43,541 nt of DNA, from positions 1-43,541 of the forward strand of contig QUIQ01000016.1 of assembly GCA_003480165.1 (NCBI GenBank). The letters are read 5' to 3'. Source of the DNA: Firmicutes bacterium AM41-11. Lineage in GTDB: Bacteria; Bacillota_I; Bacilli_A; Erysipelotrichales; Erysipelotrichaceae. A program made the position numbers and the translations under genes. Positions 1 to 43,541 of this stretch are shown in pieces. Below the pieces are notes generated by a model that was not told the origin of the DNA, searched no databases, and was given only the letters and a program-made list of their open reading frames with translations. Positions within the stretch are counted from its first letter, which is position 1. Each line of letters begins with the position of its first letter.

Positions 1-97
1 GTGCCCCTGCGAAGATAGCAAGCTGCTGGGTTTTTTTATGTCTGACCCTTTATCTGCATGTGAGCCTGCGAACAGGCAAGCTGCTGGGTCATTTTTT
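1..97 (+). repeat. Tandem imperfect hairpin/terminator repeat
   Basis: Two related units of about 38 nt lie about 58 nt apart (1-38 and 59-98). Both contain CTGCGAA, then AAGCTGCTGGGT, then a run of seven T and ATG. The second unit folds well: GCCTG-CGAA-CAGGC is a 5-bp stem with a tetraloop, and outer arms TGACCC (45-50) and GGGTCA (86-91) enclose it, followed by T7. The first unit is cut by the window edge. They look like duplicated terminators of an upstream transcript, or the 3' end of a small structured RNA. Confidence 0.45.
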
Positions 98-98
98 T
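45..98 (+). terminator. Rho-independent terminator with a branched stem
   Basis: Outer arms TGACCC/GGGTCA enclose an inner GCCTG-CGAA-CAGGC hairpin, and a T7 tract follows. It would end a transcript entering from left of the window. Confidence 0.5.
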
Positions 99-109
99 AT
101 GCCTTTGTT

Positions 110-146
110 TAGTGTTCACACATTCGTGAAGGCTCTTTTTTTATTT
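110..146 (+). terminator. Weak additional terminator
   Basis: AGTGTTCAC and GTGAAGGCT pair with one mismatch and one wobble around a 6-nt loop, followed by CTTTTTTTA. This is the third terminator-like structure in 150 bases before the first gene. Confidence 0.3.
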
Positions 147-155
147 TGCCTTGTA

Positions 156-164
156 TGATATACT
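156..164 (+). promoter_or_regulatory. Extended -10 promoter of the SGNH gene
   Basis: TGATATACT is an extended -10 (TGn + TATACT) about 22 bases before the ATG at 187. There is no good -35. The same nine bases recur as an extended -10 before the PHP gene (34818-34826). Confidence 0.4.
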
Positions 165-186
165 TGAGCAAAAAGATGGGATTTGT

Positions 187-957
187 ATGAAAAATAAGCA
201 AAAAGTGCAAAAATTGAATAAACGAAACTTCGTTTTTTTTAGTTTACTTATATTATTGATATTTGTAGGCTTTTTTGTTGCCCGCAACAACAATTCAGCC
301 TCTAGTCAAGGTCAAACGTATATTAAAAACCTGGAGTCAGCAGATGTATCTTCCGTAAAGAAGAAAGTTCAAACAAAGCGTAAAAAAGAGCGTAAGGAAG
401 CCATTGAATCTGGCAAAGTCGATTATACTTCTGTGTTTGATGACTATGTCGTTTTAGGCGATTCGCGTGCTGTTGGTTTTGAAAGCTATGGCGTTTTGGA
501 TTCAAGTCGTGTATTAGCGGATGTTGGTACCAATGTGCAAAATGTGGACTCGCATTTAGAGGAAATAAAAGCTTTAAAACCAAGTATGGTTATTTTATCT
601 TTTGGTTTGAATGATATGGAAGGCGACTTAGATTCTCTAAAGGGTGGCTATGGTGCGGTTTATGCAAAAGAAATTAAGAAGGTGCTAAAAATCGTTCCGG
701 ATGCAAAGATTTATGTGCTTTCTATCTTACCAGTTACAAGTTCCGCTATTTCTAATTCCCCTCCACTAAGTAATATTTCACACTATAATAAAGCGCTGAA
801 TAAGATGTGTAAGAAGTATCATTGGGTTTATGTAGATGGTTCAAATCTTATTGATGATGATTCAATCTATGAAGGGGATGGTATCCACTTTAAAGGTAGC
901 TTTTATGATACTTGGACGAAGTATATTGCGCAATCTATCATGGATAATGAAGATTAA
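187..957 (+). CDS. Membrane-anchored SGNH/GDSL hydrolase
   Basis: A 256-residue protein with a short basic N-terminus and one hydrophobic anchor (about residues 14-32), then a Lys/Arg-rich linker (57-71) and an extracytoplasmic SGNH domain. Block I is GDSR (nucleophile Ser93), the block III Asn lies in GLND (140-143), and the Asp-x-x-His pair is D231/H234. The family contains O-acetylesterases and O-acetyltransferases, so adding or removing acyl groups on a wall glycan is likely. I chose the ATG at 187 because it follows GATGGGA, because an extended -10 lies just upstream, and because it places the anchor at the N-terminus. A strong terminator separates it from the DUF4358-MBOAT-DHHW genes, but the shared theme suggests it acts with them. 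The substrate is unknown. Confidence 0.8.
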   Translation: MKNKQKVQKLNKRNFVFFSLLILLIFVGFFVARNNNSASSQGQTYIKNLESADVSSVKKKVQTKRKKERKEAIESGKVDYTSVFDDYVVLGDSRAVGFESYGVLDSSRVLADVGTNVQNVDSHLEEIKALKPSMVILSFGLNDMEGDLDSLKGGYGAVYAKEIKKVLKIVPDAKIYVLSILPVTSSAISNSPPLSNISHYNKALNKMCKKYHWVYVDGSNLIDDDSIYEGDGIHFKGSFYDTWTKYIAQSIMDNED

Positions 958-976
958 CGAATCAATTTTTCAAGTG

Positions 977-1026
977 AAGTAGATTCAATTTGCACTTCAT
1001 TTTGTGCATTGAATCTACTTTTTTTG
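977..1026 (+). terminator. Strong Rho-independent terminator
   Basis: AGTAGATTCAAT pairs with ATTGAATCTACT, the stem continues inward with GCAC/GTGC, and T7 follows. It ends the SGNH gene. Confidence 0.85.
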
Positions 1027-1216
1027 TGCGTTTTATGCTACTATTCGTTTCAGATAAAGGGACAATTATGATTAAGAAGAAAAATACTAGTATAGGATAC
1101 TTCTTAGGATTCGTATTGTTTCGGTATGAGTCTTTTTGTCTTTTAAGAGTGAGCTCATCCAGGTATTTAAAATAAAAGGTAGCTTACAGTATTGCGTTTA
1201 TGACGGAGGATCCGCA

Positions 1217-1705
1217 ATGAAAAAAGGTTTAATATTTCAAGGAATTATTTTCCTTTGCATCTTGATATTTATTGGACAATTTTTTTACAGTCCAAAAGAT
1301 AGTTCCGCACCATTTAATACAGTCGTATCATCTTCCATTTCCATATTGAAGAAAGAAAATTATATTCAAGAAGACAATCGGAATATGCGTCGTTTCTTAT
1401 CTATTGATCCAACGGTGTATCAATCTATTTCGTATTATAAAAATAAAGATGATATGGAAGCTAGTGAACTTGTGGTTGTTCAATTTAAAGATCATGGACA
1501 AGCTCAAGCTTTTAGTGATGCGATGGAAAAGCGTATGCAGAATCAAGAAAATACGTATGGTGGATACTTACCGAAACAAGCAGATTTAGTAAAAAAAGGG
1601 GTTGTATATACCCAGGCAAATTATGGTTTATATGTCGTAAACAAAGATGCAGATCAAATTCTTACGAATTTTAAAGATGCCTTAAAGAAAGGAGATTCAA
1701 AATGA
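1217..1705 (+). CDS. DUF4358 family membrane-anchored protein
   Basis: A 162-residue protein with an N-terminal hydrophobic segment (about 4-24) and a small extracytoplasmic alpha/beta domain. The motif YYKNKDDMEASELVVVQFKD and the C-terminal YGLYVVNKDADQ look like the DUF4358 family, which I recall near MBOAT and DHHW genes in Bacillota; its function is unknown. The ATG at 1217 follows CGGAGGATCCGC, an excellent ribosome binding site, while the upstream in-frame codons add only an implausible leader. The stop overlaps the MBOAT start (ATGA at 1702-1705), which implies translational coupling and a joint role in acyl transfer. The family call rests on pattern and context. Confidence 0.65.
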   Translation: MKKGLIFQGIIFLCILIFIGQFFYSPKDSSAPFNTVVSSSISILKKENYIQEDNRNMRRFLSIDPTVYQSISYYKNKDDMEASELVVVQFKDHGQAQAFSDAMEKRMQNQENTYGGYLPKQADLVKKGVVYTQANYGLYVVNKDADQILTNFKDALKKGDSK

Positions 1706-3093
1706 CATTTTCTAGTTTGATTTTCCTTTTTGGTTTCTTACCAATTATTCTCGTTTTATATCATGTGATTCCTACTGGATTCATGAAAAATATCTTATTG
1801 ATTCTGGCAAGCTTTCTTTTTTACGCTTGGGATTCCCCCATTTATCTTGTTCTTTTAGTGCTTTCGATATTATGGAATTACAGTGCCGGAATCAACCTTT
1901 CTAAGGTAAGTGATAAAAAGAAACGTAAGCGGCTTTTCTGGCTTTCGGTTGCGGTGAATTTACTTATTTTGGCTTTCTTTAAATATGCGAATTTTATTGT
2001 AAGCATTTTAAATAGTTTTTCTTTATCACTTCAACCATTTAGTTTTCACTTACCAATTGGTTTATCTTTCTTTACTTTTAGTGCGATTTCTTATTTGGCC
2101 GATGTATATATGGAAAAGGTTCCGGTACAGAAGAATTTAATGAAATTAGCTTTATATATTTCATTCTTTGGCAAAGTGAATATGGGACCTATTGTTCAAT
2201 ATAATCAAATGGAAGATCAGCTCCAAAAACGTGATTGTACCTTTGAAGATTTTAATGAGGGAATCTTCTTATTTTTCAAAGGCTTATTTAAAAAGGTTCT
2301 CTTAGCGGACCGTTTGGCTTTGCTCTTTGCCGGACTGCAGCACAATGGTACGGTTCTTGGTACTTGGTTATTTGCGATTAGCTATATGTTACAAATCTAT
2401 TTTGATTTCTCTGGTTATAGTGACATGGCCATTGGATTATCCCGATTATTTGGTTTCCACTTTAAACCAAACTTTAACCATCCATATTGTGCAATCAGTG
2501 TACAAGATTTCTGGAGAAGATGGCATATATCCTTGTCTCAATGGTTTAGAGATTACATTTATATTCCACTTGGTGGAAATCGAGTTTCTACCAAGTTATA
2601 TATTCGGAATATCTTTGTGGTTTGGTTCTTAACGGGTTTATGGCATGGAGCTAACTGGACCTTTATTGTATGGGGTGTATATTATGGCTGTTTCCTTTTG
2701 TTGGAAAAATTTGTCTTAAATAAAGTTTTTGAAAAATGTCCAACTTGGATTCGCAGAGTGTATACATTATTGGTTGTATTGATTGCCTGGGTTTTCTTTA
2801 TGAGCCCATCCATAAGCAAAGCTTTACAAACCATTGCATGTATGTTTGGTGTGGGTGCCAAAGGGTTAATCAATACAGAAGTTTTCTTCTATCTAAAGAA
2901 CTACTTCTTATGTATTGTCTTTGCGTGCATCCTCAGTGGAAATACGTATAAATACTTCCAAAGAGCCAACTTTGTATGCTTTAAAAACAAGGCGCATCTT
3001 GTGATGAGTATTGTATATATTGTTTTATTCTTTATCAGTGTTTCATTTATTGTTTCAAGTACATTTCAAACGTTCTTATATTTTGCGTTCTAG
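1702..3093 (+). CDS. MBOAT family O-acyltransferase (AlgI/DltB-like)
   Basis: A 463-residue multi-pass membrane protein. It carries the family core: a DFWRRWHISLSQWFRDY block followed by IPLGGNR, and the invariant catalytic His in WHGANWTF (His315). Enzymes of this family move acyl groups from a cytoplasmic donor across the membrane to an extracytoplasmic partner. Length is normal for AlgI/PatA-like proteins. It is coupled by a 4-base overlap to the DUF4358 gene and followed 12 bases later by a DHHW gene, the usual MBOAT plus SGNH-like partner arrangement. No dltA or dltC is present, so glycan O-acetylation is more likely than D-alanylation. Confidence 0.9.
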   Translation: MTFSSLIFLFGFLPIILVLYHVIPTGFMKNILLILASFLFYAWDSPIYLVLLVLSILWNYSAGINLSKVSDKKKRKRLFWLSVAVNLLILAFFKYANFIVSILNSFSLSLQPFSFHLPIGLSFFTFSAISYLADVYMEKVPVQKNLMKLALYISFFGKVNMGPIVQYNQMEDQLQKRDCTFEDFNEGIFLFFKGLFKKVLLADRLALLFAGLQHNGTVLGTWLFAISYMLQIYFDFSGYSDMAIGLSRLFGFHFKPNFNHPYCAISVQDFWRRWHISLSQWFRDYIYIPLGGNRVSTKLYIRNIFVVWFLTGLWHGANWTFIVWGVYYGCFLLLEKFVLNKVFEKCPTWIRRVYTLLVVLIAWVFFMSPSISKALQTIACMFGVGAKGLINTEVFFYLKNYFLCIVFACILSGNTYKYFQRANFVCFKNKAHLVMSIVYIVLFFISVSFIVSSTFQTFLYFAF

Positions 3094-3105
3094 AAAGGAG
3101 CACCT

Positions 3106-4212
3106 ATGCATAAACAAATCGAAAAAGCTAAAAAAATCTTATGCCGCTTCTTTCTTATCGTGGTTGTAGTTGGCCTGGTCGGTAATATCATTTTGCCAGA
3201 TAAAGATATGTCAGCCTTAGAAAATCGTTCTTTAGCGAAGTTTCCTACCCAAATCAATAAAGATTTTTTTAAGAACTTGGAAACATATTATTCGGATCAA
3301 TTTATTGGGCGGAATGCTTTCTTACATTTAAACTACTGTGCGCAAAAAGCATCGGGCGTATCTAAAATTCAAGATGTTTATTTAGGTAAACATCAATTAA
3401 TTGAAGATGTGGCCAAGCCAAACAAAGAACAAGAACAAAGAAACTTAGATGCGATAAATGCCTTTGCGAAGAGTAATAAACATTGTAAGTTCCAATTTAT
3501 GTTGGTTCCTAATGCCGTAAATATTCAAAAAGATAAGCTACCAGCTTTTGCGAAAACCGCAGATCAAAATACGCAAATCGATGCAGTGTATCAAAGTTTA
3601 AATGAGAAAATTAAAAAAGTAGATACACGACCTATCTTAAATCAACATAAAAATGAATATTTATATTATAAAACGGATCACCATTGGACCAGTTTAGGTG
3701 CTTATTATGGAGCAAAAGCTTTAAATAAGAATATTTCCTTAGATGATTATCAAGCTATGTCAGTTTCTAATCATTTTAGAGGAACCTTGGAAAGTAAAAC
3801 TGGATCTCTTTTATTAAAGGATTCCATTGATATTTATCCACCAAAAAATTTGGATTATATTGTGACCTATGGTTCAACTTTAAAAACCACAAGATCAATT
3901 TATCAATCCAAGCCATTACAAGAAAAAGATCAATACCAAGTTTTCTTTGGAGGAAATGAAGGTATGATTAATATTTCTGTTAACAATAACTCGAAAAAAC
4001 ACTTGTTGTTGATCAAAGACTCGTATGCCAATGAATTGGTTCAATTCTTATTGCCATATTACCGAACTATTACTATTATTGATCCAAGATACTATTTTGA
4101 TGACATCAATCGCCAAATGAAAACAGATCTAATTACTGATGTATTATTTGTTTATAACACAAATACTTTTGTACAAGATACATCTTTGGCAGATTGTATT
4201 GGTGCCAATTAA
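3106..4212 (+). CDS. DHHW/AlgJ-like SGNH-fold acyltransferase partner
   Basis: A 368-residue protein with an N-terminal membrane anchor (about 13-30) and an extracytoplasmic SGNH-like domain. The family signature DHHW is at residues 191-194 within YKTDHHWTSLGAYY, and a nucleophile block lies near the C-terminus (LLIKDSYANELVQFL, Ser in KDSYAN). AlgJ/AlgX-like proteins receive acyl groups from an MBOAT protein and pass them to polysaccharide outside the membrane. The gene starts after AAAGGAGCACCT, 12 bases behind the MBOAT gene, and a terminator follows, so it closes the cassette. The acceptor is inferred to be the wall polysaccharide built by genes further downstream. Confidence 0.82.
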   Translation: MHKQIEKAKKILCRFFLIVVVVGLVGNIILPDKDMSALENRSLAKFPTQINKDFFKNLETYYSDQFIGRNAFLHLNYCAQKASGVSKIQDVYLGKHQLIEDVAKPNKEQEQRNLDAINAFAKSNKHCKFQFMLVPNAVNIQKDKLPAFAKTADQNTQIDAVYQSLNEKIKKVDTRPILNQHKNEYLYYKTDHHWTSLGAYYGAKALNKNISLDDYQAMSVSNHFRGTLESKTGSLLLKDSIDIYPPKNLDYIVTYGSTLKTTRSIYQSKPLQEKDQYQVFFGGNEGMINISVNNNSKKHLLLIKDSYANELVQFLLPYYRTITIIDPRYYFDDINRQMKTDLITDVLFVYNTNTFVQDTSLADCIGAN

Positions 4213-4238
4213 TCTCACTGAAAAGTGGGATTTTTTTA
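4213..4238 (+). terminator. Rho-independent terminator
   Basis: TCTCACT/AGTGGGA stem with a GAAA loop and T7, directly after the DHHW stop codon. Confidence 0.8.
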
Positions 4239-4269
4239 TTAGTGAAAGTCTAAGCGCTTACAGCGAAAT

Positions 4270-4298
4270 TTGGTGATTTTATGCAAGTGTGTTAGGAT
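4270..4298 (+). promoter_or_regulatory. Promoter of the first ChW gene
   Basis: TTGGTG (4270-4275), a 17-base spacer and TAGGAT (4293-4298), preceded by an extended TGT. It sits between a terminator and a strong AAAGGAGGAG ribosome binding site (4311-4320). Confidence 0.4.
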
Positions 4299-4323
4299 AT
4301 ACAAGGGTAGAAAGGAGGAGAGA

Positions 4324-5916
4324 ATGAGAAAAAAGAATAAAATTGTTTTATATTTTGTAGTTTATTTGCTTCTTTTTTGTGGATATACTTCGGTAAATAA
4401 AGTGCTTGCAGCAGAAACCACTCCAACTGCGATTAGTGAAACTAGTGAATCCGCAGATCAAAATAATTCGACAACATTAAATGAATCGAATCAATCCGTA
4501 GACGGAACAACTCCAGCAAGTCAGAATACATCGACTTCTGTAAAATATGAAAGCCATGTCCAAAATAATGGATGGCAAGAAGAAAAGAAAGATGGAGAAT
4601 TAAGTGGAACAACAGGCGAAAGCAAGCGATTAGAAGCTGTTAATATTTCTTTAGTAAATCCCGAATACCAAGGGAACATTAATTATCAAGCCCATGTACA
4701 AGATATTGGTTGGCAAACAACCGTTTGGGGCGGACAAGTTGCTGGAACAGTAGGCCAAGCAAAAAGATTAGAAGCTGTTAAAATGTGGTTAACAGGTGAT
4801 ATGGCGAATTATTACAGTATCCAATATCGTGTTCATATTCAAGATATTGGTTGGCAAGATTGGGCTCGTGATGGAATTATCGCCGGAACAATAGGTTTAG
4901 GTAAACGCATTGAAGCGATAGAAATTCGCTTAATAGATTTGCGTACAGTAGACCCAGACATTTATTACTCATCCCATGTACAAGATAAAGGCTGGACCGG
5001 TAACGTACAAAATGGTCAAACGTCTGGAACAACTGGACAATCAAAAAGAATGGAAGCCTTTACGGTAGGATTAAACAATTCTAAATATGGTGGCGATGTT
5101 ATTTATCAAGCCCATGTACAAGATATTGGATGGCAAAATTGGGTTAAAAATGGTCAAGTTGCTGGAACAACTGGCTTAGGGAAGAGCCTACAAGCTATAT
5201 GTATTGCTTTAACTGGAAATATAGCCAATGATTATTCAATTTATTATCGCGTACATTCTAGAGATTTTGGTTGGTTAGATTGGGCTAGTGACGGAAATGT
5301 TGCTGGAACAACAGGCTTAGGAAAAGCTATTGAAGCAATCCAAATTCATTTAATGAAAAAAATTGATTTAAAAGCTCTTGAAACAAATAGTGAAGTATCA
5401 TCTATTTGTGATAAAAAAGGTTATAAAAATGGAGCTGTAGTAACAGAATGGAAAAACATCAATGGAAATAGTTACTACTTTGGAAATGATGGTGTTTTAG
5501 TTGTTAACCAATCCATTAAAAAAGATGGAAAACAAGGTTATGTAAATCAATTTGGAAAGTTCGTTCTTTCTAATTCAGGTTTACCTAGTAATGATTTTGT
5601 TTGGAATGGTCCTAAATTAACAGCTCAAATGGGTGTTAACTATGGCCCAACTGGCAAAGAAACATATTACAATTTACCAATGGGTGGTGTCGTTGCGATT
5701 ATGCGTGGCTTAGGTTATTCGGAAGCAGAATATCCTTATTGGGTTCGTAGCGATGGTGTAAAAATGTTTGGTAACTATGTTATGGTTGCTGCGCATCTAG
5801 GTGTTTTCCCAAGAGGTTCTTTAGTAAACTGTAGTTTAGGAAAAGCCATTGTATGTGATACAGGATCTTTTGCTTATGGAAATCCTTATCAATTAGATAT
5901 CGCCACAAATTGGTAG
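4324..5916 (+). CDS. Secreted ChW-repeat protein with a 3D-like C-terminal domain
   Basis: A 530-residue protein with a signal peptide (cleavage near residue 30, KVLAA), a Ser/Thr/Asn-rich linker (31-73) and six ChW repeats (about 75-345). Each repeat has the pattern HVQDxGW, DGxxxGTTG and KRLEAIxI. A glucan/choline-binding-like module follows (GYKNGAVVTEWKNINGNSYY), then a C-terminal domain of about 100 residues ending with PRGS, VCDTG and LDIATNW. That ending resembles the 3D (double-psi barrel) fold of MltA/YocH-type muralytic enzymes, with Asp in CDTG and in LDIA. I infer a wall-bound peptidoglycan-cleaving enzyme. The ATG at 4324 follows AAAGGAGGAG. It is a close paralogue of the next gene, which carries a GH25 domain instead. 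Confidence 0.75.
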   Translation: MRKKNKIVLYFVVYLLLFCGYTSVNKVLAAETTPTAISETSESADQNNSTTLNESNQSVDGTTPASQNTSTSVKYESHVQNNGWQEEKKDGELSGTTGESKRLEAVNISLVNPEYQGNINYQAHVQDIGWQTTVWGGQVAGTVGQAKRLEAVKMWLTGDMANYYSIQYRVHIQDIGWQDWARDGIIAGTIGLGKRIEAIEIRLIDLRTVDPDIYYSSHVQDKGWTGNVQNGQTSGTTGQSKRMEAFTVGLNNSKYGGDVIYQAHVQDIGWQNWVKNGQVAGTTGLGKSLQAICIALTGNIANDYSIYYRVHSRDFGWLDWASDGNVAGTTGLGKAIEAIQIHLMKKIDLKALETNSEVSSICDKKGYKNGAVVTEWKNINGNSYYFGNDGVLVVNQSIKKDGKQGYVNQFGKFVLSNSGLPSNDFVWNGPKLTAQMGVNYGPTGKETYYNLPMGGVVAIMRGLGYSEAEYPYWVRSDGVKMFGNYVMVAAHLGVFPRGSLVNCSLGKAIVCDTGSFAYGNPYQLDIATNW

Positions 5917-5923
5917 ATAGAAA

Positions 5924-5945
5924 TAAAATTCTATATAGAATTTTA
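5924..5945 (+). repeat. Perfect 22-bp palindrome between the ChW genes
   Basis: TAAAATTC-TATATA-GAATTTTA is its own reverse complement. It lies in the 50-base gap between two paralogues, 7 bases after the first stop. No T-tract follows, so it is not a standard terminator; it could be an operator or an mRNA-stabilising hairpin. Confidence 0.6.
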
Positions 5946-5966
5946 TGATTTAGAGGGAGGGATTCT

Positions 5967-7781
5967 ATGAAGAAAAAAGATTATTCACTTTGTGTTTGTT
6001 TTGTTATTTTTGTGATGTGCTTTTTTGGCTTTGTTTCAATAAACAAAGTTTATGCTTCAGAAGTAACTCCGGATGAAATCTCTGAAGTAAATGAATCAAA
6101 TGAATCCTTAGAACAGACAACTCCAACAAGTGGGAACACTTCTACTTCGGTAGATTATGAAAGTCATGTCCAAGACAAAGGATGGCAAGAAGAAAAGAAG
6201 GATGGAGAAGTTAGCGGTACAACTGGTGAAAGTAAGCGAATTGAAGCCGTTAATATTCAATTAGAAAATCAAGAATATCAAGGAAATATTAATTATCAAG
6301 CCCATGTACAAGATATTGGTTGGCAAACAACCGTTTGGGGCGGACAAGTTGCAGGTACAACTGGGCAAAGCAAACGACTAGAAGCAATACGTATTTGGTT
6401 AACTGGCGATATTGCAAATTATTACAGCATTCAATATCGTGCGCATATTCAAGATATTGGTTGGCAAGATTGGGCTTGTGATGGAATTATAGCCGGCACA
6501 ACAGGCCTAGGTAAACGATTAGAAGCTTTGCAAATTTGCTTGGTTCGAATCAACAATCAAGCTGATCCAGAAATCCATTACACATCGCATGTGCAAGATT
6601 ATGGCTGGCAGTCAAATAAAACCGATGGACAAATTTCCGGAACAACCGGACAATCAAAAAGAGTGGAAGCCTTTACGGTAGGATTAAACAATTCTAAATA
6701 TAGTGGTGATGTTATTTATCAAGCCCATGTACAAGATATTGGATGGCAAAACTGGGTTAAAAATGGTCAGATAGCTGGAACAACTGGATTAGGGAAGAGC
6801 CTACAAGCCATACGTATTGCTTTAACTGGAAATATAGCCAATGAATATTCAATTTATTACCGCGTACATTCAAGTGATTTTGGTTGGTTAGATTGGGCTA
6901 GTGATAAAAATGTTGCTGGAACAACAGGCTTAGGAAAAGCTATTGAAGCAATCCAAATTCATTTAATGAAAAAAATTGATTTAAAAGCCCTTGAAACAAA
7001 TAGCGAAGTATCATCTATCTGTGATAGAAAAGGTTATAAAAACGGAGTAGCAGTAACCGGATGGAAAAACATCAATGGAGACAGTTATTACTTTGGCAAT
7101 GATGGTGTATTAGTTGTTAATCAATCTATTACAAAAGATGATAAGCAAGGATATGTAAATAATTTGGGTAAATTTGTGCTTTCAAATAATGGCATTTTCA
7201 TGCATGGAATCGATATTTCAGAATGGAACTATGATATCGATTTAACACCTTATAAGGATAATTTTGTCATTATTCGTCTTGGTTGGTATAACACGTTAGA
7301 TAAGAAAGCATTAAGAAACATTCAATTATGTGAACAATTAGGTATTCCATATGGTGTTTACTTGTATTCATATGCAACAAGTATTGAAGAAAGTAGAATG
7401 GAAGCTAATTTTGTTTTAAATCAATTAAGTCATTGTAGTAATTTACGTGTTGGCGTTTGGTATGACATGGAAGATGCAGATAACTATAAGGCCAATCGTG
7501 GATCTTTGGTTGGCTCATTAATGACCAACATGTGTAATACATTCTGTTCCATTTTACAGAATGCTGGTTACTATACAGGTGTTTATTCGAGCTCTTCATG
7601 GTTTAATTATTATTTGACCAATCTAAATACAAATATTCCTAAATGGGTTGCTCATTGGGATAACAATGATGGTCAATTACATTCGAATTTATCAAACATG
7701 GCTGTACTACACCAATATACAAGCATACCATTAGATCAAAATGTAATGTATGTACCTTTAGAAACATTTAAATTAAAATAA
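5967..7781 (+). CDS. Secreted ChW-repeat GH25 muramidase
   Basis: A 604-residue protein with a signal peptide (about 1-31, ending KVYAS), an acidic Ser/Thr linker, six ChW repeats (about 60-330), one glucan/choline-binding-like module (GYKNGVAVTGWKNINGDSYY) and a C-terminal GH25 lysozyme domain (412-604). GH25 features are GIDISEWN (D416), VWYDMED (D500 and E502 as catalytic acids) and a terminal HQYTS block. It would cleave the MurNAc-GlcNAc bond, with the repeats probably holding it in the wall. The start follows GAGGGAGGGATTCT. Long DNA stretches are almost identical to the preceding gene, so the pair arose by duplication with exchange of the C-terminal domain, possibly with later gene conversion. 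Confidence 0.88.
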   Translation: MKKKDYSLCVCFVIFVMCFFGFVSINKVYASEVTPDEISEVNESNESLEQTTPTSGNTSTSVDYESHVQDKGWQEEKKDGEVSGTTGESKRIEAVNIQLENQEYQGNINYQAHVQDIGWQTTVWGGQVAGTTGQSKRLEAIRIWLTGDIANYYSIQYRAHIQDIGWQDWACDGIIAGTTGLGKRLEALQICLVRINNQADPEIHYTSHVQDYGWQSNKTDGQISGTTGQSKRVEAFTVGLNNSKYSGDVIYQAHVQDIGWQNWVKNGQIAGTTGLGKSLQAIRIALTGNIANEYSIYYRVHSSDFGWLDWASDKNVAGTTGLGKAIEAIQIHLMKKIDLKALETNSEVSSICDRKGYKNGVAVTGWKNINGDSYYFGNDGVLVVNQSITKDDKQGYVNNLGKFVLSNNGIFMHGIDISEWNYDIDLTPYKDNFVIIRLGWYNTLDKKALRNIQLCEQLGIPYGVYLYSYATSIEESRMEANFVLNQLSHCSNLRVGVWYDMEDADNYKANRGSLVGSLMTNMCNTFCSILQNAGYYTGVYSSSSWFNYYLTNLNTNIPKWVAHWDNNDGQLHSNLSNMAVLHQYTSIPLDQNVMYVPLETFKLK

Positions 7782-7842
7782 TTAAATCAAGTTGAATGAA
7801 GGAATTTGTTTATGTGTTCTTATGTGAAAATGTAAGACGAAA

Positions 7843-7872
7843 TTGACAAGTTCCCTTTTTTGTGGATATAAT
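7843..7872 (+). promoter_or_regulatory. Consensus SigA promoter for a leaderless transcript
   Basis: TTGACA (7843-7848), an 18-base spacer and TATAAT (7867-7872): both hexamers are perfect. The ATG of the LCP gene is at 7879, about where transcription would start, so the mRNA would have little or no leader and no ribosome binding site. Confidence 0.75.
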
Positions 7873-7878
7873 TTTTTT

Positions 7879-9651
7879 ATGAGTAAAAAAGAGAAGAACA
7901 AAAATCCAAATAGAAAAAGTCCTTTGATACGTGTGATTTCTATTATTAGTATTTTATTATCAATTGCTTTAATTATTAAAGTAATAAAGATTGATATTTT
8001 ACCTTTAAATTTTGAAATTACGATATTAGGGGCTGTTTTATTATTAACTTTAATCCTATTTATTTTTTATAATTTTACGAGTCATTCAAAGATTGCACGT
8101 GTTTTTGGTGGCTTTATGATTATTGTTGTTACATTATCTTATGGACTTGGATATTTCTATTTATACAAGACAGCTGGAATGCTTTCTACTATTTCAACTT
8201 CAAGTTCTGGAAGTGGAACAAAATTAGGCTCTTTATCAGATGAGATGACCAACAATGTTTCAGTGATTGTGATGAAAAGTTCAAATTATAATTCTTTAAA
8301 AGATTTATCTGGAAAAAAGATTGGAACTACTTCAGAATTAGATGCCAAAAGTACAGAAAAGTGTTTGACAGATATAAAAAAATCTATTGATTTTGATCAG
8401 GAAGATTACCCAAATTATAACCAAGAAATGACAGATTTATATGATGGCCGAATTGATGGCGTTATTTTAGATGAGTCGAGTCGTGGAATAGTATATGAAC
8501 AATTTTTGAATATTAGTCAAGTAACCAAAGTGGTACATACGACTTCTTATAAAGCACCACGTGAACATGCCATTGTGGATTCAAAGCATCCTGTGGATGT
8601 GACAAAAGATCCTTTCACAATTTATTTTAGTGGAAATGACTCATTTGGTGATATTCAAGAGACAAGTCGTACGGATTCAAATATGCTTGTAACAGTAAAT
8701 CCTAAAACTCATCGAATTTTAATGACAAGTATTCCTAGAGATTATTATGTTCCAGTAGCTTGTGCTGAGGATGCAGCTGATGGTTGCCCTGATGGTCAAA
8801 AAGATAAATTAACCCATACCGGATTATATGGAGTCCAAACTACAATTAATACAATTGAAGATTTTATGGATGTAGATATTAATTATTATGTTCGAGTGAA
8901 TTTTTCAAGCCTTACAAATATTGTGGATGCCATTGGAGGTGTCGATGTTACGGTCGGCAAGGGCTTAGCTGTAGATCAATTTTACACGGATGATACGATT
9001 GGCGGAGTAGTTGAAGGTGAGAACCACTTAGATGGACAAAAAGCTCTAGCTTATGCCCGCGAGCGTTATGCATACGAAGATGGCGATTTACAACGTGTAA
9101 AAAACCAACAACAAGTTCTTAAGGCTATTATTAAAAAAGTTAAATCTCCTAGTATGTTATTGAAATATGCTTCATTAATAGATGCGATTGGTAGTGCTAT
9201 TGAAACGAATATGCCTAGTTCTTCTATCACAAATTTTGTGAAGTTCCAATTGGCTTCTAATAGTAGTTGGAAATTTGAATCGTATCCTATGGTGGGAGAT
9301 ACAGGAATGGAATTTAGTCCTAGTTTAGGTGATATAGCTTCTGTTACCTACCAAGATAGAGGAAGTATAGAAACTGCCCATGATAAGATTGAGGCAATTT
9401 TGAATGGAGAAAATGCTTCTTCGGTTAAAGATAAGGCGAAACAATTAGATGATTCTGATGTTACTGGAGATGATGATAGTCAGGCTCAAACCGGAACGGG
9501 TTCTTATCAGGATTATACGCAATCTGCTGAAACTTATGTACCAGATGATTCTCAAGATAGTTCTTACGAAGATCAAACAACATATGATGATTCTAGTTAC
9601 AATCAAGGTTATGATGATAGCTATTCAGATTATGGCTATGGAGAGTATTAA
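7879..9651 (+). CDS. LCP family wall-polymer ligase with solute-binding-like insert
   Basis: A 590-residue protein. Three N-terminal hydrophobic segments (about 17-37, 47-65, 75-97) are followed by a region (126-225) that looks like a type-3 solute-binding lobe (SLKDLSGKKIGT, then DGRIDGVILDES). The LCP catalytic domain spans about 250-420. Conserved LCP residues are visible: R264 and D266, SIPRD (R287, D288), ARERY (R394, R396) and QRVKNQQ (R407). A cysteine pair (C295, C303) may form a disulfide. The last 70 residues are Asp/Ser/Tyr/Gln-rich. LCP proteins transfer lipid-linked glycopolymers to peptidoglycan, which fits this locus. The ATG at 7879 is preferred; a TTG 36 bases upstream lies inside the promoter. 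Confidence 0.85.
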   Translation: MSKKEKNKNPNRKSPLIRVISIISILLSIALIIKVIKIDILPLNFEITILGAVLLLTLILFIFYNFTSHSKIARVFGGFMIIVVTLSYGLGYFYLYKTAGMLSTISTSSSGSGTKLGSLSDEMTNNVSVIVMKSSNYNSLKDLSGKKIGTTSELDAKSTEKCLTDIKKSIDFDQEDYPNYNQEMTDLYDGRIDGVILDESSRGIVYEQFLNISQVTKVVHTTSYKAPREHAIVDSKHPVDVTKDPFTIYFSGNDSFGDIQETSRTDSNMLVTVNPKTHRILMTSIPRDYYVPVACAEDAADGCPDGQKDKLTHTGLYGVQTTINTIEDFMDVDINYYVRVNFSSLTNIVDAIGGVDVTVGKGLAVDQFYTDDTIGGVVEGENHLDGQKALAYARERYAYEDGDLQRVKNQQQVLKAIIKKVKSPSMLLKYASLIDAIGSAIETNMPSSSITNFVKFQLASNSSWKFESYPMVGDTGMEFSPSLGDIASVTYQDRGSIETAHDKIEAILNGENASSVKDKAKQLDDSDVTGDDDSQAQTGTGSYQDYTQSAETYVPDDSQDSSYEDQTTYDDSSYNQGYDDSYSDYGYGEY

Positions 9652-9658
9652 AACTAGA

Positions 9659-9690
9659 AATCGGACAGAAATTCTTTTGTCCGATTTTTT
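9659..9690 (+). terminator. Rho-independent terminator
   Basis: AATCGGACA pairs with TGTCCGATT around a 10-nt loop, and T's follow. It ends the first LCP gene. Confidence 0.85.
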
Positions 9691-9738
9691 AATGGTTTAT
9701 AGGAAATAAGAAAAAGTTTTGGTATACTAATTAAGGTT

Positions 9739-9767
9739 TTGCAAGAAGAATGTCATAAATATACAAT
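9739..9767 (+). promoter_or_regulatory. SigA promoter of the second LCP gene
   Basis: TTGCAA (9739-9744), a 17-base spacer and TACAAT (9762-9767), 24 bases before the ATG at 9792. This leaves a short leader that holds the TTGGAGG ribosome binding site. Confidence 0.65.
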
Positions 9768-9791
9768 AGAATGTTTCTTGGAGGATTCTTT

Positions 9792-11483
9792 ATGAAAAAA
9801 AGAAAGAAATTTGTAATTTTTGCTTGGATTATTTCTATTTGGATGATTATTTCATCAGCTTTAGTTTTATATCATGTATTTAATTTACAGATGTTACCGA
9901 TGCAGATATTAAGCATGGTATCTATTATTGTTTTATTAATTGTTGTGATTCTTTTATTATTACTTCATTTTGTTTCAAAGAAAACCGTTAGTCGCGTTTT
10001 TTCCTCTATTTTAGTTTGTTTATTTAGTGTAGTAATGGTCATTGGAAATCTCTATTTAATTCGGACAAATGACTTTATTTCTTCTGTTTCTGAACAAAAG
10101 GAAAAAGTTAAACACACAGTATCTGTCTATGCACTAAAAGATTCAAAAGTTAAAAAGCTTGAAAAATTAGATAATAAAACAGTGGGTATTTTAAAGAAAA
10201 TTGATTCTGTTAGTACCCAAAAGAGTTTAAAAGATATCAAGAAACAAAATGTGACAATTAAACAAAAAATGTATGATAGCGTTCAAGCTATGGTAAAAGG
10301 GTTATATGATAAAGAAGTGGATGCGATTATTTTAAATACTTCTTATGTTTCAAATGTTACGGATATCGAAGAATATAAAGATTTTCGTGATAAAACCAAA
10401 GTAGTTTATAAAACGGTCTATTATACAAAAGATCAAACAGATGCTTTGGCGGTGAGTGATATTACTACCCATCCATTTACCATTGAAATCAGTGGAAATG
10501 ATGCTTATGGTGATTTAGAAGAAGATTCACGTTCTGATGTAAATATGTTAGTAACGGTAAATCCTAATACATCTACGGTTTTATTAACGAGTATCCCAAG
10601 AGATTACTATATTCAATATGCCTGTGAAGATAATGAATGTCCAGTTGGTGAACTAGATAAATTGACGCATACAGGTATGTCAGGAGTAGATACAACACGT
10701 GATACCTTATCTCAGATGTTAGGTGTTGACATCAATTATATTGCTCGTATTAACTTTGATGGAGCAAAGAATATAGTTGATGCACTTGGTGGTGTAGATG
10801 TTAATGTAGATAAAGGGCTTTCTGTGGATGAATTCTATACCAATCCAGCTTATGGAGTTCATGAGGGCGTAAACCACTTAGATGGGGCAGGCGCTTTAGC
10901 TTTTGCCAGAGAACGTTATGCATATGAAGATGGAGATAAACAAAGGGTTCGTAATCAACAAATTGTCTTAGAAGCTCTTGTGAAAAAAGCAATTTCTACG
11001 GATGCAGTGAAAAACTATACAAAACTTCTCGATGCGATGAAGGGTTGTTTCCAAACAAATATGTCAGATGACGAAATTAAGTCTTTTATTAAATTCCAAC
11101 TTCAAGCAAATCCTTCATGGAAATTTGAACATTATGTTTTAGATGGATATGGGGATCAATTGTATTGTGCTGCTAGTGGACAAGATGCTTCTGTTCTTGT
11201 TCCAGATCAGAGAACAATTGATATTGCTTCTCAAAAAATTAAAGCGGTATTAAATGGGCAAAGTTCAGATACCGTATCAGATGAATTAACAGGTGAACAG
11301 ACGATTCCTGATTATATGGCCAATGCCGTTAGCGTTGGAATGAAAGATGATACAAGTGAGGATACAAGTGCTTATCAAGATCCTAGTGTTTATCAAGACA
11401 CTGGATCTTATGCAGATGAATCCGCTTATGATGGGTCAAGTTATGATTCTATGGATTATTATGATCTTGAACAGTATTACTAG
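9792..11483 (+). CDS. Second LCP family wall-polymer ligase (paralogue)
   Basis: A 563-residue paralogue of the preceding gene with the same order: three N-terminal hydrophobic segments, a solute-binding-like region (LEKLDNKTVGIL, then DKEVDAIILNTS), the LCP domain and an acidic Tyr/Ser-rich tail. LCP motifs are RSDVNMLVTVNP, SIPRDYY, FARERYAYEDGD and QRVRNQQ, and the Cys pair is kept (YACEDNECPVG). The start at 9792 follows TTGGAGGATTCTTT. Two adjacent but separately promoted LCP genes suggest either redundancy, as in Bacillus TagTUV, or different polymers or growth conditions. It probably attaches the locus polysaccharide to peptidoglycan. Confidence 0.85.
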   Translation: MKKRKKFVIFAWIISIWMIISSALVLYHVFNLQMLPMQILSMVSIIVLLIVVILLLLLHFVSKKTVSRVFSSILVCLFSVVMVIGNLYLIRTNDFISSVSEQKEKVKHTVSVYALKDSKVKKLEKLDNKTVGILKKIDSVSTQKSLKDIKKQNVTIKQKMYDSVQAMVKGLYDKEVDAIILNTSYVSNVTDIEEYKDFRDKTKVVYKTVYYTKDQTDALAVSDITTHPFTIEISGNDAYGDLEEDSRSDVNMLVTVNPNTSTVLLTSIPRDYYIQYACEDNECPVGELDKLTHTGMSGVDTTRDTLSQMLGVDINYIARINFDGAKNIVDALGGVDVNVDKGLSVDEFYTNPAYGVHEGVNHLDGAGALAFARERYAYEDGDKQRVRNQQIVLEALVKKAISTDAVKNYTKLLDAMKGCFQTNMSDDEIKSFIKFQLQANPSWKFEHYVLDGYGDQLYCAASGQDASVLVPDQRTIDIASQKIKAVLNGQSSDTVSDELTGEQTIPDYMANAVSVGMKDDTSEDTSAYQDPSVYQDTGSYADESAYDGSSYDSMDYYDLEQYY

Positions 11484-11505
11484 AGAGTTTAACTCTCTAG
11501 TTTTT
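11480..11505 (+). terminator. Rho-independent terminator
   Basis: CTAGAGAG/CTCTCTAG stem with a TTTAA loop and T5. It overlaps the stop codon of the second LCP gene. Confidence 0.8.
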
Positions 11506-11513
11506 ATGTGAAA

Positions 11514-11542
11514 ATGACAAAAGGGTAAAATTATGTTAAAGT
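11514..11542 (+). promoter_or_regulatory. Probable promoter of the ABC exporter operon
   Basis: ATGACA (11514-11519), a 17-base spacer and TAAAGT (11537-11542), between a terminator and the ATG at 11569. Both hexamers are imperfect. The 13-mer TTATGTGAAAATG just upstream (11504-11516) also occurs before the first LCP promoter. Confidence 0.35.
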
Positions 11543-11568
11543 TAAAATGTTTGAATTGAGGTACTGAT

Positions 11569-12705
11569 ATGAATAAAAACAATGCGATTGAAGTACGTAA
11601 TATGTCAAAGAAATTTAAAATTGAATATGATAAAGCAACAACATTGAAAGAACGTTTAATTTTTTGGAATAAACATGATGTTGAATATCATGAAGTTTTA
11701 AAAAATATTAATTTGAATATAAAAAAAGGTGAAACAGTAGCTCTGATTGGAGTAAATGGGTCAGGTAAATCTACCTTATTAAAATTAATGACACGGATTA
11801 TTTTTCCTAATGAAGGAACAATTGAAGTAGATGGGAAACTTACTTCTTTGCTAGAATTAGGAGCTGGTTTCCATCCAGATTTTACAGGAAGAGAAAACAT
11901 TTATTTTAATGCAGCTATTTTTGGATTGTCACGTAAAGAAATTGATAATCGTATCCAAGAAATCATTGATTTTTCAGAGCTGGGAGAATTTATTGATAAT
12001 CCCATTCGTACGTATTCTTCTGGTATGTATATGCGGCTAGCTTTCTCTGTAGCTATTAATGTAGATGCAGAAATTTTATTGATTGATGAAATTCTAGCTG
12101 TTGGTGATCAGCATTTTCAAGAGAAATGTTATGCAAAATTAAAAGAGTTACGGGATTCCGGAAAAACAATTGTTATTGTTACACATAGCTTAGGTGTTGT
12201 AAAAGATTTATGTCACCGAGCAGTTTGGATTTACAAAGGAGAATTCCGTTTAGATGGTGATCCATCTTATGTTATCGGTGAATACTTAAATCAAGTTGCT
12301 TTAGATCATAAGAAAGAAGTAAAAAAACAAATTGATGAGGGAAAGCATGAACATAAGGGGGCAATTTATATTGATTCTCCAAAGGACTTTTCTAAAATCA
12401 ATTCTTCACAGAAACAATTACGAATTCAAGGATGGGAAGTTTCTGATGATGAAAATGCTAAATTAGTTATCATGGTTGATGATGAAGAATTGGATTCTAT
12501 ACGTAGACATCCAAGAGCTGATGTATATGATATTTATTTTGAACAGTATGCAGGTTTTATTGATAAGAATACAACTGGATGGATTTGCGATTACCCTCTT
12601 GCTAAATTATCTGAAGGAAAACACAACATTACTGCAAAATGCGTTGGCAAGGATAGAGTATTAGCAGAAAAACAAATTGAATTTTCAATTGTGGGGGAAG
12701 AATAA
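11569..12705 (+). CDS. Polysaccharide ABC exporter ATP-binding subunit (Wzt/TagH-like)
   Basis: A 378-residue ATPase with Walker A GVNGSGKS (61-68), signature YSSGMYMRLA (149-158), Walker B ILLIDE (169-174) and the switch His in THS (H206). The LLELGAGFHPDFTGREN block is typical of the polysaccharide/teichoic-acid exporter subfamily. After a linker, residues about 262-378 form an extra beta-rich domain (LRIQGWEVSDDEN, then RADVYDIY and GWICDYPL). Wzt C-terminal domains bind the exported glycan, and this one may do the same. A similar module occurs twice at the N-terminus of the glycosyltransferase two genes downstream. The stop shares one base with the permease start, so the pair is translationally coupled. 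Confidence 0.9.
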   Translation: MNKNNAIEVRNMSKKFKIEYDKATTLKERLIFWNKHDVEYHEVLKNINLNIKKGETVALIGVNGSGKSTLLKLMTRIIFPNEGTIEVDGKLTSLLELGAGFHPDFTGRENIYFNAAIFGLSRKEIDNRIQEIIDFSELGEFIDNPIRTYSSGMYMRLAFSVAINVDAEILLIDEILAVGDQHFQEKCYAKLKELRDSGKTIVIVTHSLGVVKDLCHRAVWIYKGEFRLDGDPSYVIGEYLNQVALDHKKEVKKQIDEGKHEHKGAIYIDSPKDFSKINSSQKQLRIQGWEVSDDENAKLVIMVDDEELDSIRRHPRADVYDIYFEQYAGFIDKNTTGWICDYPLAKLSEGKHNITAKCVGKDRVLAEKQIEFSIVGEE

Positions 12706-13493
12706 TGGATTTCTTTAAAGATTTATATCAATATCGAGAATTGTTAAAAACCAATGTACATAAGGACATACGGGGACGATATAAAGGCTCTTTTTTAGGT
12801 ATTTTGTGGACATTTTTAAATCCTTTGTTACAAGTATTTGTTTACTATTTGGTTTTTCCTTATTTATTTCGCGCTAGTTTGATTCCAAACTTTTTATGCT
12901 TTTTGATTACTGGTATTATTCCGTGGAATTTATTTATAACGGTTGTCAATGGTGGAACAACGGTATTTAAAGCAAATGGTGGAATTATAAAAAAAGTTTA
13001 TTTTCCTAGAGAAATATTATTAGTTTCACAAGTGCTAAGTGGTATTGTTAACTTTTTGATTTCTTGTATTATTATTTTGATTTTTTGCATTTGCACAGGA
13101 GCAGGCATTTCTTATCACTTAATTCTGTTACCAGTATTAATTGCCATTGAAGGATTGTTATCTTTAGGAATTATTTTTATTCTGGGATCTATCAATGTTT
13201 ATGTACAAGACATGGAAAATATTGTGCAGTTTATTTTAAATTTATTGTTTTATGGTACACCTATTATTTATAGCTTGAGTATGTTCTCTTCGGCTAAAGG
13301 AACAATTTTATTTAAGTTGGTTGAAATCAATCCTTTAACGATTATTATCAATGGGTATCGAGATATTTTTTTGAATCATGTATGGCCTGATCCAATTCCT
13401 TTATTTTGCGTATTTATGCTGGCCCTAGTAACATGTATCGTTGGTTATTTTATTTTCAAAAAGTTGGAAAAAGGATTTGCAGAAGAATTGTAG
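12705..13493 (+). CDS. Polysaccharide ABC exporter permease (Wzm/TagG-like)
   Basis: A 262-residue ABC-2 permease with about six membrane segments. The N-terminal amphipathic stretch and first loop read LLKTNVHKDIRGRYKGSFLG and the following GILWTFLNPLLQ is characteristic of TagG/Wzm/RgpC-type permeases. Together with the upstream ATPase it would move a polyprenyl-linked polysaccharide to the outer face of the membrane. Its start overlaps the ATPase stop (TAATG). A two-domain glycosyltransferase follows within 10 bases, so all three are probably one operon. Confidence 0.9.
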   Translation: MDFFKDLYQYRELLKTNVHKDIRGRYKGSFLGILWTFLNPLLQVFVYYLVFPYLFRASLIPNFLCFLITGIIPWNLFITVVNGGTTVFKANGGIIKKVYFPREILLVSQVLSGIVNFLISCIIILIFCICTGAGISYHLILLPVLIAIEGLLSLGIIFILGSINVYVQDMENIVQFILNLLFYGTPIIYSLSMFSSAKGTILFKLVEINPLTIIINGYRDIFLNHVWPDPIPLFCVFMLALVTCIVGYFIFKKLEKGFAEEL

Positions 13494-13502
13494 GATGTGA
13501 AT

Positions 13503-15983
13503 ATGACAATTAAGTATAAAGTAGACTATTTTAAATATAAAATTACGGATAAGTTAAAATTTATCAAAGTATATGGATGGTGTTTTGATAATAATGATTC
13601 GATTACTTTTGAAGTGAAATTAGATGGAAAAGTTCAAAATGTCGATGTTAAACTTTTAAAGCGGACAGATGTTTATAACAAATATAAAAATGAAATCAAT
13701 ACGAATAATTTAGGCTTTTATATTTATATACCTCTAGAAGAGGAATTAAAAGATTTTGAATTGACAGCAAAATCTAATACTTCAACTTCTACCTTATTAA
13801 AATATAATCAAAAGGAATTAAGTCAACATGCATCACATTCATCAATTGAATATCATGTTGATCTTGTGCGTGTTTTTAAAAAAGGGGATTGTGTTGAAAT
13901 TGCTGGCTGGGCTTATTCTATTGATAAAAAACCTCTTAAATTCCGTGTTTTTGATGGCAATAATAAACTTGTTTCATCTGAATATGAAGTATCTTTAAGG
14001 CAAGATTTAGTTGAAAGACAGTTGATTGAAGAAGACCAACGTTTCTGCGGTTTTTTATTACGTACCCCAGGCCTTTCTTCTAAAGGATATTATTTAGAAA
14101 TTTCAAACGGTAATGAAAAACAACTTGTGCATTATAATAAATTAAAAGTAGAGCTTAAAGCTCAATTGAGAGATGGATATAAGTTTGTTAAAAATGTCTC
14201 AGGCTTTTTTCAAGTAGCCAACTTTTCTAAAGGGTTAAACTATTTACAGAAAAAAGGTTTGAGAAAAACTATTCAAAGAATTAAACAAGGTCCTTATCCA
14301 TTAGAATATGATTATCATGCTTGGTTTATGAATCATAAGATTAGTGAAGAAGAGTTAGAAATTCAACGTCATACAAAACTATCCTTTTCTCCAAAAATCA
14401 GTATTATTGTTGCAACATATAATACGAAAGATGAGTATTTAAAAGATATGATTGATTCTGTTATTGATCAATCATATCCAAATTGGGAATTGTGTATAGG
14501 CGATGGAAGTACGAATGATTCAGTACAGAATTACGTTAAAGAACACTATGCCAATGAGTCGAGAATCAAATTTAATCGACTAAATGATAACTATGGTATT
14601 TCAGGTAATATGAATGGTGCACTTGAAGTAGCTACTGGAGATTATGTCTCATTATATGATCATGATGATATCCTATGTCCAGATGCATTATTTGAAGTTG
14701 TTTCTGCATTACAAGATTACCGCTACGATATTGTGTATACGGATGAAGATAAATTGAATGACCAAACTAAACAGTACATGGTTCCGTTTTTTAAACCAGA
14801 TTATAATGTGGATATGTTTAGAAGCCATTGCTATATTTGTCATTTCTATACAGTAAATAGAAAAATCATTGATCAGGTTGGCTTTATGCGTAGTGATTAT
14901 GATGGAAGTCAAGATTATGATTTTATGTTCCGTTGTATTGAAAAAGCTAATGGTGTATATCATGTCCCTAAAATCTTATACCATTGGCGTATGCATCCAT
15001 TATCAACTGCGGCAAACCCAGAAAGTAAGATGTACTGTTATGAAGCAGGTCAAAGAGCAATAGAAGATCATTATCGTAGAACAGGTGTTAATGCAACAGT
15101 TGAGATGATTCGTCCATTATATGGTATGTATCGAACGAGATATCATGTTGAGGGGCAACCACTCGTATCAATTATTATTCCAAATATGAATCATAAAAAA
15201 TTGTTGAAGACATGCATAGATTCTTTATTCACAAAAAATACATATAAGAACTTTGAAATTATTATTGTTGAGAATAATAGTGATGAAGATGAAATTTTTG
15301 ATTACTATCAACAATTAGAATCAGAACATGATAATATTCATGTTGTTAAGTGGGAAAATTCGTTTAATTATTCAGCAATTAATAATTTTGGTGTGAAATA
15401 TGCTAAGGGTGAATATATTTTATTTTTGAATAACGATACAGAATTAATAGATCCAAATTCAATTTATGATATGGTCGGAAACTGTCAACGTAAAGAAGTA
15501 GGTATAGTTGGAGCTAAACTTCTTTATGGTGATGATACTGTTCAACATTGTGGTGTTGTACTTGGTTCTGGTGGAGACATTGCCCATGCTTTCATAGATA
15601 TTGATCAAGATGGCGATGGTTATATGTGCCGTGCCCGTATTAATTCGGATTATTCTGCAGTAACGGCGGCTTGTATGATGATTAAAAAATCTGTTTTCGA
15701 TGAAGTAAATGGATTTGACGAGAGTTTTGCGGTTGCATATAACGACATTGATTTATGTTTAAAAGTGCGTGATTTAGATTTGTTGGTTGTTGAAGATGTT
15801 TTTTCTATGTGGTATCACTATGAATCAAAATCTAGAGGAAAAGAAAATACCATTGAAAAATCTGAGAGATTTGAAAAAGAATTAAAACGATTTAAATCTA
15901 AATGGCATAAATATTGGGATGCTTATGATCCTTGTTTCAATCCTAATTTTTCAAAAACGCAACAACCTTTTACTTTGGATTAG
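13503..15983 (+). CDS. Two-domain GT2 glycosyltransferase with N-terminal beta-sandwich pair
   Basis: An 826-residue cytoplasmic enzyme. Two similar beta-rich modules (about 5-85 and 115-200) resemble the C-terminal domain of the ABC ATPase two genes upstream: a Gly-Trp turn (YGWCFDN, AGWAYSI), then R-x-D-[VL] and a GF strand. Two GT-A domains follow. The first (about 297-500) has ISIIVATYN, GDGSTND and the metal-binding DHDD (386-389). The second (about 553-780) has VSIIIPNMN, NNDT (643-646) and the FDESFAVAYNDIDLCLK block. Such tandem GT2 proteins often make rhamnan-type backbones with alternating linkages. I prefer the ATG at 13503, seven bases after AGGA; the GTG at 13497 lies too close to it. 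Confidence 0.82.
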   Translation: MTIKYKVDYFKYKITDKLKFIKVYGWCFDNNDSITFEVKLDGKVQNVDVKLLKRTDVYNKYKNEINTNNLGFYIYIPLEEELKDFELTAKSNTSTSTLLKYNQKELSQHASHSSIEYHVDLVRVFKKGDCVEIAGWAYSIDKKPLKFRVFDGNNKLVSSEYEVSLRQDLVERQLIEEDQRFCGFLLRTPGLSSKGYYLEISNGNEKQLVHYNKLKVELKAQLRDGYKFVKNVSGFFQVANFSKGLNYLQKKGLRKTIQRIKQGPYPLEYDYHAWFMNHKISEEELEIQRHTKLSFSPKISIIVATYNTKDEYLKDMIDSVIDQSYPNWELCIGDGSTNDSVQNYVKEHYANESRIKFNRLNDNYGISGNMNGALEVATGDYVSLYDHDDILCPDALFEVVSALQDYRYDIVYTDEDKLNDQTKQYMVPFFKPDYNVDMFRSHCYICHFYTVNRKIIDQVGFMRSDYDGSQDYDFMFRCIEKANGVYHVPKILYHWRMHPLSTAANPESKMYCYEAGQRAIEDHYRRTGVNATVEMIRPLYGMYRTRYHVEGQPLVSIIIPNMNHKKLLKTCIDSLFTKNTYKNFEIIIVENNSDEDEIFDYYQQLESEHDNIHVVKWENSFNYSAINNFGVKYAKGEYILFLNNDTELIDPNSIYDMVGNCQRKEVGIVGAKLLYGDDTVQHCGVVLGSGGDIAHAFIDIDQDGDGYMCRARINSDYSAVTAACMMIKKSVFDEVNGFDESFAVAYNDIDLCLKVRDLDLLVVEDVFSMWYHYESKSRGKENTIEKSERFEKELKRFKSKWHKYWDAYDPCFNPNFSKTQQPFTLD

Positions 15984-16004
15984 AATTGCATGTATGATAT
16001 TTTT

Positions 16005-16042
16005 AGAAGAGAGAAAAAGCAATTTGCTGATTCTCTCTTTTT
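16005..16042 (+). terminator. Rho-independent terminator
   Basis: AAGAGAGAA/TTCTCTCTT perfect 9-bp stem around a 15-nt loop, followed by T's. It ends the ABC-glycosyltransferase operon. Confidence 0.8.
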
Positions 16043-16069
16043 GAATATGTTATAGCTTTATGGCATAAT
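16041..16069 (+). promoter_or_regulatory. SigA promoter of the initiating sugar transferase
   Basis: TTGAAT (16041-16046), a 17-base spacer and CATAAT (16064-16069) with an extended TGG. The -35 abuts the T-tract of the preceding terminator. Confidence 0.6.
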
Positions 16070-16101
16070 ATTTCTAGATATGTGAGAGGTTGCTTGTTTA
16101 T

Positions 16102-17460
16102 ATGACTCAAATTGGTTTGTTGAATTGTATAGTTGATGCCATCTTTGCAGCAATTATGCTTTATGTTATACCTTTTACGGATCCAACATTTCAGATGCGT
16201 TTATTTGTTGCATACATGTTTATGCAATTTTTATGCGGTCGATATAAACGCTTAGTGCTTTTAGCTACCGATGAATTAAAACTAAATGTATTAAGTCACA
16301 TTTGGGCTTATATATTTGGGGTTTTAATTATTTGGTCTTATGCACCGCAAGATATTTGGATTTTAATGGTTTACATTCTTCTATGCTTTATTTTTAGTAT
16401 GTGGTTTGCCATATTTTCGCGCCATAAATTCCGAAGAAGATTTAAACATAGAGTACTAGTTGTTGGTATCGGTGAGAGTGCAGAACGTTTTCGTCAGACG
16501 GTTGTAAAGAATCGCTTTAGTATGTTTGATATTCGTGCTTTTATTGATTGCAACGATGCGGATTATTTTGAAAATATTCATCAAAGAAGATTGGTACATT
16601 CTAAAAGAATTTATGAATTTGGCCTAGTTGAACAGATTGTAACAGATCAGAGAATTGATACGGTGGTCATTGCCATTACGCAGTTGAACCAAAAGGATAT
16701 TCAAAAAATCATGAATAAGGTCCAAGATCATGTGGATCATGTATTCTTTGTACCGAGAATGGAAAACCTTGTGACCTTCGATACGAAAGTCGAAGATTAT
16801 GATGGTCAATTGTTGATTGCTAATTCTTCGGGAACAATGAATCAGTTAAACGTTATCTTTAAACGATTTATTGATATTGGTATTGGTATTATTGGTTGTC
16901 TTCTTTTAATTCCATTAACGATTTATGTCAAAATCGTGAATTTGAAATATGGAGATAAAGGACCAGTATTCTTTACACAAGATCGAATTGGAAAAGATGG
17001 CAAACTCTTTAAAATATATAAATACCGAACGATGGTGCAAGGTGCAGATAAAATACTTGAGAAGTTGATGGCAGAGAATCCATCTATTAGGGAAGAATAT
17101 ACAATTAATAAGAAATTAGCGCATGATCCTCGGATTACTAAAGCTGGTCAATTCTTACGAGAAAAAAGTTTGGATGAATTCCCTCAATTTATCAATGTAG
17201 TTAAAGGTCAGATGAGTGTTGTTGGACCTAGACCATATCTTTTAAAAGAAAAGGAAGACATGGGAGAAAACTACAAACATATTGTTTCTATGAAACCAGG
17301 ATTATCTGGTATGTGGCAAACCCATGGAAGAAGTGATGTAACGTTTGAACAAAGACTTCTATTAGATAACTACTATGCGCATAACTGGAATATTTGGTTG
17401 GATTTAACGATTATTTATCGAACTATTAGTTTAGTGCTACATGGTAGAGGGGCACGTTAA
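16102..17460 (+). CDS. Initiating polyprenyl-phosphate sugar phosphotransferase (WbaP/CpsE-like)
   Basis: A 452-residue membrane enzyme: about four N-terminal membrane segments, a nucleotide-binding-like middle domain (VLVVGIGESAERFRQTVV), one more hydrophobic segment, and the C-terminal bacterial sugar transferase domain. Catalytic-domain motifs are PVFFTQDRIGKDGKLFKIYK with YRTM following, DPRITKAGQFLREKSLDEFP, SVVGPRPY and PGLSGMWQ. Such enzymes place the first sugar-1-phosphate on undecaprenyl phosphate and so prime the glycan. I chose the ATG at 16102; the TTG at 16090 abuts the AGAGG box and could not use it. It has its own promoter and ends before a terminator. The sugar (often glucose, galactose or GalNAc) cannot be read here. 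Confidence 0.9.
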   Translation: MTQIGLLNCIVDAIFAAIMLYVIPFTDPTFQMRLFVAYMFMQFLCGRYKRLVLLATDELKLNVLSHIWAYIFGVLIIWSYAPQDIWILMVYILLCFIFSMWFAIFSRHKFRRRFKHRVLVVGIGESAERFRQTVVKNRFSMFDIRAFIDCNDADYFENIHQRRLVHSKRIYEFGLVEQIVTDQRIDTVVIAITQLNQKDIQKIMNKVQDHVDHVFFVPRMENLVTFDTKVEDYDGQLLIANSSGTMNQLNVIFKRFIDIGIGIIGCLLLIPLTIYVKIVNLKYGDKGPVFFTQDRIGKDGKLFKIYKYRTMVQGADKILEKLMAENPSIREEYTINKKLAHDPRITKAGQFLREKSLDEFPQFINVVKGQMSVVGPRPYLLKEKEDMGENYKHIVSMKPGLSGMWQTHGRSDVTFEQRLLLDNYYAHNWNIWLDLTIIYRTISLVLHGRGAR

Positions 17461-17472
17461 TTACTATTTGAA

Positions 17473-17504
17473 TGAACGAGAGCTATTATGGCTCTCGTTT
17501 TTGC
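17473..17504 (+). terminator. Rho-independent terminator
   Basis: AACGAGAGC/GCTCTCGTT 9-bp stem, loop TATTATG, then T's. It ends the sugar transferase gene. Confidence 0.75.
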
Positions 17505-17509
17505 GAATT

Positions 17510-17537
17510 TTGTGATTTTTCCACCATCATGTATAAT
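17510..17537 (+). promoter_or_regulatory. SigA promoter of the glycosyltransferase trio
   Basis: TTGTGA (17510-17515), a 16-base spacer and a perfect TATAAT (17532-17537), 24 bases before the ATG at 17562. Confidence 0.6.
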
Positions 17538-17561
17538 GGTTGTGGTATTAGAGGAAACAGA

Positions 17562-18278
17562 ATGCAGACAGTAACATTTTCTATCGTAATACAGTCAAAT
17601 TATGATGATGCAAAAAAAACAATTCAATCAATTGAAACGTATACAATGCTTACTAAGACTATCTATGTGATAGATCTTTCTAATCAAAATAAAGATTCAA
17701 GGCAACAAATGGATTTTCAATGGTTTATTTCTCGTTATAGAGATATAGAATATATTCCGATGAAACGAAAAATGAATGTTGCCAGTGCTCATGATTATGT
17801 GCTTACTTTATTAGATTCGAATTATCATATTGTTTTATCTTGTGGAACTTATATAAAAGAAGATATTGTTACTCATTTAATGGATTATATGGATACACAT
17901 TTAGACTGTGCTGTTTGCATGCCTAAGATTGTGGATTCTGTAGGAAATATTCAGAATGTATATCAAAATGAATGGACACTTTCTTCATTATTTTCAAGTC
18001 ATGCAGCAGAAGATGTTGATTATACAAGTGAATTTAAAATTCCTGTTCTACGAAATAGTTTTTTTATGATTCAAACCAATTTGTTTAAAGAACTCCAAGG
18101 TTTTGATACGGCTTTTAATGCTTTAGAAGACTTAGATTTCTCTAAACGTGTAAATGAAGTAGGAAACATTATTTACGTACCAGATAATACGGTTTATTGT
18201 GAAAAACTTCCTAAGCTTTCTTTTTCTTGTGAAGTACAAGGCTTACTTCAATATTTTCGTAAGTGGGGTTGGAAATAA
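17562..18278 (+). CDS. Divergent GT2-like protein without a visible DxD motif
   Basis: A 238-residue protein with the outline of a GT2 enzyme: a beta-strand start (TFSIVIQSNY), a central block, and a C-terminal acceptor-side signature (FDTAFNALEDLDFSKRV, E189/D190). Where a metal-binding Asp-x-Asp is expected it reads LSCGTYI (92-98), and no DDGS-type strand is clear. It may be a catalytically altered, partner-dependent or inactive relative of rhamnosyltransferases. The ATG at 17562 follows AGAGGAAACAGA; upstream in-frame codons run through the terminator and promoter. It shares its last base with the next glycosyltransferase start, so it is translated and coupled rather than a relic. Confidence 0.6.
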   Translation: MQTVTFSIVIQSNYDDAKKTIQSIETYTMLTKTIYVIDLSNQNKDSRQQMDFQWFISRYRDIEYIPMKRKMNVASAHDYVLTLLDSNYHIVLSCGTYIKEDIVTHLMDYMDTHLDCAVCMPKIVDSVGNIQNVYQNEWTLSSLFSSHAAEDVDYTSEFKIPVLRNSFFMIQTNLFKELQGFDTAFNALEDLDFSKRVNEVGNIIYVPDNTVYCEKLPKLSFSCEVQGLLQYFRKWGWK

Positions 18279-19153
18279 TGACTCGTCAGGTTTGTGTCTT
18301 ACTTTCTACATATAATGGAGAAGAGTATATTCGAACACAATTGGATAGTGTATTGAATCAAGAAGATGTGGAAGTCTTTCTTTATATTCGGGATGATGGC
18401 TCAAAAGATCAAACAAGAGAGATTTTGCATGAATATGCAAAAAACAATGCCAATATATTTTTATTAGAAGGTAAAAATCTTGGCTTTGTACAAAGTTTTT
18501 GGACTTTAGTCAAAGAAACAAGAGATTATGCTTTTTATGCGTTTTGTGATCAAGATGATATTTGGGATAAAGATAAATTAAAAGTAGCGGTTGCCTCTCT
18601 AATGGAAAATAAACCCATGTTATATACTTCAAATGTAATCTCGGTTAATAACGATATGGAAGTTTTAAAAGAAAAAGGCTTTCCGTTTGAAGGGGTATTA
18701 TCTTATCCAGATGCTCTACAAAGACCTGTATTGCCTGGATGTACATTTGTTTGGAATAACGCATTACATAAAGAATTACAAAAATATTCTGGTCCACAAG
18801 TGGCTCATGATTGGACAACGTATATTATCGCAAGTGCAGTAGGGAAAGTCGTTTATGATACAAAGAGTCATATCCGTTATCGTATTCATGGAAATAATGC
18901 AATTGGTGTGGAATCCTTTTTAGGAAAGGTAAGTCATAAAATGCATCGCTTTATCCATAATGACTATAAAAATGTGAAATCGGACATTGCTCAAGCTATA
19001 TTAGATATCTATTCACTTGATGAATATAAACAAAAAGTAACGATGTATTTTGCTCAATATAGAAAACATCCTTCTTACTTTTTTAAATTGATGCATTACA
19101 AAGAATATCGAAATTTGAATTTTATTTTTTTATTGATAACTAGAAAGGTGTAA
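18278..19153 (+). CDS. GT2 glycosyltransferase (RgpB-like, probable rhamnosyltransferase)
   Basis: A 291-residue cytoplasmic GT-A enzyme. Motifs are VCVLLSTYNGEEYIRTQLDS, IRDDGSKDQT, FCDQDDIWDKDK (the metal-binding site) and later AHDWTTYI. The STYNGE/DQDDIW combination is shared with RgpB-type rhamnosyltransferases of streptococcal rhamnose polysaccharides, which agrees with the rml genes downstream. The start overlaps the upstream stop (TAATG), and the next GT2 follows after two bases. Donor and linkage are inferred only from family and context. Confidence 0.82.
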   Translation: MTRQVCVLLSTYNGEEYIRTQLDSVLNQEDVEVFLYIRDDGSKDQTREILHEYAKNNANIFLLEGKNLGFVQSFWTLVKETRDYAFYAFCDQDDIWDKDKLKVAVASLMENKPMLYTSNVISVNNDMEVLKEKGFPFEGVLSYPDALQRPVLPGCTFVWNNALHKELQKYSGPQVAHDWTTYIIASAVGKVVYDTKSHIRYRIHGNNAIGVESFLGKVSHKMHRFIHNDYKNVKSDIAQAILDIYSLDEYKQKVTMYFAQYRKHPSYFFKLMHYKEYRNLNFIFLLITRKV

Positions 19154-19155
19154 GT

Positions 19156-19863
19156 ATGCAAAGTGTTTCTGTTGCGATGGCCAGTTATAATGGCGAAAAG
19201 TACATTAAAGAACAGTTAGAATCTATTTTAAAGCAATTGAAAGACACAGATGAAGTAATAATTTCATTAGATCCAAGTACAGATGCAACAGAACAAGTCA
19301 TTGCTTCTTTAAAGGATAAACGCATTCAAGTGATTCCTGGCCCTGGAAAAGGGGTTAAGAAGAACTTTGAGAATGCGATTATACATTGTAAAAACGACAT
19401 TATCTTCTTATCCGACCAGGATGATATTTGGCTAGATGGGAAAGTAGAGGGTGTTTTGTCTGCATTTAATGAAGACACAATGGTTGTTATGCATGATGCG
19501 ACGATTGTGGATAATGACTATAAAGTATTGATGCCTTCATTTTTTAAAATGAAAAATGTTAATACTGGATTTATTCATAATTTAATTAAAAATGGCTATA
19601 TAGGCTGTTGCATGGCCTTTCGAAGAGAACTCGTAAAGTATATTGTTCCAATACCTACAAAGATTTATATGCATGATCAATGGATAGGTATGGTGGGAGA
19701 TGAGTGTGGAGAAAATGTCTTAATCCAAAAATCTTATTTATATTATCGAAGACATGGAGATAATGTTTCTGAGATTCATCATGGCACTATTTTAGAAATG
19801 TTAGTGAAAAGAATCCATGCATTGGAAGCATATTTTGAATTAAAGAGAAGAATGAAAAAATGA
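19156..19863 (+). CDS. GT2 glycosyltransferase (RgpB-like)
   Basis: A 235-residue GT-A enzyme with SVAMASYNGEKYIKEQLES, a nucleotide-binding SLDPSTDAT in place of DDGSxD, FLSDQDDIW for metal binding, and MHDQWIGM near the C-terminus. It is shorter than its neighbour and lacks the C-terminal extension. The ribosome binding site is AAAGGTG. It is the last gene of a three-gene transcript that starts at the promoter near 17510. It probably adds a sugar, plausibly rhamnose, to the same polymer as the preceding enzyme. Confidence 0.8.
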   Translation: MQSVSVAMASYNGEKYIKEQLESILKQLKDTDEVIISLDPSTDATEQVIASLKDKRIQVIPGPGKGVKKNFENAIIHCKNDIIFLSDQDDIWLDGKVEGVLSAFNEDTMVVMHDATIVDNDYKVLMPSFFKMKNVNTGFIHNLIKNGYIGCCMAFRRELVKYIVPIPTKIYMHDQWIGMVGDECGENVLIQKSYLYYRRHGDNVSEIHHGTILEMLVKRIHALEAYFELKRRMKK

Positions 19864-20026
19864 TTTTTTTCTATATACTAGGTTTTACTTTCTAATTGTT
19901 TATGTTGATTGCTTTGCTTCAAATGAGATTATCTTTTTTTAGTGTTATCCATTAACTTCATTGTATTTATGAATTTATATACTAAGAATCATAACTTAAG
20001 CATAGAATACGATTAATTGGGTGAAG

Positions 20027-20055
20027 TTGAATTTTCGTTATTCACTCTTTATAAT
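20027..20055 (+). promoter_or_regulatory. SigA promoter of the Gac-like trio
   Basis: TTGAAT (20027-20032), a 17-base spacer and a perfect TATAAT (20050-20055), 25 bases before the ATG at 20081. The 160 bases before it hold no gene or clear structure. Confidence 0.7.
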
Positions 20056-20080
20056 TATGATTGTTTGGAGAGAAAAAAGT

Positions 20081-20773
20081 ATGAGTAAATTGAGAACGTT
20101 GGCTATTATACCTGCGTATAATGAAGCTTTAAATATAGAAAAAACAGTTCAAGATATTATGGAAAATGCACCAGATATAGATTATGTGATTGTTAATGAT
20201 GGCTCTAAAGATAATACATTAGAAGTCCTAAAAAAGAATCACTTTAACTATATTGATGGATTTTGTAATCTTGGACTTTTTGGCGCTGTACAAACTGGTT
20301 TTAAATTGGCATTGGATGAAGGTTATGATGTAGCTGTTCAATTTGATGGTGATGGACAACATTCTGCAAAATATATTAATGACTTAGTGCAAGAAATTGA
20401 AAGAGGTAATGACATTGTAATTGGATCTCGTTTTGTGAGTGAAGATAAGCCAATTACAGCACGTATGTTAGGCTCACGTTTGATTAGTTGGGCGATTAAA
20501 GTCATGACGGGTAAAACTATTAAAGATCCAACGAGTGGATTTAGAGCTTACAATAGAGCTTGTATAAAAGATTATGCAACAGATATGAATAACCCACCGG
20601 AACCAGATACTTTAGTTTATATGCTAAAAAAGAAAAGAAAAATCGAAGAAGTACAGGTACAAATGAGTGAAAGAGAATTTGGTGAATCATATTTGAATTT
20701 AACAAATACAATTAAATATATGAGTCGTATGTTAATTTCAATCTTTTTGATTCAACCATTTAGAAAGAGATAG
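20081..20773 (+). CDS. Polyprenyl-phosphate sugar synthase (DPM1/GtrB/GacI-like GT2)
   Basis: A 230-residue GT2 of the dolichyl-phosphate mannose synthase type: LAIIPAYNEALNIEKTV, IVNDGSKDNT, VQFDGDGQH (metal site) and IVIGSRFV. It lacks the C-terminal membrane segments of GtrB proteins, as GacI-type enzymes working with a separate small membrane protein could. The probable reaction is transfer of a sugar from a nucleotide donor to undecaprenyl phosphate on the inner face. The ATG at 20081 follows TTTGGAGAG; upstream in-frame codons cover the promoter. It is followed after 3 bases by the DUF2304 gene and then a GT-C-like gene, a gene order like GacI-GacJ-GacL. Confidence 0.85.
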   Translation: MSKLRTLAIIPAYNEALNIEKTVQDIMENAPDIDYVIVNDGSKDNTLEVLKKNHFNYIDGFCNLGLFGAVQTGFKLALDEGYDVAVQFDGDGQHSAKYINDLVQEIERGNDIVIGSRFVSEDKPITARMLGSRLISWAIKVMTGKTIKDPTSGFRAYNRACIKDYATDMNNPPEPDTLVYMLKKKRKIEEVQVQMSEREFGESYLNLTNTIKYMSRMLISIFLIQPFRKR

Positions 20774-20776
20774 ATT

Positions 20777-21121
20777 ATGTCAGGAAAGTTACAAATTGTT
20801 TTTATTTTAGCTAGTGTATTAACCTTTGTGTTCGTAATAACAAAAATCCGAAAACAAGGTATGAACATTGATAAATCCATTGTGTGGATTTTATGGTCTA
20901 TTCTTTTATTAATCATTTCTGTATTTCCAAAGTTGGCAGATTTCATTTCTTCTAGTTTAGGATTTATGACTACAAGTAATTTTATCTTTACATTGTTTAT
21001 TTTCTTTTTATATATCATGTTATTTGATCAGGTGAGTCAGATTTCTAAATTACAAGAAAAACAAAAAGAATTGATTCAAAAATTGAGCATTAAAGAATAT
21101 AAGGAGAGCAAACATGAGTGA
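20777..21121 (+). CDS. DUF2304 small membrane protein (GacJ-like)
   Basis: A 114-residue protein with three hydrophobic segments (about 5-20, 33-52, 65-84) and a charged C-terminal helix rich in Lys, Glu and Gln (88-114). Size, topology and the PKLADFISSSLGF block fit DUF2304. Members are found next to DPM1-like GT2 genes and are thought to hold or stimulate the synthase at the membrane, as GacJ does for GacI. It is tightly packed: 3 bases after the GT2 and overlapping the next gene by 8 bases. Confidence 0.82.
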   Translation: MSGKLQIVFILASVLTFVFVITKIRKQGMNIDKSIVWILWSILLLIISVFPKLADFISSSLGFMTTSNFIFTLFIFFLYIMLFDQVSQISKLQEKQKELIQKLSIKEYKESKHE

Positions 21122-23063
21122 TTTATATATTTTGTATAATTATGTTTTTGGGATGATCTTTGTTGCTTTTTATATATTACTTCAATATTTGATTGGAGCA
21201 GCATTTTTTAAAAAGAAAGGCAGCTATCCATCACATTTTATAGCTGGATTTTTGATTTTTAGCTTTTTTGTTGCATTAGGAGGAATTCCCATACAATTGA
21301 TTAATGCACCTTGGATTGTATTTGTTCTCTATCTTTGTTTAGTTATTGTTTCTTTATTTCTGTGGAGTATTTGGCGTTTGAAGAAAAATTCTCTGCAAAT
21401 TGTAGATAAAAATGAAATTAAGAACTTTATTGCATCACAATGGTTTGTGATTTTTGTTGGTTTTTTCTTGGTAGGGATATCATTTAGTCATATTAGTTAT
21501 TTATGGATGAACAATAATATGGATGATGGATTCTATTTGGGATGGGTCTCTAGTATACCATATTCTAAAAGTGGTTTTTACACACACCCTTCTACTGGAT
21601 ATGCATCAAATTTATCTTCCATGTTTTCTTATTTAGTTAATACAGGATATTCGGAATACGCTGCATATGTCTACTTATTCAAATTAAATACCAGTGTTTT
21701 CTGTAGAGTTTTTATGGCATTTTTTAATTATTTTCTTTCAGGGATGCTTGTTACTGAGTTCTCTCGCTTTATATGCAAAGAAACTAAATTTGAAATTACA
21801 GAGTTCTATTATCAATATTTTTCTTTGGTATTGATTCTTTTTGGAATTCCATTTTCTTTAGTTGAGGGTGGTGCATTGATATCTGTTCAAGACGGCTGGC
21901 AGTTTAATTCAGCAATGTATTATGGCTCAAATCTAACGAGAGTTAATGGCATTTTATTACTTATCTTATTTTTCTTGAGAACAAAGAAAATCAATTTGCA
22001 GACTATATTAAGCGTAGCAGCTATTGGTTTTGTTATGGTATCTAAATCAACTATTGCTATACCTTCCATTATCATTTGCTCCTTATCATTTTTGATTGCT
22101 TGTTTGGTAACATCCAAAGATAAGAAATCTTATGTTTTCTTTATTTTGATACTATTATTATGCTTTTTTATTTCTTTGCTTTTGGGAAATACAAGCACGA
22201 TATCTGAACCAATTGCAACATATTTTTCTTTGTCATGCCATTCTAAAGTTTTTATCATTGCGGTTCTTCTTTGCATATCTTGTTTATTATTTAAAAGTCA
22301 GTATTTAAACCGCATGATAATATTTTTAATCGTAGTTTTTGCATTTATTGTATTGGAACCTTTTAATAATATTTTTGAAAAATCAGCGGTATTTGATTTT
22401 GTTTCCAAACGAATTTATGCTAATTATCTTTACACAATAGTAACTATTGCTTTTATTATGCTTGTTGTGAATATTTCAACAGTTTTTCACATAAGAGCAT
22501 TTAAAGCTTATTTTAGCATTATTGTTGTTTTAATTTTAACGTTGAATGTTTCTTTGAGTAGGAATTATAGCTATAGTGAAAATAGTGGTTTAGGAATGAC
22601 TGAAAGTGCAAAGATTCTTTGGCATAACAAGTTTATTATGCCTAATTCTACAGTTATGTTGGGTAATGCATTAGAGGAAAGATATGAAACTACACATGAA
22701 ACTTGTGTTGCGCTTACTCCTGAAGTGTTGCCTATGAATTCTGTTTATCATTCTTTATCAATTATTTTAAGAACAGTTTCGCCTCATACGATATCGATTT
22801 CTGCCTCTAATCGTTATGGAATTGATAAAGCAAAATATAAAGATTTTTCTCAAGATTATCAGCAGATTTATTATGATTTTATGACAAACCCAAATGATAG
22901 TACTAATGCTAAGCTAGAAAAAGTGATATCTAAGTGTTTTATTAATAGTGTTGTTGTCTTGAGTGATGAGTATGATTATTATTTGAAACAAGATGGATTT
23001 AAAATATTCAAACATATTGTAGATGTTGATAATGGTGTTCAGTATTATTTGTATTGTAAATAA
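21114..23063 (+). CDS. Multi-pass membrane protein, probable GT-C glycosyltransferase (GacL-like role)
   Basis: A 649-residue protein with about a dozen membrane segments and a soluble C-terminal part (about 490-649). After the early membrane segments a loop begins with WMNNNMDDGFYLGW (D137/D138), the kind of acidic loop motif GT-C enzymes use. It follows the polyprenyl-P-sugar synthase and DUF2304 genes in one operon, so it probably takes the flipped lipid-P-sugar and adds it as a side chain to the exported polymer. Alternatives are a Wzy-type polymerase or another glycan membrane protein; I do not recognise a specific family. The start overlaps the upstream gene by 8 bases. Confidence 0.65.
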   Translation: MSDLYILYNYVFGMIFVAFYILLQYLIGAAFFKKKGSYPSHFIAGFLIFSFFVALGGIPIQLINAPWIVFVLYLCLVIVSLFLWSIWRLKKNSLQIVDKNEIKNFIASQWFVIFVGFFLVGISFSHISYLWMNNNMDDGFYLGWVSSIPYSKSGFYTHPSTGYASNLSSMFSYLVNTGYSEYAAYVYLFKLNTSVFCRVFMAFFNYFLSGMLVTEFSRFICKETKFEITEFYYQYFSLVLILFGIPFSLVEGGALISVQDGWQFNSAMYYGSNLTRVNGILLLILFFLRTKKINLQTILSVAAIGFVMVSKSTIAIPSIIICSLSFLIACLVTSKDKKSYVFFILILLLCFFISLLLGNTSTISEPIATYFSLSCHSKVFIIAVLLCISCLLFKSQYLNRMIIFLIVVFAFIVLEPFNNIFEKSAVFDFVSKRIYANYLYTIVTIAFIMLVVNISTVFHIRAFKAYFSIIVVLILTLNVSLSRNYSYSENSGLGMTESAKILWHNKFIMPNSTVMLGNALEERYETTHETCVALTPEVLPMNSVYHSLSIILRTVSPHTISISASNRYGIDKAKYKDFSQDYQQIYYDFMTNPNDSTNAKLEKVISKCFINSVVVLSDEYDYYLKQDGFKIFKHIVDVDNGVQYYLYCK

Positions 23064-23104
23064 TGAGTTATTTAAAATGTGAAATACAACTAGATAATGA
23101 ATCT

Positions 23105-23133
23105 TTGAATTATTTTCGAGGTATATATATTAT
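23105..23133 (+). promoter_or_regulatory. Possible promoter of the GT2-MerR pair
   Basis: TTGAAT (23105-23110), a 17-base spacer and TATTAT (23128-23133). It would give a leader of about 120 bases before the ATG at 23263. The sequence is very AT-rich, so chance matches are common. Confidence 0.3.
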
Positions 23134-23262
23134 GCAAGTTAATAGATTTTTGCTATTAAATATACAAGCATGTATTTTATGATGGATTTTTTATGCAAAG
23201 ATAATAATCTCGTTTTTCTATGGTGAAAGTTAAACTAGATTAATATTTTTTGGGGGATTTTT

Positions 23263-24180
23263 ATGATTTCAGTTATTATGTCAACTTATAAAGAAGATGA
23301 AGAATTATTACGAGAATCAATAGAGTCAATACTAAATCAAACATATAAGGATATTGAGTTTATTATTATTTTAGATTATCCAGATAATGAGATTCATCAA
23401 AAGGTTATTTGTGAATATGCCTCTAAAGACAAAAGAGTTCATTTTTATATTAACCAAAAAAATCTAGGCTTAACCAAATCTTTGAATCGGGGTATTTCTT
23501 TGTGTACTGGTGACTATATTGCTCGTATGGATGCAGATGATATTAGTCTTTCAGATCGTTTAGAAAAACAGTTGAATTATATAGAATTACATCACTATGA
23601 TTTGATTGGTGGCATTACTGAAATGATAAATGAAGATGGAACTACGCTATATAGTATAAAAAAGATACCAACTAATCCTAAAAAGATAAGCAAATGTTTG
23701 AAATATGGACAATGTATTGCACATCCAACTTGGTTAGGAAAAAGAGAAGTTTTTGAAAAATTAAATGGTTATAGAAATATTCCTTTATGTGAAGATTATG
23801 ACTTTACTCTTCGAGCTGTATTAAATGGATATAAGATTTCAAATTTAAATGCAGTTGTTTTAAAATATAGAATGACAGCTAATAGTATTTCTCGAAAAAA
23901 TTTATTTGAGCAGTATTTGTACATGGTTTACATAACTAATGAATATAAAAAAGGAAATATTGCTTTAGTTGAAAAAGCAGCTGAGTATGTTACATCAAAA
24001 AATAATTCAAAAGCAGCACAAAAATATTTGAAAGCAAATGTATTGTTTAATCAGATGCTTCAGGAAATGTCGGATAGACAATTGTTTTCCTTTATTAAAA
24101 ATGGATTTTCATTACTATTTTGTTCAAGAGAATATTTGAATAAAATATATCGATTTTTTATGTTGTCGATTAACAGTTAA
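23263..24180 (+). CDS. GT2 glycosyltransferase (AmsE-like)
   Basis: A 305-residue GT-A enzyme: ISVIMSTYKEDEELLRESIE, FIIILDYPDN in place of the usual DDGS, ARMDADDISLSDRLEKQ (metal site) and IPLCEDYDFTLRAV on the acceptor side. The STYKEDEELL and MDADD motifs match the AmsE-like group found in exopolysaccharide and capsule loci. The start follows TTTTTTGGGGGATTTTT. The MerR-methyltransferase gene begins two bases after the stop, so the two are very probably cotranscribed. Donor sugar is unknown. Confidence 0.82.
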   Translation: MISVIMSTYKEDEELLRESIESILNQTYKDIEFIIILDYPDNEIHQKVICEYASKDKRVHFYINQKNLGLTKSLNRGISLCTGDYIARMDADDISLSDRLEKQLNYIELHHYDLIGGITEMINEDGTTLYSIKKIPTNPKKISKCLKYGQCIAHPTWLGKREVFEKLNGYRNIPLCEDYDFTLRAVLNGYKISNLNAVVLKYRMTANSISRKNLFEQYLYMVYITNEYKKGNIALVEKAAEYVTSKNNSKAAQKYLKANVLFNQMLQEMSDRQLFSFIKNGFSLLFCSREYLNKIYRFFMLSINS

Positions 24181-24182
24181 TT

Positions 24183-25334
24183 ATGAACTATTATAAAACA
24201 GGACAATTTGCCAAAATGGCAAATGTGTCAGAAAGAACCATTCGTTATTATGATAAAATAGGGTTGTTAAAACCCTCTTTTGTTATGGACAATGGGTATA
24301 GACAATACAGTGAAAAAGATTTTATAAAGCTACAAAAAATATTGGCTTTAAAACATCTTGGATTTTCCATTGAAGATATTTTTCCAATGGTCACAAGTAA
24401 CCAAAAGTTTGAAGATTCATTGAATCTTCAAATCTCTTTAGTTAATTCAAGAATTGCTCATTTGCAGGTTTTAAAAGATGCTTTACAGACTACGATTCGC
24501 CAAATTGAAAATGATTCTTTTGATTGGAAAGATTTGATTTCATTAGTGCAAATGACCAACGATGATTCAAAGATTGTAGAACAATATATGGATTCGAATA
24601 ATCTAAAAGTTCGTATTCAGTTACATAACCAATTTTCTACCAATCCGCAAGGATGGTTTCCGTGGCTCTATAGTCAAATTAATTTTAATGGAGTAAACCG
24701 TTTGTTGGAAGTAGGTTGTGGAAATGGGCAATTGTGGGAAAATAATTCCATCAATTTAAGAAATAGAGAATTTTTCTTATCAGACAGTTCAGAAGGAATG
24801 ATTAACGAAGTTCGACAGAAATTTGGCAAAGATTTTAATTGTATGGTGGTGGATTGCGAAAAGATACCCTTTAAGGATCATTACTTTGATTGTATAATCG
24901 CAAATCACGTTTTGTTCTATTTGAGTGATTTAGACCAAGGTCTATCGGAAATAAAAAGAGTTTTAAAACCCAATGGTATTTTTTATTGTAGTACGTATGG
25001 AAAAAGCCATATGAAAGAAATACAAGATATTGTGAAAGGATTTGATGAAAGAATCGAACTTTCATCAAATCATCTATATGATAAGTTTGGATTAGAAAAT
25101 GCGGATGAATTGTTAAAGCCATTCTTTAAACATATTGAAAAAAAGGAATATAAAGATTCTTTATTAATTAATCAAGCTCAGCCTTTGATTGATTATATTA
25201 TGTCTTGCCATGGGAATCAGAATGAACTGATTGGACCAAGAATGGAAGAATTTAAAACATATATTCAAGAAATAATTGAAAAAAATGGTTCTATTTTTGT
25301 AAGTAAACAAGCAGGGATATTGTTATGTCGATGA
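24183..25334 (+). CDS. MerR-type regulator fused to a SAM-dependent methyltransferase
   Basis: A 383-residue two-part protein. Residues 1-70 are a MerR winged helix (GQFAKMANVSERTIRYYDKI, then GLLKPS and GYRQYSEKD), followed by the family's dimerising helix (about 78-110). Residues about 145-383 are a class I methyltransferase: motif I LLEVGCGNGQ (174-183), an acidic strand (FLSDSSEGM), IPFKDHYFDCIIANHVLFYL and LKPNGIFYCSTYG. The methyltransferase part replaces the usual effector-binding domain, so DNA binding may respond to SAM or to a methyl acceptor. The gene sits two bases behind a GT2 and about 150 bases before a MerR-type promoter in front of rmlA. Regulation of rhamnose synthesis is a plausible inference. 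Confidence 0.85.
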   Translation: MNYYKTGQFAKMANVSERTIRYYDKIGLLKPSFVMDNGYRQYSEKDFIKLQKILALKHLGFSIEDIFPMVTSNQKFEDSLNLQISLVNSRIAHLQVLKDALQTTIRQIENDSFDWKDLISLVQMTNDDSKIVEQYMDSNNLKVRIQLHNQFSTNPQGWFPWLYSQINFNGVNRLLEVGCGNGQLWENNSINLRNREFFLSDSSEGMINEVRQKFGKDFNCMVVDCEKIPFKDHYFDCIIANHVLFYLSDLDQGLSEIKRVLKPNGIFYCSTYGKSHMKEIQDIVKGFDERIELSSNHLYDKFGLENADELLKPFFKHIEKKEYKDSLLINQAQPLIDYIMSCHGNQNELIGPRMEEFKTYIQEIIEKNGSIFVSKQAGILLCR

Positions 25335-25392
25335 AGGAGTTCGACTATAGATAAAAAAATCATTGTTTTTAGATCAGAATCTTCATATGTGA

Positions 25393-25479
25393 GCTATACA
25401 ATTGTTTCAAAGTCAAGGAAAGAATTCTCATTCTTGGAAAGTTACTGCGCCTTTGCGAAAACTGAAAAATCATGAATAA
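25393..25479 (+). pseudogene. Relic of a glycosyltransferase C-terminus
   Basis: A 28-codon open stretch ending in TAA, with no start and a TGA immediately upstream. It translates to AIQLFQSQGKNSHSWKVTAP followed by LRKLKNHE. The SxSWKxTxPLR motif is a common end of long glycosyltransferases and related coiled-coil glycan enzymes. I read it as the last piece of a lost gene just upstream of rmlA. Confidence 0.4.
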
Positions 25480-25482
25480 GAC

Positions 25483-25513
25483 TTGACCCTTACCTTACGT
25501 AAGGGTTTATTAT
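25483..25513 (+). promoter_or_regulatory. MerR-type promoter/operator of the rml operon
   Basis: TTGACC (25483-25488) and TATTAT (25508-25513) are separated by 19 bases, the long spacer typical of MerR-activated promoters. The spacer holds an interrupted dyad, CCCTTAC-CTTAC-GTAAGGG (25487-25505), of the kind MerR relatives bind. It lies 22 bases before the rmlA ATG and about 150 bases after the MerR-methyltransferase gene. Confidence 0.65.
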
Positions 25514-25535
25514 TATGTTAAATGGAGGTCATACT

Positions 25536-26429
25536 ATGAAAGGAATTATTCTTGCAGGTGGTAGTGGTACACGTTTGTATCCATTAACCAAAGTTACTAG
25601 TAAACAATTATTGCCAATTTATGATAAACCGATGATTTATTATCCAATGAGTATTTTAATGAATGCTGGAATTCGTGATATTTTGATTATTTCAACTCCA
25701 GATGATACACCTCGTTTTCAAGAATTATTAGGGGATGGACATCAATTTGGTGTTGAATTATCTTATAAAGTACAACCAAGTCCAGATGGTTTAGCACAAG
25801 CTTTCATTTTAGGTGAAGAATTCATCGGAGATGATAGTGTTGCCATGATTTTAGGAGATAATATTTTCCATGGACATGGATTGACAAAACGTTTACGTGC
25901 TGCTGCTAATAAGGATGCAGGAGCTACTGTTTTTGGATATTATGTGGAAGATCCAGAACGCTTTGGCGTAGTAGAATTTGATGAAAATGGAAAAGCTATT
26001 TCTTTAGAAGAGAAACCAGAACATCCAAAATCAAATTATGCAGTAACAGGATTATACTTCTATGACAATAAAGTCGTAGAATACGCAAAGAACTTAAAAC
26101 CAAGTCCTCGTGGGGAATTGGAAATTACGGATTTAAACCGAATTTACTTAGAAAATAATGAATTGAATGTAACTTTATTAGGTGATGGCTTTACTTGGCT
26201 TGATACAGGTACACATGAATCTTTAGTGGATGCAACAAACTTTGTGAAAACCATTGAAGAACATCAACATCGTAAAATTGCTTGCTTAGAAGAAATTGCT
26301 TTTAAGAATGGCTGGATTGATCGAAAAGAATTAGAAGAAATTTACGAGATTTATAAAAAGAACCAATACGGTGCATATTTAAAGAAAATTATGGACCGGG
26401 CATATGTAGAACAGGAGTGGCATGACTAA
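25536..26429 (+). CDS. rmlA: Glucose-1-phosphate thymidylyltransferase
   Basis: A 297-residue enzyme for the first step of dTDP-L-rhamnose synthesis (dTTP + glucose-1-phosphate to dTDP-glucose). The nucleotide-binding loop [11 protein letters not shown] (8-18), [24 protein letters not shown] and the C-terminal YGAYL block are all intact, and length is typical. The ATG at 25536 follows AATGGAGGTC; an ATG seven codons earlier lies at the edge of the -10 box. It heads the rmlA-rmlC-rmlB run, with the MerR-type promoter directly upstream. Its stop overlaps the rmlC start (TAATG). Confidence 0.97.
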
Positions 26430-27001
26430 TGAAAGTAACAGAAACAAAAATCCCTGGTGTTTTGATTATTGACACAGATGTATTTGGAGATCATAGAGGG
26501 TACTTTACAGAAACATATTCAAAACCAAAATATGAAAAGTTGGGGGTAACCGTAGACTTTGTTCAAGACAATATGTCATTTAGTGCCCAAAAAGGAACTT
26601 TACGAGGTTTACATTGGCAAAATCCTCCTTATGCACAAAGTAAATTAGTATCTTGTACAAAGGGAACAGTCATTGATGTGGCTGTAGATATTCGTAAAGG
26701 AAGTCCAACATTTGGACAATGGGTAAGTGTTGAATTAAGTGAAGAAAATCACCGTCAATTTTTTATTCCCCAAGGCTTTGCTCATGGTTTCTTAACTTTA
26801 ACAGATAATGTAGAATTCAGATATAAAGTAGATAACGTATACAATAAAGAATCTGAAGGCGGTATGCGTTATGATGATCCAACATGTAATGTTGACTGGG
26901 GATCATTATTAAACGGTATTGAACCTGTATTAAGTGAAAAAGACCAAGTTGGTCCAACACTAGAAGAATCAAATAATCAATTTACATACAAAGGAGAATA
27001 A
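26429..27001 (+). CDS. rmlC: dTDP-4-dehydrorhamnose 3,5-epimerase
   Basis: A 190-residue cupin epimerase for the third step of dTDP-rhamnose synthesis. Diagnostic motifs are TLRGLHWQNPPYAQSKLV (active-site His62 and Lys72), DVAVDIRKGSPTFGQW and FFIPQGFAHGFLTL. Length is normal. Gene order is rmlA-rmlC-rmlB, and its start shares one base with the rmlA stop, so translation is coupled. Confidence 0.97.
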   Translation: MKVTETKIPGVLIIDTDVFGDHRGYFTETYSKPKYEKLGVTVDFVQDNMSFSAQKGTLRGLHWQNPPYAQSKLVSCTKGTVIDVAVDIRKGSPTFGQWVSVELSEENHRQFFIPQGFAHGFLTLTDNVEFRYKVDNVYNKESEGGMRYDDPTCNVDWGSLLNGIEPVLSEKDQVGPTLEESNNQFTYKGE

Positions 27002-27005
27002 CACA

Positions 27006-28040
27006 ATGAAAATTTTAGTAACAGGTGGAGCTGGATTTATTGGAGGAAACTTTGTTCATTACATGGTTAATAAATATCCAGAAGATATGATTGTAAACTT
27101 AGATAAGTTAACCTATGCAGGAAATCTAGAAACATGTAAACCCGTAGAAGATAAACCAAACTATAAATTTATTAAAGGGGATATTGCTGACCGTCCATTC
27201 ATTATGGATTTATTTGAAAAAGAAAAATTTGATGTCGTTGTTAACTTTGCCGCAGAAAGCCATGTAGACCGTTCCATTGAAGATCCAGAAATCTTCGTTA
27301 AGACGAATGTAATGGGAACAACTACATTATTAGATGCATGTGTTAAATATGGAATCAAACGTTATCACCAAGTATCTACAGATGAAGTATATGGAGATTT
27401 ACCTTTAGATCGTCCTGATTTATTCTTTACAGAAGAAACTCCATTACATACATCTAGCCCATATTCTTCGGCAAAAGCTAGTGCAGATTTATTTGTACTT
27501 GCATATCACAGAACCTATGGTTTACCGGTAACAGTAAGTCGTTGTTCAAACAACTATGGACCATATCATTTCCCAGAAAAATTAATTCCATTAATTATTT
27601 CTCGTGCATTAAATGACGAAACAATTCCAGTATATGGAACTGGAGAAAATGTACGTGACTGGTTACATGTATATGACCATTGCGTAGCGATTGATTTAAT
27701 CGTTCGTAAAGGACGCGTTGGTGAAGTCTATAATGTAGGTGGTCACAACGAAAGAACAAACTTAGAAGTTGTAAAAACTGTGCTTCATGCATTAAATAAA
27801 CCAGAAAGTTTGATTACTTTTGTACAAGACCGAAAAGGACATGACCGTCGTTATGCAATTGATCCTACTAAACTTGAAACAGAATTAGGATGGAAACCAA
27901 AATATACTTTTGATACAGGTATTCCAATGACGATTCAATGGTATTTAGACAACAAAGAATGGTGGGAACACATCATTAATGGAGAATACCAAAATTACTT
28001 TGAAAAGATGTATGTAGAAAAAGGAAGAGCTAAGGAATAA
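27006..28040 (+). CDS. rmlB: dTDP-glucose 4,6-dehydratase
   Basis: A 344-residue short-chain dehydrogenase-type enzyme for the second step (dTDP-glucose to dTDP-4-keto-6-deoxyglucose). It has the Rossmann motif TGGAGFIG (6-13), FAAESHVDRSIEDP, STDEVYGDL and YSSAKASAD with the catalytic Tyr-x-x-x-Lys. Length is typical. It starts four bases after rmlC behind an AAAGGAGAA ribosome binding site and is followed one base later by a GT14 gene. Confidence 0.97.
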   Translation: MKILVTGGAGFIGGNFVHYMVNKYPEDMIVNLDKLTYAGNLETCKPVEDKPNYKFIKGDIADRPFIMDLFEKEKFDVVVNFAAESHVDRSIEDPEIFVKTNVMGTTTLLDACVKYGIKRYHQVSTDEVYGDLPLDRPDLFFTEETPLHTSSPYSSAKASADLFVLAYHRTYGLPVTVSRCSNNYGPYHFPEKLIPLIISRALNDETIPVYGTGENVRDWLHVYDHCVAIDLIVRKGRVGEVYNVGGHNERTNLEVVKTVLHALNKPESLITFVQDRKGHDRRYAIDPTKLETELGWKPKYTFDTGIPMTIQWYLDNKEWWEHIINGEYQNYFEKMYVEKGRAKE

Positions 28041-28041
28041 A

Positions 28042-28896
28042 ATGTTAAGACATGCTTTTATTATGAGCGTGCATACAAATTTGGAGCAGTTACAAGTCTT
28101 AGTAGCTGCTCTTCATTTTGGAGATGCATATATTCATGTTGATAAAAAACAAGATACTTTATTCCATGATTTAAAAGAACTTTATAAAGATAATTCTCAT
28201 GTTTTTTTGGTAGAAGATCGAGTCAGCGTGAATTGGTCTGGTTTTAGTCAAGTTCAAGCTACAATCAAATTGTTTGAATTGGTGGAGTCGACAAAACGAA
28301 CATATGATTATATTCACTTTATCAGTGGACAGGATTTACCTTTAATGTCACATACACAAATGGATGCGTATATTGAAAGTAAAGGGACGGATAAACAGTT
28401 TGTAGAAGTGAATGATATTGGAAACTACAAATGGAGATTAATACAATATTCTTTTTTTAGAGAGAATCCTAAGAACCGAAAGAAATTATATCGATTTACT
28501 GATATGGCTCTTCGTTTTATTCAAATGCCTTTTATTCGAAGAAAAAATTTTAAAGGCTTTGAATTGTATAAGGGATCTTCGTGGTTTAGTATCACAAATG
28601 AATGTATGAAGTATATATTATCGTATATTCGTGAAAATGATTATTGTTCAAAATTTGAATATACAGCTTGTCCTGATGAACATTTTTTTCAGATTTTATT
28701 AATGAATTCAAAATATGAAGATAAAGTATTAAAATACAATTCTAGATATATTGTCTTTGAAGGATTGAATGCCAGTCCAAAAACACTTGGAGTGGAAGAT
28801 ATGGAACATTTTATGAATGGACAATATATGTTTGCACGCAAATTTGATATGAATAAAGATAGACAAGTGATTAGTGGAGTCTTGAACAGGAGTTAG
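28042..28896 (+). CDS. GT14 (core-2/I-branching) family glycosyltransferase
   Basis: A 284-residue protein with the GT14 branch-enzyme pattern: HAFIMSVHTNLEQLQVLVAA, AYIHVDKK, NWSGFSQVQATIKLFELV, HFISGQDLPL, GSSWFSITNEC and CPDEHFFQILL. The WxGxS and SGxDxP motifs match bacterial members of this family, several of which are GlcNAc or xylosyl transferases acting in polysaccharide branching. It sits inside the rml run, between rmlB and a GT4 gene, with gaps of one base on both sides. The donor is not determined. Confidence 0.85.
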   Translation: MLRHAFIMSVHTNLEQLQVLVAALHFGDAYIHVDKKQDTLFHDLKELYKDNSHVFLVEDRVSVNWSGFSQVQATIKLFELVESTKRTYDYIHFISGQDLPLMSHTQMDAYIESKGTDKQFVEVNDIGNYKWRLIQYSFFRENPKNRKKLYRFTDMALRFIQMPFIRRKNFKGFELYKGSSWFSITNECMKYILSYIRENDYCSKFEYTACPDEHFFQILLMNSKYEDKVLKYNSRYIVFEGLNASPKTLGVEDMEHFMNGQYMFARKFDMNKDRQVISGVLNRS

Positions 28897-28897
28897 T

Positions 28898-30043
28898 ATG
28901 AAAAATATTTATATAGTTTTCGATAAACTACATTCGAATGAAGCTGGTGGACTTGTCTCAGCGTATTCATCATTCATACAATTATTAAAAGATGACTATA
29001 CAATAAAAGTCATTAGTGTCATTGATTCCAATATAACTGAATATGATTTGTTTTCAGACTGTGAAATTATTAATATTTCAAAACATGATTTTTTTCCAAA
29101 AATGGAAGTTATATCAGATAGCATAAAATATTTTAATTTGTTTTCATTGCTTAAAGAGCTTTTCAAGTTGTTTTGTTATTTTTGTTATATTCCGATTTCA
29201 CGTACCAAAATGAGAAAGTTATTTTCTCCAGATGATATTATTATAGTTTCTTCTCCGGCTGCTGCCATGTTCATGAGTTCAAAGAATCGGTTTATACTGG
29301 AAATACATACAAAGTTTGAATATTTTTGGGGAACTAATAAACTAGGCAGGCTTCAAAGTAAGTTGATGTCAAAGCCATATGTTACTGTTTTTAGAACAAA
29401 GGCAGATATGAAAAAAGGAAATCAGTTTTTTAATTCCACATATTCTTATAATTTTATAGATAAAAAGATTTTCAATAATACTGTAAGTATTGGGGATGAG
29501 AAAAGAAAACATAAAATCATTTATATGGGTCGATTTGGAAAAGAAAAGAATCTTCCTAAAATGATAGAATGTGCAAAACAATTGAAAAAACAGGTTCCAA
29601 ATTTTACCTTAGACATGTATGGTAATGGTATTTTAGTAAATGATATCAGAAGATTGATTGAAGAAAATGACTTAAATGAGAATGTTCATTTGTGTGGTTT
29701 TTGCAATGATAAGAATATTTTTGACGACTACTCTCTATTATGGATGACTTCTAACTTTGAAGGTATGAGTATGACAATTATTGAAGCTAAGGCAAAAGGT
29801 GTCCCTACAATTTCAACAAATTGGGGCGATGGTGTATTTGAAGTGATATATGATAAAACTGATGGTTTTGTAGAAAATACAGTTGAAGGTATAGTGAATC
29901 GAACTGTTGAATTGTTTAACGATAAGGATGAACTGATAAGTATTTCAAATAATGCTCTTGCAAATTTTGAAGAATTTAGTAAAGAAAATGCATATAGAAG
30001 ATGGAAAGAGATTCTCAATAATTATGAAGGAGGTATCAATTAA
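28898..30043 (+). CDS. GT4 family glycosyltransferase
   Basis: A 381-residue GT-B enzyme. The N-terminal half is divergent but contains a GG turn near the start (NEAGGLVSAYSS). The C-terminal half has the GT4 features IIYMGRFGKEKNLPKMI, FTLDMYGNG, VHLCGFC and the retaining-enzyme motif NFEGMSMTIIEAKAKGVP. It uses a nucleotide sugar to extend the glycan. The ribosome binding site is CAGGAG. Its stop shares a base with the rmlD start, so it is translated together with the rhamnose genes. Base composition looks slightly more AT-rich than the rml genes around it, which would suit an inserted gene. Confidence 0.85.
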   Translation: MKNIYIVFDKLHSNEAGGLVSAYSSFIQLLKDDYTIKVISVIDSNITEYDLFSDCEIINISKHDFFPKMEVISDSIKYFNLFSLLKELFKLFCYFCYIPISRTKMRKLFSPDDIIIVSSPAAAMFMSSKNRFILEIHTKFEYFWGTNKLGRLQSKLMSKPYVTVFRTKADMKKGNQFFNSTYSYNFIDKKIFNNTVSIGDEKRKHKIIYMGRFGKEKNLPKMIECAKQLKKQVPNFTLDMYGNGILVNDIRRLIEENDLNENVHLCGFCNDKNIFDDYSLLWMTSNFEGMSMTIIEAKAKGVPTISTNWGDGVFEVIYDKTDGFVENTVEGIVNRTVELFNDKDELISISNNALANFEEFSKENAYRRWKEILNNYEGGIN

Positions 30044-30957
30044 TGAAGATTTTTGTGACAGGAGTTGCTGGACAACTCGGACATGATGTAATGAATGAAT
30101 TGGCTTCTAGAGGCTATGAAGGAATTGGAACAGATTTAGCACCCGAATACAGTGGTGTGCAAGATGGTAGTTATGTAACTACTGCTCAATATGTTTCTTT
30201 GGATATTACCAATAAAGAAGCAGTAGATAAAACTATCCAAGAAATTCATCCAGATGTTGTAGTACATTGTGCAGCTTGGACAGCTGTTGATGCAGCGGAA
30301 GATGAAGATAAGCAAGCGAAAGTAAGAGCCATTAATGCAGGGGGAACACAAAATATTGCCAGTGCATGTAAAGAAGTAAATGCTAAGATGGTTTATATTT
30401 CAACTGATTATGTATTTGATGGCCAAGGTACAGAACCATGGCAACCTGATTGTAAAGACTATAAGCCTTTAAATGTATATGGACAAACTAAATTAGAAGG
30501 TGAATTAGCTGTTTCTCAAACCCTTGATAAGTATTTTATTGTTCGTATTGCTTGGGTATTTGGTAAGAATGGTAACAACTTTATTAAAACCATGTTAAAT
30601 GTAGGGAAGAAATATGACACGTTAAAAGTCGTAAATGATCAAATTGGTACCCCAACTTATACTTATGATTTAGCTCGATTATTAGTGGATATGATTGAAA
30701 CAGATAAATATGGTTATTATCATGCAACCAATGAAGGTGGATATATTAGTTGGTATGATTTTGCCTGTGAAATCTTTAAACAAGCCGGATATACCAATAC
30801 AGTTATTCCTGTAACTACAGAAGAATATGGTTTATCTAAAGCTGCAAGACCATTTAACTCAAGATTAGATAAATCTAAACTTGTAGAAAATGGCTTTAAA
30901 CCCTTGCCAACATGGCAAGATGCATTAGCTAGATATTTGAAGGAAATTGAATTATAA
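30043..30957 (+). CDS. rmlD: dTDP-4-dehydrorhamnose reductase
   Basis: A 304-residue reductase for the last step of dTDP-L-rhamnose synthesis. It shows the NADPH motif VTGVAGQLGHDV, the HCAAWTAVDAAE block, STDYVFDG and the catalytic YGQTK. Length is typical for RmlD. It is separated from rmlB by the GT14 and GT4 genes, an order that suggests insertion into an rmlACBD operon. A terminator follows. Confidence 0.96.
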   Translation: MKIFVTGVAGQLGHDVMNELASRGYEGIGTDLAPEYSGVQDGSYVTTAQYVSLDITNKEAVDKTIQEIHPDVVVHCAAWTAVDAAEDEDKQAKVRAINAGGTQNIASACKEVNAKMVYISTDYVFDGQGTEPWQPDCKDYKPLNVYGQTKLEGELAVSQTLDKYFIVRIAWVFGKNGNNFIKTMLNVGKKYDTLKVVNDQIGTPTYTYDLARLLVDMIETDKYGYYHATNEGGYISWYDFACEIFKQAGYTNTVIPVTTEEYGLSKAARPFNSRLDKSKLVENGFKPLPTWQDALARYLKEIEL

Positions 30958-30964
30958 GAGAAAT

Positions 30965-30996
30965 TAGCTTAATATGTAGATATTAGGCTATTTTTT
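30965..30996 (+). terminator. Rho-independent terminator
   Basis: TAGCTTAATAT pairs with ATATTAGGCTA (one G-U pair), loop GTAG, then T6. It ends the rml operon, although the next gene has no obvious promoter, so read-through is possible. Confidence 0.75.
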
Positions 30997-31009
30997 ATGG
31001 AGGTTTGAT

Positions 31010-32005
31010 ATGAAAAAATCTGTTGCACTCTGCACGTATAATGGAGAAAAGTTTATCGAACAACAATTAGAAAGTATTTTAGACCAGACTGAGATGATTG
31101 ATGAAATTATCATATGTGATGATGGCTCTACGGATAATACTATACAAATGGTTCAACATACTTTACTTGATAAAAATATTGATTATAAATTGGTTAGAAA
31201 CAAAACTAATTTAGGGTTTAAGAAAAATTTTTATCAAGCCATTTCCTTATGTCAGGGAGATATTATCTTCTTTTGTGATCAAGATGATGTCTGGAATAAA
31301 AACAAAGTTAAAGTTATGACTGATGTATTCGAAAATAATCCTAATGCTTTGCTAGTTTTTAGTAATGCCAGTGTTACAGATGCCTATTTACAGCCAATTG
31401 ATAATTTATTTTCTTCTTTATCCTTTCAACAAGATTTTATGAAGAACAAGGAAGTGCAAGTACAGCGATTATTGGCTGATAATTTTGTGACTGGAGCTAC
31501 TTCAGCTATTAGAAAAGATCTTATAACTTTAGCAAAGCCATACCCTAAAAATTGGGCGCATGATTATTGGTTTGGAGTAATTTCAGCATTATATAATGGC
31601 TTATTTTGTGTGAATGATAAATTAATAAATTATCGCCAGCATTCAAATAATACAATTGGCGTTGATAAAGGTATTTCTATTTCTTTACTGAAACGATTGT
31701 TCTCAAAAAAGAAAACAAAGGGAAATAGAGATAACTTATATGCAGAAATTAGATTGGAACAATTAGAAGAGTTAATTAAATTTTTTGATGATAAAGAAGA
31801 TTTATCCGATTTATATCCAATCATTTTAGATAATTATAATTTTTGGAAAAAGAGAGAGTCATTCTCTACACAGGGTATTTTAAAAAATTCATGGATAGTA
31901 TTAAAGGATGCCATGACGAAACAACAATATAAATATAGAAATACTAGTAAACCGATTCTTATAGACTTTGTAAAAGGAATAGCTTTAGCTCATAGGGATG
32001 CATAA
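31010..32005 (+). CDS. GT2 glycosyltransferase (RgpB-like)
   Basis: A 331-residue GT-A enzyme: SVALCTYNGEKFIEQQLES, IICDDGSTDNT, FFCDQDDVWNKNK (metal site) and WAHDYWFGV. It belongs to the same CTYNGE/DQDD[VI]W group as the enzyme at 18278, consistent with rhamnose transfer, and has a longer C-terminal tail. It starts after ATGGAGGTTTGAT. The Wzx gene begins one base after its stop, so the two are cotranscribed. Confidence 0.83.
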   Translation: MKKSVALCTYNGEKFIEQQLESILDQTEMIDEIIICDDGSTDNTIQMVQHTLLDKNIDYKLVRNKTNLGFKKNFYQAISLCQGDIIFFCDQDDVWNKNKVKVMTDVFENNPNALLVFSNASVTDAYLQPIDNLFSSLSFQQDFMKNKEVQVQRLLADNFVTGATSAIRKDLITLAKPYPKNWAHDYWFGVISALYNGLFCVNDKLINYRQHSNNTIGVDKGISISLLKRLFSKKKTKGNRDNLYAEIRLEQLEELIKFFDDKEDLSDLYPIILDNYNFWKKRESFSTQGILKNSWIVLKDAMTKQQYKYRNTSKPILIDFVKGIALAHRDA

Positions 32006-32006
32006 A

Positions 32007-33440
32007 ATGAAAAAGACAGCGTTAAATATTTTTTATAGTTGTGCCACTCAATTATTAGCGATTATTGTACCATTAATTACTTCACCTTATATATCTCGTG
32101 TTTTACTTCCAAATAATTTGGGGATATATACGTATATAGATTCGGTGAGTCAAATTATATGTGTTTTAGGGTCGATAGGGCTAACAAATTATGGTATAAG
32201 AGAAATTGCTTATGCTAAAAATGACAAAAATAAAAGGTCAATCATATTTTTTGAAATAATGATAATCCGATTTGTAATGCTAGTGATTTCATACGCCTTT
32301 TATTGCTTGTTTATGAAAGGAACCCAATATGAAATTTATTCTTTATACCAGATTATTTGGTTCATTGGATCGTTTTTAGATATAATATGGCTTTTTAACG
32401 GTATGGAGGATTTTAAAACAGTTGTAATTAGAAATTTAATTGTTAAAGTTGTGACAGTTATATTGATTTTCAGTCTAGTTAAAGCACCTAGCGATTTAGT
32501 GAAATATATCTTGTTGATTGGAGCTTGTCAGGTTTTAGCAACTGTATTGTGTTATAAAAATATTAAATCTATAATCTGTTTACCTGATTTTCATGAATTA
32601 CATCCTACTAGACATCTGCTTCCAACATTAAAGATTGCTTTACCACAGGCGGTAACATTAATTTACTATCAAATGGATAAAGTAATGTTGGAATATTTAT
32701 TGAATGAGCCGTCTATATTGGCTTACTATGATTTGGCGGATAAAATTGTCAAAATACCAGTTACTGCAATTACTGCAGTAAGTACGGTTATGTTACCAAA
32801 AAGTTCTAAATATTTTATTGGAGATGATTCAGAGGGATTAACGAACAGCATTCAATCGACTATTGATTTTTCAATATTACTGATTTTTCCAATGTGTTTG
32901 GGATTAATGAGTATTGCAAATGGCTTTGTTCCTTGGTTTTACGGGGATAATTACTTACCAGTATCATCAATAATTATTTCTTTATGCCCGGTCATTATAG
33001 CTCGTGGACTTTCCAGTATCTCGAGTGATCAGTATTTAGTTCCAACTAAAAACACGAAATATTTGACAATATCAAGTGTCTTTTCTGCAGTAATAAATGT
33101 AATTGTCAACTATATAACAATACCAATTATGGGAGTATATGGAGCTGTATTAGGAACTATTGTTGCTGAATTCAGTGTGACAACTATTCAATTTCACTAT
33201 ATGAGGAAGCAAATTTCAATAAAGGGAATGACTAAGAATATTTTAAAATATTCGATTTTTTCTATTATTTGTTGTTCGGTTTCTATTTTGATTTGGTTTG
33301 CATTAGGTAATCATATTTATACAACGGTATCACAAATGATTGCGGCTATTATCGTTTATTTAGTTTTATTGTTGATTACAAAAGATCGCCTTGTATTCCA
33401 AATTATAAAATCTAGACATACATTAAAAGGTAACGAATGA
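32007..33440 (+). CDS. Polysaccharide flippase (Wzx, PST family)
   Basis: A 477-residue protein with about 12-14 membrane segments. The start is typical of Wzx proteins (LLAIIVPLITSPYISRVLLP, then NNLGIYTYIDSV) and other blocks agree (YYQMDKVMLEYLL, AVLGTIVAEFS). Wzx flips polyprenyl-linked oligosaccharide units across the membrane. I prefer the ATG at 32007 because AGGGA lies at proper distance; an ATG three codons earlier overlaps that site. The locus also has an ABC exporter, so two export routes are encoded, and I see no clear Wzy polymerase. Confidence 0.88.
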   Translation: MKKTALNIFYSCATQLLAIIVPLITSPYISRVLLPNNLGIYTYIDSVSQIICVLGSIGLTNYGIREIAYAKNDKNKRSIIFFEIMIIRFVMLVISYAFYCLFMKGTQYEIYSLYQIIWFIGSFLDIIWLFNGMEDFKTVVIRNLIVKVVTVILIFSLVKAPSDLVKYILLIGACQVLATVLCYKNIKSIICLPDFHELHPTRHLLPTLKIALPQAVTLIYYQMDKVMLEYLLNEPSILAYYDLADKIVKIPVTAITAVSTVMLPKSSKYFIGDDSEGLTNSIQSTIDFSILLIFPMCLGLMSIANGFVPWFYGDNYLPVSSIIISLCPVIIARGLSSISSDQYLVPTKNTKYLTISSVFSAVINVIVNYITIPIMGVYGAVLGTIVAEFSVTTIQFHYMRKQISIKGMTKNILKYSIFSIICCSVSILIWFALGNHIYTTVSQMIAAIIVYLVLLLITKDRLVFQIIKSRHTLKGNE

Positions 33441-33453
33441 TGCATGATATATA

Positions 33454-33551
33454 TCAGATAAATAAAATGCTGTTAGACTGAATGTTTTACAAATAATTCA
33501 TTAATGAGATTTTATATTTTTGATGAATTAAGCACTTTATATCTTATCTGA
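33454..33551. repeat. Long imperfect inverted repeat between wzx and the acyltransferase
   Basis: Arms 33454-33471 (TCAGATAAATAAAATGCT) and 33531-33551 pair imperfectly and enclose a second perfect 7-bp pair, AATTCAT (33495-33501) with ATGAATT (33523-33529). The whole 98-base element could fold as one long hairpin. It may be a small mobile-repeat remnant or an untranslated RNA structure. No gene is visible in the 253-base gap that holds it. Confidence 0.35.
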
Positions 33552-33643
33552 ATTAGAGATTTGTTTTAAATATGCAGATGATTTTGAACTATTCTAATTT
33601 TATAATTATTAACTTACTCTGCTCAAATTCTCAAATTAGTCAA

Positions 33644-33681
33644 AAATGTCTTTATGTTGTGCTGTTAATATAAAGACATTT
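33644..33681 (+). promoter_or_regulatory. Perfect 12-bp hairpin beside a ribosome binding site
   Basis: AAATGTCTTTAT (33644-33655) and ATAAAGACATTT (33670-33681) pair perfectly around a 14-nt loop. The stem ends two bases before TTGGAGGTTGT, the ribosome binding site of the acyltransferase gene. No T-tract follows, so a role in translation control or mRNA stability is more likely than termination. Confidence 0.5.
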
Positions 33682-33693
33682 GTTGGAGGTTGT

Positions 33694-34767
33694 ATGGAAA
33701 GAAAAAGAATTAACTACATAGATTGGTTACGAATAATAAGTGCTCTAGCCGTTATTGGTATTCATATCACAATGACACAACCCGATCATTATTCTGTGCA
33801 AGAGCTTGGAAAATACAATTATTGTATGCTTACATGTGTATGTACACTTATTCAATGGGCTGTTCCAGTCTTTTTGATGATTAGTGGTAATTTGCTTTTG
33901 CGTTCGAATAATCTGACATTCACAAAGATAAAAAAGATGACGATTCGAATTGGAACAGTCTTGCTTTTATTTGGTACTGCCTTTGCTCTTTTATCTCAAG
34001 TCTTTGAAAGAAAGACATTGGCATTAGGCATGTTACCGAATGCGGTATTTCTTACTCTTCAGCAGAAGAGTTGGGGACATCTTTGGTATTTATACCTGTT
34101 AATTGGTATTTACTTAATTCTTTTACCGTTAAAAAAGTTTGTCGATCATTCTACTAATAAGGAAATTTGTATCTTTACTGCAATATTGATAGTTGGAAAC
34201 TTTTTTATTCCAACATTGAATCTTGAATTAGGCACACAGATTGAAAACTATATGCAACTTTCGTTTTATGTGGCATATGTACTTTTAGGATATATTATTG
34301 GAGGGGGACTCCACGATGAAGATAATGACAAAGTAAAGAATCTAATCGATGTATTATGCAACCGTAGTTGGATATGGGTTGGATTGTGGATGCTTGCTTC
34401 TGTGACGAAAATCTTAATACAATTTATTACAGTCACAAAATATGGAGAAGGCTCTGCAGTGATTCTAGGAGATAGATTATTCACTATGATGCAAGCATTG
34501 TCACTATTCTGTCTATTCAAAAAATATATGGATGGTGTGAAAGTTGGTAGAATTGCGAAATCTATTAGCAGATGCAGCTTTGGAATATATTTAATTCATC
34601 CATTCTTTATTCATATTTTATATGATGCTTTGAATATCACGCCTACTAGTTTTCCTTTGCTTGGAATAGAATTTGCGATTCCAGTACTGTGGCTTGTGGT
34701 ATTTATTTTTTCTTGGATTGGATCTTTTATTATGTTGAAAGTTCCTGGTCTTAATAAGTTGTTATAA
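33694..34767 (+). CDS. Acyltransferase-3 family membrane protein
   Basis: A 357-residue protein with about ten membrane segments. It begins with the family signature RINYIDWLRIISALAVIGIH and continues with WAVPVFLMISGNLLL and WGHLWYLYLLIGIYL. Family members such as OafA and WecH O-acetylate sugars at the membrane. The ATG at 33694 follows TTGGAGGTTGT; in-frame upstream codons fall inside the hairpin. This is the second acyl-decoration system in the window besides the MBOAT cassette, suggesting more than one acylated position or glycan. Confidence 0.88.
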   Translation: MERKRINYIDWLRIISALAVIGIHITMTQPDHYSVQELGKYNYCMLTCVCTLIQWAVPVFLMISGNLLLRSNNLTFTKIKKMTIRIGTVLLLFGTAFALLSQVFERKTLALGMLPNAVFLTLQQKSWGHLWYLYLLIGIYLILLPLKKFVDHSTNKEICIFTAILIVGNFFIPTLNLELGTQIENYMQLSFYVAYVLLGYIIGGGLHDEDNDKVKNLIDVLCNRSWIWVGLWMLASVTKILIQFITVTKYGEGSAVILGDRLFTMMQALSLFCLFKKYMDGVKVGRIAKSISRCSFGIYLIHPFFIHILYDALNITPTSFPLLGIEFAIPVLWLVVFIFSWIGSFIMLKVPGLNKLL

Positions 34768-34797
34768 CAGCAATTTTTAATTATTTTGATTTACATT

Positions 34798-34826
34798 TCT
34801 ACACGTCGAGTGTGGAATGATATACT
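34798..34826 (+). promoter_or_regulatory. Promoter of the PHP-phosphoribosyltransferase pair
   Basis: TCTACA (34798-34803), a 17-base spacer and TATACT (34821-34826) with an extended TGA. It lies 29 bases before the ATG at 34856. Confidence 0.45.
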
Positions 34827-34855
34827 ATTATAAATTTCTAGTGAGGAGGGTAGCC

Positions 34856-35578
34856 ATGCGCTTAGAGACACATTGTCATACCAAATATTCGAAAGACAGT
34901 ATGCTTTCTTTTACGTTGTTATATATCAAGTGTAAGTGGCGTAAAATAGATGCAATTGCTATTACCGAGCATAACAATATGCAAGGTGGGCTAGCCTTTA
35001 AAGAATACTGCCAAAAGAAAAAAACGCCTTTACAAGTAATCGTTGGGGAAGAAGTTATGACAGAGTCAGGCGAAATCATTGGCCTATTCCTTCAAGAAGA
35101 AATTCCTGCTGGCTTATCTTGTAAAGAAACGATAGCTCGTATTCGTCAACAAAATGGCGTAGTTTATGTGCCTCATCCATATGACAAAAAACGTGAAAAA
35201 ACAGTTTTAAAAGAAGCTTGCATTAAAGAATATGCATCTCAAATAGACTGTATAGAGTGTTATAATGGCCGAAATATTTCTGATGAATATGGCATTCGAC
35301 AAAATGAAATTGCAGATCGTTATCACATTTGTAAAGTAATCGGTTCTGATGCACATACAATACTTGAAGTAGGAAGAAACTATATGGAAGTAGAACAAGT
35401 TCCTGTTGATCGTGAAATGTTTTTGAAAGTGATACAAAGCGCTACCTTCCATAAAAAGAAGTGTATTAAATTAAGCCATAAGATAACGAAGTTTGTGAAA
35501 TTAGGCAAACTAATAAAGAAGGGAAATTTTCATGAAGTGTATAGAATTATCAAAAAAAGACTTGGAAGTTCAATGTAA
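34856..35578 (+). CDS. PHP-domain metal-dependent phosphoesterase
   Basis: A 240-residue protein with the PHP metal-binding blocks in order: THCHTKYSKDS (H6, H8), AITEHNNMQGG, GEEVMTESGEIIGLF, YVPHPYD and IGSDAHT. Relatives include TrpH/RNase AM-type phosphoesterases that act on nucleotides or RNA ends. The ATG at 34856 follows GTGAGGAGGGTAGCC. The last 47 bases overlap the following phosphoribosyltransferase gene in another frame, so the two are very tightly linked. Its role in a glycan locus is unclear; processing of nucleotide by-products is one guess. Confidence 0.85.
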   Translation: MRLETHCHTKYSKDSMLSFTLLYIKCKWRKIDAIAITEHNNMQGGLAFKEYCQKKKTPLQVIVGEEVMTESGEIIGLFLQEEIPAGLSCKETIARIRQQNGVVYVPHPYDKKREKTVLKEACIKEYASQIDCIECYNGRNISDEYGIRQNEIADRYHICKVIGSDAHTILEVGRNYMEVEQVPVDREMFLKVIQSATFHKKKCIKLSHKITKFVKLGKLIKKGNFHEVYRIIKKRLGSSM

Positions 35579-36140
35579 AGATTGGGCAGAAAAAATAAAA
35601 AAAGAATACCAACCAGATTTAATTGTCTATGTGGCGAAAGCAGGATATTTGATTGCGCGACCTATGAAAAACGTTTTCGACGTTCCTCTAGTAGGAATTA
35701 GTGCTACAAGAGAAGGCAATTCTTTAAAAGAAATTGTTGGCCCTTTGGTATCTCTATTGCCGAATTTTGTTCGAAACTTTTTGATTAGTATGGAGTTGAA
35801 ATCCAATACTCATGATCGAAATACAGAAAGAAAGATTCGTTTTCATCAAAGCTTTGAAAACATTCATCAAGATTCGATTCAAAAAATTATTGTCGTAGAT
35901 GACTCTGTGGATACAGGCCATTCAATGAAACAAGTTGTTGATGCGATTTCTAATAAGATGAATCATGTGCAAATTAAAGTTGCTGGATTAAATGTATGGG
36001 ATAAAAGTGAAGATGTTATAAAAACAGATTTTGCTTTATATAGAAATACGGTCATAAAAACGCCTATGTCGAAAGATTCAAAAGAATATAAAGATTTTAT
36101 GAAAATCTATAACGAAGAAACAGAAGAGGGTTTACTTTAG
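35532..36140 (+). CDS. Phosphoribosyltransferase family protein
   Basis: A 202-residue protein with the type I PRTase PRPP motif IIVVDDSVDTGHSM (about 116-129) and the early flexible-loop region VYVAKAGYLIARPM. It would transfer to or from PRPP, or act as a regulator that keeps the fold. The substrate-specific hood is not one I recognise. The start at 35532 follows GAAGGGAAA and lies inside the end of the PHP gene. The pairing of PHP and PRTase genes points to nucleotide metabolism or signalling rather than glycan assembly. Confidence 0.82.
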   Translation: MKCIELSKKDLEVQCKDWAEKIKKEYQPDLIVYVAKAGYLIARPMKNVFDVPLVGISATREGNSLKEIVGPLVSLLPNFVRNFLISMELKSNTHDRNTERKIRFHQSFENIHQDSIQKIIVVDDSVDTGHSMKQVVDAISNKMNHVQIKVAGLNVWDKSEDVIKTDFALYRNTVIKTPMSKDSKEYKDFMKIYNEETEEGLL

Positions 36141-36233
36141 ATAAAAGATGAGTAAGCTTAATTCTTTATTTGTTTTTCATTATAGTTTTGAATGAGAGTA
36201 TTATGGAATACTCCAAGAAAGAAGGATTTGCTA

Positions 36234-37106
36234 ATGAAGTGTAAAAATTGTGGACATGAAGTAAACGAAAACGATGTCTATTGTAGTCATTGTGGAACAA
36301 AACTTGAAAAAGAAGAAACACAAGTAGATGAGAAACAATGGTATTTTGTTGAGAACAATGAAACAAAGGGGCCATTTAGTGAAGCACAAATGAAATCGTT
36401 TATTCAATCTAAACGCATTGATTCTAATACTTATGTATGGAGTGATGGATTTGATGATTGGAAAGAATTAAAATGTTCTGAATTAAAAGATTTATTAGAA
36501 GAAAAGGGAACTGAATCCATTCATTTAGAAACACACCAAGATAAAATCTGGTACTACGTCGATCAAGATTCGAACCACCATGGTCCATTTACGCAAGAAG
36601 AAATGGAAAAAATGTATGCAAGAGGAACCTTAGATGAATTTTCTTATGTTTGGAAAGAAGGCATAAGTGATTGGCAAAAGTATGCCGATACAAGTTTATC
36701 TCAAGCCTCAAAATCCACAAGACAAGAAAAAGTCTCTAGCATTACTTCCGTTACGAAAAAGCATATTCCTCTTTCTGTACTGTTTAGTTTTTTAACCTGT
36801 GGGCTCTATGCTTTATATTGGATGTATACGATTGCGGAAGATGTAAATAGTTTATGCAGAGAAAACGGGAAGACACCAGGAACCAGTGGTGGTCTTGTAT
36901 TTTTATTTTCCATATTCACTTGTGGAATCTATGGTCTTTATTTTTGGTACAAGGTATGTAAACTCATCGATTCCTTAGATTATGATAGTGACTATGTGAC
37001 CAGTGATAATTCCATTCTTTGCCTTGTATTAGCTGTCATTCAATTAAATATCATCTCGATGTGTATCGTTCAGGATTCCATCAATGAAATTGTGGACAAT
37101 GTCTAA
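36234..37106 (+). CDS. Zinc-ribbon, double GYF_2 and DUF4234 membrane protein
   Basis: A 290-residue modular protein. An N-terminal zinc ribbon (CKNCGHEVNENDVYCSHCG) is followed by two GYF_2 domains (about 35-88 and 107-160), each with WYxV, GPF and a VWxxGxxDWxx end. The C-terminal third is a DUF4234 membrane domain (about 180-280) with FLTCGLYALYWMY and FTCGIYGLYFWYK repeats. GYF_2 domains probably bind peptides, so this may be a membrane scaffold or sensor. The ATG at 36234 follows GAAGGATTTG. Its end overlaps the DUF2752 gene. Confidence 0.85.
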   Translation: MKCKNCGHEVNENDVYCSHCGTKLEKEETQVDEKQWYFVENNETKGPFSEAQMKSFIQSKRIDSNTYVWSDGFDDWKELKCSELKDLLEEKGTESIHLETHQDKIWYYVDQDSNHHGPFTQEEMEKMYARGTLDEFSYVWKEGISDWQKYADTSLSQASKSTRQEKVSSITSVTKKHIPLSVLFSFLTCGLYALYWMYTIAEDVNSLCRENGKTPGTSGGLVFLFSIFTCGIYGLYFWYKVCKLIDSLDYDSDYVTSDNSILCLVLAVIQLNIISMCIVQDSINEIVDNV

Positions 37107-37446
37107 AAAACTAATTTTCTTATTTTGTGTTTTGGCAATATTGTTTCTCTATCGTTGCCCTTTTTATACCATTTTCGGTATTCCTTGTCCGGGCTGTGGC
37201 ATGACACGCAGCCTATTCGCTTTTCTAAGAGGAGATATGAAAGCTTCTTTGGCATATCATGCCATGTTAATACCTACAGGAATCTGTGCTTGTCTTTTCA
37301 TTGCACGAAAGAAGCATCGAAAAGCCATTTTGTATATCTGGTGTATTTTGATGCTTGCTTATTATTTAGTGCGCTTTATAACCCATACAAACCTTAGCAT
37401 CAATACGCAGGCCATCCTCATTCAAATCTTACATAAGCTACTTTGA
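37084..37446 (+). CDS. DUF2752 membrane protein
   Basis: A 120-residue protein with three hydrophobic segments and the family motif GIPCPGCGMTRS. DUF2752 proteins are small membrane proteins of unknown function often found next to DUF4234 proteins, as here. It overlaps the preceding gene by 23 bases. The ATG at 37084 has CAGGA nine bases upstream; an ATG at 37099 is a possible alternative with a poorer site. Confidence 0.82.
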   Translation: MKLWTMSKKLIFLFCVLAILFLYRCPFYTIFGIPCPGCGMTRSLFAFLRGDMKASLAYHAMLIPTGICACLFIARKKHRKAILYIWCILMLAYYLVRFITHTNLSINTQAILIQILHKLL

Positions 37447-37466
37447 ATTTAGGTGAGGTTTCCCCT

Positions 37467-37505
37467 GACGAGATTTAAAAACTTGTAAGTCTGTGAAATC
37501 TCATC
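37467..37505 (+). repeat. Inverted repeat after the DUF2752 gene
   Basis: GACGAGATTT (37467-37476) pairs with AAATCTCATC (37496-37505), 9 of 10 positions, and an ACTT/AAGT pair lies in the loop. No T-tract follows. Confidence 0.35.
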
Positions 37506-37520
37506 TTGATTGAATTGTAG

Positions 37521-37550
37521 GTTGAGTATTCCCTATACTAATCAACTTTT
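37521..37550 (+). terminator. Possible terminator
   Basis: GTTGA-GTAT/ATAC-TCAAC stem with a small bulge and a T4 tail. It would end the DUF4234-DUF2752 transcript. Confidence 0.4.
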
Positions 37551-37590
37551 AAAGAGAACATACATATTTTTCTTGGCAAATCCCATTTTC

Positions 37591-37618
37591 TTGACAACCC
37601 ATAAGTCACATGTAATAC
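37591..37618 (+). promoter_or_regulatory. Orphan promoter before the decayed flippase
   Basis: A perfect TTGACA (37591-37596), a 16-base spacer and TAATAC (37613-37618). No intact gene follows for 20 kb-scale neighbours to claim; the first coding traces downstream are pseudogenes, so it may be a leftover promoter. Confidence 0.35.
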
Positions 37619-37682
37619 TTCTAGTTGAAATTTTTTTTTACTTTTTAATTAACTTTTTTCTGTATGAATTGTGAATGCATAA

Positions 37683-38265
37683 AAATATGCTTATGGACGG
37701 GTCGCTAACTCGCTACAGGCTATATTTGATATTATGTTGATGCCTGTAACACTAGTAAGTTTGTCCATTCAGTCGTTTATTCAATCCTATCTATAAAATC
37801 TTACCTTTCTATATAATGAATCCAACAAGAAGGAATCTAATTAATTGATTAATAAACTGCCATTATTAACGATTGGATAAGATGTTACTTGTGTTATTGG
37901 AGCTGGTTTATTGGGTATGGCTGTATTTTTTCTGTGGAGGGGATTTACCTTTCTATAAGAAGGATTTAATAGTGATTCTTGTTGGAGCTATTTTTTTATT
38001 CCATGAGTATTGTATTTTCAGCTAGATTGACATCTGTAAGCAATACATTTGTTCAGTTTATTACATACTTGATTACATCCATTGTATGGCTTGTATTAGC
38101 TCTACATCTTATTTTAAGTTTTGGTGTTTATGAGGCTACCTATTATACTTTATTTTGATGGTTTCACAGTTTACTTTGCATGTTTTTTTTATCTTGGATT
38201 ACATAATTATTTTTATAAAAGAATCAGGTGATAAGAATGGTTGGTTGTGTCGTATTAAATTTTAA
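37683..38265 (+). pseudogene. Decayed Wzx-like polysaccharide flippase (C-terminal half)
   Basis: No long frame is open, but successive frames read like the C-terminal half of a Wzx protein: YGRVANSLQAIFDIMLMPVT and LVSLSIQSFIQSYL then a stop; LLTIG, stop, DVTCVIGAGLLGM; after a shift FYKKDLIVILVGAIFLF; after another MSIVFSARLTSVSNTFVQ, ITSIVWLVLALHL and LSFGVYEATYYTLF; finally LMVSQFTLHVFFILDYIIIF running to TAA at 38263-38265. At least two stops and three shifts are needed. The N-terminal half is absent. The end overlaps the start of the next (also broken) GT2 by 29 bases, as in an operon. The family call is from pattern only. Confidence 0.55.
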
Positions 38266-39089
38266 TGATTCAAAAACAACAATAGAATTATTAAATCGAA
38301 TGAAAAATATGAAATCTATAGATGTGATTGTTGTTGTGGACAATTGTTCTACAGATGATTCTTTTTCTGTTTTAAAACAATATACTTCCAAAAAAATACA
38401 GGTTATACAATCAGAAAGAAATGGTGGTTATGGATATGGAAATAATTGTGGAATTGCATTTTTAAAGAAAAATTTCGATTGTGATTATATTCTTATTGCC
38501 AATCCGGATGTTATTTTTGAAGAGAATGTAATTCAAAAAATGAAGGATGCTTTTGATGAAGAAACAGTTATTGTTGCGCCACTAACATTAGATGCAAAAG
38601 GAAATAGGCAGTTGCCTATTGCATGGAAAGTCCCAACTATAAAAGATTATTATTTGTTTTCTTCAATACTTTTTAATAAGATCTTTCATTCTTTAGATTA
38701 TCCCAAGGATTTTTATAATCAATCTGTATGTTATGTGGATTGCGTTTAGGGTTCTTTCTTTATGATTCGAAGTTGTTTGATAGAAAATAAGTTATATGAC
38801 GAGAATATTTTTTTTGTTCTTTGAAGAATCGTGTATTGGAAAGAAATTTAAAGATTTAGGGTATAAGACCAAGCTATTAATGGATGTAGACTATATTCAT
38901 AATCATTCTGTCAGTATTAATAAAGTTTTTCATTCCGAAGCTAAAAAAAGCAAGATGACATTGGATAGTTTTTATACATATTTTTCGGATTTTTATACAC
39001 TTTCTAGATTTCAAAAGAAAATTATGAAAGCTTATAAAAAAATGATTTATCTTGAGAATTATGTGTTGCTTAAAATTTTCTTTGATTAG
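38237..39089 (+). pseudogene. Disrupted GT2 glycosyltransferase
   Basis: The reading frame opens well after an AGGTG box: VGCVVLNFNDSKTTIELL, VVVDNCSTDDS, GGYGYGNNCG and LIANPDVIFEENV are intact GT2 (WbbL/rhamnosyltransferase-like) motifs. An in-frame TAG at 38747-38749 interrupts it, and the frame continues with GSFFMIRSCLIENKLYDEN into a run of eight T (38808-38815). Removing one T restores the frame to FFEESCIGKKFKDLGYKTK and on to a stop at 39089, about 280 residues in total. So there are two lesions: a nonsense codon and a homopolymer frameshift. The gene is probably dead, although both sites could be reversible. Confidence 0.8.
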
Positions 39090-39100
39090 AAGGTATCATT

Positions 39101-39126
39101 ATGGTGTGCTAAAAGTGCACCATTTT
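39101..39126 (+). terminator. Possible terminator of the decayed operon
   Basis: ATGGTGTGC/GTGCACCAT stem (two wobble pairs), loop TAAAA, then T4. It follows the disrupted GT2. Confidence 0.45.
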
Positions 39127-39149
39127 AGCGTCATCTGCACAAATTCTAA

Positions 39150-39183
39150 AGAAAGCACTATAGATATTTCTATAGCGCTTTCT
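39150..39183 (-). terminator. Hairpin at the 3' end of rho
   Basis: GAAAGCACTATAG and CTATAGCGCTTTC pair over 13 positions (one wobble) around ATATTT. The hairpin covers the last codons and stop of rho. In the rho direction it is followed by TTTAGAATTT, a weak T-tract. Confidence 0.5.
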
Positions 39184-40459
39184 TCGTTAAGATTTTATTC
39201 ACCAATTCTTGATTGTTTTTTGTCCGTTTAAATAAGGAAATCAAAGTATCCGTAGCTTCTTCATTTCGCAAACTATTTAAAGAATGACGAATGATACGTA
39301 CCGCATCTAATTCATCTGGATTTAAGAGCAAATCCTCTCTACGAGTACCAGATTTCGCAATATCAATAGCTGGGAAGATACGATGTTCTTGCATCTTTCG
39401 AGAAAGAATCAATTCCATATTACCCGTTCCTTTAAACTCTTCATAAACCACATCATCCATCTTGGAACCTGTATCAACTAATGCAGTTGCTAAAATGGTT
39501 AAACTACCACCTTCACGCATATTTCGAGCCGCTCCAAAGAAACGTTTTGGCATATGTAGACTAGCTGGATCCAAACCACCCGATAAAGTACGGCCGCTTG
39601 GTGCTACCGTTAAGTTATATGCTCTGGCAAGACGCGTAATACTATCCAATAAAATAATGACATCTTGCCCATGCTCGACAAAGCGTTTCGCTCTTTCAAT
39701 AACCATTTCACTGACCCGTTTATGATGCTCCGGTGTTTCATCAAAAGTAGAATAGATTACTTCGGTATTCTTTTGCGTTACCGTTTCTTTTATATCTGTT
39801 ACTTCTTCCGGACGCTCATCAATTAATAAAATAATCAAATGCATTTCTGGATTGTTGTTTTGTACCGATAAGGCAATATTCTTTAACAAGGTCGTTTTAC
39901 CAGCTTTTGGAGGAGAAACAATCATCCCACGAGCCCCTTTTCCAACTGGAGCTAATAAATCCAACATACGCATGGAAATAGAGTTGTTAGCTTCCATATG
40001 CATTCTTTCATTCGGGAATATAGGCGTTAAGTTTTCAAAGTTCGGCCGCTTTTTAGCGATTTCAGGATCAATTCCATTAATCGAATTGATGCGCACTAAA
40101 GCGGAATATCGTTCCGTCGTTTTTTGTGGACGTTTTTTTCCAATTAATAAATCACCCGTTTTTAAATGAAAACGCCGAATTTGGGAATGGGAAACATATA
40201 CATCGTTTTCGCCTGGCAAATAGTTTTCACAACGGATAAAACCAAAGCCATCTGGCAAAACTTCAAGAATTCCAATCGCAGTTTCATCGGTATCCATTAC
40301 CCGATTTTCTTGTTCTTTACGGGCTTCTTCTTTTTGCTGACGCATTAATGCCGCAATTAAATCACTTTTTTTTAAGGCCGAAACGCCTTTTAATTCTTTT
40401 TCTTTCGCAATGGTCTTTAGTTCTTTTAAAGACAAAGCTTCATATTGTTCTTGTGTCAT
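39170..40459 (-). CDS. rho: Transcription termination factor Rho
   Basis: A 429-residue hexameric RNA-dependent ATPase that releases transcripts. The N-terminal Rho_N domain (LSLKELKTIAKEKELKGVSA) is followed by an OB-fold RNA-binding domain (GFGFIRCENYLPGENDVYVS), Walker A SPPKAGKTTLL, Walker B (VIILLDSITRLARAYN), the Q-loop region and the R-loop (SKMDDVVYEEFKGTGNMEL). The ATG at 40459 follows AGAAGGACAATTT; the frame stays open 41 codons further upstream but has no better start and crosses the leader hairpin. It is divergent from hom and is the first clear core gene after the envelope island. Confidence 0.96.
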   Translation of the reverse strand: MTQEQYEALSLKELKTIAKEKELKGVSALKKSDLIAALMRQQKEEARKEQENRVMDTDETAIGILEVLPDGFGFIRCENYLPGENDVYVSHSQIRRFHLKTGDLLIGKKRPQKTTERYSALVRINSINGIDPEIAKKRPNFENLTPIFPNERMHMEANNSISMRMLDLLAPVGKGARGMIVSPPKAGKTTLLKNIALSVQNNNPEMHLIILLIDERPEEVTDIKETVTQKNTEVIYSTFDETPEHHKRVSEMVIERAKRFVEHGQDVIILLDSITRLARAYNLTVAPSGRTLSGGLDPASLHMPKRFFGAARNMREGGSLTILATALVDTGSKMDDVVYEEFKGTGNMELILSRKMQEHRIFPAIDIAKSGTRREDLLLNPDELDAVRIIRHSLNSLRNEEATDTLISLFKRTKNNQELVNKILTKKAL

Positions 40460-40513
40460 AAATTGTCCTTCTTCTTTTGGAAAATAATTTGATTTGATAG
40501 AGATTGGTTGAAT

Positions 40514-40537
40514 AAAGAGAACCAGGCGGTTCTCTTT
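40514..40537 (-). promoter_or_regulatory. Perfect hairpin in the rho leader
   Basis: AAAGAGAACC (40514-40523) and GGTTCTCTTT (40528-40537) form a perfect 10-bp stem with a 4-base loop, 55 bases before the rho start. No T-tract follows on either strand, so it may control leader structure or rho autoregulation. Confidence 0.4.
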
Positions 40538-40577
40538 GAGCACATCTATTGTATCTTGTGGCCTTTGATTATACAAG

Positions 40578-40610
40578 GACAAGTGAAAGAATCCCTTCTT
40601 TCAACTTGTC
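40578..40610. repeat. Inverted repeat in the rho-hom divergent region
   Basis: GACAAGT-GAAAGAA and TTCTTTC-A-ACTTGTC pair over 14 bases with a single bulge. The right arm overlaps the -35 of the hom promoter, so it could be an operator as well as a hairpin. Confidence 0.45.
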
Positions 40611-40634
40611 AAGTAATCTAAATCTTAGTAAACT
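40606..40634 (+). promoter_or_regulatory. Promoter of hom
   Basis: TTGTCA (40606-40611), a 17-base spacer and TAAACT (40629-40634). It gives a short leader carrying ACAGGAGGATT before the ATG at 40665. Confidence 0.55.
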
Positions 40635-40664
40635 TAGTTTAAGTTAAAAAACAGGAGGATTACT

Positions 40665-41858
40665 ATGGTAGAAGTAGCTGTATTAGGATATGGAACGGTT
40701 GGAGCCGGTGTTGTCAATGTATTGATGACCAACGCAGCATCCATCGAAAAAAAAGTAGGAACTTCCGTCCATGTAAAATATGTTTTAGATTTACGAGATT
40801 TTCCCGGTACACCTGTAGAAGATATCGTAACACACGATTTTAATGATATTTTAAACGATAAAGATGTAGACATCGTAGTTGAAACTATGGGTGGTTTAAA
40901 ACCGGCCTATGACTTTACCAAAGCTGCTTTACAGGCAGGAAAAAACGTATGTACATCAAATAAAGAATTAGTGGCAGAACATGGTGTAGAACTCTGTGAC
41001 ATTGCTACAAAACATTCAGTAAACTATATGTTTGAAGCAAGTTGTGGAGGAGGCATTCCGATTATTCGTGCCTTAAATACTTCTTTGATGGGAGAAAAAA
41101 TTGAAATAGTCAGTGGTATTTTAAACGGAACCACAAACTATATCATGACAAGTATGTATGAACACGGTTCAGACTTTGATTCTTGTTTAAAAGAAGCACA
41201 AAAACTCGGTTATGCTGAATTGCATCCCGAAGCTGATATTGAAGGACATGATGCCCAACGTAAGATTGCGATATTATCCTCTTTGGCTTATGGAAAACAT
41301 GTTGATTATAAAGATGTGCCAACCCAAGGAATCACAAACATCGATGCCACCGATATGGAATATGCACATAAGATGGGCATGAAAATCAAACTTTTAGCTA
41401 CATCTCAAGTGACTGAAGCTGGAACATGGGCCATGGTTAGTCCGAATTTAGTCGGACAAGATAATATCTTATTCTCAGTTGATGATGTCTTAAATGCAGT
41501 ATTTGTACAAGGAAACTGCTTAGGACCAGCTATGTTCTATGGTTCAGGAGCAGGGTCTTTACCAACTGCTAGTGCTGTAGTAGGCGATGTATTAGATTGT
41601 GCCAAAAATCTTCATACCACAGTTAAAACTGATATCACAGCAGAAAAATTAACCTTACTTCCAGTCGATGATGTAGAAAATATCTTCTTTGTGCGCGTTA
41701 AAGAAGGCCAAGACATTACACCTGTATTTGGTGAAGTCGAAAAAGTTGTGGTAAAAGAAGGCGAATATGGCTTCTGGACAGAAGCAATGAAAGAAAAAGA
41801 CTTCCAAGCCAAAGTACAACAATGCCCAGGCTTTATTAAAGCCATTCGCAAAGGATAG
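40665..41858 (+). CDS. hom: Homoserine dehydrogenase
   Basis: A 397-residue NAD(P)-dependent enzyme converting aspartate semialdehyde to homoserine for threonine and methionine. It has the Rossmann motif LGYGTVGAGVV, the TSNKELVAEHG block, FEASCGGGIPIIRAL, ILNGTTNYIMT and YAELHPEADIEGHDAQRK with catalytic-site acids and lysine. Length matches forms without a C-terminal ACT domain, so feedback inhibition through ACT is not expected. It has its own promoter and terminator and no biosynthetic neighbours here. Confidence 0.95.
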   Translation: MVEVAVLGYGTVGAGVVNVLMTNAASIEKKVGTSVHVKYVLDLRDFPGTPVEDIVTHDFNDILNDKDVDIVVETMGGLKPAYDFTKAALQAGKNVCTSNKELVAEHGVELCDIATKHSVNYMFEASCGGGIPIIRALNTSLMGEKIEIVSGILNGTTNYIMTSMYEHGSDFDSCLKEAQKLGYAELHPEADIEGHDAQRKIAILSSLAYGKHVDYKDVPTQGITNIDATDMEYAHKMGMKIKLLATSQVTEAGTWAMVSPNLVGQDNILFSVDDVLNAVFVQGNCLGPAMFYGSGAGSLPTASAVVGDVLDCAKNLHTTVKTDITAEKLTLLPVDDVENIFFVRVKEGQDITPVFGEVEKVVVKEGEYGFWTEAMKEKDFQAKVQQCPGFIKAIRKG

Positions 41859-41864
41859 AATTTC

Positions 41865-41893
41865 AAACTGCAACACTATGTTGTAGTTTTTTT
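41865..41893 (+). terminator. Rho-independent terminator
   Basis: AAACTGCAAC pairs with GTTGTAGTTT (one wobble), loop ACTAT, then a T-tract. It ends hom. Confidence 0.8.
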
Positions 41894-41906
41894 ATGAGAG
41901 GAAACT

Positions 41907-42125
41907 ATGAATCAAGAAGAACTATTAAAGAAAATTTTGCACCAACAAAAAATCATTCTTGTTTTATTGTTTGTATTAGTGCTTTGTTTTGGCATCTTTC
42001 TTTTTGTATTTTTTACTAAGATGAGTGAAATGAATAGCGTAATCAAACAACTGCAAGATATCGATTTTGCCCAAATCGAAGATGCAATGAAGAATGTAAA
42101 TAAAATCTTGCATTATTTTAACTAA
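41907..42125 (+). CDS. Small single-pass membrane protein (hypothetical)
   Basis: A 72-residue protein: a polar N-terminus, one strong membrane segment (about 16-37) and an amphipathic helical tail (KMSEMNSVIKQLQDIDFAQI). A good GAGAGGAAACT ribosome binding site precedes the ATG, and the composition is protein-like, so I believe it is expressed. I do not recognise a family. The tail could form a coiled coil with a partner. Confidence 0.6.
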   Translation: MNQEELLKKILHQQKIILVLLFVLVLCFGIFLFVFFTKMSEMNSVIKQLQDIDFAQIEDAMKNVNKILHYFN

Positions 42126-42203
42126 CTTTACCAAAGCTTTACTCTAGAAAGCCTTAGAAGCTTACATAGATTTCTTATTCTAAAACTAGAAAGAAGAGAT
42201 ACT

Positions 42204-42305
42204 ATGGAAACTTTATTCATCAAAGGCATTGCCTGTGGTTTATTCTATTTTGCCTATGTTTTATCGAAGTTTTTCTTAGACAGCAAGCAATCGCAAGAGT
42301 TTTAA
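42204..42305 (+). CDS. Very small membrane protein (33 residues)
   Basis: ATG at 42204, nine bases after AAGAAGAG, opens a 33-residue frame with one hydrophobic helix (LFIKGIACGLFYFAYVLSKF) and a short polar tail ending QSQEF. It fills the gap between two other small genes. The sequence looks like a real single-pass peptide, but there is no family evidence. Confidence 0.35.
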   Translation: METLFIKGIACGLFYFAYVLSKFFLDSKQSQEF

Positions 42306-42308
42306 CAT

Positions 42309-42337
42309 TCGACAAGCCTCTGCTTTTCTAGTATAGT
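42309..42337 (+). promoter_or_regulatory. SigA promoter of the 71-residue protein
   Basis: TCGACA (42309-42314), a 17-base spacer and TATAGT (42332-42337), 24 bases before the ATG at 42361. Each hexamer differs from consensus at one position. Confidence 0.65.
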
Positions 42338-42360
42338 TAAACAAGCTAGAAGGTGAAAAG

Positions 42361-42576
42361 ATGAAGGCAAGAGAAATGTTTGAAGCATTGGGATATGAGT
42401 TAGATTGTGATGATGATTTATTGCTGATTTATAAGAAAAACGTCATCGAAATCGTATTCCAAAAAGATTATAAAAAATATCATGCATTATGGAGTGGTGA
42501 ACCACTTTCAATTAACGTGGATTTACATAAGGCCATTCACCAACAATGTATTGAATTGAACTGGATAGAACAGTAA
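42361..42576 (+). CDS. Small cytoplasmic protein (hypothetical)
   Basis: A 71-residue soluble protein with a compact alpha/beta pattern: MKAREMFEALGYELDCDDD, then strands LLLIYKKNVIEIVFQKD and a C-terminal helix (LHKAIHQQCIELNWIE). It has a good promoter, an AGAAGGTGAAAAG ribosome binding site and its own terminator, so it is very probably expressed. I do not recognise a family or function. Confidence 0.65.
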   Translation: MKAREMFEALGYELDCDDDLLLIYKKNVIEIVFQKDYKKYHALWSGEPLSINVDLHKAIHQQCIELNWIEQ

Positions 42577-42593
42577 AATGTTCTATTTTTTTT
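42565..42593 (+). terminator. Rho-independent terminator
   Basis: ATAGAACA/TGTTCTAT stem, loop GTAAAA (containing the stop codon), then T7-8. Confidence 0.8.
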
Positions 42594-42617
42594 CAACCTT
42601 TTTAATGATGATTCCTG

Positions 42618-42623
42618 TATAAT
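42618..42623 (+). promoter_or_regulatory. -10 box of the lipoprotein gene
   Basis: A perfect TATAAT just upstream of the lipoprotein gene; no convincing -35 is seen. It overlaps an in-frame ATG at 42622, which is evidence for the later start at 42649. Confidence 0.4.
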
Positions 42624-42648
42624 GAAAACAAGAGAAAGTGAGAGAAAA

Positions 42649-43458
42649 ATGAGAATGGGATGTAAAAAGCTAGTATGTGCATTACTTTCATGTACCATGT
42701 TATGTGCTTGTACCAGCACCAAGTCTGTTGAAAAACAAAGCAATAAAAAACAATATGTGAAAACAGATCAGTTCACAAGTGCATTAATTGATTCAACGGA
42801 CTATAAAGGAAAATGGATCAAAATTGAAGGAAAAGTAAAACTCGGACCAGAAGTAAGCGGAAAGCAAGGATATCTAGTTAAATATGTACCGGCACAGCGC
42901 CGTTACTTCTTCTTTAAAACTGATAAAGATCTTGGATACCAACCAGGAGATTATGTCAAAGTGGAAGGGCAAATCGGCAAAGATACCAATTTAGTCAATT
43001 CATCTGGTAATGAACTTTCTATAACAACTATTACGCATGCTAAAGTATCCGATGGCTCCTATATAGATGTAGAAGTACCAACTTATTGTACCAATAAACC
43101 AAAAGAGCCGAAACAGACCATTGACGGCATAACGATGAAAGTTTCAAAAGTAGAATATGCGGATCAAGAAACACGCGTCTATGTTTCGATTGAAAATAAT
43201 TCAGATCAACCTATTTATTATGATCCAAATTATACTATTCTCCAACAAGATGGCACCCACATTAATTCCGATGTTCTATCTTCGTCGTATGAAAAAGGAA
43301 ATTATCCACAATTGGCCAATGCGATCGAGCCACACAGTAAAACAAGTGGCATTGTGGTATTTTCGGTGATTTCTAGTGAAAAAGATTGTGATGTTATCAT
43401 AACACTTTTTACCGCTAATCTAGCTGGTATAGACTTTACAATTCATGTTAATGCCTAA
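42649..43458 (+). CDS. Lipoprotein with OB-like and DUF4352-like domains
   Basis: A 269-residue protein with a lipoprotein signal peptide (CKKLVCALLSCTMLCAC; the Cys of the LCAC lipobox would be lipidated). Residues about 45-125 look like an OB-fold, tRNA_anti-like module (GKWIKIEGKVKLG, then GDYVKVEGQIGKD). Residues about 145-269 form a second beta-sandwich like DUF4352 (TMKVSKVEYADQETRVYVSI, then EPHSKTSGIVVFSV). Such lipoproteins are common in Bacillota; function unknown. The start at 42649 is chosen because the TATAAT box overlaps the earlier ATG. Confidence 0.7.
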   Translation: MRMGCKKLVCALLSCTMLCACTSTKSVEKQSNKKQYVKTDQFTSALIDSTDYKGKWIKIEGKVKLGPEVSGKQGYLVKYVPAQRRYFFFKTDKDLGYQPGDYVKVEGQIGKDTNLVNSSGNELSITTITHAKVSDGSYIDVEVPTYCTNKPKEPKQTIDGITMKVSKVEYADQETRVYVSIENNSDQPIYYDPNYTILQQDGTHINSDVLSSSYEKGNYPQLANAIEPHSKTSGIVVFSVISSEKDCDVIITLFTANLAGIDFTIHVNA

Positions 43459-43474
43459 CATAAGATTCTTATTT

Positions 43475-43519
43475 AAGACCAAACATTTGATGTTTTTCAT
43501 CAAAGTTTGGTCTTTTTTT
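43475..43519 (+). terminator. Strong Rho-independent terminator
   Basis: AAGACCAAAC-ATTTGATG pairs with CATCAAA-GTTTGGTCTT around TTTTT, followed by T7. It ends the lipoprotein gene. Confidence 0.85.
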
Positions 43520-43541
43520 ATGAAATTTTATCCTTTTTTCT

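Follow-up and report, generated by a model that had tools for sequence, protein, structure and literature searches.

Activators of the MerR family bind between promoter boxes that are 19-20 bp apart, untwist the DNA, and shorten the distance between the boxes, as described in passages of PMC5045206 and PMC1526738. Among proteins with solved structures, the nearest to the DNA-binding head of the protein that we describe here are Mta, TipA, and BmrR (PDB 1jbg, 2vz4, 3q5p, and others; found by sequence search). The architecture of our protein, a MerR head fused to a methyltransferase, is common and is already annotated. MerR and methyltransferase Pfam domains are both present in the best 120 of 6424 and in the best 120 of 5768 matches, and the named carriers among the matches listed are Faecalicoccus, Holdemanella, Absicoccus, and Lachnospiraceae, as well as a Lactobacillus plasmid. 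Entries with this same architecture are annotated as "MerR family transcriptional regulator" or "methyltransferase domain-containing protein." No target, operator, or signal is stated for them in the names among the matches listed or in the accessible text of the papers that we searched. A search of the accessible literature, with most subscription journals outside it, found nothing on a MerR-methyltransferase fusion or on a MerR regulator of the dTDP-rhamnose (rml) genes.

We analyzed a stretch of 43,541 nucleotides from Firmicutes bacterium AM41-11 (the window). It is very likely, in our view, that the MerR-methyltransferase fusion in this window is a local and dedicated regulator of the rml operon, and that it acts as a MerR-type switch at the operon's promoter. 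The parts of the fusion gene are:

24183..25334, plus strand: MerR-methyltransferase fusion, 383 amino acids (from domain profiles and synteny)
24192..24380, plus strand: MerR winged-helix DNA-binding head, residues 4-66 (from profiles and solved relatives)
24408..24509, plus strand: predicted long helix (residues 76-109) where MerR proteins have their dimerisation coiled coil (from an AlphaFold2 model)
24705..24989, plus strand: core of the class I SAM methyltransferase (residues 175-269), in which G178, G180, G182, and D201 are invariant (from profiles, alignment, model, and Foldseek)
25203..25220, plus strand: SCHGNQ (residues 341-346), the same in all of the 88 fusions that were aligned

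According to the first-pass annotation, this gene fuses a MerR head with a class I SAM methyltransferase; Pfam profiles bear this out. The head matches MerR_1 at residues 4-66 (2.5e-15) and scores as a MerR head against both PF13411 (56.8 bits, cut-off 21.6) and PF00376 (48.1 bits, cut-off 28.2). The long dimerisation helix that follows the head in MerR proteins is predicted here as well, as helix 76-109 of a monomer AlphaFold2 model (mean pLDDT 90.9, pTM 0.84). In this model, the parts follow each other in the order head, long helix, helical linker, and methyltransferase; confidence is lowest in the helical linker, with blocks near residues 71-80 and 111-130 at pLDDT 69-84.

Class I SAM methyltransferases are marked by a GxGxG motif (motif I) and an acidic residue after strand 2. 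The fusion has this fold and both of these marks, as judged by profile, invariant residues, and Foldseek: Methyltransf_11 matches at residues 175-269 (1e-20; PF08241, 74.6 bits, far above the cut-off), and the model's Foldseek matches (OxaG, TmtA, BioC, and similar proteins) are methyltransferases of small molecules. The best NCBIfam score is also for BioC (TIGR02072, 82 bits); this is far below the cut-off of 184.95, so we rejected the identification of the fusion as BioC (malonyl-ACP O-methyltransferase). Across 88 aligned fusions (43-98% identity to the window protein), G178, G180, G182, D201, H242, F245, Y246, H276, and the SCHGNQ segment are invariant. SCHGNQ is absent from six of seven stand-alone methyltransferase homologues, and the open frame of the seventh stops before the SCHGNQ position. 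The neighbors of these stand-alone homologues (7 loci) are scattered and do not point to any substrate. Among the matches listed when solved structures were searched by sequence (in the second search, 60 of 61), no chain matched both halves of the fusion.

The glycosyltransferase gene upstream stops 2 bases before the fusion gene begins, so the two are most likely co-transcribed. We also note that, farther upstream in the window, 4270-5916 and 5967-7781 encode adjacent long proteins that, by eye, have common repeats around HVQDxGWQ and GTTGQSKRxEA.

Behind the fusion lie the promoter and the rml genes:

25483..25488, plus strand: -35 element TTGACC (read from the sequence)
25487..25505, plus strand: exact dyad CCCTTAC-CTTAC-GTAAGGG, the proposed operator (from the sequence and the comparison of sites)
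25489..25507, plus strand: spacer of 19 bases (read from the sequence)
25508..25513, plus strand: -10 element TATTAT, separated by 19 bases from the -35 element
25524..25528, plus strand: Shine-Dalgarno-like GGAGG (read from the sequence)
25536..26429, plus strand: rmlA, glucose-1-phosphate thymidylyltransferase, which opens the proposed controlled operon (TIGR01207, 492.3 bits, cut-off 360.65)
26429..27001, plus strand: rmlC, dTDP-4-dehydrorhamnose 3,5-epimerase (TIGR01221, 225.6 bits, cut-off 155.75)
27006..28040, plus strand: rmlB, dTDP-glucose 4,6-dehydratase (TIGR01181, 490.7 bits, cut-off 365.1)
30043..30957, plus strand: rmlD, dTDP-4-dehydrorhamnose reductase (TIGR01214, 294.6 bits, cut-off 224.05)

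All four rml genes score above the NCBIfam equivalog cut-offs, and rmlD is preceded by genes for Branch-type and group 1 glycosyltransferases. The promoter had been described as lying about 150 bases past the fusion stop and directly before rmlA, with a 19-base spacer and the CCCTTAC-n5-GTAAGGG dyad between the hexamers. This description is correct, with the -35 element 148 bases past the stop. The promoter (25483-25513) ends 22 bp before the ATG of rmlA at 25536; we chose this start from the GGAGG and from relatives, and the mechanical list of open reading frames has 25515. The dyad pattern with up to 3 mismatches was expected 0.34 times in the window and was found twice (the rmlA site with 0 mismatches, the other with 3), for a pattern that was derived from the rmlA site itself. 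The promoter thus has the 19-20 bp spacer with a dyad between the hexamers that is typical of MerR targets, and comparison with other genomes would assign it to the fusion. Between the fusion stop and the promoter (25335-25482), frame 0 is open for 46 codons and lacks a start (RSSTIDKKIIVFRSESSYVS...); by eye, it resembles a possible remnant of a gene start, like the gene behind the fusion in Holdemanella biformis.

We compared the window with two named genomes, Holdemanella porci (L001) and H. biformis (L002; fusion 65% identical). In both, the fusion lies within a polysaccharide locus. Three genes separate the fusion from rmlA in H. porci and one does in H. biformis, and a promoter of the same build as in the window lies directly before rmlA (TTGACCCTAACGTAACGTTAGGGTTTATTGT and TTGACCCTTACGTTACGTAAGGGCTTATTGT, respectively).

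For a broader comparison, we turned to 195 genomes of the family, a sample taken from a larger group, with cutoffs of E = 1e-30 or better for the fusion and 1e-80 for rmlA. The fusion had matches in 39 genomes, of which 34 include the MerR head and 5 cover the methyltransferase part only (by query ranges). rmlA was found in 91 genomes, at 93 places, and is present in 32 of the 34 fusion genomes (the exceptions are G030 and G190). We scanned for the site with the pattern TTGACNNNNACGTNNCGTNNNNGNTTA, allowing at most one mismatch, and found it at 44 places in 42 of the 195 genomes; the backward control gave 12. A site was found 24-55 bp before rmlA in 25 of the 32 fusion genomes with rmlA, versus 0 of the 59 fusion-free genomes with rmlA (each of the 93 rmlA places compared with each of the 44 sites; Fisher p = 2e-16, uncorrected for kinship). 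The remaining 19 sites comprise 3 in fusion genomes (G141, G002, and G058) and 16 in fusion-free genomes. In 20 of the 25 genomes, the fusion and the site are on one contig; they are then always on the same strand (20/20), with the site following the fusion match at a distance of 7 bp to 5.3 kb from its end. When we read the loci of 30 sites, 21 were before rmlA, 7 belonged to fusion-free genomes and preceded other merR genes, and 2 were before other genes.

Seven fusion genomes have rmlA and no pattern match before it. Four of these have a variant of the dyad before rmlA (G040, G102, G154, and G029), and in one the locus is cut by the end of the contig (G147). In the other two (G141 and G177), rmlB comes first, followed by rmlD and rmlA, and the site is right behind the fusion and before rmlB. 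Therefore, the site goes with the first rml gene, not with rmlA as such.

The 25 genomes supply 17 distinct sites, from which we built a weight matrix; we then ran it over the 200 bp upstream of each rml gene start that was found. In the family fusion set (n = 33, which does not include G030), all 31 testable loci scored 11.5 or more (25 had trained the matrix and 6 had not); the other two, G147 and G190, have no first rml gene. Fusion matches were also found in at least 18 genomes of a 392-genome phylum sample (up to 4 candidates scored per genome). Besides the family loci, we considered 13 more: the window and 12 loci that come from 11 additional genomes of that sample. All 10 of the further loci that have rml genes (window included) carry the site before the first rml gene, with scores of 13.7-42.4. 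None of the 60 fusion-free loci (59 genomes) reached the threshold, with 5 of the 60 having no scannable rmlA start (L175, L194, L216, L221, and L223), and their best score was 1.4. We set the threshold after the fact, at the lowest score of any fusion locus (11.5); the gap from 1.4 to 11.5 is empty.

To account for kinship, we used a maximum-likelihood tree of RmlA (101 rows; contrasts on 100 rows, with G147 left out). On this tree, the presence of the fusion requires 9 changes, of which at least 7 are forced by supported branches. Among independent pairs that differ in the fusion and are on supported branches, the site goes with the fusion in 7 of 7 (p = 0.016; site states for the 7 contrasts were taken from the matrix scan). 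Because the fusion and its likely site have been gained and lost together, the fusion very probably controls the rml genes, which supply activated rhamnose for the cell wall in this group of gut bacteria.

The arrangement of the loci was examined by laying out 42 fusion loci by similarity to the window genes. The rml genes are behind the fusion and on the same strand in 33. In the other 9 loci, 1 is convergent, 5 have the end of the contig or stretch or have rml on another contig, and 3 are without rml. In G251, the fusion and the rml genes converge, and the site is still before rmlA. Export or glycosyltransferase genes are often ahead of the fusion. Some genes are commoner near rmlA (-8/+4 kb) in fusion loci than in fusion-free loci, namely rmlC (41/41 vs. 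21/56), a large glycosyltransferase (11/41 vs. 1/56), and DPMS-like genes (11/41 vs. 3/56); this tells us only that the types of locus differ. One genome (G487; L154 and L155) has two unlike copies of the fusion. Behind each copy lies a separate rml operon, and the two sites have different arms. This arrangement is a natural pair for studying specificity.

The 41 fusion-site pairs give 35 distinct 31-mers. TTGAC is present in 28 of the 35, TA...T is at the -10 place in 34, and A10, C11, T13, G17, and T18 are invariant; the patterns used to pick most of the sites already include those letters, so these counts describe the site rather than test it. The -35 element is degenerate in two pairs (G040 and G029). 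The usual core of the dyad is ACGTnnCGT, and the left half in the window is ACCT. Among 30 distinct 27-mers, 83% of 240 cells are paired on the true axis versus at most 64% on other axes, and the symmetry is kept while the arms vary (CCCTTAC, CCATGAC, CCACTAC, CCATTAC, CCCTAAC, and AGATGAC). Head residues 17 and 39 correlate with the outer bases of the arms (z of about 5.5-8), with positions 52, 63, and 70 higher; these values are uncorrected for kinship, and we give them little weight as evidence for pairing.

As a check on the proposal, we looked for homologues whose conserved operator lies elsewhere. Where the fusion accompanies rml genes, we found none. Three fusions (G486, G405, and G323) and two plasmid homologues do have other neighbors. 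The stretches that we fetched around those three fusions have no rml genes and no site near the fusion; the stretch from G486 has one weak match to the matrix (12.5), on the other strand and some kilobases away from the fusion. Their heads read SIRTIRWYD (G486 and G405) or SNRTIRYYD (G323), and genes other than rml adjoin them (L153, L156, and L161). In a quick tree of 49 fusions, the rml-unlinked ones fall among the linked ones. The plasmid homologue from Lactobacillus johnsonii has no rml neighbors and no such site ahead of the gene. Therefore, the rml link is not universal for MerR-methyltransferases, and there may be other targets.

The other plasmid homologue, from Niallia sp. Man26 (L226 7986-9703; 36% identity), has TTGAAGGTGACGTTACGTTACCATGTACAAT (TTGAAGGTGACGTTACGTTACC-n3-TACAAT), with 19-bp spacing, which begins about 80 bp before its own start. 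A NUDIX gene is 2 bases behind this gene. Since the homologue has the same type of site at its own promoter, the MerR head of the fusion seems to read this class of operator. The ancestral target may have been the fusion's own promoter. In the small loci that we scanned, no such site precedes the fusion gene. In the seven fusion-free loci in which this operator class is directly before merR-like genes (L036, L038, L043, L050, L062, L063, and L064), those genes are probably autoregulated regulators, and so the operator class serves other MerR proteins too.

These seven sites raise another explanation, in which some other MerR protein of the genome reads the site before rmlA and the fusion is only a neighbor, such as an enzyme that methylates the polymer. 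The intact methyltransferase motif of the fusion would fit with this. However, none of the 59 fusion-free genomes with rmlA has the site before that gene, all seven independent contrasts agree, the fusion has a MerR head of its own, and a distant homologue has this type of site ahead of its own gene. We reject this explanation because of the co-inheritance of the fusion and the site, and consider it quite improbable. A hairpin of an intrinsic terminator or attenuator ahead of rmlA would also produce a dyad, and the one in the window does score as terminator-like, with a weak stem-loop of 9 pairs and a T-rich tail (TATTATTATG). This second explanation is disfavored because of the comparison with other genomes, beyond the window sequence alone: the hexamers and their spacing are conserved together with the dyad in 41 pairs, and the stretches behind the dyad are not pure T-runs in the site loci that we read. 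Also, the fold of the RNA is unexceptional (z = -1.25; 25 of 200 shuffles fold as well), and, by eye, G500 and G521 seem to have a separate stem-loop and T-run between the fusion and the site. Given the conserved promoter build and the fold z-score, we reject the terminator and think that there is very little chance that it is correct.

Control of the rml promoter by the fusion, as had been proposed from the window, is thus strongly supported by sequence comparisons: besides co-inheritance and same-strand adjacency (20/20), there are only 3 sites besides the 25 in fusion genomes, the symmetry is kept with varying arms, and a distant homologue has this type of site at its promoter. As comparison across genomes shows, the putative regulator, the site, and the likely target operon belong together. 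Because the head, the helix, the site, and the spacing match the MerR family, we predict a MerR mode of action. The fusion would be made along with the upstream polysaccharide genes, and a dimer of it, as in other MerR proteins, would bind the dyad that lies, at the first rml gene, between promoter elements set too far apart (19 bp). With no signal, the bound dimer would keep the rml promoter weak; with signal, it would activate the promoter by underwinding, with the sign of regulation (activation) taken by analogy from the MerR family.

The signal probably enters via the methyltransferase domain, which replaces the usual effector domain. We suggest SAM or SAH and probably a second small molecule, because the residues for SAM are intact and further residues are invariant; the SCHGNQ segment is a candidate contact for the second molecule. 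It is possible, and we propose this tentatively, that an active methyltransferase in the place of the effector makes this protein a "trigger enzyme," in which turnover of a metabolite of the envelope or sugar pathway sets the twist of the rml promoter. If so, the supply of rhamnose for the wall polymer would follow the status of the methyl donor and that metabolite, and G487, with its two fusion-site pairs, would contain two such circuits in a single cell. A variant of our main explanation, which keeps the link to rml, is that the methyltransferase domain is catalytically silent and that the level of SAM or SAH alone is the signal. The SAM motif is invariant, and the C-terminal domain of MerR proteins is described as ligand-binding (in passages of PMC5045206), which would fit. 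However, conservation extends beyond the SAM motif (H242, F245, Y246, H276, and SCHGNQ), as expected for a second ligand, so we consider the variant somewhat unlikely.

Our results give the widespread annotation of MerR plus methyltransferase a likely set of target genes, a putative operator, and an experimental system, and they name a likely dedicated transcriptional switch for the supply of dTDP-rhamnose in Erysipelotrichaceae and relatives. Compared to BioC-like and other small-molecule class I methyltransferases, the fusion has a similar fold (OxaG, TmtA, and BioC), but it differs in having a fused MerR head and its own C-terminal SCHGNQ segment. Compared to Mta, TipA, and BmrR, the fusion is similar in its head and in the predicted long helix after the head, and its putative site has, as in that family, a dyad inside an over-long 19-bp spacer (as described in passages of PMC5045206 and PMC1526738). 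Unlike in those proteins, the place of the effector domain is taken by a class I methyltransferase that looks intact; if it is the sensor, then methyltransferases join the effector domains of MerR proteins. The likely target also differs, being a sugar-nucleotide operon rather than efflux or metal resistance.
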